DNA from: Paenibacillus xylanilyticus
Lineage (GTDB): Bacteria; Bacillota; Bacilli; Paenibacillales; Paenibacillaceae
Assembly: GCF_009664365.1 (NCBI RefSeq)
Contig: NZ_CP044310.1
Coordinates: 4,591,001 to 4,655,000 of the forward strand
Direction: 5' to 3'
DNA: 64,000 nt
Position numbers and translations under genes: made by a program. Positions 1 to 64,000 of this stretch are shown piece by piece (position 1 is the stretch's first letter; the number at the start of each line of letters is the position of its first letter). The notes under the pieces were generated by a model, which was not told where the DNA came from, searched no databases, and saw only the letters and a list, made by a program, of their open reading frames with translations.

Positions 1-594
1 ATGAACAAGTGCGATATACCGGCGGTTTACACTGTGATCCTTCAACTGGGCAGCTAATGAGGCGTGAGCACGGTCGTTTTTGGCAGCCATCAGCAGGCCT
101 GACGTGTCCTTATCAATCCGGTGCACGATTCCAGGACGCAGCTCTCCGTTAATGCCTGAAAGATCTTTACAGTGATACATGAGCGCATTCACAAGTGTAC
201 CTGATGTATGTCCCGGTGCCGGATGCACTACAAGACCACGTGGTTTGTTAATGACGATCACATCGCTGTCCTCATATACCACTTCAAGTGGAATATCTTC
301 GGCAATGATCTCTACAGCTGTCGGTTCAGGAATCTGAAGTTCAATCCGATCACCCTCAGCCAATTTGGCATTAGACTTTACACCAGCTCCGTTTACAGTA
401 ACCAGACCATCTCCGATCCATAGTTGGACCTGAGAGCGGGAGACATTATCCATTGCTTCAGTAATATATTTGTCAACGCGTTCCTTCTTATGTTCAGCAG
501 AAACAGTCCATTCCAATCGTTCATTAGTCATCAGGTCATCGTCTTGTACAGACGTATCCCCAGTAGTTTGTTCTTCATTGTGCATTTTACTCAT
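1..594 (-). CDS. rluD: RluD-family 23S rRNA pseudouridine synthase, C-terminus beyond the window edge
   Basis: Pseudouridine synthases of the RluA/RluD family isomerise uridines in 23S rRNA. The visible 198 codons read from the ATG at 592-594 to base 1 with no stop. Residues about 30-90 look like an S4 RNA-binding domain (ERVDKYI near 38-44). The family catalytic motif HRIDKDTSGL lies at 158-167, with D161 the expected nucleophile. The ATG overlaps the last codons of lspA by 8 bases, so the two are translationally coupled; B. subtilis has the same pair (lspA-ylyB). The exact rRNA target cannot be told from the sequence. Confidence 0.93.
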   Translation of the reverse strand, partial: MSKMHNEEQTTGDTSVQDDDLMTNERLEWTVSAEHKKERVDKYITEAMDNVSRSQVQLWIGDGLVTVNGAGVKSNAKLAEGDRIELQIPEPTAVEIIAEDIPLEVVYEDSDVIVINKPRGLVVHPAPGHTSGTLVNALMYHCKDLSGINGELRPGIVHRIDKDTSGLLMAAKNDRAHASLAAQLKDHSVNRRYIALVH

Positions 595-1081
595 GATGTT
601 CATTCCCTTCAATCTTCGCGGCTGCCTTCTCGCGCCGCCCCTCAAGAAACGTCTCCACAATAATCAGTGCAACCCCGATACAGATGGCTGAATCGGCGAT
701 ATTGAAAATCGGAAACGTATAACTGCCAAAATTAAGCTGCACGAAATCCACGACTTCACCCGTCAAAGCGCGATCCAGGAAATTCCCGATAGCTCCACCA
801 AGCACCAGACTAAGTGCTACTGGCAGCAATTTATGCGGGGAGTTTTTCACTTTTTGCAAGTACCAGACCAAAGCAATCACCACGATCACGGTAACAACGA
901 TAAAGAACCAGCGTTGGTCCTGCAAAATACCAAAAGCTGCGCCTGAGTTGCGATGTGAAGTGATGACAAAGAAATTGCCTATAACCGGAATTTCTTCCCG
1001 AAGCTCCATTTGAGTCGCAATTAAATACTTTGTTCCCTGATCCACCAAAAATACGATAAAAGCGAGGATATAATACACCAC
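587..1081 (-). CDS. lspA: Lipoprotein signal peptidase (signal peptidase II)
   Basis: LspA is the membrane aspartyl protease that removes the signal peptide from diacylglyceryl-modified prolipoproteins. The 164-residue product has the usual length and four hydrophobic segments. The family motifs are visible: NSGAAF at 46-51, GNFLDR at 99-104 and FNIADS at 126-131, so D103 and D130 are the expected catalytic pair. The start is GTG with GGAGTGA about nine bases upstream. It overlaps rluD downstream. Likely substrates encoded in this window are the OppA-like and YlaJ-like lipoproteins. Confidence 0.96.
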   Translation of the reverse strand: MVYYILAFIVFLVDQGTKYLIATQMELREEIPVIGNFFVITSHRNSGAAFGILQDQRWFFIVVTVIVVIALVWYLQKVKNSPHKLLPVALSLVLGGAIGNFLDRALTGEVVDFVQLNFGSYTFPIFNIADSAICIGVALIIVETFLEGRREKAAAKIEGNEHHE

Positions 1082-1300
1082 GTTTGTTCGTCACTCCGTT
1101 CTTGTCTTTTCCAAACCATACCAGGCTTTACGCCAGACTTGTTCATTGTAGCACAGCTGTTTGGAAGTCGTCCACGACGGGCGTTTTCGCTTTCTTAATG
1201 GCAAAATCGATAACATTTCCCTCCTGTAATCAAGGGCAGATTGGCACATCCTAGACCAGAGACCAAATTCGGATTCCAGACGGACAGAAAGGGGAAAACG

Positions 1301-2044
1301 ATGGCACATCTTACTTCAGAACAAATCCAATCCTTGCGTTCCCAATTGATGGCTGAAAAACGTGGTATTGAACATCGGCTTGAGCAAAATGACCATTACG
1401 GCCTCAGCGGGTCCATGAGATTTCAAACGGGTGAATTATCCCCTATCGATAATCATCCCGGTGATGTAGCTACCGAAATGTATGATCGGGAGAAAGATAT
1501 TTCCCTTTTGGAGCATGACGAATTCCAATTAGAGCGTATCGACTCTGCCCTGCATTCCATCGAAGAAGGCCATTACGGCACTTGCGCAGTTTGTCAGCAG
1601 CCCATTCCTTACGAGCGTATGCAAGCCGTTCCTTACACCAAGTATTGCAAAAAACATCAGCCTGAAACTGTAGTATCCGATAACCGCCCAGTGGAAGAAG
1701 AGTTCCTCGCTCCGGCTTTTGGTCGCACGAGTCTCGATGAGCGCGATGATCAGAACGGCTTCGATGGTGAAGATGCATGGCAGATCGTTGAAAGCTGGGG
1801 CACCTCGAACTCACCAGCCATGGCTGAAGGTCGCGATATTGACAGTTACGATGTGATGGCCATTGAAGCTACAGATGAGGTTGAGGGCTGCGTCGAAGCC
1901 TATGAGAGCTTCGTTGCAACCGATATTTATGGTCATGACGTATCCATTGTTCGCAACAGACAGTACCGGCAGTATTTGGAGAATCGTGAGGGCGAAGGCT
2001 TGCTCGAGATTGACAACGATTCTGATCCATATGACATGTACTAG
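1301..2044 (+). CDS. DksA/TraR-type zinc-finger protein, YlyA/YteA-like
   Basis: A 247-residue protein that begins at the ATG preceded by GAAAGGGGAAA. It has a helical N-terminal half and a DksA/TraR-like finger around residues 90-120 (CAVC, then YCKKH), followed by an acidic C-terminal half. Position between ileS and lspA matches B. subtilis YlyA, a DksA-like protein reported to bind RNA polymerase and to affect forespore genes; YteA is a paralogue with the same architecture. Unlike its neighbours it is on the plus strand, so it must have its own promoter in the 219-bp gap shared with lspA. Role in transcription is inferred from family only. The upstream in-frame extension to 1241 lacks a ribosome-binding site. 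Confidence 0.82.
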   Translation: MAHLTSEQIQSLRSQLMAEKRGIEHRLEQNDHYGLSGSMRFQTGELSPIDNHPGDVATEMYDREKDISLLEHDEFQLERIDSALHSIEEGHYGTCAVCQQPIPYERMQAVPYTKYCKKHQPETVVSDNRPVEEEFLAPAFGRTSLDERDDQNGFDGEDAWQIVESWGTSNSPAMAEGRDIDSYDVMAIEATDEVEGCVEAYESFVATDIYGHDVSIVRNRQYRQYLENREGEGLLEIDNDSDPYDMY

Positions 2045-2057
2045 ACATGCTGCACCT

Positions 2058-2408
2058 CTAATAGGTGTTCAATTCAAGCTGACGCTGTACGATACGGACG
2101 ATATCTGCAATATAATCTCCTACGATTGGCAGATTGAGGGCTCCCAGCACCTGTAACACATAAATGATGGTGGCTGCAAAAAAAGTAAAACCAATGGCGA
2201 TCCCTACACCCCGTGCTGCGCCTGATAACAGGTTGAGCCCAATCAGTTTCCACGGCCGATTCAACAATTCCGTATATTGTGCAATACGTGAACGCTCAAG
2301 CTCGTTAGCGAGTCGGTTCGTCAGGGTATGGAGTTCCTCAATTTTGTCATTATCGCTGCGTGTTGGATTGGATGGTGAAGCGGACGATGCCTGCTTGTCT
2401 TCATTCAT
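2058..2408 (-). CDS. DUF5665-family small membrane protein
   Basis: A 116-residue protein with a hydrophilic N-terminus, a helical stretch (about 22-45) and two hydrophobic segments in the second half, separated by a short loop. The pattern matches the DUF5665 family of Bacillales membrane proteins, whose function is unknown. I chose the ATG at 2406-2408 because AAAGGA precedes it at about twelve bases; an in-frame TTG at 2448-2450 would add 14 residues. It converges with the ylyA-like gene, with only 13 bases between the stops and no visible terminator there. Confidence 0.7.
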   Translation of the reverse strand: MNEDKQASSASPSNPTRSDNDKIEELHTLTNRLANELERSRIAQYTELLNRPWKLIGLNLLSGAARGVGIAIGFTFFAATIIYVLQVLGALNLPIVGDYIADIVRIVQRQLELNTY

Positions 2409-2473
2409 GTGTTCGCTCAGTTCCTTTGGTATCATAGAGTAACTGCACAATAGAAATCATTGCCCATTTGCAT

Positions 2474-2528
2474 AAAAACCAAACGAGCCAAGATACAGGG
2501 ATTGTTCCCTGAGTCTAAGGCTCGTTTG
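2474..2528 (-). terminator. Rho-independent terminator after ileS
   Basis: Outer arms AAACGAGCC (2481-2489) and GGCTCGTTT (2519-2527) pair perfectly, with an inner AGGG/CCCT hairpin. On the minus strand the stem is followed by GGTTTTTATG. It lies about 110 bases downstream of the ileS stop. Confidence 0.75.
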
Positions 2529-2635
2529 TCTATACTCTATATCCTTTCCTAAATGGAATAGAGATACTCTACTTCATTTAGGATCCATTTGTAACTTAAG
2601 TTCAATCGGTTCATCTGTATCGAAAAAGAATGGTG

Positions 2636-5600
2636 TTACACCTCGATATAAACGCCCATTGCTTTACCGCCAGCTTCAATGCGTTCCATACCTTCATGGG
2701 TACCAAATGTGACTTCAGTAACGAGTACATTCTCACGCAGGACCTCATCAAATGCCTCGATTGCCGCCTGGAGCTCGGGATCAACATCCAGTGTCAGGCG
2801 TACTCTTTTCTCAATCGGCAGATCCAATTTTTTACGTGTGTCTTGTACGGAACGTACAACTTCACGTACCCAGCCTTCCTGTTCCAAAGCAGTTGTGATT
2901 TCGGTGTTGAGTGCTACCGTCAACCCGTACCCGGATGCCGAAGCAAAACCGGACTTGGCTTGTTTCTCTACCAGCAGTTCCTCACTTGTCACTTGCAGCT
3001 CTTCTCCTTCCGGAGAAACCACATTCAGCACACCCTCTGTCACTACTTTGCGTGTCTCCTCTGCTGACATGCCTTTGAAGAAGTTTTGCAGGAAGCCTAC
3101 GTTCTTGCCGTATTTTTTACCCGCTACTTTCAGATTGAGTTTCAATGTGAAATCAACGAATTCGGCATCGTTATGCTCCGTACGGATACCTTTGACATTG
3201 ATCTCATCCTTGATGATCTCTTCATAGCTCGCCAGATCAAATCCTTTATCAAGCGAAACGATTAACTCGGACAGCGGCTGGCGATTCTTGATACCTGTTT
3301 CGTTACGCACGTTACGAGCGAGTTCGACCACTCGGCGAGCTGTCTCCATATCCTGTTCCAGATCCAGATCGATTAACGCTTCATTTGCTGCCGGGTAGTC
3401 TTCCATATGAACACTTTCACCTGCAGTCAGGTTCAGATAGATATCTTCCGCAAGCATCGGTGTGAATGGCGCAACCAGCTTGGCTGTGGTCACAAGCACC
3501 TCGGTAAGTGTGCGATATGCATCCAGTTTATCTTCGGTCAAGCCACTTCCCCAGAAACGGTCACGGGAACGACGGATGTACCAGTTGCTCAGCTCATCGA
3601 CGAAGGCTTCAATCGCTTTGGAAGAATTCAGATAGTCATTGACGGACAGCGCCTTCTCCACAACGATGATCAGGCTGTTCAGTCTGGACAGGATCCAGCG
3701 ATCCAGCTTATGCGCTGAAGGTTTAAACGGATGTTCCTGTGGATCAAAACCATCAATCGTCGCATACAACGTCAGGAATGCATGCGTGTTAACCAATGTA
3801 TCCACCATTTTGGATTTTGCTTCGCCCACAATGCCTTTGGAGAAACGTTTGCTGTTCCACGGTGCACTGTCAGACAACAGGGCCCAACGGAACGCATCTG
3901 TACCATATTCTTCAATGACTTCCCATGGATCAATAACATTGCCTTTGGATTTCGACATCTTCTGTCCGTTCTCATCCAATACGTGACCTGTTGCCATAAC
4001 CGCCTTGTAAGGTGCTTTGCCAGTCAAAAGAGTAGATACAGCCAGCAAGCTGTAGAACCAGCCACGTGTTTGGTCAATCCCTTCGCAGATCATATCCGCA
4101 GGGTATTGCTGTTCAAATGTTTCTTTATTTTCAAACGGATAGTGCTGCTGGGCAAATGGCATGGAACCACTGTCAAACCAGACATCAATCACTTCCGGAG
4201 TACGTTTCATTTCATATTTGCCACAGGAGCTGAGTACTTTGACTTCGTCTACGTATGGTTTATGCAGTTCCAGGTTCTCTGGTACATCTCCAACGGCACG
4301 TGCACGCAGCTCAGCGATGCTGTGCGGAGCGAACTGTTCGCCAGTTTCTTCACATACCCAGATGTTCAGCGGTGTTCCCCAGTAGCGATCACGGCTGATG
4401 TTCCAATCCACCAAATCCTCCAGGAATTTTCCGAAACGTCCTTCACGAACGTGGCCTGGGTACCACTCCACTTCACTGTTGTTTGCAATCAGTTGATCCT
4501 TGATCGCTGTGGTTTGGATAAACCAGCTGTCCATTGCATAGTAGAGAAGCGGTGTATCACAACGCCAGCAGAATGGGTAGCTGTGCTCATATTTCTCTTT
4601 GCTAAACAGGCGGCCTTTCTCGGACAGACTTCTCACGATGTCAATATCGCAATCCTTAACGAAGCGTCCCGCAAAATCCGTAACCTGTGCCACAAATTTA
4701 CCTTCAAGGTCCACCATGTTAACAAAGCTGATGCCATGCTCACGGCATACGCGGTAATCGTCCTCACCATGTGCTGGAGCCATGTGTACAATCCCTGTAC
4801 CACTTGCATCCGTTACATAGCTCGCACCCAAAATGACGTTCGTTTTTTCAGCCTGCACGTAGTTGAATGGAGGATCATACGTTTTACCAACTAAATCAGA
4901 GCCTTTCAGTGCACCGATAACTTCATATTCGCCTTTCGAGTCCTTCATGACTTTTTCCACGAGATTAGTTGCCATGATATATACTTCTTCGCCCTGGCGT
5001 ACACGAGAATAATCCATGTCCGGATTAACCGCGAGTGCAACGTGTGAAGGCAGTGTCCAAGGTGTAGTCGTCCAGGCAAGCACAAATTCGCCGCTGTCAT
5101 CCAGCTTAAATTTGGCAGTGGCACTAAGGTCTTTGACATCCTTGTACCCTTGGGCAACTTCATGGGAACTCAGGGTAGTCTGACAAGATGGACAGTACGG
5201 ACTCACCCGATGTCCGCGGTAGAGAAGTCCTTTTTCATGAATCGTAGCAAGGATATTCCATACACTCTCAATGTAATTGTTGTCCAGCGTGATGTACGGG
5301 TTATCCATATCTGTCCAGTACGCAATACCTTCTGTCAGATCACGCCATTGCTGTTCATATTCAAATACGCTCGCTTTACATTCGTTGATGAATTTTTCCA
5401 CGCCGTAATCTTCGATCTCCCACTTATGGGAAATGCCGAGCTTCTTCTGTACACCAAGTTCGACAGGCAATCCATGTGTATCCCAGCCAGCTTTACGAAC
5501 GACACGGTAACCTTTCATCGTATTGTAACGTCCTACAAAGTCCTTAATAACGCGTCCCAGCACGTGACCGATATGCGGCTTGCCGTTTGCCGTTGGCGGT

Positions 5601-5737
5601 CCTTCGTAAAACACGAAATTCGGTTTGCCTTCACGATTCTCGATTGATTTCTTAAACGTATTCTCAGTTTTCCACTTGTTTAGCATGCGTAGTTCTCTAG
5701 CGCGTGCTTTTTCTTTGACATCCACTCTTTGCATCAT
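2636..5737 (-). CDS. ileS: Isoleucyl-tRNA synthetase, long (type 2-like) form
   Basis: IleRS charges tRNA-Ile and edits mischarged valine. The product is about 1033 residues with the class I signatures PHIGH (54-58) and KMSKSKGN in the middle, an editing (CP1) insertion between them and a long C-terminal region. Length and sequence around the HIGH motif (FYEGPPTANGKPHIGH) resemble the eukaryote-like type 2 enzymes rather than the roughly 920-residue type 1 enzyme of B. subtilis. Type 2 enzymes are known for low sensitivity to mupirocin; whether this one is resistant is inference. The start is ATG 5735-5737 or the next codon, both behind GAAAGGAAG. Expression is controlled by the T-box leader upstream. 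The long in-frame extension to 5920 runs through that leader and is not translated. Confidence 0.95.
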   Translation of the reverse strand: MMQRVDVKEKARARELRMLNKWKTENTFKKSIENREGKPNFVFYEGPPTANGKPHIGHVLGRVIKDFVGRYNTMKGYRVVRKAGWDTHGLPVELGVQKKLGISHKWEIEDYGVEKFINECKASVFEYEQQWRDLTEGIAYWTDMDNPYITLDNNYIESVWNILATIHEKGLLYRGHRVSPYCPSCQTTLSSHEVAQGYKDVKDLSATAKFKLDDSGEFVLAWTTTPWTLPSHVALAVNPDMDYSRVRQGEEVYIMATNLVEKVMKDSKGEYEVIGALKGSDLVGKTYDPPFNYVQAEKTNVILGASYVTDASGTGIVHMAPAHGEDDYRVCREHGISFVNMVDLEGKFVAQVTDFAGRFVKDCDIDIVRSLSEKGRLFSKEKYEHSYPFCWRCDTPLLYYAMDSWFIQTTAIKDQLIANNSEVEWYPGHVREGRFGKFLEDLVDWNISRDRYWGTPLNIWVCEETGEQFAPHSIAELRARAVGDVPENLELHKPYVDEVKVLSSCGKYEMKRTPEVIDVWFDSGSMPFAQQHYPFENKETFEQQYPADMICEGIDQTRGWFYSLLAVSTLLTGKAPYKAVMATGHVLDENGQKMSKSKGNVIDPWEVIEEYGTDAFRWALLSDSAPWNSKRFSKGIVGEAKSKMVDTLVNTHAFLTLYATIDGFDPQEHPFKPSAHKLDRWILSRLNSLIIVVEKALSVNDYLNSSKAIEAFVDELSNWYIRRSRDRFWGSGLTEDKLDAYRTLTEVLVTTAKLVAPFTPMLAEDIYLNLTAGESVHMEDYPAANEALIDLDLEQDMETARRVVELARNVRNETGIKNRQPLSELIVSLDKGFDLASYEEIIKDEINVKGIRTEHNDAEFVDFTLKLNLKVAGKKYGKNVGFLQNFFKGMSAEETRKVVTEGVLNVVSPEGEELQVTSEELLVEKQAKSGFASASGYGLTVALNTEITTALEQEGWVREVVRSVQDTRKKLDLPIEKRVRLTLDVDPELQAAIEAFDEVLRENVLVTEVTFGTHEGMERIEAGGKAMGVYIEV

Positions 5738-5793
5738 GATCTTCCTTTCAATAATTGGATTGTGGGCCGTCCACAATTCACATTTTTGGACAC

Positions 5794-6110
5794 AAAAAAA
5801 CCCCATCCCTGGAAAGGGACGAGGTTGTGCTCGCGTTACCACCCTAATTCTGTTCATCACAAACCATATCCAATCCAATGGGTATGCTTTGTCATTAACA
5901 GCACTTGTGCCCCGCTTCACTACAGCAGGGTGCCGATATAACGTTCGGCTTACGGTTTCGCTTACGCACGGCCATGCATCACCGCTTCAGCGTCACTTCT
6001 CCGGGGAGATATTCGGCTATAACTCATCCATTGGCTTGCACCAAACGCCAACTCTCTGAGGGATGAGATCATAACGTACTTGAACCCGTCATGGAATCAT
6101 TATTCATTAT
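5794..6110 (-). promoter_or_regulatory. T-box riboswitch leader of ileS
   Basis: The minus strand carries AGGGTGGTAACGCG at about 5833-5846, one or two bases from the T-box core that binds the tRNA acceptor end. It is followed by a perfect terminator stem, CCTCGTCCCT (5815-5824) with AGGGATGGGG (5801-5810), and a run of seven T (5794-5800). The 5' part is a long structured stem I region. A candidate specifier codon ATC (isoleucine) is at 6008-6010 within GAATATCTCC, which fits the downstream gene. Uncharged tRNA-Ile would favour the antiterminator and ileS expression. The specifier assignment is inferred, not modelled. Confidence 0.92.
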
Positions 6111-6117
6111 GAATATA

Positions 6118-6146
6118 GTTATAGCCTCTTTAGAGTCAAAAGTCAA
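6118..6146 (-). promoter_or_regulatory. Sigma-A type promoter of the ileS T-box transcript
   Basis: The minus strand has TTGACT at 6141-6146 and TATAAC at 6118-6123, separated by 17 bases. This places transcription start near 6110, just before the T-box stem I. Confidence 0.75.
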
Positions 6147-6159
6147 CCGGGCAGGCAGA

Positions 6160-6669
6160 CTAATAAATTTCCTTCATTTCCCGTTCACGATCACGGACTT
6201 CCTGTTCGCGACTCTCCAATGCTTCCCATCCATCCTGAGACAGCAGTTCGAGCTGTGCTTCAACAAGCGTACGGAAACGGGCCCGGTAGATCGAAGCCTG
6301 CTTCTTCAGTTCCTCCACTTCCAAAGCAATCTTGCGGGATTTCGCCAAGGACTCGTTCACGATCCGGTCAGCATTTTTCTCTGCTTCCTTCACAATGAGC
6401 TGTGCTTCCTTCTTCGCATTGTTCTTCACATCGTCGGCTGCTTCCTGCGCTATGATAATCGTTTTGCTGAGCGTTTCTTCAATTGTGGCAAAATGATCCA
6501 GTTTCTCCTGAACGGACAGCAACTGATTGCTCAGCTCTTTGTTCTCGCGAATGACGCCTTCGTAATCTTTGATGACTTGATCCAGGAATTCATTGACTTC
6601 ATCCTCGTCATACCCGCGCAAGCGTCGGGAAAATTCCTTGTTATGTATGTCCAGCGGCGTTAATGGCAT
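6160..6669 (-). CDS. divIVA: Cell-division site/polar-targeting protein DivIVA
   Basis: DivIVA binds negatively curved membrane at division sites and poles and recruits partners such as the Min system. The 169-residue product opens with the typical MPLTPLDIHNKEF motif and GYDEDEVNEFL, followed by coiled coil over nearly its whole length. Position 17, a membrane-inserting phenylalanine in B. subtilis, is leucine here, followed by the conserved R18. The start ATG is behind AGGAGGTGGACAGC. It follows ylmH with a 245-base gap that probably has its own promoter. Confidence 0.96.
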   Translation of the reverse strand: MPLTPLDIHNKEFSRRLRGYDEDEVNEFLDQVIKDYEGVIRENKELSNQLLSVQEKLDHFATIEETLSKTIIIAQEAADDVKNNAKKEAQLIVKEAEKNADRIVNESLAKSRKIALEVEELKKQASIYRARFRTLVEAQLELLSQDGWEALESREQEVRDREREMKEIY

Positions 6670-6914
6670 GCTGTCCACCTCCTGTTAAAGTTCCTTCCCG
6701 TTCCGAGAAGGTTTGCAGCACATGGGTATCACCCAAAGGGTCGTATGCAAGAAGTCATATAACAGCATGAACGACTTGCACTTGCAGAATCGACGTTCTG
6801 ATTCCAATACAGTTATATCGACTTTGCACTTCAATGTATATCGGAAACAGCGAATGTTTTTTACACCTTTATCTTAAACATTTCGACAAGAAAACGGGTT
6901 TTCCTGCAATGCCG

Positions 6915-7697
6915 CTAAGCAAATTTGCCGATTTTTACACGACAACGTCCCTTTTTGGTCATCCCATCCTGTTCCAGCACCTTGAAACGGCCAAAACCTT
7001 GAATGGAGACCACGTCCCCGGCTTTCAGAGCTTTGGACGGATCTTCCTCGACTTTCCAATTTACCCGGCATCGGCCCGCTTTGATGGGAACTAGAACTTT
7101 ACTGCGACTCAGTCGGTACACATCCGCACAAATTCCGTCCAGACGCAAGGATGCAACAGTGATATCCATCGTATCCAGTTTGCTCTCCGACCACTTCATC
7201 TCATGCAGAGGAAGCAGCTCTGTAAACACATGAACCCGATGAACCTGGTTCAATTGAAGCGATAAAAAAGCGCCGGTCTCCGCTGCCACCACGGTGTGGC
7301 ATCCGTCATCCAGCACTTGGATATCTCCGATCTTGCCGCGTTTCAGTCCAAGCCCGAGCAAGGCTCCCATGTAGTCCCCGTGCTCCAGCTCTGTAATTTT
7401 CTGATCATCTGACGTAATGCTAAGCACCTGCATACCCATATCTTCATCAGCGAGATACCGATAATCTGGTGCAATCAGCGCACGTTTGCGTTCAGCTGCC
7501 TCGTAGCCTCCGTCCAGACGAATCTGGACGTCATTGCGACGATTGACAAGCGTTTGCAATATAAAGGCCTGTCTTGGGTCAAGAAAGTCCGTTAGCTTCA
7601 TATCATGAAGCTTGCCAGCGCGTTCCACCCAATCCGAGGCTTTATCCACGAAGTCACGCTCATCATGGCTAAAATGTTCGTAAATTTCACCACTCAT
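6915..7697 (-). CDS. ylmH: S4-domain RNA-binding protein YlmH
   Basis: A 260-residue protein with the YlmH layout: an N-terminal RRM-like part (about 1-90), a central domain, and an S4 RNA-binding domain from about 180 to 245 (LRLDGICADVYRLSRSK, then VNWKV). YlmH homologues have been connected to ribosomes and to the rescue of stalled large subunits; that role is family knowledge. It sits in the standard ylmD-ylmE-sepF-ylmG-ylmH-divIVA order, 19 bases after ylmG. RBS AGGGTAGGGTG precedes the ATG. Confidence 0.92.
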   Translation of the reverse strand: MSGEIYEHFSHDERDFVDKASDWVERAGKLHDMKLTDFLDPRQAFILQTLVNRRNDVQIRLDGGYEAAERKRALIAPDYRYLADEDMGMQVLSITSDDQKITELEHGDYMGALLGLGLKRGKIGDIQVLDDGCHTVVAAETGAFLSLQLNQVHRVHVFTELLPLHEMKWSESKLDTMDITVASLRLDGICADVYRLSRSKVLVPIKAGRCRVNWKVEEDPSKALKAGDVVSIQGFGRFKVLEQDGMTKKGRCRVKIGKFA

Positions 7698-7716
7698 CTA
7701 TGTTCACCCTACCCTA

Positions 7717-7980
7717 TCAGAAGTAGCTGATGATCGAGAGCAAACCTGATCTCGCCAGTTGAAGAGTAATTAACGCAACGATTGGTGAGATGTCCAGCAT
7801 ACCGAACAAAGGCGGAATGAAACGTCTGAAAGGACTCAGATAGGGTTCCACCAATTTGGCAAGCCACTCACCAATGACGCTCTCCCGCGCGTTCGGAAGC
7901 CACGACATCAATACATATCCAATAATCATGTAGAAATAAATCTCAAACAGGTAAAACACGACGACTTGAAGTTGATACAA
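7717..7980 (-). CDS. ylmG: YggT-family membrane protein YlmG
   Basis: An 87-residue protein with two hydrophobic segments (about 4-25 and 62-85) around the YggT signature EPYLSPFRRFIPP. Homologues sit next to sepF in bacteria and cyanobacteria and have been linked to division and to nucleoid or plastid distribution; the mechanism is unclear. The start is TTG at 7978-7980 with GAGGTGA about eight bases upstream. Only seven bases separate it from sepF. Confidence 0.9.
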   Translation of the reverse strand: MYQLQVVVFYLFEIYFYMIIGYVLMSWLPNARESVIGEWLAKLVEPYLSPFRRFIPPLFGMLDISPIVALITLQLARSGLLSIISYF

Positions 7981-7987
7981 AAGCGGC

Positions 7988-8455
7988 TCACCTCATTCTG
8001 TTGTAATCTTGCTCGCTGTCAGCCAGTATTTCCGTAATTGCGCCTTGAATTTCAACGGTATCCGGCGTACAGAGAAAAATGTTGCCGCCAATTTTAGAAA
8101 TGCCCCCGCCCAGTGCGTAAACGGTCCCACTCAAAAAATCAATGACGCGCAGTGCCTGATCTTGGCGCACCCGCTGCAGGTTCACAACCACTGTACGATG
8201 TGAACGAAGGTGGTCGGCAATTTCTTGAGCTTCGTCATAGGAACGTGGTTCATAAAGGACAACTTTAACATTTTTCTGGGAATGAATGCTCACAACATTA
8301 TTCCCCCTTTGGTTTCTACGTTTATCTAGACTGGAGGTTTCAGCTTCCTGCTGTTCAGATTCAGCCTCCTCTTGAGCAGCCAAACGTTCGCGTTCCACAA
8401 TCTCTTCCTCTTCTTGAAGACCAAGGAAATTCATGAATTTATTCATTACGCCCAT
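7988..8455 (-). CDS. sepF: Cell-division protein SepF
   Basis: SepF anchors FtsZ filaments to the membrane and bundles them into arcs. The 155-residue product starts with the amphipathic membrane-binding helix [13 protein letters not shown], followed by an acidic linker (about 15-60) and the SepF core from about residue 65 ([17 protein letters not shown]). The ATG is behind GAGGAGGG. Its first codons overlap the end of ylmE by ten bases, so the pair is coupled. It partners with the FtsZ and FtsA encoded further right. Confidence 0.96.
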
Positions 8456-9147
8456 CGTGAACCCTCCTCTTTTCCTACGAGAATTGATCCCAGCCGTACC
8501 CATGTTGCCCCTTCTTCAATCGCCACTTCAAAATCATTGGACATTCCCATCGATAGCTGAGTCAATGGTTCCGATGTCAGGGCTTGTCCATTCAAATGGT
8601 CTCTTAGCTCACGCAGTCCACGAAATACGGGACGCGTAAGTTGCGGATCCTCCTCATGGGGAGCCATGGTCATCAGACCGACAACCTTCAGGTTGCTGAA
8701 GCTGCTGATCTCACGCAAAAATGAACTCGCCTGTTCAGGCTGCAATCCGTATTTGCTCTCTTCACCCGAAATATTCACCTGCAAAAATGTTTCCACTTGT
8801 GTCCCCATTGCAGCTGCCTTTTTGTCCAGCTCCTTGGCCAGAGACAAACGATCCAGTGAATGTATGTAGCGGAATTTGCCTATGACGTCTTTCACTTTGT
8901 TGGTCTGCAAGTGACCGATAAAATGCCATGTTCCTTGCTGACCAAATGCTTCCCACTTGGCTTGTGCATCCTGCCAGCGGTTCTCTCCAATATGCTCAAG
9001 GCCACTTTCCAGCACAGCGCCTGTCGTTTCAAGGGAGACGTACTTCGTGACCGCAATCACATTTACGTCTTCGCGCTGACGGCCACTGCGCTGGCATGCA
9101 GCTTCGATCTTCTGATTTACCTGTTGAATTCGCTCCTCCAATGACAC
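8446..9147 (-). CDS. ylmE: YggS/PLPBP-family pyridoxal-phosphate homeostasis protein YlmE
   Basis: A 233-residue single-domain fold-type III PLP protein. Lysine 35 in AVTKY is the expected PLP lysine, and the family motif [10 protein letters not shown] is present near 80-90, with the C-terminal SMGMSNDFE motif near 200. The family buffers PLP and has no known catalytic turnover. It lies seven bases after pgeF and overlaps sepF. Confidence 0.94.
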
Positions 9148-9153
9148 AGAGGG

Positions 9154-10053
9154 TCACCTCTCTTCCAGCCCAATCCAGCTCGCCATTCTTCCGGTCGTTC
9201 CATTTTCCTTCCGATACGAGAAAAACAGTTCCGGGTGGCAGCTTGTACACCACGTTGTACATTCGATATGATCCGGCAATATTCCTGCTTTCATCATAAT
9301 GTGTCGATTACATTCTTTCAAGTTTAACATCGTCTTTCCATTTCCAGACGAGTGATATGCTCGGCCCTGCACAGAGTTGTTGTATTCATCATTACCCGGA
9401 GCAGATTCAAACCAAACCCGTACATGCTGCATAACTGCCTCATCCACTTCATAACAGCAATCCCCAATGGAAGGGCCTATAGCTGTCCGGATATCCTGTG
9501 CCCGGCTTCCATATTCCCGTTCCATCGTTTCAACCATTGACTGGGCAATGCCGGCAACAGTCCCTTTCCACCCCGCATGAGCAAGCCCGACGGCTTGTTG
9601 CACCGGGTCGTAGAAATACAGTGGAACACAATCCGCATAAAAGGAAGTAAGCAGCACACCAGGTACATTGGTGACCAAACCATCCGTGTCCTGCAGCGCT
9701 GACTGTCGATCCATCAGACCTCTGCCTCGATCCTCAGCTTTTACAACAGCCACTTGTTTGCCATGGACCTGTTCACCACACGTCCAGGCGCTCACCGAGA
9801 AACCAAGCTTTTCGGCCACCAGACGACGATTCTTCAAAACGTCTGAAGGATCATCGCCAACATGATAAGCGCAGTTTAGAGTGGCATAGGGTTTACTGCC
9901 CACTCCGCCCTGTCTTGTGGTAAAACCTGCCGTCATTCGGCTGAACTGTTCTCTCCACGGCTCCACATATAATAACAACGGATCTGGGCTTCCATTCACC
10001 GCTTGATCTTCAGTCCGTTCGAAAAGTTGTTTATTCAGAACAAAGGGTTCCAT
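9154..10053 (-). CDS. pgeF: Peptidoglycan editing factor PgeF / YfiH-type laccase-domain protein (YlmD)
   Basis: A 299-residue protein of the YfiH (DUF152) family. The conserved metal/nucleoside-site motifs are visible: TTRQGGVG near 44-51, ADCVPLY near 159, and HAGWKGT near 178. Homologues have been described both as purine nucleoside phosphorylase/adenosine deaminase enzymes and as a factor that keeps L-Ser out of peptidoglycan; which role applies here is not visible. It is followed directly by ylmE. Confidence 0.9.
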   Translation of the reverse strand: MEPFVLNKQLFERTEDQAVNGSPDPLLLYVEPWREQFSRMTAGFTTRQGGVGSKPYATLNCAYHVGDDPSDVLKNRRLVAEKLGFSVSAWTCGEQVHGKQVAVVKAEDRGRGLMDRQSALQDTDGLVTNVPGVLLTSFYADCVPLYFYDPVQQAVGLAHAGWKGTVAGIAQSMVETMEREYGSRAQDIRTAIGPSIGDCCYEVDEAVMQHVRVWFESAPGNDEYNNSVQGRAYHSSGNGKTMLNLKECNRHIMMKAGILPDHIECTTWCTSCHPELFFSYRKENGTTGRMASWIGLEER

Positions 10054-10104
10054 CTTATCACCTCACAGCTTCCAGTGTACCAAATGAGCCACGTTCTGTC
10101 TTGA

Positions 10105-10497
10105 TTATATCGTTCGACGCTGGCTTCGGTCCAATCGTTCCAGGCGTTCAACCCGCTCCATACGGCTGCTTTGCTGTTCATCATACATCTTCGCTTCGCG
10201 ATCTCGCTCATCGTAGCTCGTTTCTCTGACTTCATCCAGTTTAACCAAAATAACGTCGGAACCGATCTTAACAATGTTCCTCCAGGGAATAACCAGATCC
10301 GTTCCACCCCCGAACAACCCCATGAACCGGCTGTAACCGGGTACCACGATGGCCTCGATCCGTCCCTGCTTGAGATCTAATTCCAGATCACTAATCTGCC
10401 CCAGACGTTTGCCATCCGTGATGTTAATGACATCCTTTGTCTGAAAATCCGAGATCTTCATCCCTCTTTGTGCCGACTCACTTGCGCTTACTTTCAT
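10105..10497 (-). CDS. ylmC: YlmC/YmxH-family PRC-barrel sporulation protein
   Basis: A protein of up to 130 residues. Residues 13-90 form a PRC-barrel domain (MKISDFQTKDVINI, then RLGQISDLELDL), the hallmark of the YlmC/YmxH family found in endospore formers; the C-terminus is basic and unstructured. The family start normally corresponds to the ATG at 10459-10461, but AAAGAGGG abuts that codon, so the upstream ATG at 10495-10497 is also possible. The 250-base gap before it holds the sigG terminator and presumably its promoter. Confidence 0.82.
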   Translation of the reverse strand: MKVSASESAQRGMKISDFQTKDVINITDGKRLGQISDLELDLKQGRIEAIVVPGYSRFMGLFGGGTDLVIPWRNIVKIGSDVILVKLDEVRETSYDERDREAKMYDEQQSSRMERVERLERLDRSQRRTI

Positions 10498-10684
10498 CTG
10501 CCGCTCGCCCCCCGCCTAGTCCGCTTATACCGTTCAACGCTTCTATACAATATATGTTTTATAGGCGAAAAATGTCCTATTTTTCGGGGTATTCCTGAAA
10601 TTAGTACAGCTTGATCCGTAACTGGGCGTTCTCTTTAAAGCCGCTCATCGATCGCAGTTCTCGCCAGACCTAATCGTATGTCAA

Positions 10685-10730
10685 TAAAAATAGAAAAGAC
10701 GACCAACGGATTACAACCGTTAGATCGTCC
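10685..10730 (-). terminator. Rho-independent terminator after sigG
   Basis: On the minus strand GACGATCTAACGG pairs with CCGTTGGTCGTC around a seven-base loop (arms at 10698-10709 and 10717-10729), followed by TTTTCTATTTTT. It lies 18 bases downstream of the sigG stop. Confidence 0.88.
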
Positions 10731-10747
10731 TTGTGAATGAAGTCATG

Positions 10748-11530
10748 TTACGTCTTCACGTGTTTCTGCATCTGCTGAATAGCCGATTTTTCCAGTCGGG
10801 ATACCTGAGCTTGGGAAATTCCAATCTCGTCGGCAACTTCCATCTGTGTTTTGCCTTCAAAAAACCGCATGGACAGAATCATTTTCTCCCGCTGTCCGAG
10901 ACGATGCATAGCCTCGCGCAGTGCAATTTCCTCAATCCACGACACATCCTTGTTTTTGTCATCACTGATCTGATCCATCACATAGATGGGATCTCCACCG
11001 TCATGATAGATGGGTTCGAATAATGATACCGGATCTTGAATGGCATCCAGTGCAAAAACTACATCTTCCTTGGGCACGTTCAATGCTTCGGAAATTTCAA
11101 ATATGGTCGGTTCACGAGAATTTTTGTTGGTCAAACTGTCGCGAACCTGCAGCGCCTTATATGCGATGTCCCGTAATGATCGGGATACCCGGATCGGGTT
11201 ATTGTCACGCAGATAACGACGGATCTCACCGATAATCATCGGTACTGCGTACGTTGAAAATTTGACATTCTGGGATAAATCAAAATTATCAATGGCTTTC
11301 ATCAGGCCGATACAACCAACCTGGAACAGATCATCGACAAACTCCCCCCGATTGTTAAAGCGCTGAATGACACTGAGTACAAGCCGCAGGTTGCCATTCA
11401 CTAATTTCTCTCTTGCTGAGCGATCATGGTGCTGCTGTAGGGAATGAAACAATTCCCGCATTTCTGTGTTGGTGAGGACAGGCAATTTTGCGGTGTCCAC
11501 GCCACAAATCTCGACTTTGTTTCGGGTCAT
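10748..11530 (-). CDS. sigG: RNA polymerase sigma-G factor (late forespore)
   Basis: SigG directs late forespore transcription. The 260-residue product has the SigG N-terminus (MTRNKVEICGVDTAKLPVL), region 2 (RLVLSVIQRF, then FQVGCIGLMKAIDNFD), region 3 and a region 4 helix-turn-helix (GKTQMEVADEIGISQAQVS). It follows sigE, as in B. subtilis, with a 111-base gap that should hold a forespore promoter; I could not settle on a convincing -35/-10 pair. The start ATG is behind GGGAGGT. Confidence 0.98.
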   Translation of the reverse strand: MTRNKVEICGVDTAKLPVLTNTEMRELFHSLQQHHDRSAREKLVNGNLRLVLSVIQRFNNRGEFVDDLFQVGCIGLMKAIDNFDLSQNVKFSTYAVPMIIGEIRRYLRDNNPIRVSRSLRDIAYKALQVRDSLTNKNSREPTIFEISEALNVPKEDVVFALDAIQDPVSLFEPIYHDGGDPIYVMDQISDDKNKDVSWIEEIALREAMHRLGQREKMILSMRFFEGKTQMEVADEIGISQAQVSRLEKSAIQQMQKHVKT

Positions 11531-11641
11531 CGTGATTTACCTCCCAAGGAGAAACATTAATGTACATTATCTCCGGGGCAGGCTTTTTTATTCGTCCCTG
11601 GCATCCTTGCCATTAATACCCATTATATTAAAAGCACAGGA

Positions 11642-12364
11642 TCAGACCATCTTATTAAACTCCTTGCGGAGTCTTTTAATGATTCTTTTTTCCAGACGAG
11701 AGATGTAGGATTGGGAGATTCCAAGCAAATCTGCAACATCTTTTTGTGTCTTTTCCTCTCCGTCCGTCAAGCCAAAGCGAAGCTCCATAATCATCCGCTC
11801 ACGTTCAGTCAATTTTTCCAAGGCCTTGTGCAGAAGCTTTCGATCTACCTGCTCTTCAATATTTCGATAGATTGTATCATTCTCGGTACCCAGAACATCC
11901 GATAATAATAGCTCATTTCCATCCCAATCAATGTTGAGTGGCTCATCAAAAGAAACTTCTGTCCGAATTTTGCTGTTACGCCGCAGGTACATCAATATTT
12001 CATTTTCAATGCATCGCGAGGCATAGGTTGCCAGCTTGATTTTCTTTTCCGGATCAAATGTATTGACAGCCTTGATGAGCCCGATGGCTCCAATGGAAAC
12101 CAGATCCTCAATGTTAATGCCTGTGTTTTCGAACTTGCGAGCGATGTACACGACTAGGCGAAGGTTTCGTTCAATCAGCATGGCGCGAATTGCAGCATCC
12201 CCGGAAGAGAGCTTTTGCAGCAAAAATTCCTCTTCTTCCCGCGTCAGTGGAGGCGGCAGGGCTTCACTGCCTCCAATATAATAGATCTCCTCACTTTTCA
12301 AACCAAGCAAAAATAACAGACGGTAATACTGCAGCTGCGCCACCAGTTTCCATTTCACAAGCAT
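11642..12364 (-). CDS. sigE: RNA polymerase sigma-E precursor (mother cell)
   Basis: Pro-SigE is made inactive and cleaved by SpoIIGA. The 240-residue product has the amphipathic pro-sequence (about 1-28), then [13 protein letters not shown]; by analogy with B. subtilis the cut falls between Y28 and Y29. Regions 2 and 4 are complete ([37 protein letters not shown]). It starts 12 bases after the spoIIGA stop, so the protease and its substrate share a transcript. Confidence 0.98.
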
Positions 12365-12375
12365 GTACGTTCCTC

Positions 12376-13356
12376 CTATACCACATTCAGCGGCTTTTCT
12401 GTTGCTCCCGCAGAGAGAGCCGTAGACTGCGCAGAGGCAGCGTCTTGCACAAGCTCAGGGTGAATGACCGCGCGGTACTTTCCTTCTGACGACAACACTC
12501 CGCCATCCAGCCCGATTAGTACTTTGGTTGTCTCATAGCTCATTTGATCCAATGTCACTCTCACCAGATCAGGCTTGATTGCCAGCATAAATGCCGTCCC
12601 TTTGTTGATACCACGATAGGGTACCAGTCTTAGTCGACCCTGCCAGCGAAAATCCTCCTGGTCCAGCTCCATAATGAGGTTGTCCGGTGCTTCATCCTTC
12701 AACCGGCCTTTCCAGGAAGCTGGCAGCATGTCTTGCCAAAGTGAAACCTCCATCACCATTACCGGCAGACGGGAAAGAGGGTCCGTGAGTTGATTGCCGG
12801 TATCGACAAGGCCTGTACAAGAAATCGTTACATCATCGATATAAACCTGCACTTCTCCCAGATAGGTTGTCATACGGTCTGATTTTCGCTTGGAACTTTG
12901 CACGGCTTTGAATAAAAACAGCACTGCAAAGAATACGATAAAAGTAAACCAGAAGGCGATCTTCAGATCAAAGGACATTCCGCCCGAAGCTGTATACCAA
13001 ATTCCGTTAAACAGTTCGCCCGAACTCTGAAGCATGTAGTGTATACCTAAAATGCCTCCGGCAGCGACGAAGTTAATGACATAGAAGGTACCCAGATTCC
13101 TCATAAACACCTGGAGACCCTTAAAACCAAAAGCGATAAACAACATCACGAGTGACAAAACAAACTTGATCAAAAAGGTAAACATAAAATCAAACTCCGG
13201 TACAAACATCATAACGACATAAAGGGCGCCCACAATGGAAGACAGTAACCATCTCCACCAAACCAGCTTCGTTTTACGCATCCAGGCTGTGAGTCCGATG
13301 AGTGCACCGTCAATACACAGGTTTGTCAAAAAAATAAGATCAACATAAACGACCAA
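12376..13356 (-). CDS. spoIIGA: Sporulation sigma-E processing peptidase SpoIIGA
   Basis: SpoIIGA is the membrane aspartyl protease that activates pro-SigE after a forespore signal. The 326-residue product has a cluster of five hydrophobic segments in the N-terminal half and a C-terminal protease domain with the family aspartate motif ([19 protein letters not shown]). I chose the TTG at 13354-13356: GCAGGTGAAGAG precedes it and the protein then starts with [11 protein letters not shown], matching family N-termini. The ATG-like extension to 13419 runs into the promoter region. Confidence 0.93.
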
Positions 13357-13422
13357 CTCTTCACCTGCCTCGTACCAAATATCGGTGTAGCGTTGTTCCG
13401 ATATTCTATGAGCATACACACA

Positions 13423-13490
13423 AGTATAAGGAGCTTCCTGTTCAAAGTCTGTCTAATCATGGGGGTGTCGTCTCAACTTTTTTTGTCGTA
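13423..13490 (-). promoter_or_regulatory. Candidate Spo0A-controlled promoter of the spoIIGA-sigE operon
   Basis: On the minus strand TTAGAC (13451-13456) and TATACT (13423-13428) are separated by 22 bases. An unusual 22-base spacer is the known feature of the B. subtilis spoIIG promoter, which needs Spo0A. Upstream, 13483-13490 reads TTGTCGTA on the plus strand, seven of eight bases of the 0A box TTGTCGAA, and a weaker GTGTCGTC lies at 13465-13472. Confidence 0.6.
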
Positions 13491-13555
13491 TTTCCTCGTG
13501 ACTCTTGTTCAGAATTTGTTCATTTCTGTTTGATATGCTGTAAATAGAAAACAGA

Positions 13556-13589
13556 AAAACCCGGTTTCTCCATAAGGAGAACCGGGTTT
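13556..13589 (-). terminator. Rho-independent terminator after ftsZ
   Basis: AACCCGGTTTCTCC (13558-13571) pairs with GGAGAACCGGGTTT (13576-13589) around a four-base loop; the minus strand continues with TTTTTCTGTTTTC. It lies 22 bases after the ftsZ stop and separates it from the spoIIGA promoter. Confidence 0.92.
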
Positions 13590-13610
13590 GAAATTAAATA
13601 GGAGTGCTGC

Positions 13611-14723
13611 TTAATCGTTATTGTTATTGCGTGAGCGATTGCGCAAAAATGTCGGAATATCCAGCTGATCACTGCTCGGCTGGTTTCCGAACGGGCGAAG
13701 ATTAGGCGAGCGATTCTCAGCAGGCTCACTCGCTGGTGTCGGTTTGCGTCCTGGTGGTGGTGAGACAGGCTTGTCTTCAAAACCAGTAGCAATAACCGTA
13801 ACCTTGATCTCTTCTTTCAAATTTTCATCAATGATGGCACCGAAGATCATGTTCACTTCCGGATCGGATGCAGATGTAACAATCTCGGCTGCTTCATTCA
13901 CTTCATAAAGTGACAGGTTGATGCCACCTGTGATGTTCATGATAACCCCGCGAGCACCTTCGATGGATGTTTCCAGCAATGGGCTCATAATCGCTTTGCG
14001 AGCAGCCTCAGCCGCACGATTTTCACCTGTTGCTTCTCCGATTCCCATCAAAGCAGATCCGCGTTCAGTCATAATGGTTTTTACGTCTGCAAAGTCAAGG
14101 TTGATCAGACCCGGTACAGCGATCAAATCCGAGATACCTTGTACCGCTTGACGCAGTACGTTATCTGCTTGGCGGAACGCTTCAAGCATCGGCGTCTTTT
14201 TATCAACGATTTCAAGCAAGCGGTCGTTCGGAATGACAATCAGCGTATCCACTTTTTCCTTGAGAGCTTCAATCCCTTGCTCTGCATGGCTGGAACGTTT
14301 GCGTCCTTCGAAGGTGAATGGACGTGTAACCACACCTACGGTAAGCGCACCGCACTCTTTGGCAATCTCTGCGATGACTGGAGCTGCACCTGTACCTGTA
14401 CCACCGCCCATACCGGCAGTTACAAATACCATGTCCGCACCTTTCAATGTGTTCATAATCAAGTCGCGGGATTCTTCGGCTGCTTTTTTACCTACATCCG
14501 GGTTGGCACCTGCACCAAGACCACGGGTCAGTTTATCACCGATTTGCAATTTATGTTCGGATTTCGCCAGATGCAATGCTTGAGCATCCGTGTTCACCGT
14601 TATAAATTCTACACCTTGTACACCATTTTCGATCATACGGTTGACTGCATTGCTTCCGCCGCCGCCTACACCGATGACTTTTATTTGAGCCAAGCTCTCC
14701 ATCTCGAAATCAAATTCCAACAT
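13611..14723 (-). CDS. ftsZ: Cell-division GTPase FtsZ
   Basis: FtsZ is the tubulin-like GTPase that forms the division ring. The 370-residue product has the nucleotide motifs [13 protein letters not shown] near 17-29 and [10 protein letters not shown] near 105-114, the synergy-loop region ([11 protein letters not shown]) and a C-terminal tail ending [16 protein letters not shown], which fits the conserved peptide bound by FtsA and SepF. I start at the ATG 14721-14723 ([16 protein letters not shown]) behind GGGGGAGATGG. It follows ftsA with a 148-base gap. Confidence 0.98.
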
Positions 14724-14871
14724 ATTATTCCATCTCCCCCTCAATGTGCATGGATGGCCCGTCCAATTTTTGATTGAACCGAATCAATTTCATATATCGA
14801 CGAACGAAGGCGTATATATTAATACCAGCGCATTCAGACGGCTTCTAGAAGTATGAAATAGATTCAACCTG

Positions 14872-16152
14872 TTATATAAATTCGCTGAACATATTTTTCA
14901 GCCGTTCGAACAAACCCGGTTTTTGCTCCGATTCCGGAGACGCACTCGGCTTAACACGGTTGGTCGGTTTCTTGTTGTTATTATTATTGTTGCTGCCACC
15001 GCCGCTGCTTACCGATGGACGAATGCGCAAACTGCGAATTACACTGTGCAAAATGCCGACACCGCTTGTGTAGCCCGGGTCGCGAACACCGATGTAATCC
15101 GGAACCGCAATTCGTACCGATGCAGCAAGCTCATGCTGAGCTACTTGCAGAACCCCTGGCATCGAGACGGTTCCTCCCGTTAGTATATAACCTCCGGGAA
15201 GCTCCGTGTAACCAAGGCGCTTCACTTCTTGGGAAATCATCTGGAATATTTCCTGAACACGCGGTTCGATAATCGCAGCAAGGTCCTCCTGCGAGAATTC
15301 CTTGTCCACATTGCTGCCGATTCGCGTGACTTTGAACATGACGTCAGCCGCAGCATCATCAAGCCATGCGCAGCCATATTTCAGCTTCACCTTTTCGGCT
15401 TGATCTGTTAAGGTACGCAATCCATACGCAATATCGTTGGTAACAAATTCTCCACCGATCGGCAGGGTTGACGTTGCAACAAGACTGTCTTCTTCAAAGA
15501 CAGCGATGGTTGTTGCACCTGCTCCAATATCAACAAGAACAGATCCCATCGTTTTTTCGTCCTTAGATAAAGCAAGCTGGCCTGCTCCAAGTGACATGAG
15601 CACCAGATCGCTTACCTTCAGACCCGCTTTTTCCACGCAGCGCAAAAGATTATGTATCGCGGTTTTTGCACCCGTTATGATTGTTGCCTCAACTTCCAGT
15701 CGAACTCCAATCATACCCCGGGGATCCTGTATGCCCTCCAAGCCGTCTACAACGTACTGCTTGGCGACAACATCAATAATTTCCCGTTCCGGCGGAACCG
15801 CAATCACCTCGGCTGCTTTCAACACCCGTTCCATGTCTTCTTCTCCGATTTCACGATCCTCGTTAGACACTGCCACGACGCCGTGACTGCTCATCAGTCC
15901 GATATGATTTCCTGAGATTCCAACATATACTTCGGATATTTGAATACCTACCATACGTTCAGCATGATCCACTGCATTGCGGATTGACTGCACCGTCTGA
16001 TCGATATCTACGATTACACCTTTGCGAATTCCCTCCGAGTCGGCAGATCCAACTCCAATAATATTAAAGGTTCCATTATTAATTTCCCCAATAATAGCGC
16101 GAATTTTGGATGTACCGATGTCCAAACTAACAATGATGTCATTGTTGCTCAA
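14872..16152 (-). CDS. ftsA: Cell-division protein FtsA
   Basis: FtsA is the actin-like protein that tethers FtsZ to the membrane. The 426-residue product has the ATPase motifs IVSLDIGTSKIRA near 6-18, VLVDIGAGATTIAVF near 200 and GGYILTGG near 330. The last residues (FERLKNMFSEFI) look like the membrane-binding amphipathic helix, after an asparagine/serine-rich linker. The start is TTG at 16150-16152 with AGGAGG ten bases upstream; no in-frame ATG is near. The 295-base gap before it contains a stem-loop and probably ftsA promoter sequence. Confidence 0.97.
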   Translation of the reverse strand: MSNNDIIVSLDIGTSKIRAIIGEINNGTFNIIGVGSADSEGIRKGVIVDIDQTVQSIRNAVDHAERMVGIQISEVYVGISGNHIGLMSSHGVVAVSNEDREIGEEDMERVLKAAEVIAVPPEREIIDVVAKQYVVDGLEGIQDPRGMIGVRLEVEATIITGAKTAIHNLLRCVEKAGLKVSDLVLMSLGAGQLALSKDEKTMGSVLVDIGAGATTIAVFEEDSLVATSTLPIGGEFVTNDIAYGLRTLTDQAEKVKLKYGCAWLDDAAADVMFKVTRIGSNVDKEFSQEDLAAIIEPRVQEIFQMISQEVKRLGYTELPGGYILTGGTVSMPGVLQVAQHELAASVRIAVPDYIGVRDPGYTSGVGILHSVIRSLRIRPSVSSGGGSNNNNNNKKPTNRVKPSASPESEQKPGLFERLKNMFSEFI

Positions 16153-16384
16153 GTCTGTGGCACCTCCTGACTCCAATAGTAAAATACGTTCGGGTTTAAA
16201 CACTCTTAAAACATATTCAACACACGTTAGGCTTTCCCTCTTTTTTCTACAATTTTTTTGGGTGCCAAGATCTGGTTGCGAGACATAAAACCTTGAAGAA
16301 AAAAGAAGGAGACAACTTATGTGCCATAAGTTCAAGTGTATCATTTTTTCTCCGTCTCAGAAAGAACAACTTTCACGGATGAAA

Positions 16385-16405
16385 CAGGGTCAAACCCCGA
16401 CCCTG
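16385..16405 (-). terminator. Stem-loop between divIB and ftsA, possible weak terminator
   Basis: CAGGGTC (16385-16391) pairs perfectly with GACCCTG (16399-16405) around seven bases. On the minus strand only TTTCATCC follows, so it is a weak terminator at best; it may partly separate the mur-divIB transcript from ftsA-ftsZ. Confidence 0.4.
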
Positions 16406-16447
16406 CTTGGACTTTTCATTAACTGTCATACGTGATTGGCAAGAGGA

Positions 16448-17215
16448 TCAGGGCGTTGCACCTGGCTCTTCACCATCTTCAGGGTCATCCGCGATAAAAG
16501 GCACGTACGTGTCTGCCTCAAGCATCGTGATTTTCCCTGGCCGTTCCGTCTCAATAACCTGATTCAGGTACTCCACCTTATCTGGCAGCTTGGAGATCGT
16601 GGTAATCACTTCAAATTGTGATTTGGTATACAAACGGATCTGATCCGGGAACGAAGGCGTAGGATTAGGAATAATCTCCGAAATATCCGTTGTCAATTCG
16701 TTTGGGATTTTGGCAAGTGTCTCACTCAATTGTTCTTTGAGCGGATCGTCTGCTTTCCACTGTGTCAGAATAGGCTTCTCCACAGCAACTCCGATATTGG
16801 CCGGAACATTCAAGCTTGTCCCACTGGCCAGGATAGCCTGGAGTGTACCATCCGCACCCAGTTCGTAAGCAACGGTTGGATACTCCTGAACCTTGATATG
16901 AACGATCCCCGGAAACTGCTTATCCACTGTCACATTCGCTACCGCTTTGAATGTCTTCAAACGCTCGATGACCTCAGCGGAGCTTGTCCCAAAGAACTGA
17001 TCGCCTTCCTTCAAACCACTTTTCTCCAGCAGTTCGGAAGTTGTCGTGTATACATTACCCGTAATCTCAATACTCGAAATCCGGCTCATGGAAGAGCGGA
17101 AGAACAGCACGGCAAGCAATACAATAAAAAGAAGTAACAGAATAAGAACAATTTTACGGCTTGTGTTTCCTTTAGGCCGATTCTTCTTCAGAACCGGAAT
17201 TTGACTTTTAGGCAT
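16448..17215 (-). CDS. divIB: Cell-division protein DivIB/FtsQ
   Basis: DivIB/FtsQ works with FtsL and DivIC to activate septal wall synthesis. The 255-residue product has a basic cytoplasmic N-terminus, one membrane segment (about 21-42) and an extracellular POTRA domain starting ISSIEITGNVYTTTSELLEKSGL, then the beta domain and an acidic tail. The ATG at 17213-17215 has GGAG eight bases upstream. It lies 66 bases after murA. Confidence 0.93.
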   Translation of the reverse strand: MPKSQIPVLKKNRPKGNTSRKIVLILLLLFIVLLAVLFFRSSMSRISSIEITGNVYTTTSELLEKSGLKEGDQFFGTSSAEVIERLKTFKAVANVTVDKQFPGIVHIKVQEYPTVAYELGADGTLQAILASGTSLNVPANIGVAVEKPILTQWKADDPLKEQLSETLAKIPNELTTDISEIIPNPTPSFPDQIRLYTKSQFEVITTISKLPDKVEYLNQVIETERPGKITMLEADTYVPFIADDPEDGEEPGATP

Positions 17216-17281
17216 AGGTCGCGCTCCACAAAGCCTTCGGTCCCCTCCCACAGCATTCTGAAGAAGGGGACTCAAAGGACG

Positions 17282-18565
17282 TTAATTGGCAAAATCCAGC
17301 TGTTTTGAAACGGGGGACTGTCGCTCAACCGAAGCTCCAAGGCTCTGGAACAACTTTTCGATGCGGTCGTACCCTCTGTCAATATGATGCACTTGCTCAA
17401 CAACCGTTTTCCCCTGGGCAGCAAGGCCAGCAATAACCAGAGCTGCGCCTGCACGCAGGTCGGTTGCTTCGACTGTAGCTCCGTACAAACGCGGGACTCC
17501 TCGGATAAAGGCTGCATTCAGATCAACCGAAATATCTGCACCCATGACGTTAAGTTCATCCACGTGCTTGAAGCGCCCCTCAAATACCGTCTCCTTCATA
17601 ACACTGAACCCATCAGCCAAACTGAGCAAGACCATGATTTGCGACTGCAGGTCAGTCGGAAACGAAGGGTACGGTGATGTTACAATGCGATCCACGGATT
17701 TGGGACGGCTCATACAGCTCACCGTCATTATATCATTGCAGACCGTGATTTGAACACCAGTGCGCTTCAACACATGTATAAGGGAAGTAAGGTGTGCCGG
17801 GTTGCAGTGTGTCAGGGTAACATTGCCTCTTGTCGCTGCTGCTGCAATCATGACGGTGCCGGCCACAATCCGATCAGGTATGATCTCGTAGGAACAAGGC
17901 TTCAGTTTCTCCACACCGTTAATCGTAATTGTGTCGGTGCCGGCTCCGATTATACTTGCACCCATCGCGTTGAGAAAATGCTGCAAGTCCTGAATCTCAG
18001 GTTCTCTGGCTGCATTGAATATCGTCGTTGTGCCCTCAGCTGTAACGGCTGCCATCATGATATTTTCCGTGGCACCCACACTTGGGAAGTCCAGATGAAT
18101 ATCCGTGCCCACCAGCTTACGGCCTCGACAGATAATCTGTTGATCAAGCTCTTCAATTGATGCTCCGAGCGCTTCCAGGCCCCGGAGGTGAAGATCAATC
18201 TTGCGTTCTCCGATGGCACAACCACCTGGCTGGTATACGGATACTTGCCCAAACTTAGCCAGCAATGGCCCCATCAAGAAAATGGAAGAGCGCATCTGTT
18301 TCATCAGATCCTCTGGTACATCATATGACCGGATAGACGATGTATCAATCGTCACTGTTCCCTGTTCATGCCGACACGTGCATCCAAGCCGTTCCAGGAT
18401 ATACAGCATTACTTCAATGTCCAGCAAGTGTGGAACGTTGTGCAGCGTGACTTCTCCATCTGCCAACAAACTTGCAGCCATGATTGGTAAAGCGGCATTT
18501 TTTGCTCCATGGATGCGTATGGATCCTGAGAGGGGTTTCCCGCCTTCAATCACCAATTTGTCCAA
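17282..18565 (-). CDS. murA: UDP-N-acetylglucosamine 1-carboxyvinyltransferase MurA
   Basis: MurA transfers enolpyruvate from PEP to UDP-GlcNAc, the first committed step of peptidoglycan synthesis. The 427-residue product has K22-N23 (GAKNAALPI), R92 in QMRSS, and the catalytic loop PGGCAIGER with cysteine 116, the residue alkylated by fosfomycin. It starts 17 bases after the murB remnant, so it once followed murB in one transcript. The ATG-like TTG at 18563-18565 is behind GGAGGTGATACA. Confidence 0.97.
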   Translation of the reverse strand: MDKLVIEGGKPLSGSIRIHGAKNAALPIMAASLLADGEVTLHNVPHLLDIEVMLYILERLGCTCRHEQGTVTIDTSSIRSYDVPEDLMKQMRSSIFLMGPLLAKFGQVSVYQPGGCAIGERKIDLHLRGLEALGASIEELDQQIICRGRKLVGTDIHLDFPSVGATENIMMAAVTAEGTTTIFNAAREPEIQDLQHFLNAMGASIIGAGTDTITINGVEKLKPCSYEIIPDRIVAGTVMIAAAATRGNVTLTHCNPAHLTSLIHVLKRTGVQITVCNDIMTVSCMSRPKSVDRIVTSPYPSFPTDLQSQIMVLLSLADGFSVMKETVFEGRFKHVDELNVMGADISVDLNAAFIRGVPRLYGATVEATDLRAGAALVIAGLAAQGKTVVEQVHHIDRGYDRIEKLFQSLGASVERQSPVSKQLDFAN

Positions 18566-18582
18566 TGTATCACCTCCGGGGT

Positions 18583-19250
18583 TTACCGCTCACCCACTGG
18601 AAAGACTTCCGGTACCAGGTTATACCGTTTTGAGATGATATAGTTGCTGTGAATTTGCTGCATAAGGGTGATAACGTCCTCTGCTGTAGCTTGACTGGAC
18701 TGACAGTCAAATTGGCATGCAAGATGGATACCTGTAGGCCTCCCGTGTTTACCCTTTGGCTCTGCTGTTTGAAACAGCTGGGGCCGCTTGGGCACTGGGC
18801 GGATTTCGGAATACGCTGCCTGCGTACGCTTATGAAGTGGCAAAACGTCTATAATTTTTGACAAGCCCCATCACTTCCGAAATGATTTTGCGCTCATTAT
18901 GCCAAGCTGGATATACAGCTTTTGGCACAACACTTCTCCGTTAATGTAGTACAGAGCAGCAATGCGCAAATTCCCTGTCCTCCTTGCTGTAACGTACCCT
19001 TTCGCCTGTCTCCAGCACAATCTCAGCGGATTGAAATATACGTGACACATCCGATCCATAAGCACCAGCGTTGAATGTACACAACTTCTGCCAGCAGGGC
19101 CCACTTCTTTGGCACTTACACAATCATCTTGGATAGCATGGAATGCTTCTGCCGTTACGCATAAATCATGCTGCTCAACATCCATAGAGGTCATCCTCCT
19201 GCTAAACGACAAAACCGTGATGCGGCGCCATGGAACGATTGTCACAATTT
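18583..19250 (-). pseudogene. murB: Decayed murB (UDP-N-acetylenolpyruvoylglucosamine reductase)
   Basis: This stretch lies between murG and murA, the usual murB position, and keeps MurB motifs in order but in different frames. From 5' to 3' on the minus strand: VEQHDLCVTAEA (19179-19144), NAGAYGSDVSRIF and LETGERVRYSKED (from 19072), an in-frame TAA, then AWHNERKIISEV (from 18907), FRNPPSAQAA (from 18811), GGLQVSILHANLTV (from 18743) and ATAEDVITLM to PEVFPVGER (18690 to the stop at 18583). At least three frameshifts, a stop and loss of most of the N-terminal FAD-binding part make it nonfunctional. The small open frames here are fragments of it, not separate genes. Confidence 0.9.
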
Positions 19251-19305
19251 ATACGGTATCTTATGTCAGTCCTGCCTTGTGTGTGACAATCGCCCAGAAC
19301 ACTCT

Positions 19306-20415
19306 TTACCTGCGTACAGCAAGCCTTTGAATTTCCTTCACCAGCACCTCGGCTGCATCCGGCTTGCCAAGTTCCCGAGACGCTGCGGCCATGCGTTTGC
19401 GGGCAGCTTCATCATTCATGATGCGGGCAATGGCCTCATATAACGCTTTTCCCGAAAGATCCTTCTCCAGCATCGTGACAGAAGCTCCGCCCCCTTCCAG
19501 TGTACGCGCATTTGCTTCCTGATGATTGTTTGTCACGTTAGGTGACGGTATCAGAATGGACGGAATGCCAAGCGATGTAATTTCGGCGAGGAATGACGCT
19601 CCTGCTCGATTTACAATCAAAGAGGTGCAGGCGAGAACTTCCGGCATATTATGCACGTAAGGAAGCACATGCAGATGATTAGGCATTGTTCCAAGTGAAC
19701 TTCGTATCGCTTCCCGTGTCTCGTCAAAATAGGATTCACCCGTAACATAAACGACGTGCACATCCTCCAGCTTCTCCAGCATGGGAGCCATGTCCACCAT
19801 CGCTTTATTGATGGCCTTTGCTCCGCGGCTGCCGCCAACAACCAGCACAACCCGGCTGTCCATTGGCACGCCCAGTGTGGCAAAGCCTCGATCACGGCTG
19901 GCCTTGGCAACCGTGGTCGCCCTCGGATTACCCGTGTACACTACTCTTTTGGCTCCCGAGAAAGCCTTCTCGGAGCCTTCGAAGCTAACTGCAACGGTAT
20001 CCACATAACGAGTAAGGAACTTGTTGGTTAAGCCAGGGATTGCATTTTGTTCATGAATGACACTTGGAATCCCCAGTTTGGCAGCCGCATAAACCACAGG
20101 TCCACATACATAGCCGCCAGTTCCGATCACCACATCAGGTTTGAATTCCTTCAGCATTTTCTTCGATTTTCGGACGCCCTGAATAAAGCGCATAACGGTC
20201 TTCAGATTGTCCACGGACAACTTCCGTCGAAACCCTGTAATATCAATGGATTGAAAAGGAATGTTCTCCTGTGGCACTAACTTGCTCTCCAGTCCACGGG
20301 TTCCTCCAATATATAAAAATGTCGAGTCGGGATTCTCCGCCTCACATTGTCTTGCTATGGCAACGGCCGGATAGATATGTCCACCGGTACCGCCGCCGCT
20401 TAGTACGACTCGCAT
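19306..20415 (-). CDS. murG: UDP-GlcNAc:undecaprenyl-PP-MurNAc-pentapeptide transferase MurG
   Basis: MurG converts lipid I to lipid II at the inner face of the membrane. The 369-residue product has the GT28 loops GGGTGGHIYPA (7-17), HEQNAIPGL near 124 and GGSRGAKAIN near 190, and the acceptor-domain motif NRAGASFLAEI. The start ATG 20413-20415 has GAGGTGA about seven bases upstream and lies eight bases from the spoVE stop. It is directly followed by the murB remnant. Confidence 0.97.
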   Translation of the reverse strand: MRVVLSGGGTGGHIYPAVAIARQCEAENPDSTFLYIGGTRGLESKLVPQENIPFQSIDITGFRRKLSVDNLKTVMRFIQGVRKSKKMLKEFKPDVVIGTGGYVCGPVVYAAAKLGIPSVIHEQNAIPGLTNKFLTRYVDTVAVSFEGSEKAFSGAKRVVYTGNPRATTVAKASRDRGFATLGVPMDSRVVLVVGGSRGAKAINKAMVDMAPMLEKLEDVHVVYVTGESYFDETREAIRSSLGTMPNHLHVLPYVHNMPEVLACTSLIVNRAGASFLAEITSLGIPSILIPSPNVTNNHQEANARTLEGGGASVTMLEKDLSGKALYEAIARIMNDEAARKRMAAASRELGKPDAAEVLVKEIQRLAVRR

Positions 20416-20422
20416 CGCATAG

Positions 20423-21520
20423 TCACCTCGCATAACGTGATAAGTTTAACAGTATCCCTAGTGCTGTCAGCATCAAGGTCAGAGATGATCCGCCATAACT
20501 GATCAGCGGTAGGGTTATTCCGGTAACGGGCATGAGCCCGATGACTACGCCGATATTGATAATGACTTGTACAGCCACCATGCCAATAATGCCTACCCCC
20601 AGCAAACTGCCAAAAGCATCCGGTACTGTCATCGCTACTCGCATACCTCTCCAGACCAGCACCAGGAACAATAGAAGTACAATGAGTCCGCCAATAAACC
20701 CGAGCTCTTCAGCCAATATAGAAAAAATGAAATCCGTTTGCGGTTCGGGCACATAACTGTATTTTTGCCGGCTCATCCCAAGACCCAGACCTGCCAGGCC
20801 ACCCGGTCCGATAGCGTATAACGATTGGATGATTTGATAGCCGGCACCCAGCGGATCAGACCATGGGTCGAGAAAAGCCGTTATTCGTTTTAGTCGGTAA
20901 GGAGCAGCTGCAATCAACGCGGCAAATCCCATGGCTCCGCCAAGAGCAAGCAGCAGCAAATGTTTCATTCTTGCGCCTGCCGTAAAAATAATCAGCATGG
21001 ATGCACCCATCATGACGGTGCCTGTCCCCAAATCGGGCTGCAGCATAATAATGCCGAAGGCGAGACCTATCAATCCAAGCGGGGGCAACAATCCGGTTGT
21101 GAATGTTTTAATTTTCCCCGGTTCCTTGCTCAGCCAGTGAGCCAAAAACAAAATCATGCCCAGCTTCATGAATTCAGAGGGCTGAATGCCAAACGATCCA
21201 ATGCCGAGCCAGCTTCGTGCTCCCCCGCGGACCACACCGATCCCGGGAATTAACACCGCAATCAGCATAATAAAACAGGCGATCAATATCGGTTTAGCAT
21301 ATTTCCGCCAGACCCGGTAATCCACATTGGCTGTGACAAACATGGCAGCCAGTCCGAGTCCCGCAAATAACAACTGTCTTTTGACAAAATAAAATGAATC
21401 CCCATAGTCATGAAAAGCAAGCACCGAGCCCGCACTATAGACCATAATAATGCCGATGGCAAGCAATGCCACAATACAAATCAGGAGCCAGATATCCGGC
21501 GCCGGTCGCGTCTGTTTCAT
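20423..21520 (-). CDS. spoVE: SEDS-family lipid II polymerase, SpoVE/FtsW type
   Basis: A 365-residue polytopic protein of the FtsW/RodA/SpoVE family with about ten membrane segments. Family motifs are present: GGARSWLGIG, QPSEFMKLG, LQPDLGTGTV and the C-terminal GITLPLISYGGSS. Length and position between murD and murG match B. subtilis SpoVE, the spore-cortex polymerase; from sequence alone it could equally serve as vegetative FtsW. It should work with a class B PBP such as SpoVD. Confidence 0.9.
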   Translation of the reverse strand: MKQTRPAPDIWLLICIVALLAIGIIMVYSAGSVLAFHDYGDSFYFVKRQLLFAGLGLAAMFVTANVDYRVWRKYAKPILIACFIMLIAVLIPGIGVVRGGARSWLGIGSFGIQPSEFMKLGMILFLAHWLSKEPGKIKTFTTGLLPPLGLIGLAFGIIMLQPDLGTGTVMMGASMLIIFTAGARMKHLLLLALGGAMGFAALIAAAPYRLKRITAFLDPWSDPLGAGYQIIQSLYAIGPGGLAGLGLGMSRQKYSYVPEPQTDFIFSILAEELGFIGGLIVLLLFLVLVWRGMRVAMTVPDAFGSLLGVGIIGMVAVQVIINIGVVIGLMPVTGITLPLISYGGSSLTLMLTALGILLNLSRYAR

Positions 21521-21568
21521 CAGGAGGCCACCCCTTGCATGGAAGTAGGGGCTTTTCCACCCCCCTAC

Positions 21569-22990
21569 TTACAAGTTATGCGCCGCCTCTTTAAAAATGC
21601 GTCCCCGCTCCTCATAAGAAGCAAACATGTCCCAACTTGCACACGCCGGTGAGAGCAAAACGATATCACCAGGCGCTGCAAACTGCGACGCTTCCTGTAC
21701 TGCAGCGGTTAACGTCTGGGCAGCATCCTCCTCATTATCGACGACCTTAATTTGCTTTAATCCCGCAAGTTCCGCGACCTTGGCGATTTTCTCCCGTGTT
21801 TCGCCGAGAGCCACAACCGCTTTTACCCGTTCCTGGAACAAGGGGAGCAGCTCCATCATGTCTGAACCCCGATCCAGTCCTCCAGCGATCAGCACGACCG
21901 GATCCTTGAAGGAATTCAATGCCATCACGGTTGCCTTCGAATTGGTAGCCTTGGAATTGTTATAGTACTTGGCACCATTGTGCTCCAGCACATATTCCAA
22001 TCGGTGCTCAACCCCTTTGAATTCGGACAGGGGTACCTCAAGCACAGCCGGATCGGCTCCTGCCGCTACTGCAATAGCTACCGCAGCCAGCGCATTCCCA
22101 ACATTGAATTGTCCTGGTATTCCAATGTTTTCAACGTCTATAACGATGTGATGGTTTCCTTGACCGTCGGCATATACCACCTGGCGTTTCACATCGTCCT
22201 CTTCTCCATCCACGTAAGGAGGATCTGCGTATACGCCTGCTTCCAGCTTCTCAGTCATGGAGAACGGAAGCAGCCTGCTTTTAATATAAGGAACCAACTC
22301 CCGGCATACAGGATCATCCCAGTTCAGTACCGCTACATCATCGGGAAGCTGATTGGCAAAAATTTTAGCTTTGGATGCGACATAGTCATCCATATCCCCA
22401 TGATAATCCAGATGCGTTTCTGTAACGTTAAGCAGACTCGCAATCCGTGGACGGAAATGCACAGTCCCCTTAAGCTGGAAACTGCTGAGTTCAACGACCA
22501 TCCAGTTATCGGCCGTAGCTTGTTCTGCCGCCTCGCTGAGCGGTGTACCGATATTGCCAGCCACAATCGGGTTCAAGCCTGCATGCTCCAGCATGTTGCC
22601 AACCCATGTGGTTGTCGTTGTTTTCCCGTTGGAACCTGTAATCCCGATCATCGGTGCTGCACAAAGGTGGTAAGCCACTTCCACTTCCGTAACAACCTCA
22701 ATTCCGAGGGAAAGAGCCTGCTGTACTGGTGGCGCCTGATAAGGGATGCCCGGGTTTTTAACCACAAGCTTCACACCCTCATGAATCAGATCATCGGGAT
22801 GGCCCCCGCATACAACAGAAATTCCCAAAGCCTCCAATTCGGATGCTTCGGGACACTGTTCCCTCTCTTTTTTATCATTCACTGTGACTTTCGCTCCCGC
22901 ACGGTCCAGCACCTTGGCAACTTGCACGCCACTCTTTGCCAGTCCGAGCACAACAACCTGTTGACCGCGATATGATTCAGGATGGTTCAT
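21569..22990 (-). CDS. murD: UDP-N-acetylmuramoyl-L-alanine:D-glutamate ligase MurD
   Basis: MurD adds D-glutamate to UDP-MurNAc-L-Ala. The 473-residue product has an N-terminal Rossmann-like UDP-binding domain (VVVLGLAKSG), the ATP motif GITGSNGKTTTT at 116-127, the family NVTETHLDYHG motif, and the C-terminal ligase domain (YYNNSKATNSKA; LIAGGLDRG). It follows mraY by three bases. Confidence 0.97.
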   Translation of the reverse strand: MNHPESYRGQQVVVLGLAKSGVQVAKVLDRAGAKVTVNDKKEREQCPEASELEALGISVVCGGHPDDLIHEGVKLVVKNPGIPYQAPPVQQALSLGIEVVTEVEVAYHLCAAPMIGITGSNGKTTTTTWVGNMLEHAGLNPIVAGNIGTPLSEAAEQATADNWMVVELSSFQLKGTVHFRPRIASLLNVTETHLDYHGDMDDYVASKAKIFANQLPDDVAVLNWDDPVCRELVPYIKSRLLPFSMTEKLEAGVYADPPYVDGEEDDVKRQVVYADGQGNHHIVIDVENIGIPGQFNVGNALAAVAIAVAAGADPAVLEVPLSEFKGVEHRLEYVLEHNGAKYYNNSKATNSKATVMALNSFKDPVVLIAGGLDRGSDMMELLPLFQERVKAVVALGETREKIAKVAELAGLKQIKVVDNEEDAAQTLTAAVQEASQFAAPGDIVLLSPACASWDMFASYEERGRIFKEAAHNL

Positions 22991-22993
22991 GAT

Positions 22994-23962
22994 TTACAAC
23001 CCCTTGTTGAGATAAAGTCCGAGCGCAGCCAAAATAGCACCAACTGCCCAAAAAGTAATAACAACCCGCCATTCTGACCATCCGCTTAATTCAAAGTGGT
23101 GGTGAATAGGACTCATTTTGAATACACGCTTGCCCCGGGTCTTGAACGATACCACTTGAATAATAACGGATAGAATCTCGATGACGAACACACCACCAAT
23201 GATTACAAAAAGAAGCTCCGTCTTCGTAACAATGGCAACGGCACCAATGGCACCACCAATACCTAGTGAGCCTGTGTCTCCCATAAACACTTTGGCCGGA
23301 TGCGCATTATATACAAGAAAACCAAGCACAGCGCCAATCATGGCTGCTGCACATACCGCTGCCGGCATAGACGTCGCCTGCATCGCTACAATGGCAAACG
23401 CCCCAAATGCAATAGCGCTGATACCAGACAGCAGACCATCCAGACCATCCGTAAAGTTAACGGCATTGGTGATCGCGAGCATCATGAACACGACAAACGG
23501 ATAATAGAACCACCCCGTCCAGTCGAAGGAGACGGATGTTCCAGGGATCGAGATTGCTGTGCTGTGCCCATTCTGAATGAGCAAGAAACACATCACGGCG
23601 CTGAAAAACAGCTGTCCCAGCATTTTTTGTCTGGCGGTCAGTCCCAGAGAACGTTTGAATACAATCTTGATATAGTCATCCAGGAAGCCGATCAGGCCAA
23701 AACCGAGCGTAGCCACGAGCAGGACGTAGAAATCCGTATTTTTGACTGCTGAAAACTTCAAAAAGGCTAATGTAAATGCAAGCAGGATTACAACCCCGCC
23801 CATCGTCGGCGTCCCGCTCTTTTTCAGATGGCTCTGCGGCCCGTCTTCCCGAACCTGCTGTCCGAATTTCATTCGGCGAAGTAATGGAATCAATAGCGGT
23901 GCGGCAATCACCGCCAAAATAAATGAAACGCCGATTGTTAACAGTAATACCTGAAAATCCAT
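22994..23962 (-). CDS. mraY: Phospho-MurNAc-pentapeptide transferase MraY
   Basis: MraY makes lipid I from UDP-MurNAc-pentapeptide and undecaprenyl phosphate. The 322-residue protein has about ten membrane segments and the signature motifs GTPTMGG near 50, FLDDYIK near 94, [12 protein letters not shown] near 165 and MSPIHHHFE near 285. It lies between murF and murD. Confidence 0.97.
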
Positions 23963-23983
23963 GGGTTCACCCCTCTAGTCTAC

Positions 23984-25393
23984 TCAATTCTGTAATGATG
24001 CTATTTTTAGTGATTCAACCACGTCCTCCAGCTTCATGCCCCGGGAGGCCTTGAACAAAACGACGTCTCTGGGATGCAATTTTTCCAGGAGGTAACGGGT
24101 CATCTCTTCCTTATTCTCAAATGCATGTACGGCTTCTGCCGGCATGTGCAGCTTCGCACCCTCAGCTATATTCACCGATAACGGTCCATAGGTTAGCACC
24201 ATGTCCATTTTCCCTGGCGTAATATACTCTCCGATGCCACGGTGAAGCTCCTCTTCCTGAGGTCCAAGCTCCAACATGTCTCCAAGTACGGCTACTCGAG
24301 CACGATAACCTTTGAGTCCATCCAACACATCAATAGCTGCCTTCATCGACGTTGGACTTGCATTGTAGGCATCATTAAGCATCGTTAGTCCGCTGACTCC
24401 TTGAATAACCTCTATGCGCATACCCGTCAGTTTCAAGCTGGATAACCCGGAGGCAATCTGTTCGGCTGTTACACCAAAGTGACGTGCAACTGCAAGTGCA
24501 GCCAGACAGTTAACGACATTGTGTGTACCAAGCAGAGGAAGCGTAAGTGCTTGTTCCCCCAACTGTTTTGTCGTGAAAACAACACCGTTCTGCGCATTCA
24601 TGAGTCCTGTCGGGTAATCATCATTGTCTGTCTGAAGTCCAAATGTAAATCGTTTCATTCCCTCGGGCTGCTTCGTTTCCGTTTCAGCCAGAACCTGCTT
24701 AATCAACGGCTCGTCTCCGTTATAAATCAACAGGCCGCCTGGTTTCATGCCTGCAGCAATTTCAGCCTTTGCTCTGGCAATCTCCAGCCTGGAGCCAAGC
24801 TGCAGCAGATGGGATTCACCAATATTCGTAATGATGGCGATATCCGGCTGAGCAATCAAAGACAATGCCTCGATTTCTCTGCGGCCGCTCATGCCCATTT
24901 CCAGAATCACAATCTCGGTATCTTGTTCCATGCTTAGCACCGTAAGCGGGAGTCCGATATGATTGTTGAAGTTTCCCTGCGTCTTATGCACCTTGAATTT
25001 GGTAGATAGAATGGCATCCACAATGTCCTTGGTTGTTGTTTTGCCATTGCTGCCGGTAATGCCCACCACGGCAGTTTGGCTCTCGGCCAAATAAGCAGAT
25101 GCAAGCCCCTGCAGGGCAGCCAGTGTATCTTCAACAACGATGACTGCTCCTCCCTGCGGGGGAACACCATGGTCATTCTGCCATAACGCCCCTGCGGCTC
25201 CCTTTTCTAAACAGGCTTGCACAAATTCGTGTCCGTCAAACCTCTCGCCGACAAGCGGGATGAACAAACTGCCTTCTACTGGCTTGCGTGAATCCGTAAA
25301 TACACCTTCAACGCGGATGTCACCGTAAGCAGTGTAGTCGTTTAGTGTTCCTCCGCACATTTCGGCCAATTGCGCTAATGTTCTTTTTATCAA
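23984..25393 (-). CDS. murF: UDP-MurNAc-tripeptide:D-alanyl-D-alanine ligase MurF
   Basis: MurF adds D-Ala-D-Ala to the stem peptide. The 469-residue product has the N-terminal Mur domain (FTDSRKPVEGSLFIPLVGERFDGHEF), the ATP motif GITGSNGKTTTK at 111-122 and the C-terminal motif MLNDAYNASPTSM. Its start overlaps the murE stop by four bases. In B. subtilis murF is elsewhere; here it is in the cluster. Confidence 0.97.
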   Translation of the reverse strand: MIKRTLAQLAEMCGGTLNDYTAYGDIRVEGVFTDSRKPVEGSLFIPLVGERFDGHEFVQACLEKGAAGALWQNDHGVPPQGGAVIVVEDTLAALQGLASAYLAESQTAVVGITGSNGKTTTKDIVDAILSTKFKVHKTQGNFNNHIGLPLTVLSMEQDTEIVILEMGMSGRREIEALSLIAQPDIAIITNIGESHLLQLGSRLEIARAKAEIAAGMKPGGLLIYNGDEPLIKQVLAETETKQPEGMKRFTFGLQTDNDDYPTGLMNAQNGVVFTTKQLGEQALTLPLLGTHNVVNCLAALAVARHFGVTAEQIASGLSSLKLTGMRIEVIQGVSGLTMLNDAYNASPTSMKAAIDVLDGLKGYRARVAVLGDMLELGPQEEELHRGIGEYITPGKMDMVLTYGPLSVNIAEGAKLHMPAEAVHAFENKEEMTRYLLEKLHPRDVVLFKASRGMKLEDVVESLKIASLQN

Positions 25394-26877
25394 TTGGATT
25401 TGCCCCTTATCGCCTCTTTGGCTATGATCCGATCATCGAAATCCGTTTTGGTTGTTCCGATAATTTGATAGGTCTCATGACCCTTGCCCGCAATCAATAC
25501 TACATCGGCTGGGCTTGCCATTTCAATAGCTTCATGTATTGCCTGACGACGATCTACGACCATGAGATAACGATCAGATGGTACGCCTTCTTCTACCAGA
25601 CCTACTTCAATATCCTTGAGAATCAGATCCGGATCCTCCGTGCGTGGATTGTCAGAAGTTACAAATACGATGTCACTATACTTCGCTGCAATTTTACCCA
25701 TTAATGGACGTTTGGTCCGATCCCGGTCTCCACCACATCCGAATACACAAATGACTCGACCTTCGGCAAACTCTTTTACCGTTCGCAGTACGTTTTCCAA
25801 GCCGTCCGGTGTATGAGCGTAGTCCACAATAACAGCAAATGACTGACCTTCGTCTACGGCTTCAACACGGCCATCCACACCAGGAACTGTCTCAAGACTG
25901 CGTTTAATCTCTTCCAAGGGTACTCCTTCAACAAGTGCAGCAGAGATAGCTGCCATGGCGTTGTATACGTTGAATTTCCCTACCATACGCAAGTTAATGT
26001 CTGTACTGCCTGCGAATGTATCCACATGGAAAGACGTGCCCTGCGATGTAATCGAGATGTTGGATGCCCGTACATCAGCATTATCTTCCATGCCATATGT
26101 AATGACTTCAGCTGCAGTCACGGATTTGAAATAATTGGCTGATGGATCGTCAGCGTTAATGACCGCAAATTTGCGACGGGAAGCACCCTCTGCAAACTCG
26201 TTGCCAAGTCTTGCAAAGAACAGGCCTTTTGCTGCGCGGTACTCTTCCATGGAATTATGATAGTCCAAATGATCTTGAGTCAAGTTGGTAAATACCGCAG
26301 TACGGAAATTGGTTCCTTTTACACGTCCCTGCTCCAGCGCATGTGATGAGACCTCCATTACACAGCAGTCCGTACCCGCTTGAACCATATCATACAGACT
26401 GCGCTGCAGATCGAGTGCTTCTGGTGTAGTTCCCGACATTGGATAGGTCCGACCGTCGTAACGCATTTGAATGGTACCAATCAAACCTGTCTTCTGTCCA
26501 TGATCACTCATGATCTTTTCAATCAGATAGGTGGTGGTTGTCTTGCCGTTCGTTCCCGTTACACCAATCATATTCATCTTATGGCTTGGTGAGTCAAAGA
26601 AAGAGTCTGCAAGGACTGCCATTGCAAATCGACTGTCTTTGACCAGCAGCTGCGGTACAGGTAGTTCCAGTTGTCGTTCCACGACCAATGCTACCGCTCC
26701 GGCATTCACAGCTTTTTCCGCATAATCATGTCCATCTACCGTATGTCCCGGAAGACAGATAAACAGATCTCCCGGTTGAACCTGGCGGGAATCTGTCTGT
26801 AAGTTTTGGCATTCTGTATTAGGCTCGCCAATCAGGCGGGCAGTTGTCAGCTTCGATGCAAATTGTTTTAAAAGCAC
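25390..26877 (-). CDS. murE: UDP-MurNAc-dipeptide:diaminopimelate ligase MurE
   Basis: MurE adds the third stem residue. The 495-residue product has an N-terminal UDP-binding domain, the ATP motif GVTGTNGKTTTT at 105-116 and TSDNPRTEDP in the C-terminal domain; DNPR is the signature of meso-diaminopimelate-specific enzymes, so the wall is probably of the mDAP type. The 123-base gap before it may hold a promoter. Confidence 0.97.
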   Translation of the reverse strand: MLLKQFASKLTTARLIGEPNTECQNLQTDSRQVQPGDLFICLPGHTVDGHDYAEKAVNAGAVALVVERQLELPVPQLLVKDSRFAMAVLADSFFDSPSHKMNMIGVTGTNGKTTTTYLIEKIMSDHGQKTGLIGTIQMRYDGRTYPMSGTTPEALDLQRSLYDMVQAGTDCCVMEVSSHALEQGRVKGTNFRTAVFTNLTQDHLDYHNSMEEYRAAKGLFFARLGNEFAEGASRRKFAVINADDPSANYFKSVTAAEVITYGMEDNADVRASNISITSQGTSFHVDTFAGSTDINLRMVGKFNVYNAMAAISAALVEGVPLEEIKRSLETVPGVDGRVEAVDEGQSFAVIVDYAHTPDGLENVLRTVKEFAEGRVICVFGCGGDRDRTKRPLMGKIAAKYSDIVFVTSDNPRTEDPDLILKDIEVGLVEEGVPSDRYLMVVDRRQAIHEAIEMASPADVVLIAGKGHETYQIIGTTKTDFDDRIIAKEAIRGKSN

Positions 26878-26957
26878 ATGAATAACCTCACTTCTCCAAG
26901 TTTACTTCTGCTCAAGGCATTTCTTTTATTAATATCGTCCATATGACCATTTAATGA

Positions 26958-26984
26958 AACGCAACTTTTTGAATTTTGTTGCGC
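26958..26984 (-). terminator. Stem-loop downstream of spoVD, weak terminator candidate
   Basis: CGCAAC (26960-26965) pairs with GTTGCG (26978-26983) around an AT-rich loop. A second GGAGCC/GGCTCC stem overlaps the spoVD stop. Neither has a good T-run on the minus strand, so read-through from spoVD into murE is plausible. Confidence 0.3.
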
Positions 26985-27000
26985 TAGGACCTGGAGCCGG

Positions 27001-28965
27001 TTAAGGCTCCTGTCCTGCTTCCCCTGTATGATCGTGTGTTTCTTTCAGCACATCACTCATATAGATTCGTATGGTAGAGCCCTGCTCCACCCTTGCTCCT
27101 GGCTTCGGAGCCTGGTTAATTACGTACTTACCACTGCCGGACTTCGCCAGCATAAAGTTCATGTTGAGATCTTCATACAGATCTTCTACCGTTGCACCTG
27201 TGAGATCGGGAACCGTAACAATTTTGGTTTCGCCATACTTGTATTCTTTCGCGACCTGATCCTTGCGCACAGGAACATTCATATAGTGCAGCGAGTCTTC
27301 AAGAATATTTTGTACAATCGGAGCTGCAACGACACCTCCGAACTGAATCCCTTTTGGATTATCGACAGCCGTGTATACTACGATCTGTGGATCATCTGCC
27401 GGAGCAAAGCCAATAAAGGATACAATATGCTCGGTAGAGGAATAACGTCCGTTAATTACCTTTTGGGCTGTACCTGTTTTGCCGCCTACTCGATAGCCGT
27501 CGATGAAGGCCGGTCTTCCTGTGCCTTTTGCAACAACACTTTCCAAAGCCTCACGAACCTGCTTGGATGTGTCTTCCGAAATGACCTGTCGTACAAGTTC
27601 AGGCTTGACTTCTTCCATCACTTCACCCGTTTCAGGATGAACCCATGCTTTGGTTACATAAGGTTTGTAGAGCTTGCCTCCATTGATGGCAGCCGATACG
27701 GCCGCCACTTGCTGAATGGGTGTAACGGAAACGCCTTGCCCAAAGGCTGTTGTCGCAAGCTCCACAGGACCCACTCGGGACAGCTTGAACAAAATACCAC
27801 TCGCCTCACCGCTAAGATCAATACCTGTTTTGGTTCCGAATCCAAAGTCTTTGATGTAAGAAAACAAGGACTCTTTACCCAGCTTTTGACCTAGAGCCAC
27901 GAACCCGGGATTGCACGAGTTTTCCACGACTTGCAGGAAGGTTTGACTCCCATGTCCGCCTTTTTTCCAGCAGCGCAGCCGGGCACCACCAACCTCAACA
28001 TATCCTGGATCAAAAAATTGATCCTGCTGAAGATTCACCTTCTTCTCTTCCAGTGCTGCCGCCAAAGTAATGATTTTAAACGTTGAACCCGGTTCGTATG
28101 TCATCCATATCGGTAAATTCCGGTTATAGATTTCAGACGGATACTGCTGGTAATCCGCTGGTTCATACCCTGGTCTGCTGGCCATGCCGAGGACTTCACC
28201 CGTCTTCGGGTTCATGGCGATCGCCAGAGCGGAGTTCGCCTGGAATTTGACCATGGCCTGATCCAGTTCCCTTTCCATAATGGATTGGATCGATTTGTCG
28301 ATCGTCAGCTCCAGGTTAAGACCATCTCTTGGTTCCACATACTTCTCAGATGAGCCCGGCATAAGCCTTCCGGCCGCATCGGACAAGTAGGACACACTGC
28401 CATTTAGACCGGTCAACTTCTCATCATACCTTTTTTCGACCCCGGTCAATCCTTGGTTATCAATCCCCGTAAAACCAAGAATGTGAGCAGCCAGATCATC
28501 ATAAGGATAGAATCGTTTATTATCCTCTGCAACAACGATACCCGGAAGCTTCAAATCACGAATGCGCTGAGCTTTCTCCATCGTAATTTTGCGGCCGCCG
28601 GGTTGTAGTCGTACAATCAGTTCTCTTTTCTTGATGGTTGCCAGCACTTTCTCTTCAGTCATTCCAAGTAAAGGGGCTAGTGCCTTCGCTGTAGTCTCCG
28701 CTTCCTTCACTTGAGCCGGAATTGCCATAATCGTCGGTGTAGTTACATTATAGGCCAGAGAGGTACCGTTGCGATCCAGGATCTCTCCCCGTTTGGCTGA
28801 GTATGGAATGTTACGCCGCCAGGACTCCTCTGCTTTCGCAGACAATTCCGGGCCTTTCCCGAGTTGTACATAAGCAAGCCTGATCACCAGGGCCGAAAAT
28901 AACAATACCAAAATGAGCAAACTCCATAACAGCCTGCGCCGTAGATTTACACTTGAACCCTTCAC
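27001..28965 (-). CDS. spoVD: Class B penicillin-binding protein SpoVD
   Basis: SpoVD is the transpeptidase needed for spore cortex synthesis, partnered with SpoVE. The 654-residue product has one N-terminal membrane segment (about 12-33), the PBP dimerisation domain, and transpeptidase motifs S294-TFK, S350-CN and K496-TGT, followed by one PASTA domain (about 580-640). One PASTA and about 650 residues fit SpoVD rather than PbpB. The start is GTG behind GGGGGGAT. The 94 bases before it probably hold a sporulation promoter, but no clear pair was found. Confidence 0.93.
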   Translation of the reverse strand: MKGSSVNLRRRLLWSLLILVLLFSALVIRLAYVQLGKGPELSAKAEESWRRNIPYSAKRGEILDRNGTSLAYNVTTPTIMAIPAQVKEAETTAKALAPLLGMTEEKVLATIKKRELIVRLQPGGRKITMEKAQRIRDLKLPGIVVAEDNKRFYPYDDLAAHILGFTGIDNQGLTGVEKRYDEKLTGLNGSVSYLSDAAGRLMPGSSEKYVEPRDGLNLELTIDKSIQSIMERELDQAMVKFQANSALAIAMNPKTGEVLGMASRPGYEPADYQQYPSEIYNRNLPIWMTYEPGSTFKIITLAAALEEKKVNLQQDQFFDPGYVEVGGARLRCWKKGGHGSQTFLQVVENSCNPGFVALGQKLGKESLFSYIKDFGFGTKTGIDLSGEASGILFKLSRVGPVELATTAFGQGVSVTPIQQVAAVSAAINGGKLYKPYVTKAWVHPETGEVMEEVKPELVRQVISEDTSKQVREALESVVAKGTGRPAFIDGYRVGGKTGTAQKVINGRYSSTEHIVSFIGFAPADDPQIVVYTAVDNPKGIQFGGVVAAPIVQNILEDSLHYMNVPVRKDQVAKEYKYGETKIVTVPDLTGATVEDLYEDLNMNFMLAKSGSGKYVINQAPKPGARVEQGSTIRIYMSDVLKETHDHTGEAGQEP

Positions 28966-29059
28966 GAAAAGATCCCCCCACTCGTCCCAAAATCATGACC
29001 TCGTTCATTCATGAATATTCGGGACAACCGGGGGTTAGAACAAGCTATAAATTCAATGG

Positions 29060-31372
29060 CTATGGGAGGACCGGATCAATCGCGGCACCAGAAGACGAGT
29101 CCGTCTCATTGGCTGGAGCCTCTGTTCCATCCGAGTTTCCCGTTTCTTCTGTCTTGCTGGACTCTTCTGCTGTCCCCTCTTCCTCCAAAGCAGCATCCGA
29201 AGACTCAGGATCTTCATCCGCTATTCCGGTTACTGCGGCCTTGGCAGTCTGCAATGTGAGCTGTATGGTCCGCTGTTCCCCGGAGACCTGCTCCTTTTGA
29301 CTCACGACATAACCCTCACCCTTGACAATCACTCCTACTTTCATGAGTGAAAGAACTTCCATGGCATCACGAAGTGATTCCCCTGTCAGATCAGGCACTT
29401 TCATACTGCTGCTGTCTTCCGTAAGCAGGTAGATTCGCTGACCTGGGTTCATTAATTCACCTGCAGCAGGGTACTGGCGAATAACACTCTCGCCCTTCCC
29501 TAGGGTCTCGTAAGCAATTCCTGCATTCAGAAGCTGGCTTCTAGCCTGTTTGGCTGTTTTCCCAGTCAAGTCAGGAGTCTTCGTCTGAACGATAGTAGCT
29601 GCCTTTTTGTCCGTGGTCTTTGTCGTATCTTTCGGAACACCCATGTATTGCAGGGTTTGACTGACAATTTTTTTGAATACTGGAGCTGCTGCAGCACCAC
29701 CACCAATGTTGGTTCCACTCGGTTGGTCAATGACGACCAGCATCGCAATTTTGGGATTGTTAACAGGGGCAAATCCGATAAACGAAACGACGTCTTTCGT
29801 TTTACTATATTCCCCGTTCACCCATTTTCTTGCTGTTCCCGTTTTACCAGCAACCCGGTATCCTTCGATATAGGCATTGCGCCCAGTACCGATCTGCTGG
29901 TCTGCTACAACCTGTTCCAAATAGCCACTGACCAGTTTCGCAGATTCCTTGGAGATGACCTGACGAACCTCTTTTGGCTTGGTCACTTCAGTTGTTCCGT
30001 CATTTGGATTGATGATTTCCTTCACCAGATGTGGAACCATCAGTTTCCCACCATTGGCAATGGCCGAGATAGCTGCCACCTGCTGGATTGGGGTTACCTG
30101 TACGAGACCATGACCATATGCAGCCGTTGCAATTTCAGATTTGTACACCAACGGTTTGATTGGTGAAGCGGACTCGCTCGGCAGATCAATGCCCGTCTTT
30201 TGGCCGAATCCGAATTCGTCTATGTAATGACGCAGACGTTCGCCGCCAAGCATGTTGTAACCGAGATTAACAAAGGCAACGTTACTTGAACGTTTGACGC
30301 CTTCGAGATAGGAAATCGTACCATAAGCGTGGCCATTATCACTAATCGAAAATCCCCCAATGTTGATCCGTTTGGACTCAAACGTTGCGTTGGGATCAAA
30401 CAGCTTCTCTTCTACAGCACCCGCCAGTGTAACAATCTTAAATGTCGAGCCTGGTTCGTAGATGGACTGTGTCGCATGATTGATGAAATCTTTTTGATCC
30501 GGGGTTTCCCAGTACGTATTGGGATTAAAATTCGGCCAGTTCGCCATGCCCAAGATTTCCATTGTGTTTGGATCCGCTGCAATGACGGTCATACTGAGCG
30601 GATTATACTGAGCAACTGCTTCCTTAATGGCATCTTCAATGTAAAATTGAATAGTATCATCAATCGTCAGCTTCAGGTTATTTCCGTTTTGAGGTGGAAG
30701 ATAGTTATCCTGAGAATCTGGAAGCTTGATGCCTTTGGCATCCTTTTGGTAGTTCAGGTAACCATCAGTGCCCGTCAGTTCTTCATCATACGAAACTTCA
30801 AGCCCGTTTACAGCTTTACCATCACGACTCATGTAACCCAGAAGATGCGATGCAAGCGTCTCTTCGGGGTAAAACCGCTTCGATTCCTGTGCCATTACGA
30901 TGGCGTTCTGAGCCTTGTACTCTTCCTTCAGTTCTTCCCTCAGCGCAGTTACTTTCGCTGCCAATTCCGGGCTGATTTTGTACCCCTCACTACGAACCTC
31001 ACGTTGTTGATAAAAACTACCATCTTTCTTCTTAGCTGTCACCAAAGCACGCATTTCACTTTCATTCTTGCCAAGTATTGCTGCGAGCTTGGTCGTAACG
31101 ACATCTTCAATCCCAAGTTCATGGATCATCTCGGGATTGACCGACACCGTATACGCTGGCGCATCCGTTGCCAGAATGTTGCCGTTCCGATCCGTAATAG
31201 ACCCCCGGCTTGCCTTAATCGTCTGCTCACGTTCCACCAGCTCGGAGGCATATCCTTGCCAGGTACTGCCGTTTACAACTTGAATAAAAAAGATTCGGGT
31301 TATCAGTACAAGAAAAAAGAGGGTAATACATCCCCCTATAAGCAGCGTGCGCATCTTTATTCTTTTTACCAT
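29060..31372 (-). CDS. pbpB: Class B penicillin-binding protein, divisome transpeptidase PbpB/FtsI
   Basis: PbpB is the septal transpeptidase. The 770-residue product has a membrane segment (about 9-31), the dimerisation domain, and transpeptidase motifs S309-TFK, S362-SN and K510-TGT. Two PASTA domains follow (about 605-730), and the last 45 residues are an acidic, serine-rich tail. The ATG is behind GAGGTGTACC and lies 12 bases after ftsL, its divisome partner. Confidence 0.95.
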   Translation of the reverse strand: MVKRIKMRTLLIGGCITLFFLVLITRIFFIQVVNGSTWQGYASELVEREQTIKASRGSITDRNGNILATDAPAYTVSVNPEMIHELGIEDVVTTKLAAILGKNESEMRALVTAKKKDGSFYQQREVRSEGYKISPELAAKVTALREELKEEYKAQNAIVMAQESKRFYPEETLASHLLGYMSRDGKAVNGLEVSYDEELTGTDGYLNYQKDAKGIKLPDSQDNYLPPQNGNNLKLTIDDTIQFYIEDAIKEAVAQYNPLSMTVIAADPNTMEILGMANWPNFNPNTYWETPDQKDFINHATQSIYEPGSTFKIVTLAGAVEEKLFDPNATFESKRINIGGFSISDNGHAYGTISYLEGVKRSSNVAFVNLGYNMLGGERLRHYIDEFGFGQKTGIDLPSESASPIKPLVYKSEIATAAYGHGLVQVTPIQQVAAISAIANGGKLMVPHLVKEIINPNDGTTEVTKPKEVRQVISKESAKLVSGYLEQVVADQQIGTGRNAYIEGYRVAGKTGTARKWVNGEYSKTKDVVSFIGFAPVNNPKIAMLVVIDQPSGTNIGGGAAAAPVFKKIVSQTLQYMGVPKDTTKTTDKKAATIVQTKTPDLTGKTAKQARSQLLNAGIAYETLGKGESVIRQYPAAGELMNPGQRIYLLTEDSSSMKVPDLTGESLRDAMEVLSLMKVGVIVKGEGYVVSQKEQVSGEQRTIQLTLQTAKAAVTGIADEDPESSDAALEEEGTAEESSKTEETGNSDGTEAPANETDSSSGAAIDPVLP

Positions 31373-31384
31373 CGGTACACCTCT

Positions 31385-31813
31385 TTACTTACTTGCTGTA
31401 TCCGAAGACGACTCTGTATCCTGTGAGCTCGTTACACCTGTTGAACGAGGCACGATAATAACGTCTTTGCCGGACGCTTCTACATAGCCAAGTTTGCGTG
31501 CATTTTCAATAACCAAATTGTTCAGTCTTTCCTTTTCAACCTGCAGGTCAGCAATGGTTCTCTCCGCTTCTCTTGTCTCGGACAACGTTGATTGAGCCTG
31601 CTTGTTCAGATCATAAATATGAGCATAGCGCCACATCAGTGCACCACCGATAACGATACAGACGATCAATGTCATCAGATACAAGAATTTCTCTCGTGCA
31701 GGAAGACCCGTACGACGAGTCACCACTTTGGTGGTTTCCTTGTACCGCTGCTGCGTCACACGTTCTTGGGTTGCTTTTTCTTTCACTGCAAGGTTACCAC
31801 GTGTATATGCCAT
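31385..31813 (-). CDS. ftsL: Cell-division protein FtsL
   Basis: FtsL is a bitopic coiled-coil protein that binds DivIC and DivIB and helps activate septal synthesis. The 142-residue product has a basic cytoplasmic part (1-42), one membrane segment (about 43-63), a coiled coil (about 66-112) and a short serine-rich end. It lies between rsmH and pbpB, as in other Firmicutes. Confidence 0.92.
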   Translation of the reverse strand: MAYTRGNLAVKEKATQERVTQQRYKETTKVVTRRTGLPAREKFLYLMTLIVCIVIGGALMWRYAHIYDLNKQAQSTLSETREAERTIADLQVEKERLNNLVIENARKLGYVEASGKDVIIVPRSTGVTSSQDTESSSDTASK

Positions 31814-31840
31814 ACAAAGACTCTCTCCTTCGCTCTTGGT

Positions 31841-32791
31841 TTACAGTTTCTCGGCTACGCGCAGTTTAGCTGAACGTGCACGGGAGTTCTCGGCCAGTTC
31901 CGTATCCGTCGGAATCAGCGGTTTTCTGTTGACTAAACGCAGTACACCTTTACCGCCGCACACGCATAACGGAAAGTCAGGCGGGCACGTACACTTCTCC
32001 AGATAACTGCTGAATATTTGCTTGCAAATCCGATCCTCAAGCGAGTGAAAGGTAATAACAGATACACGTCCACCTGGTGCAAGACACCGAACCGCCTGAT
32101 GCAATGCTTCCTCAAACGCACCCAGCTCATCATTCACTGCAATCCGCAAAGCCTGAAAACTGCGCTTCGCTGGATGTCCACCTGTACGGCGAGCAGCAGC
32201 CGGGATGCCTTCCTTAATCAATTCCACTAGCTCTCCTGTGGTCTCGATAACAGCCTGGCTTCGTTTTTCCACAATGACGCGGGCAATTCTTCTTGAAAAC
32301 TTTTCTTCACCATAACGATATAAAATTCGGGCAATCTCCTCTTCAGGCCATTCGTTGACAATCTCTTTGGCTGTCAGAAATGCATCCTGATCCATCCTCA
32401 TGTCCAGCGGAGCATCGTGATTGTAACTAAATCCACGCTCTCCTTCATCGAATTGAGGTGATGACACACCCAAATCGTACAAAATGCCATCCACCTGCGG
32501 CACGCCGTCCTTCATTGGGACATCCAGTTCTTTCAGAACCTGCTCCAGATCACGGAAATTCGTCTTCACCAGCGTGATGCGATCTCCATACGAAGCAAGC
32601 TTCTCGCGTGCATTATCCAATGCCCAATCATCCTGATCCAGTGCGATAAGCCTTCCCCCTGGACCGAGCTTGGAAGCAATGACGGAACTATGTCCTCCTC
32701 CACCTAAAGTGCAGTCCACGTATATACCGTCCTGCTTGATGTTTAATCCCTCTGTTGCCTCTTCTTTGAGTACGGTTATGTGGTGAAACAA
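31841..32791 (-). CDS. rsmH: 16S rRNA m4C1402 methyltransferase RsmH (MraW)
   Basis: RsmH methylates N4 of C1402 in 16S rRNA using SAM. The 316-residue product has the SAM motif [10 protein letters not shown] at 26-35, followed by LDQDDWAL, and the family motifs [14 protein letters not shown] and [14 protein letters not shown]. The start is TTG at 32789-32791 with AGGAGGGG upstream; the longer frame has no family similarity. It is the second gene after mraZ. Confidence 0.96.
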
Positions 32792-32810
32792 CCTGCACCC
32801 CTCCTGACTT

Positions 32811-33248
32811 TTATAGATCAAAATTAAAATCGACCAGCTTTTCGGCAATGTCGTTGAATGCTTCCTCGGATTGATTGAAATAACTCTCCCATATGCCTTT
32901 GCTCCAGATCTCCACCCGGTTCGACACGCCAAGAACAACACAATCCTTGTCCAACTTGGCATATTCCCGTAAATTGCCCGGTAAATTTACCCTACCCTGT
33001 TTGTCCAATTCACATTCGGTAGCACCCGAGAAAAAAAAGCGGGTAAACGCACGTGCATCCGACTTCATCAAAGGCAGTGCTTTGAGCTTCTGTTCCATGA
33101 CCCCCCACTCCTCCATAGGGTACACGAAAAGACACTGGTCCAAACCCCGTGTGACAACGAAAGACGGCCCCAGAGATTCGCGGAATTTGGCCGGAATAAT
33201 AACCCGACCCTTGTCATCAATGCTATGTTGGAACTCCCCCATAAACAT
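32811..33248 (-). CDS. mraZ: Transcriptional regulator MraZ
   Basis: MraZ is a ring-forming SpoVT/AbrB-type DNA-binding protein that represses its own operon. The 145-residue product starts [16 protein letters not shown] and has two AbrB-like units with DDKGR and [16 protein letters not shown]. It is the first gene of the dcw cluster, and a matching operator array lies just upstream. Confidence 0.96.
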
Positions 33249-33263
33249 TGGCCCACTCACTCC

Positions 33264-33320
33264 TCACCCGTTTCTCCCACTTTGCCCCACTTTCCACCAC
33301 CTAAGCATAATAGATTCGCA
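33264..33320 (-). promoter_or_regulatory. dcw promoter with MraZ-type operator repeats
   Basis: On the minus strand four units follow each other at ten-base spacing: TGGTG, TGGGG, TGGGA and GGGTG, separated by GAAAG, CAAAG and GAAAC. This is the TGGGN-plus-five arrangement known to bind MraZ, with AAAGTGG units as in other Gram-positives. A TATTAT -10 candidate lies at 33307-33312 just upstream, with a poor -35, so the repeats cover the start site, consistent with repression. Confidence 0.78.
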
Positions 33321-33373
33321 CTAAAAAATCAAAACCCTTCTTGCTTGCTTGATTTTTTTCAATTTGCTTCATA

Positions 33374-33416
33374 AGAAAAACGCCTTTGATCCTCTTGCTC
33401 AGGATCAAAGGCGTTT
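33374..33416 (-). terminator. Rho-independent terminator after ahcY
   Basis: CGCCTTTGATCCT (33381-33393) pairs perfectly with AGGATCAAAGGCG (33401-33413); the minus strand continues GTTTTTCTTATG. It separates ahcY from the mraZ promoter. Confidence 0.92.
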
Positions 33417-33521
33417 CCCCGGTACCGGTTATTCTACTTGCAATCGCTAATGAGCCATATCATCAATACACTATTTTAAACCCTTTGAATCAGTTCATCA
33501 GCTTGTAATTATTGGGTTCCC

Positions 33522-34787
33522 CTAAAACTTCCAGCTGTCCAGATATTTTTCTTGTTCAGCTGACAATGAATCAATAGAGATATTCAGGCTCTCCAGTTTG
33601 TAGCTGGCAACTTGCTGGTCAATTTCATAAGGTACGTTAACAACGGTTTTACCCAATGCAGCGTAATTCTCACTAACGTAACGCAAGCCCAAAGCCTGCA
33701 ATGCAAACGTCGTATCCATAATCTCAGCAGGGTGGCCATCCGCTGCACCCAGATTCACGAGACGTCCTTCTGCAAGAAGGTACATTTTACGTCCATCTTT
33801 GAAACGATACTCTTCAATATTGCGACGCACAGTGCGGATGGACTCTGAACGTTTGGCAAGCTCAGGTTTATTCACTTCCACATCGAAATGCCCTGCATTG
33901 CTCAAAATTGCTCCATCTTTCATCACGTCATAATGTTCACCTGTGATCACGTCTTTGTTGCCAGTAACAGCGATGAAGAAATCGCCCAATTTGGCTGCTT
34001 CCACCATCGTCATGACACGGAAACCGTCCATATGCGCTTCAACCGCTTTGATTGGATCAATTTCAGTTACAATGACATTGGCGCCCAGACCTTTGGCACG
34101 CATCGCGACACCTTTACCACACCAGCCGTATCCTGCTACAACAACATTTTTCCCAGCTACCACCAGGTTGGTTGTACGGATAATGCCATCAAAGGCTGAT
34201 TGGCCTGTGCCATAACGGTTGTCGAACAGGTATTTGCAATAAGCGTCATTAACCGCAACCATCGGGAACTGCAGTTGTCCTTCTTTCGCCAAAGCTTTCA
34301 GACGGATAATACCTGTTGTCGTTTCCTCTGCGCCTCCACGAATCGTTGCCGCAAGGTCAGGACGTTCGGAAGCGATAATGGTTGCAAAGTCGCCGCCGTC
34401 ATCAATAATCAGGTCGGGTTTAACTTCCAATGCACGAAGCTGGAGCTGCTTGAACTCTTCTGGCCCCGGATTGTATTTGGCATACACGGTAACACCATCT
34501 TCTACAAGAGCCGCACATACATCATCTTGAGTTGACAGCGGGTTACTGTGTGTAATAGTCACTTCTGCGCCGCCAGCCTGAATGACTTTTGCCAGGTAAG
34601 CTGTTTTGGCTTCAAGGTGAAGACAAATGGCAACCTTTAGTCCTTTGAAGGGAAGATCCTGCTCAAATTGGCGACGAATGCGGTTCAATACAGGCATATG
34701 TGCTTCAACCCAGTCAATTTTCAAGTGTCCTTCTGAAGCAAGTCCCATATCTTTAACAATACTGTTTTGCAGTGCAGGTGTAGTCAT
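33522..34787 (-). CDS. ahcY: Adenosylhomocysteinase
   Basis: AhcY reversibly splits S-adenosylhomocysteine into adenosine and homocysteine, using bound NAD. The 421-residue product has the family motifs HLEAKTAYL, GGAEETTTG, NDAYCKYLFDNRYGTGQS and the NAD loop GYGWCGKGVAMRAKG, and ends with the SLSAEQEKYLDSW tail. I start at the second ATG, six bases after AGGAGG. B. subtilis has no gene here and uses another SAH route, so this is an extra gene between bshC and mraZ. No SAH riboswitch fits in the 59-base upstream gap. Confidence 0.97.
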   Translation of the reverse strand: MTTPALQNSIVKDMGLASEGHLKIDWVEAHMPVLNRIRRQFEQDLPFKGLKVAICLHLEAKTAYLAKVIQAGGAEVTITHSNPLSTQDDVCAALVEDGVTVYAKYNPGPEEFKQLQLRALEVKPDLIIDDGGDFATIIASERPDLAATIRGGAEETTTGIIRLKALAKEGQLQFPMVAVNDAYCKYLFDNRYGTGQSAFDGIIRTTNLVVAGKNVVVAGYGWCGKGVAMRAKGLGANVIVTEIDPIKAVEAHMDGFRVMTMVEAAKLGDFFIAVTGNKDVITGEHYDVMKDGAILSNAGHFDVEVNKPELAKRSESIRTVRRNIEEYRFKDGRKMYLLAEGRLVNLGAADGHPAEIMDTTFALQALGLRYVSENYAALGKTVVNVPYEIDQQVASYKLESLNISIDSLSAEQEKYLDSWKF

Positions 34788-34846
34788 GCCCATCCTCCTC
34801 GTTTATCTGTGTTTCTTCTATTATAAAGGTCTGCTGAACCACACAG

Positions 34847-36478
34847 TTACAGTTCAATCACTTGATGTTGACCCCGGAATTCACGTCCGCTCTCAATGAG
34901 CTCCTGAATCCACTTGGTTCCATAACGGTTTAAGTAGTAGAGCGCATTGTGCACTCGTTCCTGTGGTTTGTTCATAGGGAAGAGCGAGTTCTGTATGCCG
35001 TTCCAATGTCTGAGTCCAACCTCATGTTTATCCGCGATCGCCTTCTGTGTTTGCTTTTGCAGATATTGCATCTGTTCGTTGATCTTTCTCAGATTCGTAT
35101 CACCGATCCGATCCAGTCCAGGGTGAATTTGCGCAAGCTGATCAAGCAATGGACGATAAAGCTCAGCAAAGGATTGCTGGACTTGCTCAAATTGCTCCTC
35201 AACCTGGAACGTTTCCTGTCCTGCGAGCCACTTCTCTCTTTTTTCTTCCATATGATATTGCACATCTTGGAAAGAGAGCTGGTACTGATTCATGTGCTTG
35301 TGATGGACATCCTCCAATATGGTGAAGGACAACCTCGGCAGCAAGATGGGCATTTGCAGACCAAACTCACGGAATGCAGTTCTGGTTAGTCCCCAGTATG
35401 CAATCTCACCCTGCCCCAATATCACCGCAGCTACAGGCAGCACGGAATCCTGCATTAAAGGCCGGGTGAGCACATTATTACTGAATCTCTCGGGATGTTC
35501 CCTCAACTCCTGAAGCAATCGTTCTTCTGTAAAAGACACTAGCCCTTTTCGATCCGTGTACAAACCATCCTTCAGGAACAGGAGCAACCGGGTTTCATCA
35601 TGGATATAAAACAAATTTGCTCCGTCTTCAGCGACTTCTGCCGGCATTGGATAGCCCGCTTCCTGTACCTTAGAAGCACCCTGCAAATAAGCTTCACGCA
35701 ATGAGCCATTCTCACGAATCAATCGTTCAAATACAGGGCGTTCCAGTTCTCTTAATCCGGAATCCGCCGCATCCATTAGAACAAGTCCAGTACTGCCAAA
35801 CAATGCCGACACCATTCTCCCAAAAGCATCACTAAGATTCGAGCTGGACTGATGAATCGAGATGAGCATCTCCATTAATCCTGGTTTATGTACAGTATCC
35901 GGCAGAAGATGCTCCACCTGCTCGATTACGTTCATCCATTGTTCCGTCTCAATCGTGACCCCGCTCACCGAATTTCGGCCATCGAACCGCCCATGCAGCT
36001 TAACCTTGATCATTTCGCCCTTGTGACCAGGCAGATAGGTGTGATTCACTTCATCCCAGTCATGGTCTTCACCAGCGATCCAAAATACGGGAACGACCGG
36101 ACGCTGGAGCTTGGCTTCAGCTTCACGGGCAGCTGCCACAACACTCGCAGCTTTGTAGATGACAAATAACGGCCCTGTCAACAAGCCGCTCTGCTGCCCA
36201 CCCGTAACTACAAACGTACCTCTCTCGGCCAAACGTGCAATAGAATGATGTACTGCTTCGTGATCATTCAAACGTTTGTTATATATACGTAAATACTCTA
36301 CCAGGTTCTCGCGATCCACACGTGTGTTCTCCGACTGATCCAGCCATTCGGCACGCGCATGAAGTCCGGACTCCCAGTGAATGTCATACTCATAAAGGCC
36401 CCGCGCAGCATCACGTGAGCAGATATAATCTTCTGCAAGTTGCGTTCCGCTGCGGAGTGCCTCGGTAATACCTTTCAT
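34847..36478 (-). CDS. bshC: Bacillithiol biosynthesis cysteine-adding enzyme BshC
   Basis: BshC adds cysteine to GlcN-malate in the last step of bacillithiol synthesis. The 543-residue product matches the family length and carries the N-terminal nucleotide-like fold (GTFVVTGGQQSGLLTGPL near 92-109; VFWIAGEDHDWDEVNH near 151) and the long C-terminal coiled coil. It takes the position of yllA in the B. subtilis order panE-yllA-mraZ. The ATG is behind AGGAGGCAG. Confidence 0.94.
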   Translation of the reverse strand: MKGITEALRSGTQLAEDYICSRDAARGLYEYDIHWESGLHARAEWLDQSENTRVDRENLVEYLRIYNKRLNDHEAVHHSIARLAERGTFVVTGGQQSGLLTGPLFVIYKAASVVAAAREAEAKLQRPVVPVFWIAGEDHDWDEVNHTYLPGHKGEMIKVKLHGRFDGRNSVSGVTIETEQWMNVIEQVEHLLPDTVHKPGLMEMLISIHQSSSNLSDAFGRMVSALFGSTGLVLMDAADSGLRELERPVFERLIRENGSLREAYLQGASKVQEAGYPMPAEVAEDGANLFYIHDETRLLLFLKDGLYTDRKGLVSFTEERLLQELREHPERFSNNVLTRPLMQDSVLPVAAVILGQGEIAYWGLTRTAFREFGLQMPILLPRLSFTILEDVHHKHMNQYQLSFQDVQYHMEEKREKWLAGQETFQVEEQFEQVQQSFAELYRPLLDQLAQIHPGLDRIGDTNLRKINEQMQYLQKQTQKAIADKHEVGLRHWNGIQNSLFPMNKPQERVHNALYYLNRYGTKWIQELIESGREFRGQHQVIEL

Positions 36479-36565
36479 GAGGTCTGCCTCCTATTCTGCT
36501 TCAAAGAGCCTTTCTTGATTGTACCGAACTACAGGCCACTTCGTCAAAAGAAAGTCGCCTAAAAA

Positions 36566-36596
36566 ATCAAAAAACCGCCGAACAAGCCGGCGGTTT
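36566..36596 (-). terminator. Rho-independent terminator after the peptide transporter operon
   Basis: CCGCCG (36574-36579) and CGGCGG (36587-36592), extended by AA/TT, form a stem followed on the minus strand by TTTTTTGATTTTT. It lies 35 bases after the ATPase gene stop. Confidence 0.9.
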
Positions 36597-36630
36597 AATA
36601 ACATAATAAGTCCAAAAGGAATATAATTCC

Positions 36631-38400
36631 TTAAACGTATGGTTCGGAAACCCAGTGACCTTTGGAAATCTCAATCAATTGAGCATTTTCCAGGTTATAC
36701 GGATCGTTTACCGGACCCGTTGCTCCATTTTGGATTGGTCCAGACTGTTCGTCTGGCAGCAAAATGCGGCGTTTGTTTGCTTCCACTTCCGGATCAGGTA
36801 CAGGAATAGCAGATAGCAATGTTTTGGTGTAAGGGTGAACAGGGTTAGAGTAAAGCTCTTCACTCTCTGCCAGCTCAACCACTTTACCCATGTACATAAC
36901 AGCAACACGGTCACTGATATGCTTAACCATCGACAAGTCATGTGCAATGAAGAGGTAAGTCAGACCAAGACGCTGTTGAAGCTCTTCGAGCAACTTAACC
37001 ACTTGAGCTTGGATGGATACATCAAGTGCTGACAGAGGCTCGTCACAGATGATGAATTTAGGATCCACAGCAAGCGCACGGGCAATACCAATCCGTTGTC
37101 TTTGACCACCGGAGAATTCATGCGGATAACGAAGCGCATGGCTTGGATTCAAGCCTACGAGATCCAGCAACTCTTCTACACGTTTCTTCCGCTCTTTACT
37201 GCTGGAAGCCAGTCCGTGGATATCCAGTGATTCTCCGATAATATCCATAACGTTGAAACGTGGATTCAGTGATGCATATGGATCCTGGAAAATCATCTGC
37301 ATGTCTTTACGCATTTCTTTCATTTTGCGTGGAGACAGCTTATAGATATCCGTTCCGTTAAAGTTTACATTTCCGCCCGTTGGCTCATAAAGGCGAAGAA
37401 TCGTGCGTCCTGTTGTGGATTTACCACATCCGGATTCGCCTACAACCCCAAGGGTTTCGCCTTCAAAAATATCAAAGCTGACATCATTAACCGCTTTGAG
37501 AATGTTTCCTTTACCCAAATTGAAGTATTGTTTCAGGTTCTTCACTTCAACTAGCGGCTTGTTGGCACCTTTGATAATACCAGCCGGAGTCGGTTTTTCT
37601 TTCTTAGGCTCGTCCAAACGAGGCAAGGCGTTCAACAATTTAATCGTATATGGATGCTTAGGATTGCTGAAGATTTCAGCTGTTGTTCCCGTTTCCACAA
37701 CTTCGCCTTCCTTCATAACGACAACCCGATCACACATACCTGCTACTACACCAAGGTCATGGGTAATGAGCATGATGGAAGTGCCAAGCTTTTGCTGCAT
37801 ATCTTTCATAACGTCCAGGATTTGTGCCTGAATCGTTACGTCGAGTGCAGTTGTCGGCTCATCCGCAATCAGAAGCGATGGACGGCATGCCAGGGCAATG
37901 GCGATCATTGCACGCTGACGCATACCACCGGAAAATTGGTGTGGATAGTGATTCATGCGGATTGCCGCATTTTTGATACCCACGAGCTCCAACATTTCCA
38001 GAGCGCGTTTCTCCGCTTCTTTTTTGGACATGTTTTGGTGTTTGCGAAGCACTTCGGTAATTTGTTTACCGACTTTAATTGTAGGATTCAATGAAGTCAT
38101 TGGATCCTGGAAGATCATCCCGATATCTTTACCGCGGATAGCTTCCATTTGTTTATCTGTCTTTTCGAGCAGGCTCTGCCCGTGAAAAGTAATCTCTCCA
38201 CTTTTAACCTTCGAAGGCGGGGAGGGAATCAACTTCATGATGGTTTGGGCGGTAACACTCTTACCACTACCGGATTCACCAACAATCCCTAGCGTCTCTC
38301 CTTTGCCAAGTTCAAAACTCACATTTTTAACGGCATCAAATTCACCAGAACGTGTTGTAAATGACACGCTTAGGTCTTTGACTGTTAAGATTGGCTCCAT
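36631..38400 (-). CDS. Peptide ABC transporter ATPase with two fused ATPase domains (OppD-OppF type)
   Basis: A 589-residue protein made of two complete ATPases. The first has Walker [13 protein letters not shown] near 40, signature [15 protein letters not shown] and Walker [13 protein letters not shown]. The second, from about residue 290, has [27 protein letters not shown] and [12 protein letters not shown]. Each is followed by the oligopeptide/dipeptide-type C-terminal extension ([29 protein letters not shown]). In most Opp/Dpp systems these are two genes; here one chain supplies both. It is last in the operon, 17 bases after the permease gene. Confidence 0.94.
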
Positions 38401-38417
38401 AATCCCACCTCCTATTT

Positions 38418-39344
38418 CTATTTACGCAATTTCGGATCGAGTGCGTCACGCAGACCGTCTCCGAGCAAGTTAAATGCAAGCATTGTAAGTACCATCAGAC
38501 CTGCAGGGAACCACATCCGCCAAGGATACAGCGTCCAGCCTGTCAAGGCGTCATTGATCATTGAACCCAGGGAAGATTTCGGTGCAGATACACCCAATCC
38601 AAGGAAGCTCAAGAACGCTTCAGCAAAGATGGCATTTGGAATAGATAGAGTCAGCGTTACGAGAATTGGTCCTACTGCATTCGGCAGCAAGTGACGGAAC
38701 AATTGACGTCCTGTGCTTGCCCCCATGGAGCGCGCTGCAAGAATAAAGTCTCTGTTTTTCAATTGCATAATCTCACCACGTACAATCCAGGACATGCTGA
38801 TCCAGCCTGTAATTGTAAGGGCAATGATGATTGTCGTAAGGCTTGGTTCCAAAACAACGAGCAACAAGATTACAACGAGCATGTAAGGCAGGGAATAGAG
38901 AATCTCGGAGAACTTGTTCATGATACCATCAACACGTCCACCGTAGAAGCCCATAATCGCTCCGTAGATAACCCCGATAACAAGGTCAATCAAGGCAGCG
39001 GCAAGACCTACAGTAAGGGATACACGTGCACCTACCCACGTTCTTACCCATACGTCACGACCGAGCTCGTCCGTTCCGAACCAGTGCTCCGCACTTGGCG
39101 CTGCATTGGCGTTAAGCAAATCATTAGAATAATAATTATAACTTGTGAATATCGAAGTTGGACCAATCAAAGAGAAAATGACAACAAGAACCAGAACGCC
39201 TAAACTGATCATCGCGGCCTTGTTGGTTGCAAGTCTGTACATGGCGTCTTTCCATAACGATACACTTTCTTGCGATTTCACCGCTGCCTGACTATCCAGG
39301 GCAGTGTTCGCCGTTTCTTTATTGTTATTGTTCGTGCCAGACAA
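38418..39344 (-). CDS. Peptide ABC transporter permease, OppC/DppC type
   Basis: A 308-residue inner-membrane permease. It has a hydrophilic Ser/Asn-rich N-terminus, then the OppC N-terminal segment and BPD-transporter domain (about 100-300) with the coupling-helix motif EIMQLKNRDFILAARSMGAS and GTDELGRDVWVR upstream. Two bases separate it from oppB, so the two permeases form the membrane channel of one transporter. Confidence 0.94.
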   Translation of the reverse strand: MSGTNNNNKETANTALDSQAAVKSQESVSLWKDAMYRLATNKAAMISLGVLVLVVIFSLIGPTSIFTSYNYYSNDLLNANAAPSAEHWFGTDELGRDVWVRTWVGARVSLTVGLAAALIDLVIGVIYGAIMGFYGGRVDGIMNKFSEILYSLPYMLVVILLLVVLEPSLTTIIIALTITGWISMSWIVRGEIMQLKNRDFILAARSMGASTGRQLFRHLLPNAVGPILVTLTLSIPNAIFAEAFLSFLGLGVSAPKSSLGSMINDALTGWTLYPWRMWFPAGLMVLTMLAFNLLGDGLRDALDPKLRK

Positions 39345-39346
39345 CG

Positions 39347-40279
39347 TTATGCCCCCTTCCGGCTTTCCAGCTTAATTCTAGGATCAATCAGCACATATGC
39401 GATATCTGTAAGGAAACGTGCCAACATCAGGAGGATACCATAGAAAATCGTAATCCCCATGATCATTGTATAATCCCGGTTCGTGATACTTTCTACAAAT
39501 ACTTTACCAATTCCCCCGATGTTAAAGATTTGCTCAATAACGACGGAACCCGTGATGATGTTAGCTGTCATCGGACCCACATAAGTTACAACGGGAAGAA
39601 TACCGTTACGAATAACGTGTTTAAACATGATTGCAGGCCATTTCAGACCTTTGGCTTTTGCTGTCTTAATGTAATCCGCGTGCAGTACTTCGAGCATGCT
39701 GGAACGCGTCAAACGTGCGATAAAGGCAATCGGGGATGCAGACAATGCCGCAACCGGAAGTACATAGTCAAGCGGTCCGTCGAATCCCATAACGTTAAAC
39801 CAGCCCAGTTTGAAGGCGAAAACGTATTGAAGCAGGGATGCGAGCAAGAAGCTCGGTACCGCGATACCAATTACCGCCAGGATCATCGTGACATCATCGA
39901 TCAGCTTACGATGGTAAACTGCAGCGATAAGTCCTAGCAAAACCCCAACGACGACAGAGATCACAATAGCAAAGATCCCCAGTTTCAGAGATGCTGTAAA
40001 TGTTTGAGTAATCATGTCGCTTACTTCTTGATTCAGATATTTCATTGAAACACCAAAATCACCTTTGAGAATTCCACCCATATACTTCAGGTATTGTTCA
40101 TACATCGGTTTGTCCAGCCCATACTTCTCTTCCAGTAGTGCCCGAATTTCAGGCGATACTTTTTTCTCGGATGTAAAAGGGTCACCCGGAATGGCCTTCA
40201 TCAGGAAGAAGGTTGCTGATGCGAGTATGAAAAGCGATAGCAGCATAAATAGCAATTTTTTCAGCACGTACTTAACCAA
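39347..40279 (-). CDS. Peptide ABC transporter permease, OppB/DppB type
   Basis: A 310-residue permease. The N-terminal segment VKYVLKKLLFMLLSLFILA is typical of OppB, followed by PGDPF and the transporter domain with MLEVLHADYIKTAKAKGL. I chose the TTG at 40277-40279, ten bases after GGAGG; the longer frame runs through a terminator hairpin. A 189-base gap with that hairpin separates it from the binding-protein gene. Confidence 0.93.
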   Translation of the reverse strand: MVKYVLKKLLFMLLSLFILASATFFLMKAIPGDPFTSEKKVSPEIRALLEEKYGLDKPMYEQYLKYMGGILKGDFGVSMKYLNQEVSDMITQTFTASLKLGIFAIVISVVVGVLLGLIAAVYHRKLIDDVTMILAVIGIAVPSFLLASLLQYVFAFKLGWFNVMGFDGPLDYVLPVAALSASPIAFIARLTRSSMLEVLHADYIKTAKAKGLKWPAIMFKHVIRNGILPVVTYVGPMTANIITGSVVIEQIFNIGGIGKVFVESITNRDYTMIMGITIFYGILLMLARFLTDIAYVLIDPRIKLESRKGA

Positions 40280-40399
40280 CCCTTGCACACCTCCAAAAAC
40301 AATATTTTGTATACAAATCGATTGTAGAATTAGACATGAATAAAGTCCAATCCATTTATCGGAAATTTCAAGAATTATAAGGAAAATCGGTGCACATAC

Positions 40400-40441
40400 A
40401 AAAAAATCGGGATATATATGGAATTCCACATATATATCCCG
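40400..40441 (-). terminator. Internal terminator between the binding-protein and permease genes
   Basis: CGGGATATATATG (40408-40420) and CATATATATCCCG (40429-40441) are perfect 13-base arms; on the minus strand the stem is followed by ATTTTTTTG. It should stop part of the transcripts after the binding-protein gene. Confidence 0.85.
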
Positions 40442-40468
40442 AAGTAATCATATAGACTTCAGAACAAC

Positions 40469-42169
40469 TTATTTCTCTTCCAGATATGCACGAGTGAAGT
40501 CAATTGCTCCACTGAAATCAAGTTGTACGCCTTTCAGGTAAGGCTTAGTCAAAGATACGTTAGTGTAGTAGTAAATCGGCATTACGCCCATTTCATCTTG
40601 AATCAGGATTTTCTCAGCGTCAGCAAATGCAGCCATACGTGCAGCTGGATCAGCAGATTTTACAGTGTCTTTAACATCTTTGTCGTACTGTTCGTTGCTG
40701 AATTTGGAATCATTGTTTGTGTTTCCAGTAGTCCACATTTCCAGGAAGTTGTATGGATCGTTGTAGTCAGCAGACCATCCTGCACGAGCGATTTGGAAGT
40801 TTTGGTTTTGACGGTTCTCAAGGAACACGCCCCACTCTTGGTTTTCTGTTTTCACGTCAACACCAAGATTTTGTTTCCACATATCTGCAATCGCCAAAGC
40901 AATTTTTGCGTGACCATCACTAGTGTTATAGATCAAAGTAACAGCTGGCAAAGTTGTGTATCCTTCTTCTTTCATACCTTCAGCAAGCAATTTTTTAGCT
41001 TCTTCAACATTTTCAGTGAAGTAGTCGTCTTTGTGCTCATCACGGAATTCGCCGTTTTCACCACGGATACCTGGAGGTACAAAGCCGAATGCTGGGATTT
41101 GTCCACCTTGTGTAACCTTGTCAACGATCAATTGACGTTGAATGGACATTGCAAATGCTTTACGGATTTTAACGTTGTTAAATGGTGCTTCATTTACGTT
41201 GAACTGGTAGTAGTACGTACTTGCAATACCTGTTGCTTTGAATTCATCCGGCAATTCCGCTTTTACAGAAGGAATTTGGTCAGATGGAATTTCACCGTTA
41301 GGTGCACCAGTGTAATCCAGTTGTCCAGACTTGTAAGCTTGCAGCTCGGAAGCACTGCTGCTTGTCAGGGACATGTTGATTTCAGACAATTTGATGTCGG
41401 AAGCTGCGTGGTAGCCTTCGTTTTTCTTAACTACGATTTTTTGACCTTTAGCGTATTGATCCATTACAAATGGTCCGTTAACGATCATGTTTTTGTAGTC
41501 TGTGAAGAATTTATCGTTTGTGTCAGCAGATTGGTGTACTGGGTAGTACGTGTAGAATGCTGTCAGACCCAAGAAGTAAGGTGTTGGGTTTTCCAACGTT
41601 ACTTCAAGTGTGTGCTCATCAGTAGCTTTTACACCCACTTGGGAGAAATCTGTGATTTTAGTACCTTTGTAAGTTTCGTCTTTGCTGAGGTTGTAACCTT
41701 CAGCGCCTTTGATGTAGTACAATTGGTACGCGTACGGGGAAGCCGTTTCCGGTTTCAATGCACGTTCCCAAGAGCGAACGAAGTCTTCTGCAGTGATTGC
41801 ATCACCGTTGCTCCATTTAGCGTCCGGGTTCAGGTTGAACACATATTTCAAACCATCTTCGGAAATTGTCCAGTCTTTTGCAACGCCTGGTGCTTCTTTA
41901 CCATCAGCATCGATGCGTACAAGACCTTCATACAAGAATTTCAGAACAGTGTTGGTTTGGCTGTCTTTTGCCTGAGCCGGGTCCAACGTAGGAGGTTCAG
42001 CTGTCAGGTTAATTTTCAGCACTTGATCTTTTGCGAGACCGCTTTCCTCGCCTGCAGAGCCAGTTCCCGTGTTACTTGTTGTGCCTTCATTTTTCGATCC
42101 GCACGCTGCAAGTACGGTACCGAACGCCAGAATCAGCGTCAAAAGGACTAATAGACTTTTCCTTTTCAT
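40469..42169 (-). CDS. Peptide ABC transporter substrate-binding lipoprotein, OppA/DppA type
   Basis: A 566-residue SBP family 5 protein that captures peptides outside the cell. The signal peptide ends in the lipobox LAAC with C23, so it is an LspA substrate. The family signature is near 90-115 (VAKDWTISEDGLKYVFNL). Features such as the long lobes and YYTNVSLTKPYLKGV near the end are those of OppA-type oligopeptide binders. It is first in the operon, with a TATAAT box at 42211-42216 on the minus strand and GGGGGAAAG as RBS. Substrate could be nutrient or signalling peptides; the sequence does not decide. Confidence 0.95.
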   Translation of the reverse strand: MKRKSLLVLLTLILAFGTVLAACGSKNEGTTSNTGTGSAGEESGLAKDQVLKINLTAEPPTLDPAQAKDSQTNTVLKFLYEGLVRIDADGKEAPGVAKDWTISEDGLKYVFNLNPDAKWSNGDAITAEDFVRSWERALKPETASPYAYQLYYIKGAEGYNLSKDETYKGTKITDFSQVGVKATDEHTLEVTLENPTPYFLGLTAFYTYYPVHQSADTNDKFFTDYKNMIVNGPFVMDQYAKGQKIVVKKNEGYHAASDIKLSEINMSLTSSSASELQAYKSGQLDYTGAPNGEIPSDQIPSVKAELPDEFKATGIASTYYYQFNVNEAPFNNVKIRKAFAMSIQRQLIVDKVTQGGQIPAFGFVPPGIRGENGEFRDEHKDDYFTENVEEAKKLLAEGMKEEGYTTLPAVTLIYNTSDGHAKIALAIADMWKQNLGVDVKTENQEWGVFLENRQNQNFQIARAGWSADYNDPYNFLEMWTTGNTNNDSKFSNEQYDKDVKDTVKSADPAARMAAFADAEKILIQDEMGVMPIYYYTNVSLTKPYLKGVQLDFSGAIDFTRAYLEEK

Positions 42170-42230
42170 CTAACACTTTCCCCCTAAATTGATGTGGTTT
42201 ATGTTTATAGATTATACAACCACCGGTCAA

Positions 42231-42270
42231 AAAAATCTACATTACTTTTTCAGAAAGTAATGTTTTTTTC
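42231..42270. terminator. Bidirectional-type terminator between DUF3397 gene and oppA
   Basis: ACATTACTTT (42239-42248) pairs perfectly with AAAGTAATGT (42254-42263) around five bases. The plus strand continues TTTTTTC and the minus strand AGATTTTTTT. It ends the panE-DUF3397 transcript just before the oppA promoter. Confidence 0.8.
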
Positions 42271-42320
42271 AGTTTTCGACAAAATCGACACATTTTTTAG
42301 CCGTTTTGCGTTATGTAACC

Positions 42321-42695
42321 TTACATCTGTTTCATTAAGTATCTAAATAAGCCAAATATAGTAAACAAGACATACCCAAAAGTCATCATTACAAAGGCCA
42401 TGCGCCAAACGGCCCGGAACATTCGACCCCCATCGACCTTTCCTTTCAGCCTATTTTGAGCCCCTCCAATCAATCCAAGTGCAATTAGTATGAGTATCAT
42501 TGTTAAATAAAATCCAAAATTCGAATCAAATGTTAAGTTGAATAACGCCGAAACCGAGAAAATCAGAAAAACTGTGGTGACATCCATTGCGGTGCGAAGT
42601 GAAGCTCGTTTATCCTTTTTCCACCCATACATGGCCCAGTACACAATAAGAAACGGAAAAAACGGTAGTATGCTCAGCACAATAAAAAAACCCAT
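42321..42695 (-). CDS. DUF3397-family membrane protein
   Basis: A 124-residue protein with four hydrophobic segments and charged loops (YGWKKDKRAS; GGAQNRLKGKVDGG), the pattern of the DUF3397 family found next to panE and bshC in Bacillales. Function is unknown. Its ATG overlaps the panE stop by one base (TAATG), so the two are coupled. Confidence 0.8.
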   Translation of the reverse strand: MGFFIVLSILPFFPFLIVYWAMYGWKKDKRASLRTAMDVTTVFLIFSVSALFNLTFDSNFGFYLTMILILIALGLIGGAQNRLKGKVDGGRMFRAVWRMAFVMMTFGYVLFTIFGLFRYLMKQM

Positions 42696-43657
42696 TAACT
42701 CACTCCTTCCGGCCTAATTCCTTCGATCAGATGAAGCATTAATTCATGCTGCGGAGCAGTCATCCCACACCGATGCGCCAGTTGTACCATTTGCCCACTG
42801 ATGGATTCCACTTCGGTACGCCGCCCTTGCATAACATCTGCGAGCATTGAGGATGTATTCGAAGCCGTCGATCGACAAACGGATAGAATTTCCTCCCACA
42901 TGTCTGTACCCACCATAATATCGCTAGCCTTATAAATGGCTGAAGCTTCATCATATAAACGGCGCATGACCTCTAAGCGATAATCATTCTGAAGCAATCC
43001 TCCATTCGGTATTCTCCATATCGCGGTGAGTGGATTAATGACAGCATTGATCAGAAGCTTCCTGTATATCAGCTTATCGATTTGATTCGACGCTGTACAG
43101 TTAAATCCTGCCTGCTGCAATAGTGCCTGCAACCGAACTTCTTCCAGATTCCGTGAGGCTTCTTTCTCTAGTTCTTTCGTATGTACATCTCTACCAAACC
43201 AGGTATGTCCCTCACCAGCCCGTTTTACCCCGTACTGCAACCTCTTGGCACCTTCAGTAGTAACTGCCCGGTATATGCTGGACAGCGGCAAGGCAGCTTG
43301 TATCTTCTCAATATGGCCCATCCCGTTCTGGAAGCAGACAATGTTAAGAATATAGTCCTTCATCGTCTCCATGCTATGAATAACATCATCTATACTTGTC
43401 TGCTTAACCATGAGGAGAAGCCAGTCACCAGGTTGATCATGCCAGTGAGCAGATAATTCGCTAATTGAATAGGCCTGAATATGTTGAGGAAGCAATTGGA
43501 TCTTCTTCCCCTGCTCTGTAATCGTTAGTCCGTGTATACGCAGTTCTTCCGCTTGTTCAGGCGTTCTTGTCCAAAACCGCACAGCATAACCCGCAGCCTG
43601 AAGCTTTCCTCCATATAAAAGACCAAGTGAGCCAGCTCCTACAATGTCGATCACCAT
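42695..43657 (-). CDS. panE: 2-dehydropantoate 2-reductase (ketopantoate reductase)
   Basis: PanE reduces ketopantoate with NADPH in pantothenate and CoA synthesis. The 320-residue product has the N-terminal nucleotide motif DIVGAGSLGLLYGGKL, a typical central domain with TTEGAKRLQYGVKRAGEG, and a C-terminal helical domain with KLLINAVINPLTAI. The ATG at 43655-43657 has AGAGGG about seven bases upstream. B. subtilis ylbQ lies at the same place. Members of this family can act on other keto acids. Confidence 0.88.
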   Translation of the reverse strand: MVIDIVGAGSLGLLYGGKLQAAGYAVRFWTRTPEQAEELRIHGLTITEQGKKIQLLPQHIQAYSISELSAHWHDQPGDWLLLMVKQTSIDDVIHSMETMKDYILNIVCFQNGMGHIEKIQAALPLSSIYRAVTTEGAKRLQYGVKRAGEGHTWFGRDVHTKELEKEASRNLEEVRLQALLQQAGFNCTASNQIDKLIYRKLLINAVINPLTAIWRIPNGGLLQNDYRLEVMRRLYDEASAIYKASDIMVGTDMWEEILSVCRSTASNTSSMLADVMQGRRTEVESISGQMVQLAHRCGMTAPQHELMLHLIEGIRPEGVS

Positions 43658-43719
43658 GAGACATCCCTCTTCCACTCTCAATACTTACTTCTATATATAA
43701 TAGAACAAATATTTCAAAC

Positions 43720-43764
43720 AAAAAACCCGTCTTACCTGCCGTTTGTAACGGAGATGTGACGGGC
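43720..43764 (-). terminator. Rho-independent terminator after the rsfA-like gene
   Basis: CCCGTC (43726-43731) pairs with GACGGG (43758-43763), enclosing an inner CCGTT/AACGG hairpin. The minus strand continues TTTTTTGTTTG. It lies 36 bases after the stop of the rsfA-like gene. Confidence 0.75.
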
Positions 43765-43799
43765 CTGATCCAATATCGTCATTCTTACAATTTGTTCCG

Positions 43800-44450
43800 T
43801 TATTCAATTCGTTCCAGATTGCCGTTGGCATCCATTTTGAAACGAGTTTTTAGTTCCTCATCTTCTTCAGCCAGAAAAGCAAGCCTGCGTGCACGATCCA
43901 TGATCTGAATCAATGCCTTATAATCATCATTTACGACACGGTAATCGGTTTGTACTTCATTCACTTGTTTGGATAAACGGTCATTTTCACAACGAAGCTC
44001 ATGGAGTTCATCTTCTTTTTCACGAAGTTCCTTTTCGAGCATTTTGAGTTGACGCCCATTTTCCTGAACATTTCCTTTCCACTGGCGCAAGAAGCGAATT
44101 ACTGCATCAATGGATAAGGAGTCTTCTGACACTCCATCGGCCTTGTACAGGCTTTCTTCCGTATCCAGTGTAGATAGAGCTGCGACCTGTGGTCCAAGCA
44201 AAGCTGGCTGTTTTCGGAGATAACTTCTCTTTTGACGCTGTGCCTTCGCATTGCTGATGGCAGACTCATACTTTTTACGCACACAGCTGTTCCAGCGAAA
44301 ACCGCAAGCGGCAGATGTTCTGCCTATTTTTTCGCCCACTTCCTCGAAGGCCGCGAGTTGTGTGCTGCCTTCCCGAATATGCCGTAAAGTCACCTCAGCC
44401 AAGATCAAATCGTCCTCTGTACTCCAAGCATCCTGTCTCACTGCAGTCAT
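43800..44450 (-). CDS. RsfA-family (prespore-type) transcriptional regulator
   Basis: A 216-residue protein with an N-terminal Myb/SANT-like DNA-binding domain (about 1-65; WSTEDDLILAEVTLRHI, then GRTSAACGFRWNSCVRKKY) and a C-terminal coiled coil (about 115-190). This is the RsfA layout; B. subtilis RsfA adjusts SigF/SigG forespore expression, and its paralogue YlbO is encoded beside panE as here. The start ATG follows AGGAGGG. Confidence 0.85.
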   Translation of the reverse strand: MTAVRQDAWSTEDDLILAEVTLRHIREGSTQLAAFEEVGEKIGRTSAACGFRWNSCVRKKYESAISNAKAQRQKRSYLRKQPALLGPQVAALSTLDTEESLYKADGVSEDSLSIDAVIRFLRQWKGNVQENGRQLKMLEKELREKEDELHELRCENDRLSKQVNEVQTDYRVVNDDYKALIQIMDRARRLAFLAEEDEELKTRFKMDANGNLERIE

Positions 44451-44689
44451 GCTATAATACCCTCCTAACAACATCCTAAAATAACCGTCCTCATTACCGG
44501 TTTCCCGGTTGGTGAATTAGGTATAAAAGCTGCTTCATTCATTCTTATGCCTCTCATAGAGTTCATAGAATTGATTTCATACTAAAATGTATGTCCATAT
44601 TTGCGAGCACTCATACCTTACATATGGAAAAGGTGACCTATTTGCTGACGGATTCGATAAAAAAGAATTCGCTTTCATATCCAATTCTG

Positions 44690-44718
44690 TTTACACCTTT
44701 TTCCTTTCCCGGTATAAT
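44690..44718 (+). promoter_or_regulatory. Consensus sigma-A promoter for the DUF2626 gene
   Basis: TTTACA (44690-44695) and TATAAT (44713-44718) are separated by exactly 17 bases, ahead of GAGGAGG and the GTG start at 44764. The rest of the 313-base gap back to the rsfA-like gene shows no other clear element. Confidence 0.88.
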
Positions 44719-44763
44719 GTTGTGTAGACAATCTATGATCGTACATAGAGAGGAGGACTAACC

Positions 44764-45000
44764 GTGGCACGCATGTTTCGGGTACTCGGGTTCTTCACGC
44801 TAACGATTGGCCTGATGGCTTTTGCGGGAGATTTGGTCGAGATGGCTTTGCTCTTTTTCCTGCAGACTGCGTTTTTCGTCATTTTGGGGTATTTAAAATT
44901 CACCGAAAGAACATACATATTGCTCTTCTGGGGTTATATGATCGTTACTTTCACAGGGTTCAGCTACTGGACTGTGTTCCAAATGGGGTTGCCGCTTTAA
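44764..45000 (+). CDS. DUF2626-family small membrane protein
   Basis: A 78-residue protein with two or three hydrophobic segments. The arrangement MFRVLGFFTLTIGLMAF, then LFFLQTAFFVILGYLKFTERTY, matches the DUF2626 family (YqgY in B. subtilis), of unknown function. The GTG start is preceded by GAGGAGG at a good distance. A strong promoter and its own terminator make it a one-gene transcript. Confidence 0.85.
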   Translation: MARMFRVLGFFTLTIGLMAFAGDLVEMALLFFLQTAFFVILGYLKFTERTYILLFWGYMIVTFTGFSYWTVFQMGLPL

Positions 45001-45015
45001 TCCGCCAACAGCATC

Positions 45016-45049
45016 AAAGCGATTCGGCCATATGCCGTATCGCTTTTTT
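45016..45049 (+). terminator. Rho-independent terminator after the DUF2626 gene
   Basis: AAAGCGATTCGGC (45016-45028) pairs with GCCGTATCGCTTT (45034-45046), with one mismatch, followed by TTTTGTTTTT. Confidence 0.9.
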
Positions 45050-45196
45050 GTTTTTCCTTTATGACTTGCTGATTAATGGGTTGTTTTCAGAGTTATGTAA
45101 CCACTAAGGATATTTCAAGATTTCATTTCATATATTGTCTGGAAGACAGAAGCCTGTACAATGAATATTGTACTTAAAGGAAAGGAGAATGATGCG

Positions 45197-46276
45197 GTGA
45201 ACCGTCGATATAGCATTTGCGCCCTAATCCTATGCATACTACTATTTGGTCAACCTACATTGGCATATGCCTATGGGGAACCTTCACCTGAGGAAACACG
45301 CGAAATTTTGCAGAAGAGTCTGTCCATCGTGGAAATCGATCATGAAATTGAACGTATTGCCGTAAGGCAGAAGGAACTCAATCAACAGCAGGAACAATTG
45401 AATGTTCAGCTCCAGGAACAGGAAGATCAAATACATATTCAGCAAGATCGGGCAGGTGCTGTGGTTAGGTCGTATTACACTGGAGAACGAGACAGCCTTC
45501 TCATGACGGTCCTGGGGGCCAGATCGTTCAAAGACTTGTTTATCTTGTTTGACTACTACCAAATTATTATTGGCAGAGATCAGGCAGTGCTAAGCAAATA
45601 TCAGGACCGTTATCGCAGCATGCAGGAAACTTCCATGAAAATAAGTCAGACTACAGCTGAGCTGGACGAACTAAAGACCAATCTGGTAAGTCAGCGAGAA
45701 CGTGTCGTCGCATTGCAGAAGGAAGTAGACGGACAAGTTTCGGCAAGCGGGAACCCGGCAGCCATTCAGAAGTTAATGGAGGAATTGACCATTTATTGGG
45801 AGAATGTTGGCATTTACGAGGTCAAACGTTATTTCAGAGCACTAGCAGCGGCCATGCAAAATCTGCCTCAGTTTATACAAGAACAGAATGGCGGAATTTC
45901 CACAACCGGAACAGCTTATACCATTCGAATTGAACAAGACGATCTGAATCAATTCCTGCGTGAACAGAACCCGATCTTCGAAGATTTCGCCTTTCAGTTT
46001 GACGAGGACCGAATTACAGCCTCCGGACAGCGTGATCAGTTACAGCTCAGTATTGAGGGTCATTATACGGTAGAAAACGAACCTCAGAACTCGATCCGTT
46101 TTCATGTAGATAAACTTGTTTTTAACCAGTTAGAACTACCTGATACGACAAGACGTATGCTTGAAAAGGAATTTGATCTTGGATTCTACCCGCAGAAGAT
46201 TCTGTCCTTCGTGAAAGCTACAGATGTATCGACAAGCAAAGGAGTACTTGAAGTTAAACTCGCTATATCATTTTGA
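45197..46276 (+). CDS. Secreted coiled-coil protein with PcsB-like N-terminal region
   Basis: A 359-residue exported protein of unknown function. A signal peptide covers about residues 1-25 (ends LAYAYG). Then comes a long coiled coil (about 30-190) interrupted by VRSYYTGERDSLLMTVLGARSFKDLF, which resembles the coiled-coil regulator part of PcsB/CwlO-type hydrolases. No NlpC/P60 or peptidase domain follows; the C-terminal 170 residues are a separate soluble domain. I start at the GTG 45197, eleven bases after AAAGGAG. It might regulate a wall hydrolase, but that is inference. Its end overlaps the next, convergent gene by nine bases. Confidence 0.72.
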   Translation: MNRRYSICALILCILLFGQPTLAYAYGEPSPEETREILQKSLSIVEIDHEIERIAVRQKELNQQQEQLNVQLQEQEDQIHIQQDRAGAVVRSYYTGERDSLLMTVLGARSFKDLFILFDYYQIIIGRDQAVLSKYQDRYRSMQETSMKISQTTAELDELKTNLVSQRERVVALQKEVDGQVSASGNPAAIQKLMEELTIYWENVGIYEVKRYFRALAAAMQNLPQFIQEQNGGISTTGTAYTIRIEQDDLNQFLREQNPIFEDFAFQFDEDRITASGQRDQLQLSIEGHYTVENEPQNSIRFHVDKLVFNQLELPDTTRRMLEKEFDLGFYPQKILSFVKATDVSTSKGVLEVKLAISF

Positions 46277-47551
46277 TGATTGCTGTATGTTTAACATGTC
46301 ACTCACATATTGATTCGCAGAAATCTCTCCATGAATAAACTGTTGAACTTTCTTATTATATTGTAATACAAGCTCGGGGTTATCCATCACAGGAGTTTCA
46401 GATGTTTTGGACACGAACCATTCTCGACCATTACCACTCATTATTTGCCCTTCGGCTGAGAGCTGCTGAGACACTGTGTTCAATTGCTGCTGTTGGCCAG
46501 GCAAATGATGAGCTTGCTCGTACCAGTCTGATTGCACGGAATTGGAGGTCATGCCCTCAATCCATCGACTGGCCTGCTCTGCTTCATGTGAACCCGACGT
46601 AATTACGAAACTTCTGGACGTAACAAGTGCAAGGGGTTTGAACATAATCCGATTCGGCAGACGATCTTCAGTTAATGCCAGATCATTGTTCACCAGTTGG
46701 GAAAAAGGGGTCACCACCATTAACGCTTCTTCCTGCATATCCTTATCAATAAAATCCGGGTTGGTATTTTGGACCTGAATGTAAGGCTGAACCCGGTTCA
46801 GCACCTGCAGCGCCTGTTCATTTCCCCCAGTTATATGCGACTCCGTTGCCGTTTTCAACGTACTCGGAGCGACTCCAGACCCAAACTCATTTAACCAAGC
46901 ATCTGCTGCATAAGCATCATCGATGTTGATCGCAAGTAACTTCTGGCTCTTATTCTCCATTTGATTAATAATCCTGGTCCACTCATCCAAGCTTTGTGGT
47001 AACCGTTCCAACCCTGCATCAGCTAGAGATTTGGACCGTGATGCAAGAACGTAAGGGTCGAAATCAAATGGCATTCCCCATTGATAACCATTCCACTCTG
47101 TCTTCTCCCGCAATGGAGATACCGAGTCACCGAGCGCCTTCGACAACGTTGTTGCATTTAAAGGGTACAGATGCCCTCTTTTGGCATAACCCTGAATTTC
47201 CTCACTATCAAGCAGGATAATATCCCCGCTGTCCCCTACAGCAAGCTCGTTATCCAGTACCTCCTTGTATGTATCCGAGACTAGATTCCGTAGCTTGATT
47301 TTCACCACCCGTGCGGCAGCAACTTGTTTTGCGATTGCCGAGAACACCTGAAACTCACTTTCAGACATCGAAACGACAATTTCAACTGGCGCCTGTTGAT
47401 TCTCACTACGGGTTACAGCATTGGGGAAGGCATCATTCTCCTGATCTTGATCTTGGTTCTGTGGTACTCCTCTAAAATCAAAGCTCGGAGACAGGATCGT
47501 CAATGAAAGCAGCAGCACTGCAAATAAAACAACCTGATGTCTACGCTTCAT
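46268..47551 (-). CDS. Extracellular solute-binding protein-like protein, no lipobox
   Basis: A 427-residue protein with an uncleaved-anchor or signal sequence (about 4-25) and a fold resembling family 1 (sugar-type) binding proteins: IVVSMSESEFQVFSAIAKQ, then WNGYQWGMPFDFDPYVLASRS and ALVTSRSFVITSGSHEAEQA. It lacks the cysteine lipobox usual for Gram-positive binding proteins, and no permease or ATPase gene is adjacent. It may therefore be an orphan or partner another system. ATG behind GAGGTGGAG. Confidence 0.7.
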   Translation of the reverse strand: MKRRHQVVLFAVLLLSLTILSPSFDFRGVPQNQDQDQENDAFPNAVTRSENQQAPVEIVVSMSESEFQVFSAIAKQVAAARVVKIKLRNLVSDTYKEVLDNELAVGDSGDIILLDSEEIQGYAKRGHLYPLNATTLSKALGDSVSPLREKTEWNGYQWGMPFDFDPYVLASRSKSLADAGLERLPQSLDEWTRIINQMENKSQKLLAINIDDAYAADAWLNEFGSGVAPSTLKTATESHITGGNEQALQVLNRVQPYIQVQNTNPDFIDKDMQEEALMVVTPFSQLVNNDLALTEDRLPNRIMFKPLALVTSRSFVITSGSHEAEQASRWIEGMTSNSVQSDWYEQAHHLPGQQQQLNTVSQQLSAEGQIMSGNGREWFVSKTSETPVMDNPELVLQYNKKVQQFIHGEISANQYVSDMLNIQQSSK

Positions 47552-47707
47552 TAACTCTCCACCTCGCTCCCTATATTTTTCCTGTAAAGTTTATTGTAAC
47601 AAAAAAGTAGTACTCCTGTCCTATCCTGCCAAAAAACATATTTTTGAGATTTTGCATACTAAGAAAATACATAGGTCTGTGCAATAACTCTTTTTAAATA
47701 ATTCAGC

Positions 47708-47743
47708 AAAAAAAGACCGGCTCCAGCGAGCCGATCTTTTTCT
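47708..47743 (-). terminator. Rho-independent terminator after the PhoH-family gene
   Basis: GACCGGCTC and GAGCCGATC pair around CAGC (about 47715-47736), with A-runs and T-runs on both sides; the minus strand ends GTCTTTTTTTGC. Confidence 0.9.
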
Positions 47744-47774
47744 ATATTTTCCCGGGAAATATATCCGCTTAAAT

Positions 47775-49109
47775 TTATAACAAATCCGCCGCCAATTGAG
47801 CCAGTTTGGACCGCTCCCCTTTTTCAAGCATAATATGTCCACTAATGCCCTCTTGTTTGAATCGTTCCACAACATAAGTCAGACCATTGCTCGCAGAATC
47901 CAGATACGGATGATCGATTTGCTCAGGGTCACCCATTAGTATGATTTTACTGCCTTCACCTACACGCGAAACGATGGTTTTTACTTCATGACGTGATAGG
48001 TTCTGGGCTTCATCCACAATAATAAATTGACCAGGAATGGAACGTCCGCGTATATACGTTAATGCTTCCACCTGTATACTGCCTAGTCCCATCAAAATTT
48101 TATCGATATCTCCAGCCTTTTTGGTATCAAACAAAAACTCTAGATTATCATATATGGGCTGCATCCACGGTCTCAGCTTCTCTTCCTTTTCCCCTGGCAG
48201 ATAACCGATATCCTTCCCCATGGGAACCACCGGCCTCGCAATCAATAACTTTTTATATTTATGATCATCTTCCACCTTAAGAAGGCCTGCTGCGAGAGCC
48301 AGTAAGGTTTTACCTGTGCCTGCTTTTCCCGTAATGGTCACGAGTGGTATATCATCATTCAAAAGCAATTCCAGCGCCATACGCTGCTGAGCATTTCGAG
48401 CACTAATCCCCCATACGTTATCATTGCTTAGGAACAGCGGCTCAAGTTTGGTTCCCTCCGTATTTACCTTCAGCAGTGCTGATTTGTTGGTACCCATTTC
48501 ATCCTTAAGAATCACAAATTCATTAGGATACAGCTTATAGGACAACTGCAATGGTTTAATTGGCAGAAAACGATATGTGTAAAACTCATCGATTACCGAC
48601 GGATGAACTTTCAAGGCTGTATAGCCCGGATATAGTTCACTGAGCCCTGCAGTCCGATCGGACAAGTAATCTTGAGTGAACAGACCGAGTACATCTGCTT
48701 TGATCCGCACAAGTACATCTTTGCTTACCAACACAACCTGCCGTTCCACAACCTCTTTCTCATTTTCTTCAATTTGATAATTCAGCGCAACCGCCAGGAT
48801 TCGGTTATCATTGGTGATTTCACCGAACATTTCTTGTACCCTTACAAAGCTGCGATGATTCAATTCGACCTTCAGGTTACCTCCATTGGCGAGAGGAACT
48901 CCACTGTGCAGGTGACCCAGTTCACGCAGACCATCAAGCAATCTCGAAACATTTCGGGCATTGCGGCCAATCTCATCCGCATTTCTTTTTTTAGAGTCAA
49001 TTTCCTCCAGTACAACCGCGGGAATGATTACCTCATGTTCCTCGAAGGCAAAAATGGCATTGGGGTCATGCAGAAGCACGTTGGTATCCAATACAAAAAT
49101 CTTTTTCAT
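47775..49109 (-). CDS. PIN-PhoH family ATPase/nuclease (YlaK-like)
   Basis: A 444-residue two-domain protein. The N-terminal PIN domain (about 1-140) has acidic residues typical of RNases (FVLDTNVLLHDP; EEIDSK; NDNRILAVAL). The C-terminal PhoH ATPase has Walker A GKAGTGKT at 261-268 and Walker B FIIVDEAQNLSRHE. PIN-PhoH proteins have been described as ATP-dependent RNA helicase/RNases. It corresponds to B. subtilis ylaK, and ylaJ lies next to it in divergent orientation here. Confidence 0.93.
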   Translation of the reverse strand: MKKIFVLDTNVLLHDPNAIFAFEEHEVIIPAVVLEEIDSKKRNADEIGRNARNVSRLLDGLRELGHLHSGVPLANGGNLKVELNHRSFVRVQEMFGEITNDNRILAVALNYQIEENEKEVVERQVVLVSKDVLVRIKADVLGLFTQDYLSDRTAGLSELYPGYTALKVHPSVIDEFYTYRFLPIKPLQLSYKLYPNEFVILKDEMGTNKSALLKVNTEGTKLEPLFLSNDNVWGISARNAQQRMALELLLNDDIPLVTITGKAGTGKTLLALAAGLLKVEDDHKYKKLLIARPVVPMGKDIGYLPGEKEEKLRPWMQPIYDNLEFLFDTKKAGDIDKILMGLGSIQVEALTYIRGRSIPGQFIIVDEAQNLSRHEVKTIVSRVGEGSKIILMGDPEQIDHPYLDSASNGLTYVVERFKQEGISGHIMLEKGERSKLAQLAADLL

Positions 49110-49158
49110 TCAATCCCCTCCAAAGCGGCGTCGTTAAAGGCATGGTTTGGAACGTGAA

Positions 49159-49224
49159 CTCGGGAATGCCGGATTAGATCATAGGTTTTTCCATGCACAA
49201 GCAGTCCTTTTTTCCATTCCCGAG
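49159..49224. repeat. Ten-base perfect inverted repeat in the phoH-ylaJ intergenic region
   Basis: CTCGGGAATG (49159-49168) and CATTCCCGAG (49215-49224) enclose 46 bases. The 239-base gap is a divergent promoter region, so this could be an operator, a leader structure or chance. No protein is encoded here. Confidence 0.5.
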
Positions 49225-49348
49225 CTCATCTGTGATCGTGTGATCTTTCAGCAGCGGCATGGACAATCATGCTCCCATACATAAATGTATTCGTCTCGGA
49301 CAAAATAATTGCAACATTCTGAAAAACTCCAAGAAAGGATGAACATTT

Positions 49349-50059
49349 ATGAGATATTGGGTTTGTACGCTGCTTCTGATCTTTATACTTACAGGCTGCA
49401 ACAACACCACACGTAATGCCTCTCAAGAGCAGCAAGGAACCCATGCGAGGGGGTACGGAGGGAATGTTACAACACGGCAAGATCAACAAAACGGATCCCA
49501 CATGCTCTATACAGAGGATGACCGAATGAATCCTTCACGCCTTGACCGTTTCAATGAGAATACGGGTGAAGTTCACGAACTGAACGTTGCTGATGATAAC
49601 CAGACAGGCCGCATGACCAATGATAATCGAATCAATCATCTCAAGGCACTTGCCAAGCAAGTGGAAGGTGTCAAAGACGCCAATTGTGTCATTCTCGGAA
49701 ATACAGCCGTCGTTGGCATTGATGTAGATGGCGAACTGGAACGTGCTCGTGTAGGAACAATTAAATATTCCGTTGCAGAAGCTTTGCGCAAAGATCCAGA
49801 AGGTGTTGATTCCATTGTTACCGCTGATGCAGATGTTTCTGAACGAATCAAAGAGATTGGAGAGCATATCCGTCAAGGACATCCCATTTCTGGTTTTGCC
49901 TCTGAACTCGCTGACATGGTGGGACGAATTATCCCTCAGCTTCCGAAAGATGTCAAGGTCCGCCAAAACCCAGATGAGCAGACTCCGAATGAACAAGCTC
50001 CTAATAAACAACATTTGCAGCAGCATACGACTGACAAAAAGCAACAAAAAGCCCAGTGA
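49349..50059 (+). CDS. ylaJ: YhcN/YlaJ-family sporulation lipoprotein
   Basis: A 236-residue lipoprotein with lipobox LTGC (C17), a long Gln/Asn/Gly-rich linker, then the YhcN/YlaJ domain (about 85-190; VKDANCVILGNTAVVGIDVDGEL; IVTADADVSERIKEIG). The C-terminal 40 residues are a repetitive Gln/Asn/Pro-rich tail. Family members occur in endospore formers and are tied to spore or germination functions; the exact role is unknown. RBS GAAAGGATG. Its end shares a terminator with the convergent ylaL gene. Confidence 0.88.
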   Translation: MRYWVCTLLLIFILTGCNNTTRNASQEQQGTHARGYGGNVTTRQDQQNGSHMLYTEDDRMNPSRLDRFNENTGEVHELNVADDNQTGRMTNDNRINHLKALAKQVEGVKDANCVILGNTAVVGIDVDGELERARVGTIKYSVAEALRKDPEGVDSIVTADADVSERIKEIGEHIRQGHPISGFASELADMVGRIIPQLPKDVKVRQNPDEQTPNEQAPNKQHLQQHTTDKKQQKAQ

Positions 50060-50078
50060 TTTCTCACTAGGCTTTTTT
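50046..50078. terminator. Bidirectional terminator built into the ends of ylaJ and ylaL
   Basis: AAAAAGCCCAGTGA (50046-50059) pairs with TCACTAGGCTTTTTT (50064-50078) with one mismatch around a four-base loop. The ylaJ stop TGA lies inside the left arm and the ylaL stop inside the right, so one hairpin ends both genes. Confidence 0.9.
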
Positions 50079-50519
50079 CATGGCAGCAAAAACCTGCTCA
50101 TCTAATTTCTCAGCAGCACGCTGATCGTATATTTTGACATATTGAGGCATAGAAGATAGCTGGGCTCCATAAAACAGGGCATTTCTGACCGCTTCAATGG
50201 AGATGTCGAAACAGCACATATTAAAGGGTACATCCTGCAATGGGTCCTGTCGAACAGAAGCACGTCCATTGATCGCATAAACCGTTTCTTCTCCAAATAC
50301 CGTAACGGTAATCAACGGATTTTGTTTCATGTTGTTCACGAGACGTGAACGATGATCCAAAGCGACCCGAAGCGTGGACGCATTCTCCGCATAGATCCAG
50401 GAAATTGCGGTGGATGTCGGGCCTCCAGATTCAATGTCTACCGTATTCAGGAGTACAAACGTTTCGTTCTTGAATTGCTGCAAAAGAGATTCAGTCAATT
50501 GTGTGACGGCTTCGGACAT
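50067..50519 (-). CDS. Pyridoxamine 5'-phosphate oxidase-like protein (YlaL-like)
   Basis: A 150-residue single-domain protein with the split-barrel flavin fold: FVLLNTVDIESGGPTSTAISWIYAEN, then TLRVALDHRSRLVNNMKQNPLITVTVF. It resembles B. subtilis YlaL, encoded in the same neighbourhood. Whether it binds FMN or F420-like cofactors or acts on a small molecule is not known. RBS GGGAGGG precedes the ATG. Confidence 0.78.
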   Translation of the reverse strand: MSEAVTQLTESLLQQFKNETFVLLNTVDIESGGPTSTAISWIYAENASTLRVALDHRSRLVNNMKQNPLITVTVFGEETVYAINGRASVRQDPLQDVPFNMCCFDISIEAVRNALFYGAQLSSMPQYVKIYDQRAAEKLDEQVFAAMKKA

Positions 50520-50612
50520 TAAACCAGCCCTCCCTAACCTTCTTTATGCAATTCTTGATACTATGAATGATGTTATTATAACATACCCGGAAACTTGCTT
50601 CCAATCCCCCAG

Positions 50613-51674
50613 CTACTCTGCCGCCGGAGTAGCTGTTACTTTGCCTGAGAGCGTGTCCTGCAAGGCTTGCTTTGCATTGGCCAGCTCCGTCTCATTCACA
50701 TAAACATAAGGGCTTCTCCAGTCCCCCGTCACAGGCGTATAGTGCACATCCGATTTGGAAATGTTCCAATACGTCGAAATAAAGTTTTTCATCTGTTCGG
50801 ATTCCACGTCGGTTGTCATATTGTCATCAATTGCACCAATGACTTTGCTAATCTTCGTCACACCACCAAGCGATTTCATCTGATCCAGCATGGAGTTCAG
50901 TACCTGGTTTTGCCGCTTATTACGGTCAAAGTCATTGGATTCAGCCGTTTTGGGATCACAGTTGGATTTGCGGTAGCGCACAAAATCGAGTGCTTGCTTA
51001 CCGTCCAGATGCTGATCACCCGCAACCAGATTAATATCTGTATTGTCGGCCGTATCCCGGTAACACATATTTTTGTCGACCGTCACATCCACACCACCTA
51101 CGGCATCAACAGCATCGCGGAATGCCTGGAAGTTAAGCACCGTTGTGTAATTGATATCGACGTCAAAATACTTGCCCATCATTTCTTTCATCTGATCCTC
51201 AGCGTTCTTACCTGAGGTCTTCTCTTGGGCTTTAAACTTAGGATAGTATGAATTCAGTTTATTCGCCTTGTATCCTTCAAGTTCAATCCGCGTATCACGC
51301 GGCAAGGAAACAATAGTGGCCGTTTTGGTATCCGGGTTCATAGCTGCTACCATGACAACATCGGATAGATACGTTCCGGTTTCAGGACGGTTATCTGTAC
51401 CCAACAGCAGCATGGTAATGGGCTTGGTCTTGGCTGACATCCCTGGAGGCACTGGTTTGTCAATGCCGGTGTCCGCCACCTGATTATACACCCAGTAGAG
51501 ATATCCCCCACCTACAATGATGGCAATCACCAAAAGGCTCAAAACGAATTTGGCAAATGTGCGCATCCGCTTTTTCTTTTTCGGTGGCTTGCCTTTACTG
51601 TTGTTAGACCCTGAAGCTCCGGAATGGGATGGTGCCTGTCTACGCGGAGGCAGTCCGTTCGAATTCGAGTTCAT
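50613..51674 (-). CDS. LCP-family (LytR-CpsA-Psr) cell-wall polymer ligase
   Basis: LCP enzymes attach teichoic acids or other polymers to peptidoglycan. The 353-residue product has a basic, proline-rich cytoplasmic N-terminus, one membrane segment (about 36-58) and the extracellular LCP domain with MLLLGTDNRPETGTYLSD and SLPRDTRIEL, whose arginines bind the polymer pyrophosphate. GVDVTVDKNMCYRD and GKQALDFVRYRK are further family motifs. I start at the second ATG, behind AAAGGTG. It stands between ylaL and ylaH. Confidence 0.93.
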   Translation of the reverse strand: MNSNSNGLPPRRQAPSHSGASGSNNSKGKPPKKKKRMRTFAKFVLSLLVIAIIVGGGYLYWVYNQVADTGIDKPVPPGMSAKTKPITMLLLGTDNRPETGTYLSDVVMVAAMNPDTKTATIVSLPRDTRIELEGYKANKLNSYYPKFKAQEKTSGKNAEDQMKEMMGKYFDVDINYTTVLNFQAFRDAVDAVGGVDVTVDKNMCYRDTADNTDINLVAGDQHLDGKQALDFVRYRKSNCDPKTAESNDFDRNKRQNQVLNSMLDQMKSLGGVTKISKVIGAIDDNMTTDVESEQMKNFISTYWNISKSDVHYTPVTGDWRSPYVYVNETELANAKQALQDTLSGKVTATPAAE

Positions 51675-51765
51675 ATCTTCAACACCTTTATCACATCTGT
51701 TTTGGTCCAAATAAAAGACAACCGCTTTCCCGAAGGAAAACGGATGGACTGTACAGAGACAGATT

Positions 51766-52062
51766 TTATGAATTTCTGGCGGCAGCTTCCGCCTTTTTCT
51801 TTTGACGACCTTCGATGAAATAGCGCACTCTCACTAACAGCATCAAACCAACAGCTACCAGCAAACATTGAATAATCGGGAGCTTGTCGATCTGAAAAAT
51901 AAGAAGCATGAATGTGCCCATCGCCATCAATAGATAAAGAAAGATTTCCTTAACGAGCGGCAATTTCTGACGTACCCGAAACACCTTATTATATACGTAA
52001 GTAATCAGCACAAAGATGACGATGTAGGCTACGATCGGGTGTGATGCGAACCATGCTTGCAT
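51766..52062 (-). CDS. ylaH: YlaH-like family membrane protein
   Basis: A 98-residue protein with three hydrophobic segments (about 9-26, 40-58, 62-80) and a basic, alanine-rich C-terminus. It matches the YlaH-like family in size and in position next to typA, as in B. subtilis. Function is unknown. RBS AAAGGAGCTG. B. subtilis ylaI, normally between ylaH and ylaJ, is missing here. Confidence 0.82.
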   Translation of the reverse strand: MQAWFASHPIVAYIVIFVLITYVYNKVFRVRQKLPLVKEIFLYLLMAMGTFMLLIFQIDKLPIIQCLLVAVGLMLLVRVRYFIEGRQKKKAEAAARNS

Positions 52063-52139
52063 GCACAGTCAGCTCCTTTCGTTGTTCATGCTTGTATAAG
52101 TAAACTGGTTGATGGAACAACACGTAATTGGGAATTCAA

Positions 52140-52265
52140 GCGAGCATTAGTGACCGTTTCGGGTTCGGATCGTTCTTTCGATCGCTGTTATCTCCAGATT
52201 TTTTGAACATTTTTTCAAATGGGAAAATCCGGAGATAAAGGCGAACGCTTTGCTTCTTCAGAATC
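52140..52265. repeat. Palindrome-rich intergenic element, candidate dispersed repeat
   Basis: TTATCTCCAGATTTT (52188-52202) and AAAATCCGGAGATAA (52224-52238) are near-perfect inverted arms with an inner TTTGAA/TTCAAA pair, flanked on the left by GATCG-TTCTTT-CGATC. A 62-codon frame across it (52136-52324, minus) reads as low-complexity basic protein and is probably not a gene. The rest of the 299-base gap holds the typA upstream region. Confidence 0.5.
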
Positions 52266-52361
52266 GATTCCGTTCCCTCCACTACATATGCTGCATTAAC
52301 CCAAATCCATTTGGAAGACATCAAACGTTAACTTATACATACTATTTTTTGTTAGTTAAAA

Positions 52362-54209
52362 TTAAGCGTTATTTTGAGCCATTTTGCGTTGTTTCTCTGC
52401 ACGCTCACGCTCGGATTTGTTCAGGATTTTCTTACGAAGACGAATAGATTTCGGTGTAATCTCACAATATTCATCTTCATTCAGATATTCAAGCGCCTGT
52501 TCCAACGAGAAGATAATCGGCGTTTTAATTTTAACCGTATCATCTTTACCAGAAGAACGAACGTTAGTCAGTTGTTTTTCTTTGCAGATGTTAACAACGA
52601 TATCATTGTCACGTGTATGCTCACCAACGATCATACCTTCGTAAATTTCTGTTCCTGGCTCAAGGAAGAGCGTACCACGATCCTCAACACCCATCATTCC
52701 ATAGAACGTAGATGTACCCGTTTCAGTTGAGATCAGTACACCTTGGTGACGTCCACCCACTTGACCGGATACGACTGGAGCGTAGCTGTCAAATGCATGG
52801 TTCATTACACCATAACCACGAGTCAATGTCAGGAAGTTGGTGCTGTATCCGATCAGACCACGTGCAGGAATCAGGAACTCCAGACGTACTTGTCCACTAC
52901 CCGTGTTGATCATGTTAACCATCTCTGCTTTACGTGCACCCAGGCTCTCCATGACGGAACCCATGCTTTCTTCAGGGATATCAATCAACAAGCGCTCGAG
53001 AGGTTCCATTTTCTTACCGTCAATTTCTTTGACGATAACTTCTGGTTTGGATACTTGAAGCTCATATCCTTCACGACGCATATTTTCAATCAGGATACCG
53101 AGGTGAAGCTCACCACGTCCGGATACGATAAATGCATCTGGGCTCTCTGTTTCTTCAACACGAAGGGATACGTCTGTTTCCAATTCCTTCAACAAACGCT
53201 CACGAAGTTTACGTGAAGTTACCCATTTACCTTCACGACCTGCGAATGGACTGTTGTTTACGAGGAATGTCATTTGCAGTGTTGGCTCATCAATTTTCAG
53301 AACCGGCAAAGCTTCAGGGTTGTTCGGGTCAGCAATCGTTTCACCGATGTTGATATCCTTAATACCCGCGATCGCAACGATGTCACCTGCGCCAGCTTCC
53401 TCTGTCTCAACACGTTTCAGACCTTGGAAACCAAACAGTTTCTCGATACGAGCTGTTTTACTTTTGCCATCACGCATAATAACCGTAACGGATTGGCCTT
53501 GACGAATCACACCGCGGTTTACACGACCGATAGCGATACGTCCAAGATATTCATTATAGTCCATCAGCGTAACGAGGAATTGCAGTGGCTCTTCAACGTT
53601 CTCTGTTGGATGAGGGATATGACTTACGATGGTATCGTAGATCGCCATCATGTTGTCATCTTGTTTGGCAGGATCGTCTTCCATGCTGGATGTTCCGTTC
53701 AATGCGGAAGCATATACGACAGGGAATTCAAGCTGCTCATCGCTGGCACCCAGTTCGATAAACAGGTCAAGTACTTCGTCAATAACCTCAGCCGGACGAG
53801 CCGCTGGACGGTCAATTTTGTTTACAATAACGATTGGAGTCAGGTTGTGCTCCAGTGCTTTACGAAGTACGAACTTCGTTTGTGGCATACAGCCCTCATA
53901 AGCATCGACAACGAGCAATACACCATCAACCATTTTCATGATCCGTTCTACTTCGCCACCGAAGTCGGCGTGTCCTGGTGTATCTACAATGTTGATCAGG
54001 TAATCTTTATAAGTTATAGCCGTGTTTTTGGCCAAAATCGTAATACCGCGTTCACGCTCCAAATCGTTGGAGTCCATTGCGCGCTCCTGTACCGTTTCGT
54101 GATCACGGAAAGTACCGGATTGCTGGAGCAACTTGTCGACTAGCGTTGTTTTCCCGTGGTCGACGTGGGCAATAATCGCAATATTGCGAATGTGTTCTCT
54201 TGAATGCAT
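52362..54209 (-). CDS. typA: Translational GTPase TypA/BipA
   Basis: TypA/BipA is a ribosome-binding EF-G-like GTPase involved in large-subunit assembly at low temperature. The 615-residue product has the G1 motif [10 protein letters not shown] near 14-23, G3 [12 protein letters not shown] and G4 [10 protein letters not shown], then EF-G-like domains and the TypA-specific C-terminal domain. The ATG at 54207-54209 matches family N-termini; the upstream in-frame start has no better support. In B. subtilis this is ylaG, next to ylaH as here. Confidence 0.96.
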
Positions 54210-54283
54210 GGTTTGTATCCATATCCTTTCCAATTTCAATTCTTATCTACTAAACTTCCCGCATTTCTGCAGGTTACTCACCC

Positions 54284-54312
54284 AAAATAAGCGTCGGTGA
54301 TATCCCGACGCA
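54284..54312 (-). terminator. Probable terminator upstream of typA
   Basis: GCGTCGG (54291-54297) pairs with CCGACGC (54305-54311) around seven bases; the minus strand continues TTATTTTGG. It would end the transcript of the membrane-protein gene on the right. Confidence 0.6.
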
Positions 54313-54387
54313 TGTCTTTATCCCTTATATTATAGTTGATCATAGCTAAAAATCAAGATATTTCGCTTGGAGCAAGGTCGGACAATG

Positions 54388-54882
54388 TTACCAGCCCTTC
54401 CTCCCGCGCCCGCGTCCAAGCAGCAACCAGACTCCGCCCAAAATCAAAAGGATCGCCAGCACATAAATAATTCCGGTATGAAGCAGGGTGAATCCGAATA
54501 AGACAATGGACACCGCACCGATGCCCCATGCTGCAGGCAGAACAAATTCGGGTTTATAGCGTTCAGCAAGCCCGTACTCGAGTAAGCCGGCAGCAATGCC
54601 CAGCAAGAATGCCGGCCAGAGGCTGCTCATCAGCCCTCCGCCCCATGTATTCGTAATGCCGAACAAAATACCATACACCGTTAATATCCCTGCGGGAACA
54701 AGTGACCACGTAGGAGTAACTCTTGCATAGTAAAGGGCGTGTAGCGCAATTCCTGGCAGCAATAGAAGCAATGGCCAGAAATGGCGTCCAATAAAACCAA
54801 ATACCCCAAGCTTGCCAAGCAAAATAATGATACCTGCTGCCACGATAAATATGCCGATCGCTTTTTCATTTCTCATCTTCAT
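54388..54882 (-). CDS. Uncharacterised multi-pass membrane protein
   Basis: A 164-residue protein with about five hydrophobic segments, a short charged N-terminus (MKMRNEKAI) and a glycine/arginine-rich tail (LLLGRGRGRKGW). The N-terminal pair of helices resembles the LiaI/LiaF-type DUF5668 arrangement, but I do not recognise the family firmly. ATG behind AGAGGTGATTG. Confidence 0.7.
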   Translation of the reverse strand: MKMRNEKAIGIFIVAAGIIILLGKLGVFGFIGRHFWPLLLLLPGIALHALYYARVTPTWSLVPAGILTVYGILFGITNTWGGGLMSSLWPAFLLGIAAGLLEYGLAERYKPEFVLPAAWGIGAVSIVLFGFTLLHTGIIYVLAILLILGGVWLLLGRGRGRKGW

Positions 54883-55110
54883 CTGCAATCACCTCTTATA
54901 TCAATTAGGCTATGTAGGTTATAAGCTTCAACGAATTCGCCGTTTCATGATGACCAGCTTTTGTAGACCTGCTTCTAGTGTAGCCCATGTTTTTGCAAAA
55001 AACTATACTTGATGTCGCATTTCGTCGCTGCTCTTTTTATGTATTACCCTAAAGGTATGGATCCGTCGCTTGTTCCTCAATATTCACTACATGAGACGAT
55101 TCAATTCAAC

Positions 55111-55136
55111 AAAAAAACCGCCTTCGGCAGACGGTT
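55111..55136 (-). terminator. Rho-independent terminator after the first terC gene
   Basis: On the minus strand AACCGTCT and AGGCGGTT form a stem around GCCGA, followed by TTTTTGTTG. It lies about 45 bases after the terC stop. Confidence 0.88.
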
Positions 55137-55177
55137 GCCTCTTCACTCTATTTTTCTGCTGAATACCCAGAACTTAA

Positions 55178-55837
55178 TTACGCATTTCGTCTGACAAACT
55201 TGTGGGCTCCCCCAACCGCTATGACCAGACCAGCCATTGCCACAGGTAACAGCGTGTGTGCTTCCGCTGTCAGGCTGCCAAGCCACTGACCCAGCTTCGG
55301 ATCACTCATCACCATTTCACCTGCCGTGAATGCCAGGATTCCTGAGCCCGCGAATACCAGAATCGGGAATCGTTTCAACAAACCGACAATTAAGCCGCTC
55401 CCCCACACCACAATGGGAATGCTGATGGCTATTCCGATGACGATAAGTGCCAGGTCTCCATCAGCTAATGCTGCTATAGCAAGCACATTGTCCAGACTCA
55501 TTACAAAATCGGCAATCAAAATGGTCTGAACCGCTTTCCAGGTCGTCGAAGCCTCCCGAATATGTACTTCGTCTTCGTTTTGAAGCAGGAGCTTCACGGC
55601 AATCCAGAACAGTAAGATCCCGCCCGCTGCCTGTATAAAAGGAATTCCGAGCATTAGTACCGCCGCAAAAGTAAGCACACACCTTAGTACAACTGCACCC
55701 AAAGCACCCCACCATACGGCTTGCTTACGCTGTTTCTCCGGCAGATCCTTACTCGCAAGCGCGATAACTACCGCATTATCTCCACTCAAAACCAGATTGA
55801 TCATTAGAATTTCAGTCAACAGCCACAATGTATCCAT
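55178..55837 (-). CDS. TerC-family integral membrane protein, paralogue 1
   Basis: A 219-residue protein with seven to eight membrane segments and the TerC metal-binding-like motifs LVLSGDNAVVIALA near 17-30 and DFVMSLDNVLAIA near 115. B. subtilis relatives YjbE/YkoY/YceF are implicated in manganese export or in loading manganese into secreted enzymes. It is transcribed divergently from a paralogue with a 105-base gap, too short for a yybP-ykoY manganese riboswitch. Confidence 0.93.
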   Translation of the reverse strand: MDTLWLLTEILMINLVLSGDNAVVIALASKDLPEKQRKQAVWWGALGAVVLRCVLTFAAVLMLGIPFIQAAGGILLFWIAVKLLLQNEDEVHIREASTTWKAVQTILIADFVMSLDNVLAIAALADGDLALIVIGIAISIPIVVWGSGLIVGLLKRFPILVFAGSGILAFTAGEMVMSDPKLGQWLGSLTAEAHTLLPVAMAGLVIAVGGAHKFVRRNA

Positions 55838-55942
55838 GCTTCTCCTCCCCCCACTCTTACTTGTATGTCAAAGTTGTCCATGCTATTCTTAACGATTGAA
55901 CAAGCTTTTCTAGGTTCGGACATTTAGAGGGAGTGACAGCAT

Positions 55943-56641
55943 ATGGAGCTTTTTAGCGCTGTTTTTTGGCTTGCTTTGGTGAAAATTGTATTTATTGATC
56001 TCATGCTGGCTGGCGATAACGCCATCGTTATCGGCCTGGCTGCACGTAATTTGCACCCTTCTGTGCAGAAAAAGGCTATTCTCTACGGGACAGCGGGTGC
56101 CCTAGTGATTCGGATTGTAGCCACAGTGGTTGTACTCTGGCTGCTTAAGGTGCCTTGGCTGCTGCTTGTAGGAGGCGTTTTGCTGATCTGGATTGCTTAT
56201 AAACTATTGGCTGACCAAGGTGAAGAACATAGTGATATTAAGGCAGGCAGCTCCTTATGGGTTGCCGTTCGCACCATTGTCATTGCAGATGCCGCCATGG
56301 GACTTGACAATGTCATTGCAGTGGCTGGCGCCGCTGAACAGCATCTGGTACTGGTTATCATCGGATTGTTGATCAGTGTACCGATCATCGTATGGGGAAG
56401 CACCCTGTTCATCAAATTGATCAATCACTTCCCATGGATTATATATCTGGGAGCCATTGTACTCGGTTATACCGCATCCCACATGATTACAGAGGAACGC
56501 CGACTTGTGCCGTTTTTCACCGAGCATCCCGCCCTTCGCATTCTTTTTATCGTGCTGGTCGTTGCAGGTGTGGTATTCGCAGGATACCGCAAACGCTCTA
56601 GCAGCAGACAAGGTGGAGAGCACCAGCGATCCTATTCGTAA
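55943..56641 (+). CDS. TerC-family integral membrane protein, paralogue 2
   Basis: A 232-residue TerC protein with the same two signatures, DLMLAGDNAIVIGLA near 17-31 and DAAMGLDNVIAVAGAA near 113, and a basic C-terminal tail. It is diverged from the left-hand copy but clearly homologous. The stop is followed within 15 bases by half of a terminator whose other half now lies 1.5 kb away beyond an IS element. Confidence 0.93.
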   Translation: MELFSAVFWLALVKIVFIDLMLAGDNAIVIGLAARNLHPSVQKKAILYGTAGALVIRIVATVVVLWLLKVPWLLLVGGVLLIWIAYKLLADQGEEHSDIKAGSSLWVAVRTIVIADAAMGLDNVIAVAGAAEQHLVLVIIGLLISVPIIVWGSTLFIKLINHFPWIIYLGAIVLGYTASHMITEERRLVPFFTEHPALRILFIVLVVAGVVFAGYRKRSSSRQGGEHQRSYS

Positions 56642-56684
56642 AATAAAGATACACAAAAAAGGACCAGCCGATTTCCTAAACTGT

Positions 56685-56735
56685 ACCCTATAAGATAGAC
56701 ACTTTAAAAAAGGTCATCTTGTAGGGTCTTTTTTT
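56685..56735 (+). terminator. Terminator-like hairpin inside the IS left end
   Basis: ACCCTATAAGAT (56685-56696) pairs with ATCTTGTAGGGT (56716-56727), one pair being G-U, followed by CTTTTTTT. It should stop transcripts entering the IS from the terC side. Confidence 0.75.
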
Positions 56736-56772
56736 GTGTACAATGAATAAAAAACGAGCGGTGGTCAAGCAA

Positions 56773-57222
56773 ATGTCAAAAAAACACTTTACAACGCAAG
56801 AGCAAGATCAGTTGAGAAGAAATCCTTATGTGAAAAATGTTAGCGCTAAAGCCATTACGTATACGGATGCGTTCAAAGAACGATTTATTCAAGAACACAG
56901 TCAAGGTATGCTTCCTAGTGAGATCTTTCAGGAAGCAGGATTTCCCATTGACGTTTTGGGTGCAACCCGGATTCGAAAGGCTTCCAATCGATGGCGTACG
57001 GCATTTCAGGAACAAGGATCTGCTGGATTAACGGATGGTAGAAAACACGCCTCAGAACGTTCTCTGACCCGTGAATTAAGTCTTGAAGAAAAATATGCCC
57101 GTTTGGAAGCGAAAATGAAATGGCTTGAAGCGGAGAATGAATTCTTAAAAAAGCTCGATCAACTCGAAAGGCAGATGAGAAGAAAAAAATCCAACTCAGT
57201 ACGCGACAAAAATTTAAACTGA
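56773..57222 (+). CDS. IS3-family transposase OrfA (helix-turn-helix)
   Basis: A 149-residue DNA-binding half of the transposase. It has two helix-turn-helix-like parts (FKERFIQEHSQGMLPSEIFQEAGF; RKASNRWRTAF) and a C-terminal leucine-zipper-like coiled coil (LEEKYARLEAKMKWLEAENEFLKK) for multimerisation. I start at MSKKHFTTQEQ, typical of this subgroup; ATG 56743 is possible. The end contains the frameshift site and runs 32 bases past it before the stop. Confidence 0.85.
   Translation: MSKKHFTTQEQDQLRRNPYVKNVSAKAITYTDAFKERFIQEHSQGMLPSEIFQEAGFPIDVLGATRIRKASNRWRTAFQEQGSAGLTDGRKHASERSLTRELSLEEKYARLEAKMKWLEAENEFLKKLDQLERQMRRKKSNSVRDKNLN
57183..57189 (+). other. Slippery A7 site for programmed -1 frameshifting
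   Basis: Seven adenines lie near the end of orfA. A -1 shift here leads straight into the orfB frame through IQLSTRQKFKLIQEM with no stop, giving the OrfAB transposase, as is usual for IS3-family elements. Confidence 0.8.
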
Positions 57223-57230
57223 TTCAAGAG

Positions 57231-58100
57231 ATGTTGCATACATACTCTTTCCAACGCAAGGTGCATGTTCTTTGTGCTATTGCTGGCGTTTCACGTTCAG
57301 GCTATTACCACTATTGTAGTGAAGATGCCAGATTACATCGTCAAAAGCAGGAACAGAATGATCAGAAGATGAAAGCGATCATCCTGAAAGCCTACCATTA
57401 CCGTAGGAGGAACAAAGGCGCCCGTCAAATCAAAATGACGCTCGCACTTCAGTATGGCGTCGTATACAATCTCAAGCGAATCCGTCGGATCATGCAAAAG
57501 TACAACATCGTTTGTCCGATTCGAAAAGCAAATCCCACACGTCGTATGGCTAAAGCGACCCAAGAGCATCGAACCTGTCCCAACACGTTAAAGCGAGCGT
57601 TTAAGCCAGGGATTGCAGGCAAAGTTCTCTTAACGGACATCACATACTTAACTTATGGGATAAGTAAACGGGCCTATCTATCAACGATTAAAGATGCTGA
57701 AACGAATGAAATATTAGCCTATGAAGTCTCTGCTTCCCTTGGATTGGACATTGCGATGGAGACGTTGAAACAACTCCAAAAGCATCGGCATCTCACTTCG
57801 GATGCATTGATTCATTCGGATCAAGGATTCCACTATACAAACCCCAAGTTTCAAAAGCTTGTGAAACAAATGGGGTTAAAACAATCCATGTCACGCCGAG
57901 GAAACTGTTGGGATAACGCTCCACAAGAATCCTTCTTTGGGCATTTTAAAGATGAAACAAATTTCAAAACATGTATGACCCTGGAGGAGGTTAAGCAAGA
58001 AGTGAAGAGTTACATGATCTATTACAATTATTATCGAGGTCAATGGAACTTAAACAAGCTGCCGCCTGTACGATACAGACAGCAGCTTGAAGTAGCCTAA
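57231..58100 (+). CDS. IS3-family transposase OrfB (DDE integrase)
   Basis: A 289-residue catalytic half with a rve-type integrase core. The DDE triad is D136 (LLTDITYL), D197 (HSDQGFHYTN) and E233 (CWDNAPQESFFGHFK), with 35 residues between the last two, as the family requires. The N-terminus carries the HTH_21 region (CAIAGVSRSGYYHY). The frame is open upstream to the slippery site, so it is normally made as OrfAB. Confidence 0.93.
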   Translation: MLHTYSFQRKVHVLCAIAGVSRSGYYHYCSEDARLHRQKQEQNDQKMKAIILKAYHYRRRNKGARQIKMTLALQYGVVYNLKRIRRIMQKYNIVCPIRKANPTRRMAKATQEHRTCPNTLKRAFKPGIAGKVLLTDITYLTYGISKRAYLSTIKDAETNEILAYEVSASLGLDIAMETLKQLQKHRHLTSDALIHSDQGFHYTNPKFQKLVKQMGLKQSMSRRGNCWDNAPQESFFGHFKDETNFKTCMTLEEVKQEVKSYMIYYNYYRGQWNLNKLPPVRYRQQLEVA

Positions 58101-58214
58101 CCTTTTTTAATTGTCCTTGACAAGGGGTACATTTTATCCCATCGGCCGGTCCTTTTTCCATTACAGGTAACATAGTCCTTATTATGTCATTCTACCAATT
58201 CAAGGGGAATAGAA

Positions 58215-59456
58215 TCAGAACCAGTCTTCCTTGATTTCATTCCCCGTGTTATCACTGGTTGCAGGAGCTGCTTCGCCTGCGTGCAGAACGATGGTTTCCG
58301 TTTGAGCGACAGCTTCATCTACCCATTCCGGCAAATGGCTCATCGTTGCTTCAATTTTGTCCACGATGCGAAGATTCGGATTCGTTGTAGGTGATTTCGG
58401 CACGAAGAGGGTGCAGCAATCCTCGTAAGGCAGAATTGATATATCATATGTTCCAATCTGTTTGGACATTGTAATAATTTCCTGCTTGTCCATCATGACG
58501 AGAGGACGCAAAAGCGGGAGTTCCGTCGCACGTCCGATGACATTCATACTCGGCAGCGTCTGGCTTGCAACTTGACCAAGGCTATCCCCGGTAATTAGTG
58601 CAAGTGCCCGCTCACGTTCAGCCAGCTTGGTCGCAATTCGCAGCATGGAACGGCGCATCAGGGTGATGATCAGATTATCCTGACCCAGCTGGGTGAATGC
58701 CGTTTGGATCTCCGTAAAAGGAACCAGGTGCAGTTTGATGGTACCGGCATGATCAGCCAAGGCACGAGCCAGATCGATCACCTTTTCCTTGGCACGCTGG
58801 CTGGTGAACGGATAACTGTAAAAGTGTACACATTCCACTTCCAGTCCACGCCTCATGGAAGCCCATGCCGCTACAGGACTATCAATTCCTCCCGACAGCA
58901 GCGCCATCGCTTTGCCGTTAGTACCGAGAGGGAACCCGCCAACAGCGGGAATCACTTCATTGAAAATATAGGTCCCCTGATCTCTAATCTCTACTCGCAG
59001 TTCAATGTCCGGATTACGTACATCCACACGAAGCTGTTGGAACTTTCTTAATATCGGGGAACCCACCATGTGGTTCATTTCGTGTGAAGAATGAGGATAC
59101 TCTTTCCACACCCGGCGAGTATTCACTTTGAACGTCGTACCTTCCTTGAACTCGTTTTCTCTCTCATCCATGAAAGCTACAGCCGTTTCCACAATATCCT
59201 CAAGCACAGAAGGAGTTACTTTAACCGGACTGATGGACATTACCCCAAAAACCCGTTTCAGGACTGCGATCAGCTCTGTATGGGAATGTCCCCCCAGATC
59301 CACGTACAATCGTCCAAATTCCTTACGCAAGCTTGCGCCTGGATATGGCTTGAGCAAGGCCCTCACCTGAGTAATAATGGTTTTTTCGAATCGTGCACGA
59401 TTTTTACCTTTTAACATAAACTCTCCAAAACGGAGAAGCAGCATATCATATTTCAT
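58215..59456 (-). CDS. thiI: tRNA 4-thiouridine synthetase ThiI
   Basis: ThiI adenylates U8 of tRNA and inserts sulfur; the same family feeds sulfur to thiamin in some bacteria. The 413-residue product has an N-terminal ferredoxin-like and THUMP part (about 1-165) and the PP-loop ATPase motif LLSGGIDSPVA at 186-196. It has no C-terminal rhodanese domain, as in Bacillus, so sulfur comes from the dedicated desulfurase encoded six bases upstream. ATG behind AGGCGGATG. Confidence 0.96.
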   Translation of the reverse strand: MKYDMLLLRFGEFMLKGKNRARFEKTIITQVRALLKPYPGASLRKEFGRLYVDLGGHSHTELIAVLKRVFGVMSISPVKVTPSVLEDIVETAVAFMDERENEFKEGTTFKVNTRRVWKEYPHSSHEMNHMVGSPILRKFQQLRVDVRNPDIELRVEIRDQGTYIFNEVIPAVGGFPLGTNGKAMALLSGGIDSPVAAWASMRRGLEVECVHFYSYPFTSQRAKEKVIDLARALADHAGTIKLHLVPFTEIQTAFTQLGQDNLIITLMRRSMLRIATKLAERERALALITGDSLGQVASQTLPSMNVIGRATELPLLRPLVMMDKQEIITMSKQIGTYDISILPYEDCCTLFVPKSPTTNPNLRIVDKIEATMSHLPEWVDEAVAQTETIVLHAGEAAPATSDNTGNEIKEDWF

Positions 59457-59462
59457 TTGTCT

Positions 59463-60611
59463 TTACATCCGCCTTTCCAACGGGCGCAGCTGCGCCACCA
59501 TCTGATGCAGCGCTTGTTCCAACAAGGCCACATCCTCTTCTGTGTGTTCGTTACCTAGACTAATACGCAATCCTCCTGATGCACTCGCCGCATCTCTTCC
59601 CATCGCAAGAAGGACTCTGCTCGGCTCCGCAGAGCGGGAGGAGCAGGCTGATTGTGTAGAAACGATGATCCCAAGCTGCTCGAGCGTATGGAGCGCCACT
59701 TCAGCCTTCATCCCCGGATAGGAAAAGTGAATAATGTGGGGAGCCCCATCCTTCCGGCTGTTCAGTTTAAGTCCGGGAATGGTTTCAATGGTTTCCATAA
59801 TCCGATCTCTCAGCACTGTGGCACGTTCAGCAAACGCGAGCTGCCGTTCTGCCGCAAGACGCATCGCTTTTGCCATACCTACAAGCAAGGGAACATTCTC
59901 TGTTCCTGCTCTCATGCCCTGCTCCTGCGAACCACCAGAGAGCAGTGGGGTAAGTTCCACTCCACTTCGTACATAGAGGAGTCCCGCTCCTTTTGGACCA
60001 CGGATTTTGTGAGCAGATAAACTGTACAGATCAGCTCCCCACGAAGCGGGCTTTGCTTCCAGTTTGCCAAATCCCTGTACCCCATCCACGTGAAAAAGCA
60101 CGCGCGGTGCGGCACTTTTCAAACGCTTGCCGATCTCTGCAACGGGATGGATGATCCCTGTTTCATTGTTTACATGCATGAGGCTGACAAGAACCGTGTC
60201 CGGTCTTATCGCATCCATAACCTGCTGAGTGCTTACACGGCCATCCGAATCCACGGGCAGCCAGGTTACCTCCCAGCCCCACTGCTGCAGCTGCAAAAAA
60301 CTCTCATATACGGAAGCATGTTCGGTAGCCGTCGTAATGAGATGTTTTCCCCGTGTCTGATACCTAAGTGCTGCTCCTTTTATGGCGAGGTTATTGCTCT
60401 CCGTCGCCCCGGAAGTAAACACGATCTCTTCTGGCTTAACACCAAGTGCTGCTGCGCAGCCGCAGCGTGCACGCCTCAGCAGTTGATCCGCTCGTTCTCC
60501 GTATCCATGAATGGATGACGGATTGCCATAATGTGCCTCCATAATTTCAGCCATCGTTCGAACCACGTCTGAATCAGGAGGAGTTGTTGCTGCATAATCA
60601 AAATATTTCAA
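59463..60611 (-). CDS. nifZ: Cysteine desulfurase, NifZ/IscS type, partner of ThiI
   Basis: A PLP enzyme that takes sulfur from cysteine as a persulfide. The 382-residue product has the PLP lysine K202 (SLSAHKIRGPKG), ATEHAS near 95 and the persulfide cysteine C323 (STQSACSSRS). The pairing with thiI is the same as B. subtilis nifZ-thiI, where NifZ supplies sulfur for tRNA thiolation. The start is TTG, with GAAGGAGG upstream. Confidence 0.94.
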   Translation of the reverse strand: MKYFDYAATTPPDSDVVRTMAEIMEAHYGNPSSIHGYGERADQLLRRARCGCAAALGVKPEEIVFTSGATESNNLAIKGAALRYQTRGKHLITTATEHASVYESFLQLQQWGWEVTWLPVDSDGRVSTQQVMDAIRPDTVLVSLMHVNNETGIIHPVAEIGKRLKSAAPRVLFHVDGVQGFGKLEAKPASWGADLYSLSAHKIRGPKGAGLLYVRSGVELTPLLSGGSQEQGMRAGTENVPLLVGMAKAMRLAAERQLAFAERATVLRDRIMETIETIPGLKLNSRKDGAPHIIHFSYPGMKAEVALHTLEQLGIIVSTQSACSSRSAEPSRVLLAMGRDAASASGGLRISLGNEHTEEDVALLEQALHQMVAQLRPLERRM

Positions 60612-60771
60612 ATGAGGTCAGACCTCCTTCAGATGTTCTCTAAACCTACAGTGAGCATTGTAACACGATCCCGCCCCAACACAAAAAGACCAATCAGGAA
60701 CAGGCTGGCTTCCCAGGCATGCTCCCGAATTGATCTCCTGCTGAACTCGCTGAAAACAACGATCTTTGACG

Positions 60772-61527
60772 CTATACTGAATATTTTGACTGTGCTTTTT
60801 CCACTTTGGAAATATACGCCTGTGTCTCCGCAGGCAAAAGGTTAAGTACACTCATCAGTCCACTGTCGTTTGACACGCCCAAACGAGAAACGCGCCCTGG
60901 TCCAGCATTATAAGCGGCGAGCGCCATCTTCACCTCGCCACCAAAACGCTGAAGCTGAAGGGAGAGATATTTGGTTCCGGCATCAATACTCTGAGCAGGA
61001 TCAAAGGCATTCGTTACACCGAGACCAGCTGCAGTCCCATCCATTAATTGCATTAATCCTTTGGCGCCTGCGGATGATACCACGTTCGGATTGAATCCGG
61101 ATTCCGTGTCAATGACAGCCTTGATCAGAGATTCAGGCACTCCATACTTGGCACTTGCCGCTGCAATCAAAGATTCAAAATCGGTTGGCACAGATCCCTT
61201 GGTATCCGCTTTTACAGTATTGGTATGTGTCGACAAAGACACATTCTCACTGCTGCTGGAAGAACTCGTACTTGAATCCGTATTATACAAACTGCCCAGT
61301 TGTAACCACAACAAGCCGTCACTGGATCTTTTGGAGATGCCAATTGAACTTGAAGAAGGTGAATCGCTGCTGTTCGAAGCGTTTGTACTCGCACTCAACA
61401 GCCCGTCCATCATATCGGCGAAGTCTGATGATGAACCCGCAGTTTCACCTGACACATTCGTTTGATTGGCAGCATTGGACAATTGAAGTTCCAGTAACTG
61501 CCGTGACCCGTTTGGATCAATCTGCAT
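60772..61527 (-). CDS. Lytic transglycosylase, SLT domain
   Basis: A 251-residue protein. The N-terminal 115 residues are a Ser/Asn/Thr-rich, low-complexity region with no obvious signal peptide. From about 118 the SLT domain follows, with catalytic glutamate E142 in IDTESGFNPN, GAKGLMQLM and the C-terminal AYNAGPGRV. It should cleave the MurNAc-GlcNAc bond. It resembles Bacillus YjbJ-type proteins; the missing export signal is odd and unresolved. The 160 bases to its left hold no clear element. Confidence 0.86.
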   Translation of the reverse strand: MQIDPNGSRQLLELQLSNAANQTNVSGETAGSSSDFADMMDGLLSASTNASNSSDSPSSSSIGISKRSSDGLLWLQLGSLYNTDSSTSSSSSSENVSLSTHTNTVKADTKGSVPTDFESLIAAASAKYGVPESLIKAVIDTESGFNPNVVSSAGAKGLMQLMDGTAAGLGVTNAFDPAQSIDAGTKYLSLQLQRFGGEVKMALAAYNAGPGRVSRLGVSNDSGLMSVLNLLPAETQAYISKVEKAQSKYSV

Positions 61528-61648
61528 CTGTTTTCCCACTCCCGTATAAATAAACGTATATTATGCCTATATTCTACATCGTTTTACAAAAATCTGCCAT
61601 GGTTTTCAGAAAAATAAACCCATTTAATCTTCGGTTTGCGCAAATACG

Positions 61649-61693
61649 AAAAACCTTCACCCAAATCCCGTATTTACGGGAAAGGAGAAGGTT
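61649..61693 (-). terminator. Rho-independent terminator after the DUF4190-like gene
   Basis: AACCTTC (61652-61658) pairs with GAAGGTT (61687-61693), enclosing an inner CCCGTA/TACGGG hairpin. The minus strand continues TTTCG, so the T-run is short. Confidence 0.7.
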
Positions 61694-61753
61694 ATGATAT
61701 GCCCTATTCAGTTCAAAATTGCTGGCTAAATCACGTATTTCGTCAACTTGAAT

Positions 61754-62170
61754 TTAACGGGCAAATGGAATCATGAAGAAATAACTGATTGTAGCGAGTG
61801 CTCCCAGTCCAATGGACCAAGCTCCGGCCGTTTTACGCCCGTTTACATAAGCGTAATAACCAAGGACGGCTGCAGCCGGACCAAGTACAATAGACCACAT
61901 AAATAAGGACGCAATCCCGCAAGCTAACCCAATATAACCGGAGACTTTACCGGTTGACTCCATAACGCGATCAGCTTCATGCTTTTCCGGGACTGCTGCA
62001 GCCGGTTCAGTGCGCTCTGTACGTACAGAAGCCGGCGGAGCCACCTCTGCACCATATTCCTCACGATGTTCACGTCGTGGATAATCCACACGTTCACGCT
62101 TTTTCACATTGGCAGGTTTGGCCGTTTTGGAACGATGAAATGGATAATCCTCTTTATTATCATTCTTCAC
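61754..62170 (-). CDS. Small membrane protein, DUF4190-like
   Basis: A 138-residue protein with a long charged, basic N-terminus (1-70, many R/E/K) and two or three hydrophobic segments (about 76-97, 99-112, 117-135) with glycine-rich turns. The membrane part resembles DUF4190-type proteins, but I am not sure of the family. GTG start with TGGAGGTG upstream. Confidence 0.62.
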   Translation of the reverse strand: MKNDNKEDYPFHRSKTAKPANVKKRERVDYPRREHREEYGAEVAPPASVRTERTEPAAAVPEKHEADRVMESTGKVSGYIGLACGIASLFMWSIVLGPAAAVLGYYAYVNGRKTAGAWSIGLGALATISYFFMIPFAR

Positions 62171-62205
62171 TTCAAAGCACCTCCATAATAATTAGGGATG
62201 ACTGC

Positions 62206-62424
62206 TCATTTGGGTTTGAATGTGTGACAGCATGTTGCCGAAGAGGTACGCGCATGATCCTGATGATCCGAATCAAACGTTTCTCCAGCAAATTCTTCAT
62301 GCAAGCGACGAGTAGCATGTTGGTCAATGTCAATCATGATGGCATCGGCGTGGCAGAAATTGTTTTCTCCCCAGAAATGACAGTTGGACACACTGCATTT
62401 GACAATTGGCTTGTCTTGGCTCAT
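62206..62424 (-). CDS. DUF1540-family small cysteine-rich protein
   Basis: A 72-residue protein with the DUF1540 pattern: C9, C15, C24 and a late CC pair (KCSVSNCHFWGENNFCHADAI near 9-29), suggesting a metal-binding site. Function is unknown. RBS GAGGTGAT; the 35-base gap to the next gene suggests co-transcription. Confidence 0.8.
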   Translation of the reverse strand: MSQDKPIVKCSVSNCHFWGENNFCHADAIMIDIDQHATRRLHEEFAGETFDSDHQDHARTSSATCCHTFKPK

Positions 62425-62533
62425 TTATTTATCACCTCGACATCTATTGTCTCCCCAGTGTAAAACGGCTATTCTCTGCCGAGATGTCAGATGATGACAT
62501 GAATTCAGCCACTCTTTTCTTGTCCGAAAACGC

Positions 62534-62559
62534 CAAAAAACCGCCATTGCTGGCGGTTT
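62534..62559 (-). terminator. Rho-independent terminator after the YpuI-family gene
   Basis: CCGCCA and TGGCGG form a stem around TTGC, extended by AAA/TTT; the minus strand continues TTTTTTGGCG. Confidence 0.9.
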
Positions 62560-62591
62560 CGTCCATTTATATAGGTTGTTAAAACGCTGAA

Positions 62592-63098
62592 CTATGCGTG
62601 ATTGCGTTGATTCTGCATCCGGCGCTGGGTCAAATAGTCACTTTCATAAAAGGCCAGATCATCGCGCAGCTCTTCATACGTTTTGGAAACTTCAAGAATA
62701 ACATCGCGTACTGCACGAACCGGCTTGTCACGGAAGCGAATGGCATCCTGACCTGTGTACGCATATCTTCCATCTTCGGAATAGCATTCATTTTTGGGAT
62801 AGAAAAAGCTGTTTACGCATTGATGATACGTATTATAGAGAGCCTTTTCGGCAAAATCGACATCAAAATTGGCACGACGCAGCACAACGCCAAGTTTTTC
62901 GTAAGAAACTTCAGAAAAAACAAGCAAATGACGGAGATCCGAAAGAAATCCTTTGTAGAAGGTTGTCGATTCCTCAGTCTGGTTCTGATCCAGTTCAGGC
63001 AAGGCATTTTCATTCAAAAATTGTTCGATCCGATCGATAGCAGGTTTTAACTTTTCCCTAGTTGACTCACAAGTTTTCTGTACATTGGCTGCTGACAT
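62592..63098 (-). CDS. ypuI: YpuI/DUF3907-family protein
   Basis: A 168-residue soluble protein, mostly helical, with no known domain. The middle (FLSDLRHLLVFSEVSYEKLGVVLRR, then FFYPKNECYSEDGRYAYTGQDAIRF) matches the DUF3907/YpuI family of Bacillales. Function is unknown. RBS GGGGGAG precedes the ATG. The 287-base gap to the next gene must hold divergent promoters, but I see no strong match. Confidence 0.78.
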   Translation of the reverse strand: MSAANVQKTCESTREKLKPAIDRIEQFLNENALPELDQNQTEESTTFYKGFLSDLRHLLVFSEVSYEKLGVVLRRANFDVDFAEKALYNTYHQCVNSFFYPKNECYSEDGRYAYTGQDAIRFRDKPVRAVRDVILEVSKTYEELRDDLAFYESDYLTQRRMQNQRNHA

Positions 63099-63385
63099 AA
63101 AGGTAGCTCCCCCTTAAATAAGTCCTTACATATAGGTCGGCCACGGTGGTTGTCCCCTGACCTTGGATTCTCAGCTACTATCCTACCATAAAAAGATGAC
63201 GAGCGGTATCCCTTAATCATCCTTTACATAACCGCCACGATCCTTACCCATTAAGCGAAGTCTGCTCCGTTTTCACCTGCATAAAAATAACCGCTTTTCC
63301 TAACGATAGAACTATGCCAAGGACAACGATGAAAACAGAAAACTCATGACTGCTGTCCAAAATACAAGAGGAGGTTATATTCCCC

Positions 63386-64000
63386 ATGTCCAGACCTAAA
63401 TGGATAAACTGGGCCATCGCCGCCGGTGCAGGAGCGCTTGCACTGACCCTGCTCCTTCCGACATCCAACCGTCCTGCACCTGAGCCGAGCGCCATGCCCG
63501 ATGCACCTCATGAGGAACATGCGAACAAACAGCGTTTAAAAGTCCAGGATGTAAAAGCGACAGATTTGTTGACACGTATGGATGCCAAGCAGCATCTCAG
63601 CTTAATGCTCGAGAAGAGCGGCACTATGAATGAAGCCGAGTTCGGTCGATATGTTCAGGATTTACAGCGTACACATGATCATATTCGTTCCATTGATGTG
63701 CTGGATAGCAAAGGCACAGTCCATAAACATTTTGCGAAAGAATCCGGTAAAGGAAGCAAAGTCGAGCAGCAAAAACTCGAGCACTCCCTTAACCTTGCGA
63801 AAAAAGCGGTCATGAAACGCCAAAGCTTCGAATCTTCCTCATTTCCTCTAGGCAAAGAAAAATATTTCGTCATGGGCCTGCCCTCCAAGGATGGGAACAA
63901 AGCGGTTGTTGCACTCTTTAGCCAAAGTGTCTTGAATGCTGTGGAACAGCATCAGCGCAAAAACCTGCGCATGATTCCTTACCCGCGTGAGGGCAAATTC
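63386..64000 (+). CDS. Secreted or membrane-anchored protein, N-terminal part only
   Basis: The frame opens at ATG 63386, eleven bases after AGAGGAGG, and runs to the window edge without a stop (205 codons). Residues 8-25 are a hydrophobic signal or anchor (WAIAAGAGALALTLLLP). The following 180 residues are soluble and helical-to-mixed, with IRSIDVLDSKGTVHKHF near 110 that recalls extracellular sensor or protease pro-domains. An S8-type peptidase with a long N-terminal extension is one possibility; nothing in the visible part proves it. Confidence 0.75.
   Translation, partial: MSRPKWINWAIAAGAGALALTLLLPTSNRPAPEPSAMPDAPHEEHANKQRLKVQDVKATDLLTRMDAKQHLSLMLEKSGTMNEAEFGRYVQDLQRTHDHIRSIDVLDSKGTVHKHFAKESGKGSKVEQQKLEHSLNLAKKAVMKRQSFESSSFPLGKEKYFVMGLPSKDGNKAVVALFSQSVLNAVEQHQRKNLRMIPYPREGKF

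Follow-up and report, generated by a model that had tools for sequence, protein, structure and literature searches.

Target choice in the IS3 family of insertion sequences (IS) is mostly regarded as loose, with the PU-specific IS1397 as a special case. Intrinsic terminators are the insertion sites of a different class of mobile elements, the group IIC introns, which are retroelements that insert beside the stem. Within the IS3 family, IS1397 and ISKpn1 insert in the PU/REP palindromes of Enterobacteriaceae, and this specificity is reported to be set by the transposase (as summarized in PMC1525189). Another IS3 group, that of IS1447 from Clostridium thermocellum, employs +1 transcriptional slippage and is described as inserted in pseudogenes, hypothetical genes, and tdk; terminator targeting by this group was not found in that paper (PMC6211511). 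In the open-licence literature, we found no report of IS3 elements that target terminators, and priority is uncertain.

The element described here, located between terC and thiI, shares with IS1397 and ISKpn1 an IS3-family transposase and insertion in intergenic palindromes. However, the target of IS1397 and ISKpn1 is a single PU/REP family with a common sequence, whereas the targets here are sequence-diverse two-way terminators. The comparison with these elements that was drawn in the preliminary description of this DNA holds as a fair analogy with regard to intergenic palindromes and fails with regard to a repeat family of common sequence. Group IIC introns share terminator targeting with the present element, which, however, is a DDE transposon and is inserted inside the loop. 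IS150, ISEnfa3, and ISSau2, the named elements closest to the present one in the OrfB tree, have a transposase of the same DDE type and similar ends, and the reference copy of ISEnfa3 is also flanked by short inverted arms; however, the OrfB identity to these branches is only about 30%. The features in common with the IS1447 group are IS3 family membership, ends starting with TA, and duplications of 3–4 bp (PMC6211511).

The element and its site

The window, that is, the whole stretch of 64,000 nucleotides that was analyzed (G000:C1:4591001-4655000), comes from a single-contig genome of 6.45 Mb. As read from the sequence, a two-way terminator is interrupted inside its TTCCC loop by a 1,460-bp IS3-family element at 56677-58136, and the genes around the split terminator, terC/yjbE-like (+) and thiI (-), are convergent. 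The features of the locus are the following:

55943-56641, + strand: terC/yjbE-like gene, the 3' end of which is served by the terminator (PF03741, TIGR03717)
56655-56673: left half of the split two-way terminator, consisting of the A-tract, the 5' arm AAAAAAGGACCAGCCGAT, and the first loop base; pairs with 58141-58157 in the rebuilt site
56674-56676: left copy of the TCC target duplication, within the loop; single in the empty site of G012 (see below)
56677-58136, + strand: IS3-family element, 1,460 bp, with imperfect terminal repeats TAAACTGTACCC...GGGTACATTTTA; the genome contains two others of full length
56685-56735, + strand: terminator-like hairpin plus T7, from the left terminal repeat (dG -21.5 kcal/mol, z -3.8)
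56734-57222, + strand: orfA, from the ORF list, with a profile match to HTH_Tnp_2 (PF20310)
57183-57189, + strand: A7 run, likely -1 frameshift site from orfA to orfB (frames read directly)
57231-58100, + strand: orfB, DDE transposase (NF033516, PF00665; invariant columns D136, D197, E233)
58055-58089, - strand: 16-pair hairpin toward transcription entering from the right flank (by folding)
58137-58139: right copy of the TCC target duplication
58140-58157: right half of the split terminator, consisting of the last loop base, ATCGGCCGGTCC, and the T-tract (supported by folding of the rebuilt site)
58215-59456, - strand: thiI, the convergent gene on the opposite side (TIGR00342, PF02568)

OrfB scores 255 bits against NF033516 (cut-off 160), which identifies it as an IS3-type DDE transposase; in profile searches, it also matches PF00665, PF13276, and PF13333, and the catalytic D136, D197, and E233, all in invariant columns, are intact. 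As is characteristic of the IS3 family, the element contains two overlapping ORFs in the -1 phase with an A7 run, the orfB frame being open from 57141 and thus overlapping orfA (56734-57222), and it has terminal inverted repeats and a target duplication within the 3–5 bp range of the family (TCC here; 3 or 4 bp in the relatives of this element). By analogy with other members of the family, orfA and orfB are likely joined by a -1 frameshift at the A7 run. The true start of orfA is probably an ATG internal to the 56734-57222 ORF. Adjoining the IS are two TerC/YjbE-family genes that lie back to back in divergent orientation, at 55178-55837 (-) and 55943-56641 (+).

Removal of the IS together with one copy of TCC yields the join AAAAAAGGACCAGCCGAT-TTCCC-ATCGGCCGGTCCTTTTT. 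The minimum free energy (MFE) of this rebuilt join is -23.7 kcal/mol for one strand and -31.2 kcal/mol for the other, compared to -8.8 and -13.1 kcal/mol for shuffled joins (z -6.6 and -6.8, respectively). A sister species (G012, L080), the nearest in which this locus is intact, possesses the orthologous terC-thiI spacer without the IS, with 96% identity over 1,337 bp. This spacer reads AAAAAAAGGACCAGCCGATTTCCCATCGGCTGGTCCTTTTTT, that is, the predicted join with an identical TTCCC loop, from which it differs in tract length and in one C/T in the stem; the uninterrupted terminator is also present in three further species (L081-L083). The preliminary description had placed the IS exactly in the loop of the terminator between terC and thiI, and both the TCC duplication and the rebuilt fold agree with this placement; the comparison with a close IS-free relative that it proposed recovers the predicted empty join.

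Sites and phylogeny of related elements

The genome from which the window comes contains two further full-length copies of the element (100% and 96% identical), one relative with 67% identity, and two that are more distant. Together with the window element, these make six, all of which (6/6) are located within terminator hairpins, with a 3-bp duplication in each case, and every site is intergenic and harmless-looking. Additional relatives were sought by scans of the genus, the family, and the phylum, plus named genome contigs. Element ends were set from the similarity of the terminal repeats and the target duplication, with structure ignored, or alternatively, from end motifs common to copies within one genome. 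The sample consists of 183 rebuilt empty sites that are unique by flank; the elements are related and thus are not independent lineages. Under a fixed rule that requires 6 or more enclosing pairs, a folding energy of -12 kcal/mol or lower, and a 4-base tract, 125 of the 183 sites are terminators, and under a similar, not identical, rule, so are 2.3% of random genome positions and 4.3% of ORF-free positions.

The centre of the cut falls on the dyad, with a median dyad-to-cut offset of 0.0. The mean MFE of the rebuilt 60-nt sites is -20.6 kcal/mol versus -9.7 kcal/mol with the flanks swapped (n=143, duplication-bearing sites), and in none of the five groups did any of 100 permutations reach the observed mean. 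Chance, or coincidence at a single locus, is ruled out by the 183 sites and the permutations. The possibility that terminators attract every IS in these genomes is ruled out as well, by four control groups (two IS1182-like, one IS256-type, and one 386-aa PF01609 group), in which 0 of 16 insertions are in terminators under a rule similar to that for the 183 sites. The suggestion of the preliminary description that the element may recognize hairpins or terminators is upheld by all six sites in its own genome and by the majority of those among the relatives, and the contrary outcome, a majority of copies in coding or unstructured DNA, was encountered only in other IS types and in outlying IS3 clades.

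About one-third of the rebuilt sites miss the strict terminator rule; decay, rearrangement, or wrongly set ends may account for some of these, and L033, L037, L055, L263, and L264 are real exceptions to terminator siting. The insertions of two species (L013, duplication AGT; L043, duplication GTC) are offset by a single base in a seemingly orthologous terminator, which suggests independent insertions into one target. A separate observation concerns a 1,548-bp IS with a 472-aa PF01609 transposase and ends CAGATTGTAGACAAA, present in four copies in genome G024 (L320-L323), in which the target duplication of about 19–31 bp is the whole terminator hairpin, with a terminator on each side of the IS. 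This unrelated element appears to home to terminators as well, by another geometry.

Terminator siting follows the transposase tree (OrfB; 126 rows, midpoint root, weak deep forks). Terminator sites are found in the clade of the window element, in a clade with fused ORFs and ends TAAACTGGTACCC, and in the TGAACTGTGACCC and TGAAGTGCACCCC clades, in which OrfB is about 36–50% identical to that of the window, and further, in Clostridia, Bacillaceae, and in one case, in Rheinheimera (L304). Such sites were not found in the clade that includes IS911, IS600, and IS1500A (0/8), in a small inner group from gut Clostridia (L263, L264, L267, L269, L281), or in another small inner group of plasmid elements from Listeria, Enterococcus, and Staphylococcus (L362-L364). 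IS150 is placed among the terminator-targeting lineages, apart from IS911, IS600, and IS1500A, in this midpoint-rooted tree with weak deep forks. Among Firmicutes, the trait extends across deep IS150-like lineages and is broader than the preliminary description envisaged; the two-way terminator serves deep lineages from many genera as a structural target class. IS150 of E. coli is uninformative about the trait, since it is found mostly at a single type of locus: the majority of the IS150/ISKpn8 reference copies in E. coli, Salmonella, and Klebsiella (L385-L395, L355, L358) adjoin hokA, hokB, or a plasmid hok, which is a distinct and narrow target.

Target structure and competing explanations

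The composition of the rebuilt sites is symmetric around the cut, with an A block at -22..-13 and a T block at +13..+22, and includes no fixed bases at the cut itself. A central hairpin is present at 75 of the 106 two-tract IS sites versus 39 of the 311 genomic A4..T4 pairs (p 5e-29), and tracts on both sides are present at 66 of the 89 strong-hairpin IS sites versus 19 of the 115 ORF-free genomic hairpins (p 4e-17); the odds are approximate given that the IS sites are drawn from many genomes and the background from 400 kb of a single one. Neither tracts alone nor hairpins alone are sufficient for targeting. The stem arms vary between sites, without a consensus, such that only the tracts and the pairing are common, and the distances of the left and right tracts vary independently (r 0.06). 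The original proposal of hairpin targeting is refined accordingly: the hairpin stands, but not any hairpin serves, an A-tract plus a T-tract being preferred. An orientation preference derived from the C/G skew of the arms was considered and found to be invalid because reverse complementation leaves the skew of a hairpin as it is; background terminators have the same arm skew as the IS sites, and the arms in clade D are more skewed (23:1), with the background of the clade D genomes lying outside the sample.

Judging from these sequence comparisons, the element is very probably an IS3-family (IS150-like) transposon with a transposase that selects two-way intrinsic terminators for insertion. Such a target would be a palindrome composed of an A-tract, a stem arm, a small loop, a second arm, and a T-tract; the transposase would direct strand transfer to the dyad centre, with a stagger of 3 bp (sometimes 4 bp), and would itself read symmetric or hairpin-forming DNA, as reported for IS1397 and ISKpn1. 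Insertion would be nearly harmless because the sites are located between genes and the IS ends carry inbound terminators that would succeed the split one; the element probably spreads with little damage. The intergenic, harmless-looking sites in the genome of the window would also be expected if the IS inserted without preference, or without preference within AT-rich intergenic DNA, and selection retained only the between-gene copies. However, selection explains neither the centring on the dyad nor the two-tract preference among ORF-free hairpins, and other IS groups of the same genomes are absent from terminators; such survivorship seems highly improbable.

The location of the insertions at terminators also fits a transposase that follows paused RNA polymerase, a nascent RNA hairpin, or an R-loop without reading the DNA palindrome, and the same could be said of the weak excess of one-tract sites with the T-tract to the right of the IS (18 vs 8, p 0.08). 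Transcription coupling does not, however, predict the excess of two-tract over one-way terminators, unless convergent transcription matters, and we consider it unlikely. A tentative alternative, the chances of which fall somewhat short of even, is that the transposase binds a pair of half-sites in duplex DNA (the A-tract and part of the stem, twice) rather than an extruded hairpin, with the palindromy reflecting the need for both half-sites. The symmetric A and T blocks and the requirement for tracts besides the hairpin are compatible with such binding, but stems that vary from site to site without a consensus, arm pairing far above that of swapped arms, and the lack of correlation between the left and right tract distances argue against it. 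Recognition of two-way terminators by the transposase is directly testable, with a single defined site in which the arms can be mutated and compensated, and terminator homing would explain how such elements multiply without gene damage.

Terminators carried by the element

The hairpin at the left end of the window copy is formed by the terminal repeat ACCCTATAAGAT and its pairing partner ATCTTGTAGGGT, is followed by T7 (dG -21.5 kcal/mol), and faces transcription entering from the left flank. An inbound-left terminator is present in 101 of the 183 elements versus 6 of 183 shuffled ones, and a hairpin facing inbound transcription from the right in 93 of 183, the latter being a raw count. In the right-hand hairpin of the window copy (58089-58055, minus strand), the stem is strong and the T-tract is poor; in several relatives, this T-tract is strong. 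We infer that insertion replaces the split terminator and shields the transposase gene, and it may exchange terminator for terminator; the IS-borne terminators predict that neighbour genes are still insulated after insertion. A broader proposition, which we consider evenly balanced, is that one deep branch of the IS3 family, the IS150-like lineages across Firmicutes and some Gammaproteobacteria, is made up of transposons that home to terminators. These elements would recognize a structural class rather than a sequence and carry their own end terminators, so that insertion exchanges terminators; if so, the same recognition would include the PU/REP targeting of IS1397-type elements as a special case.

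Several remnants and arrangements of related IS were also observed. At G000:C1:875215-875322 (L010), a decayed right-end remnant of a related IS has kept its hairpin, AAAAAAGCTGCCGTCTGTAAAGTACAGACAGCAGCTTT, and similar matches of about 100 bp occur in many species; old IS ends may persist as terminators. In genome G185 (L138), one copy directly adjoins the left-end hairpin of another copy, and an IS-borne terminator may itself be a target. Genome G054 contains a stretch of about 230 bp (L031/L063) in which the two ends of a related IS are joined and the middle is absent (matches to 10-126 and 1344-1460); it may be a non-autonomous derivative.
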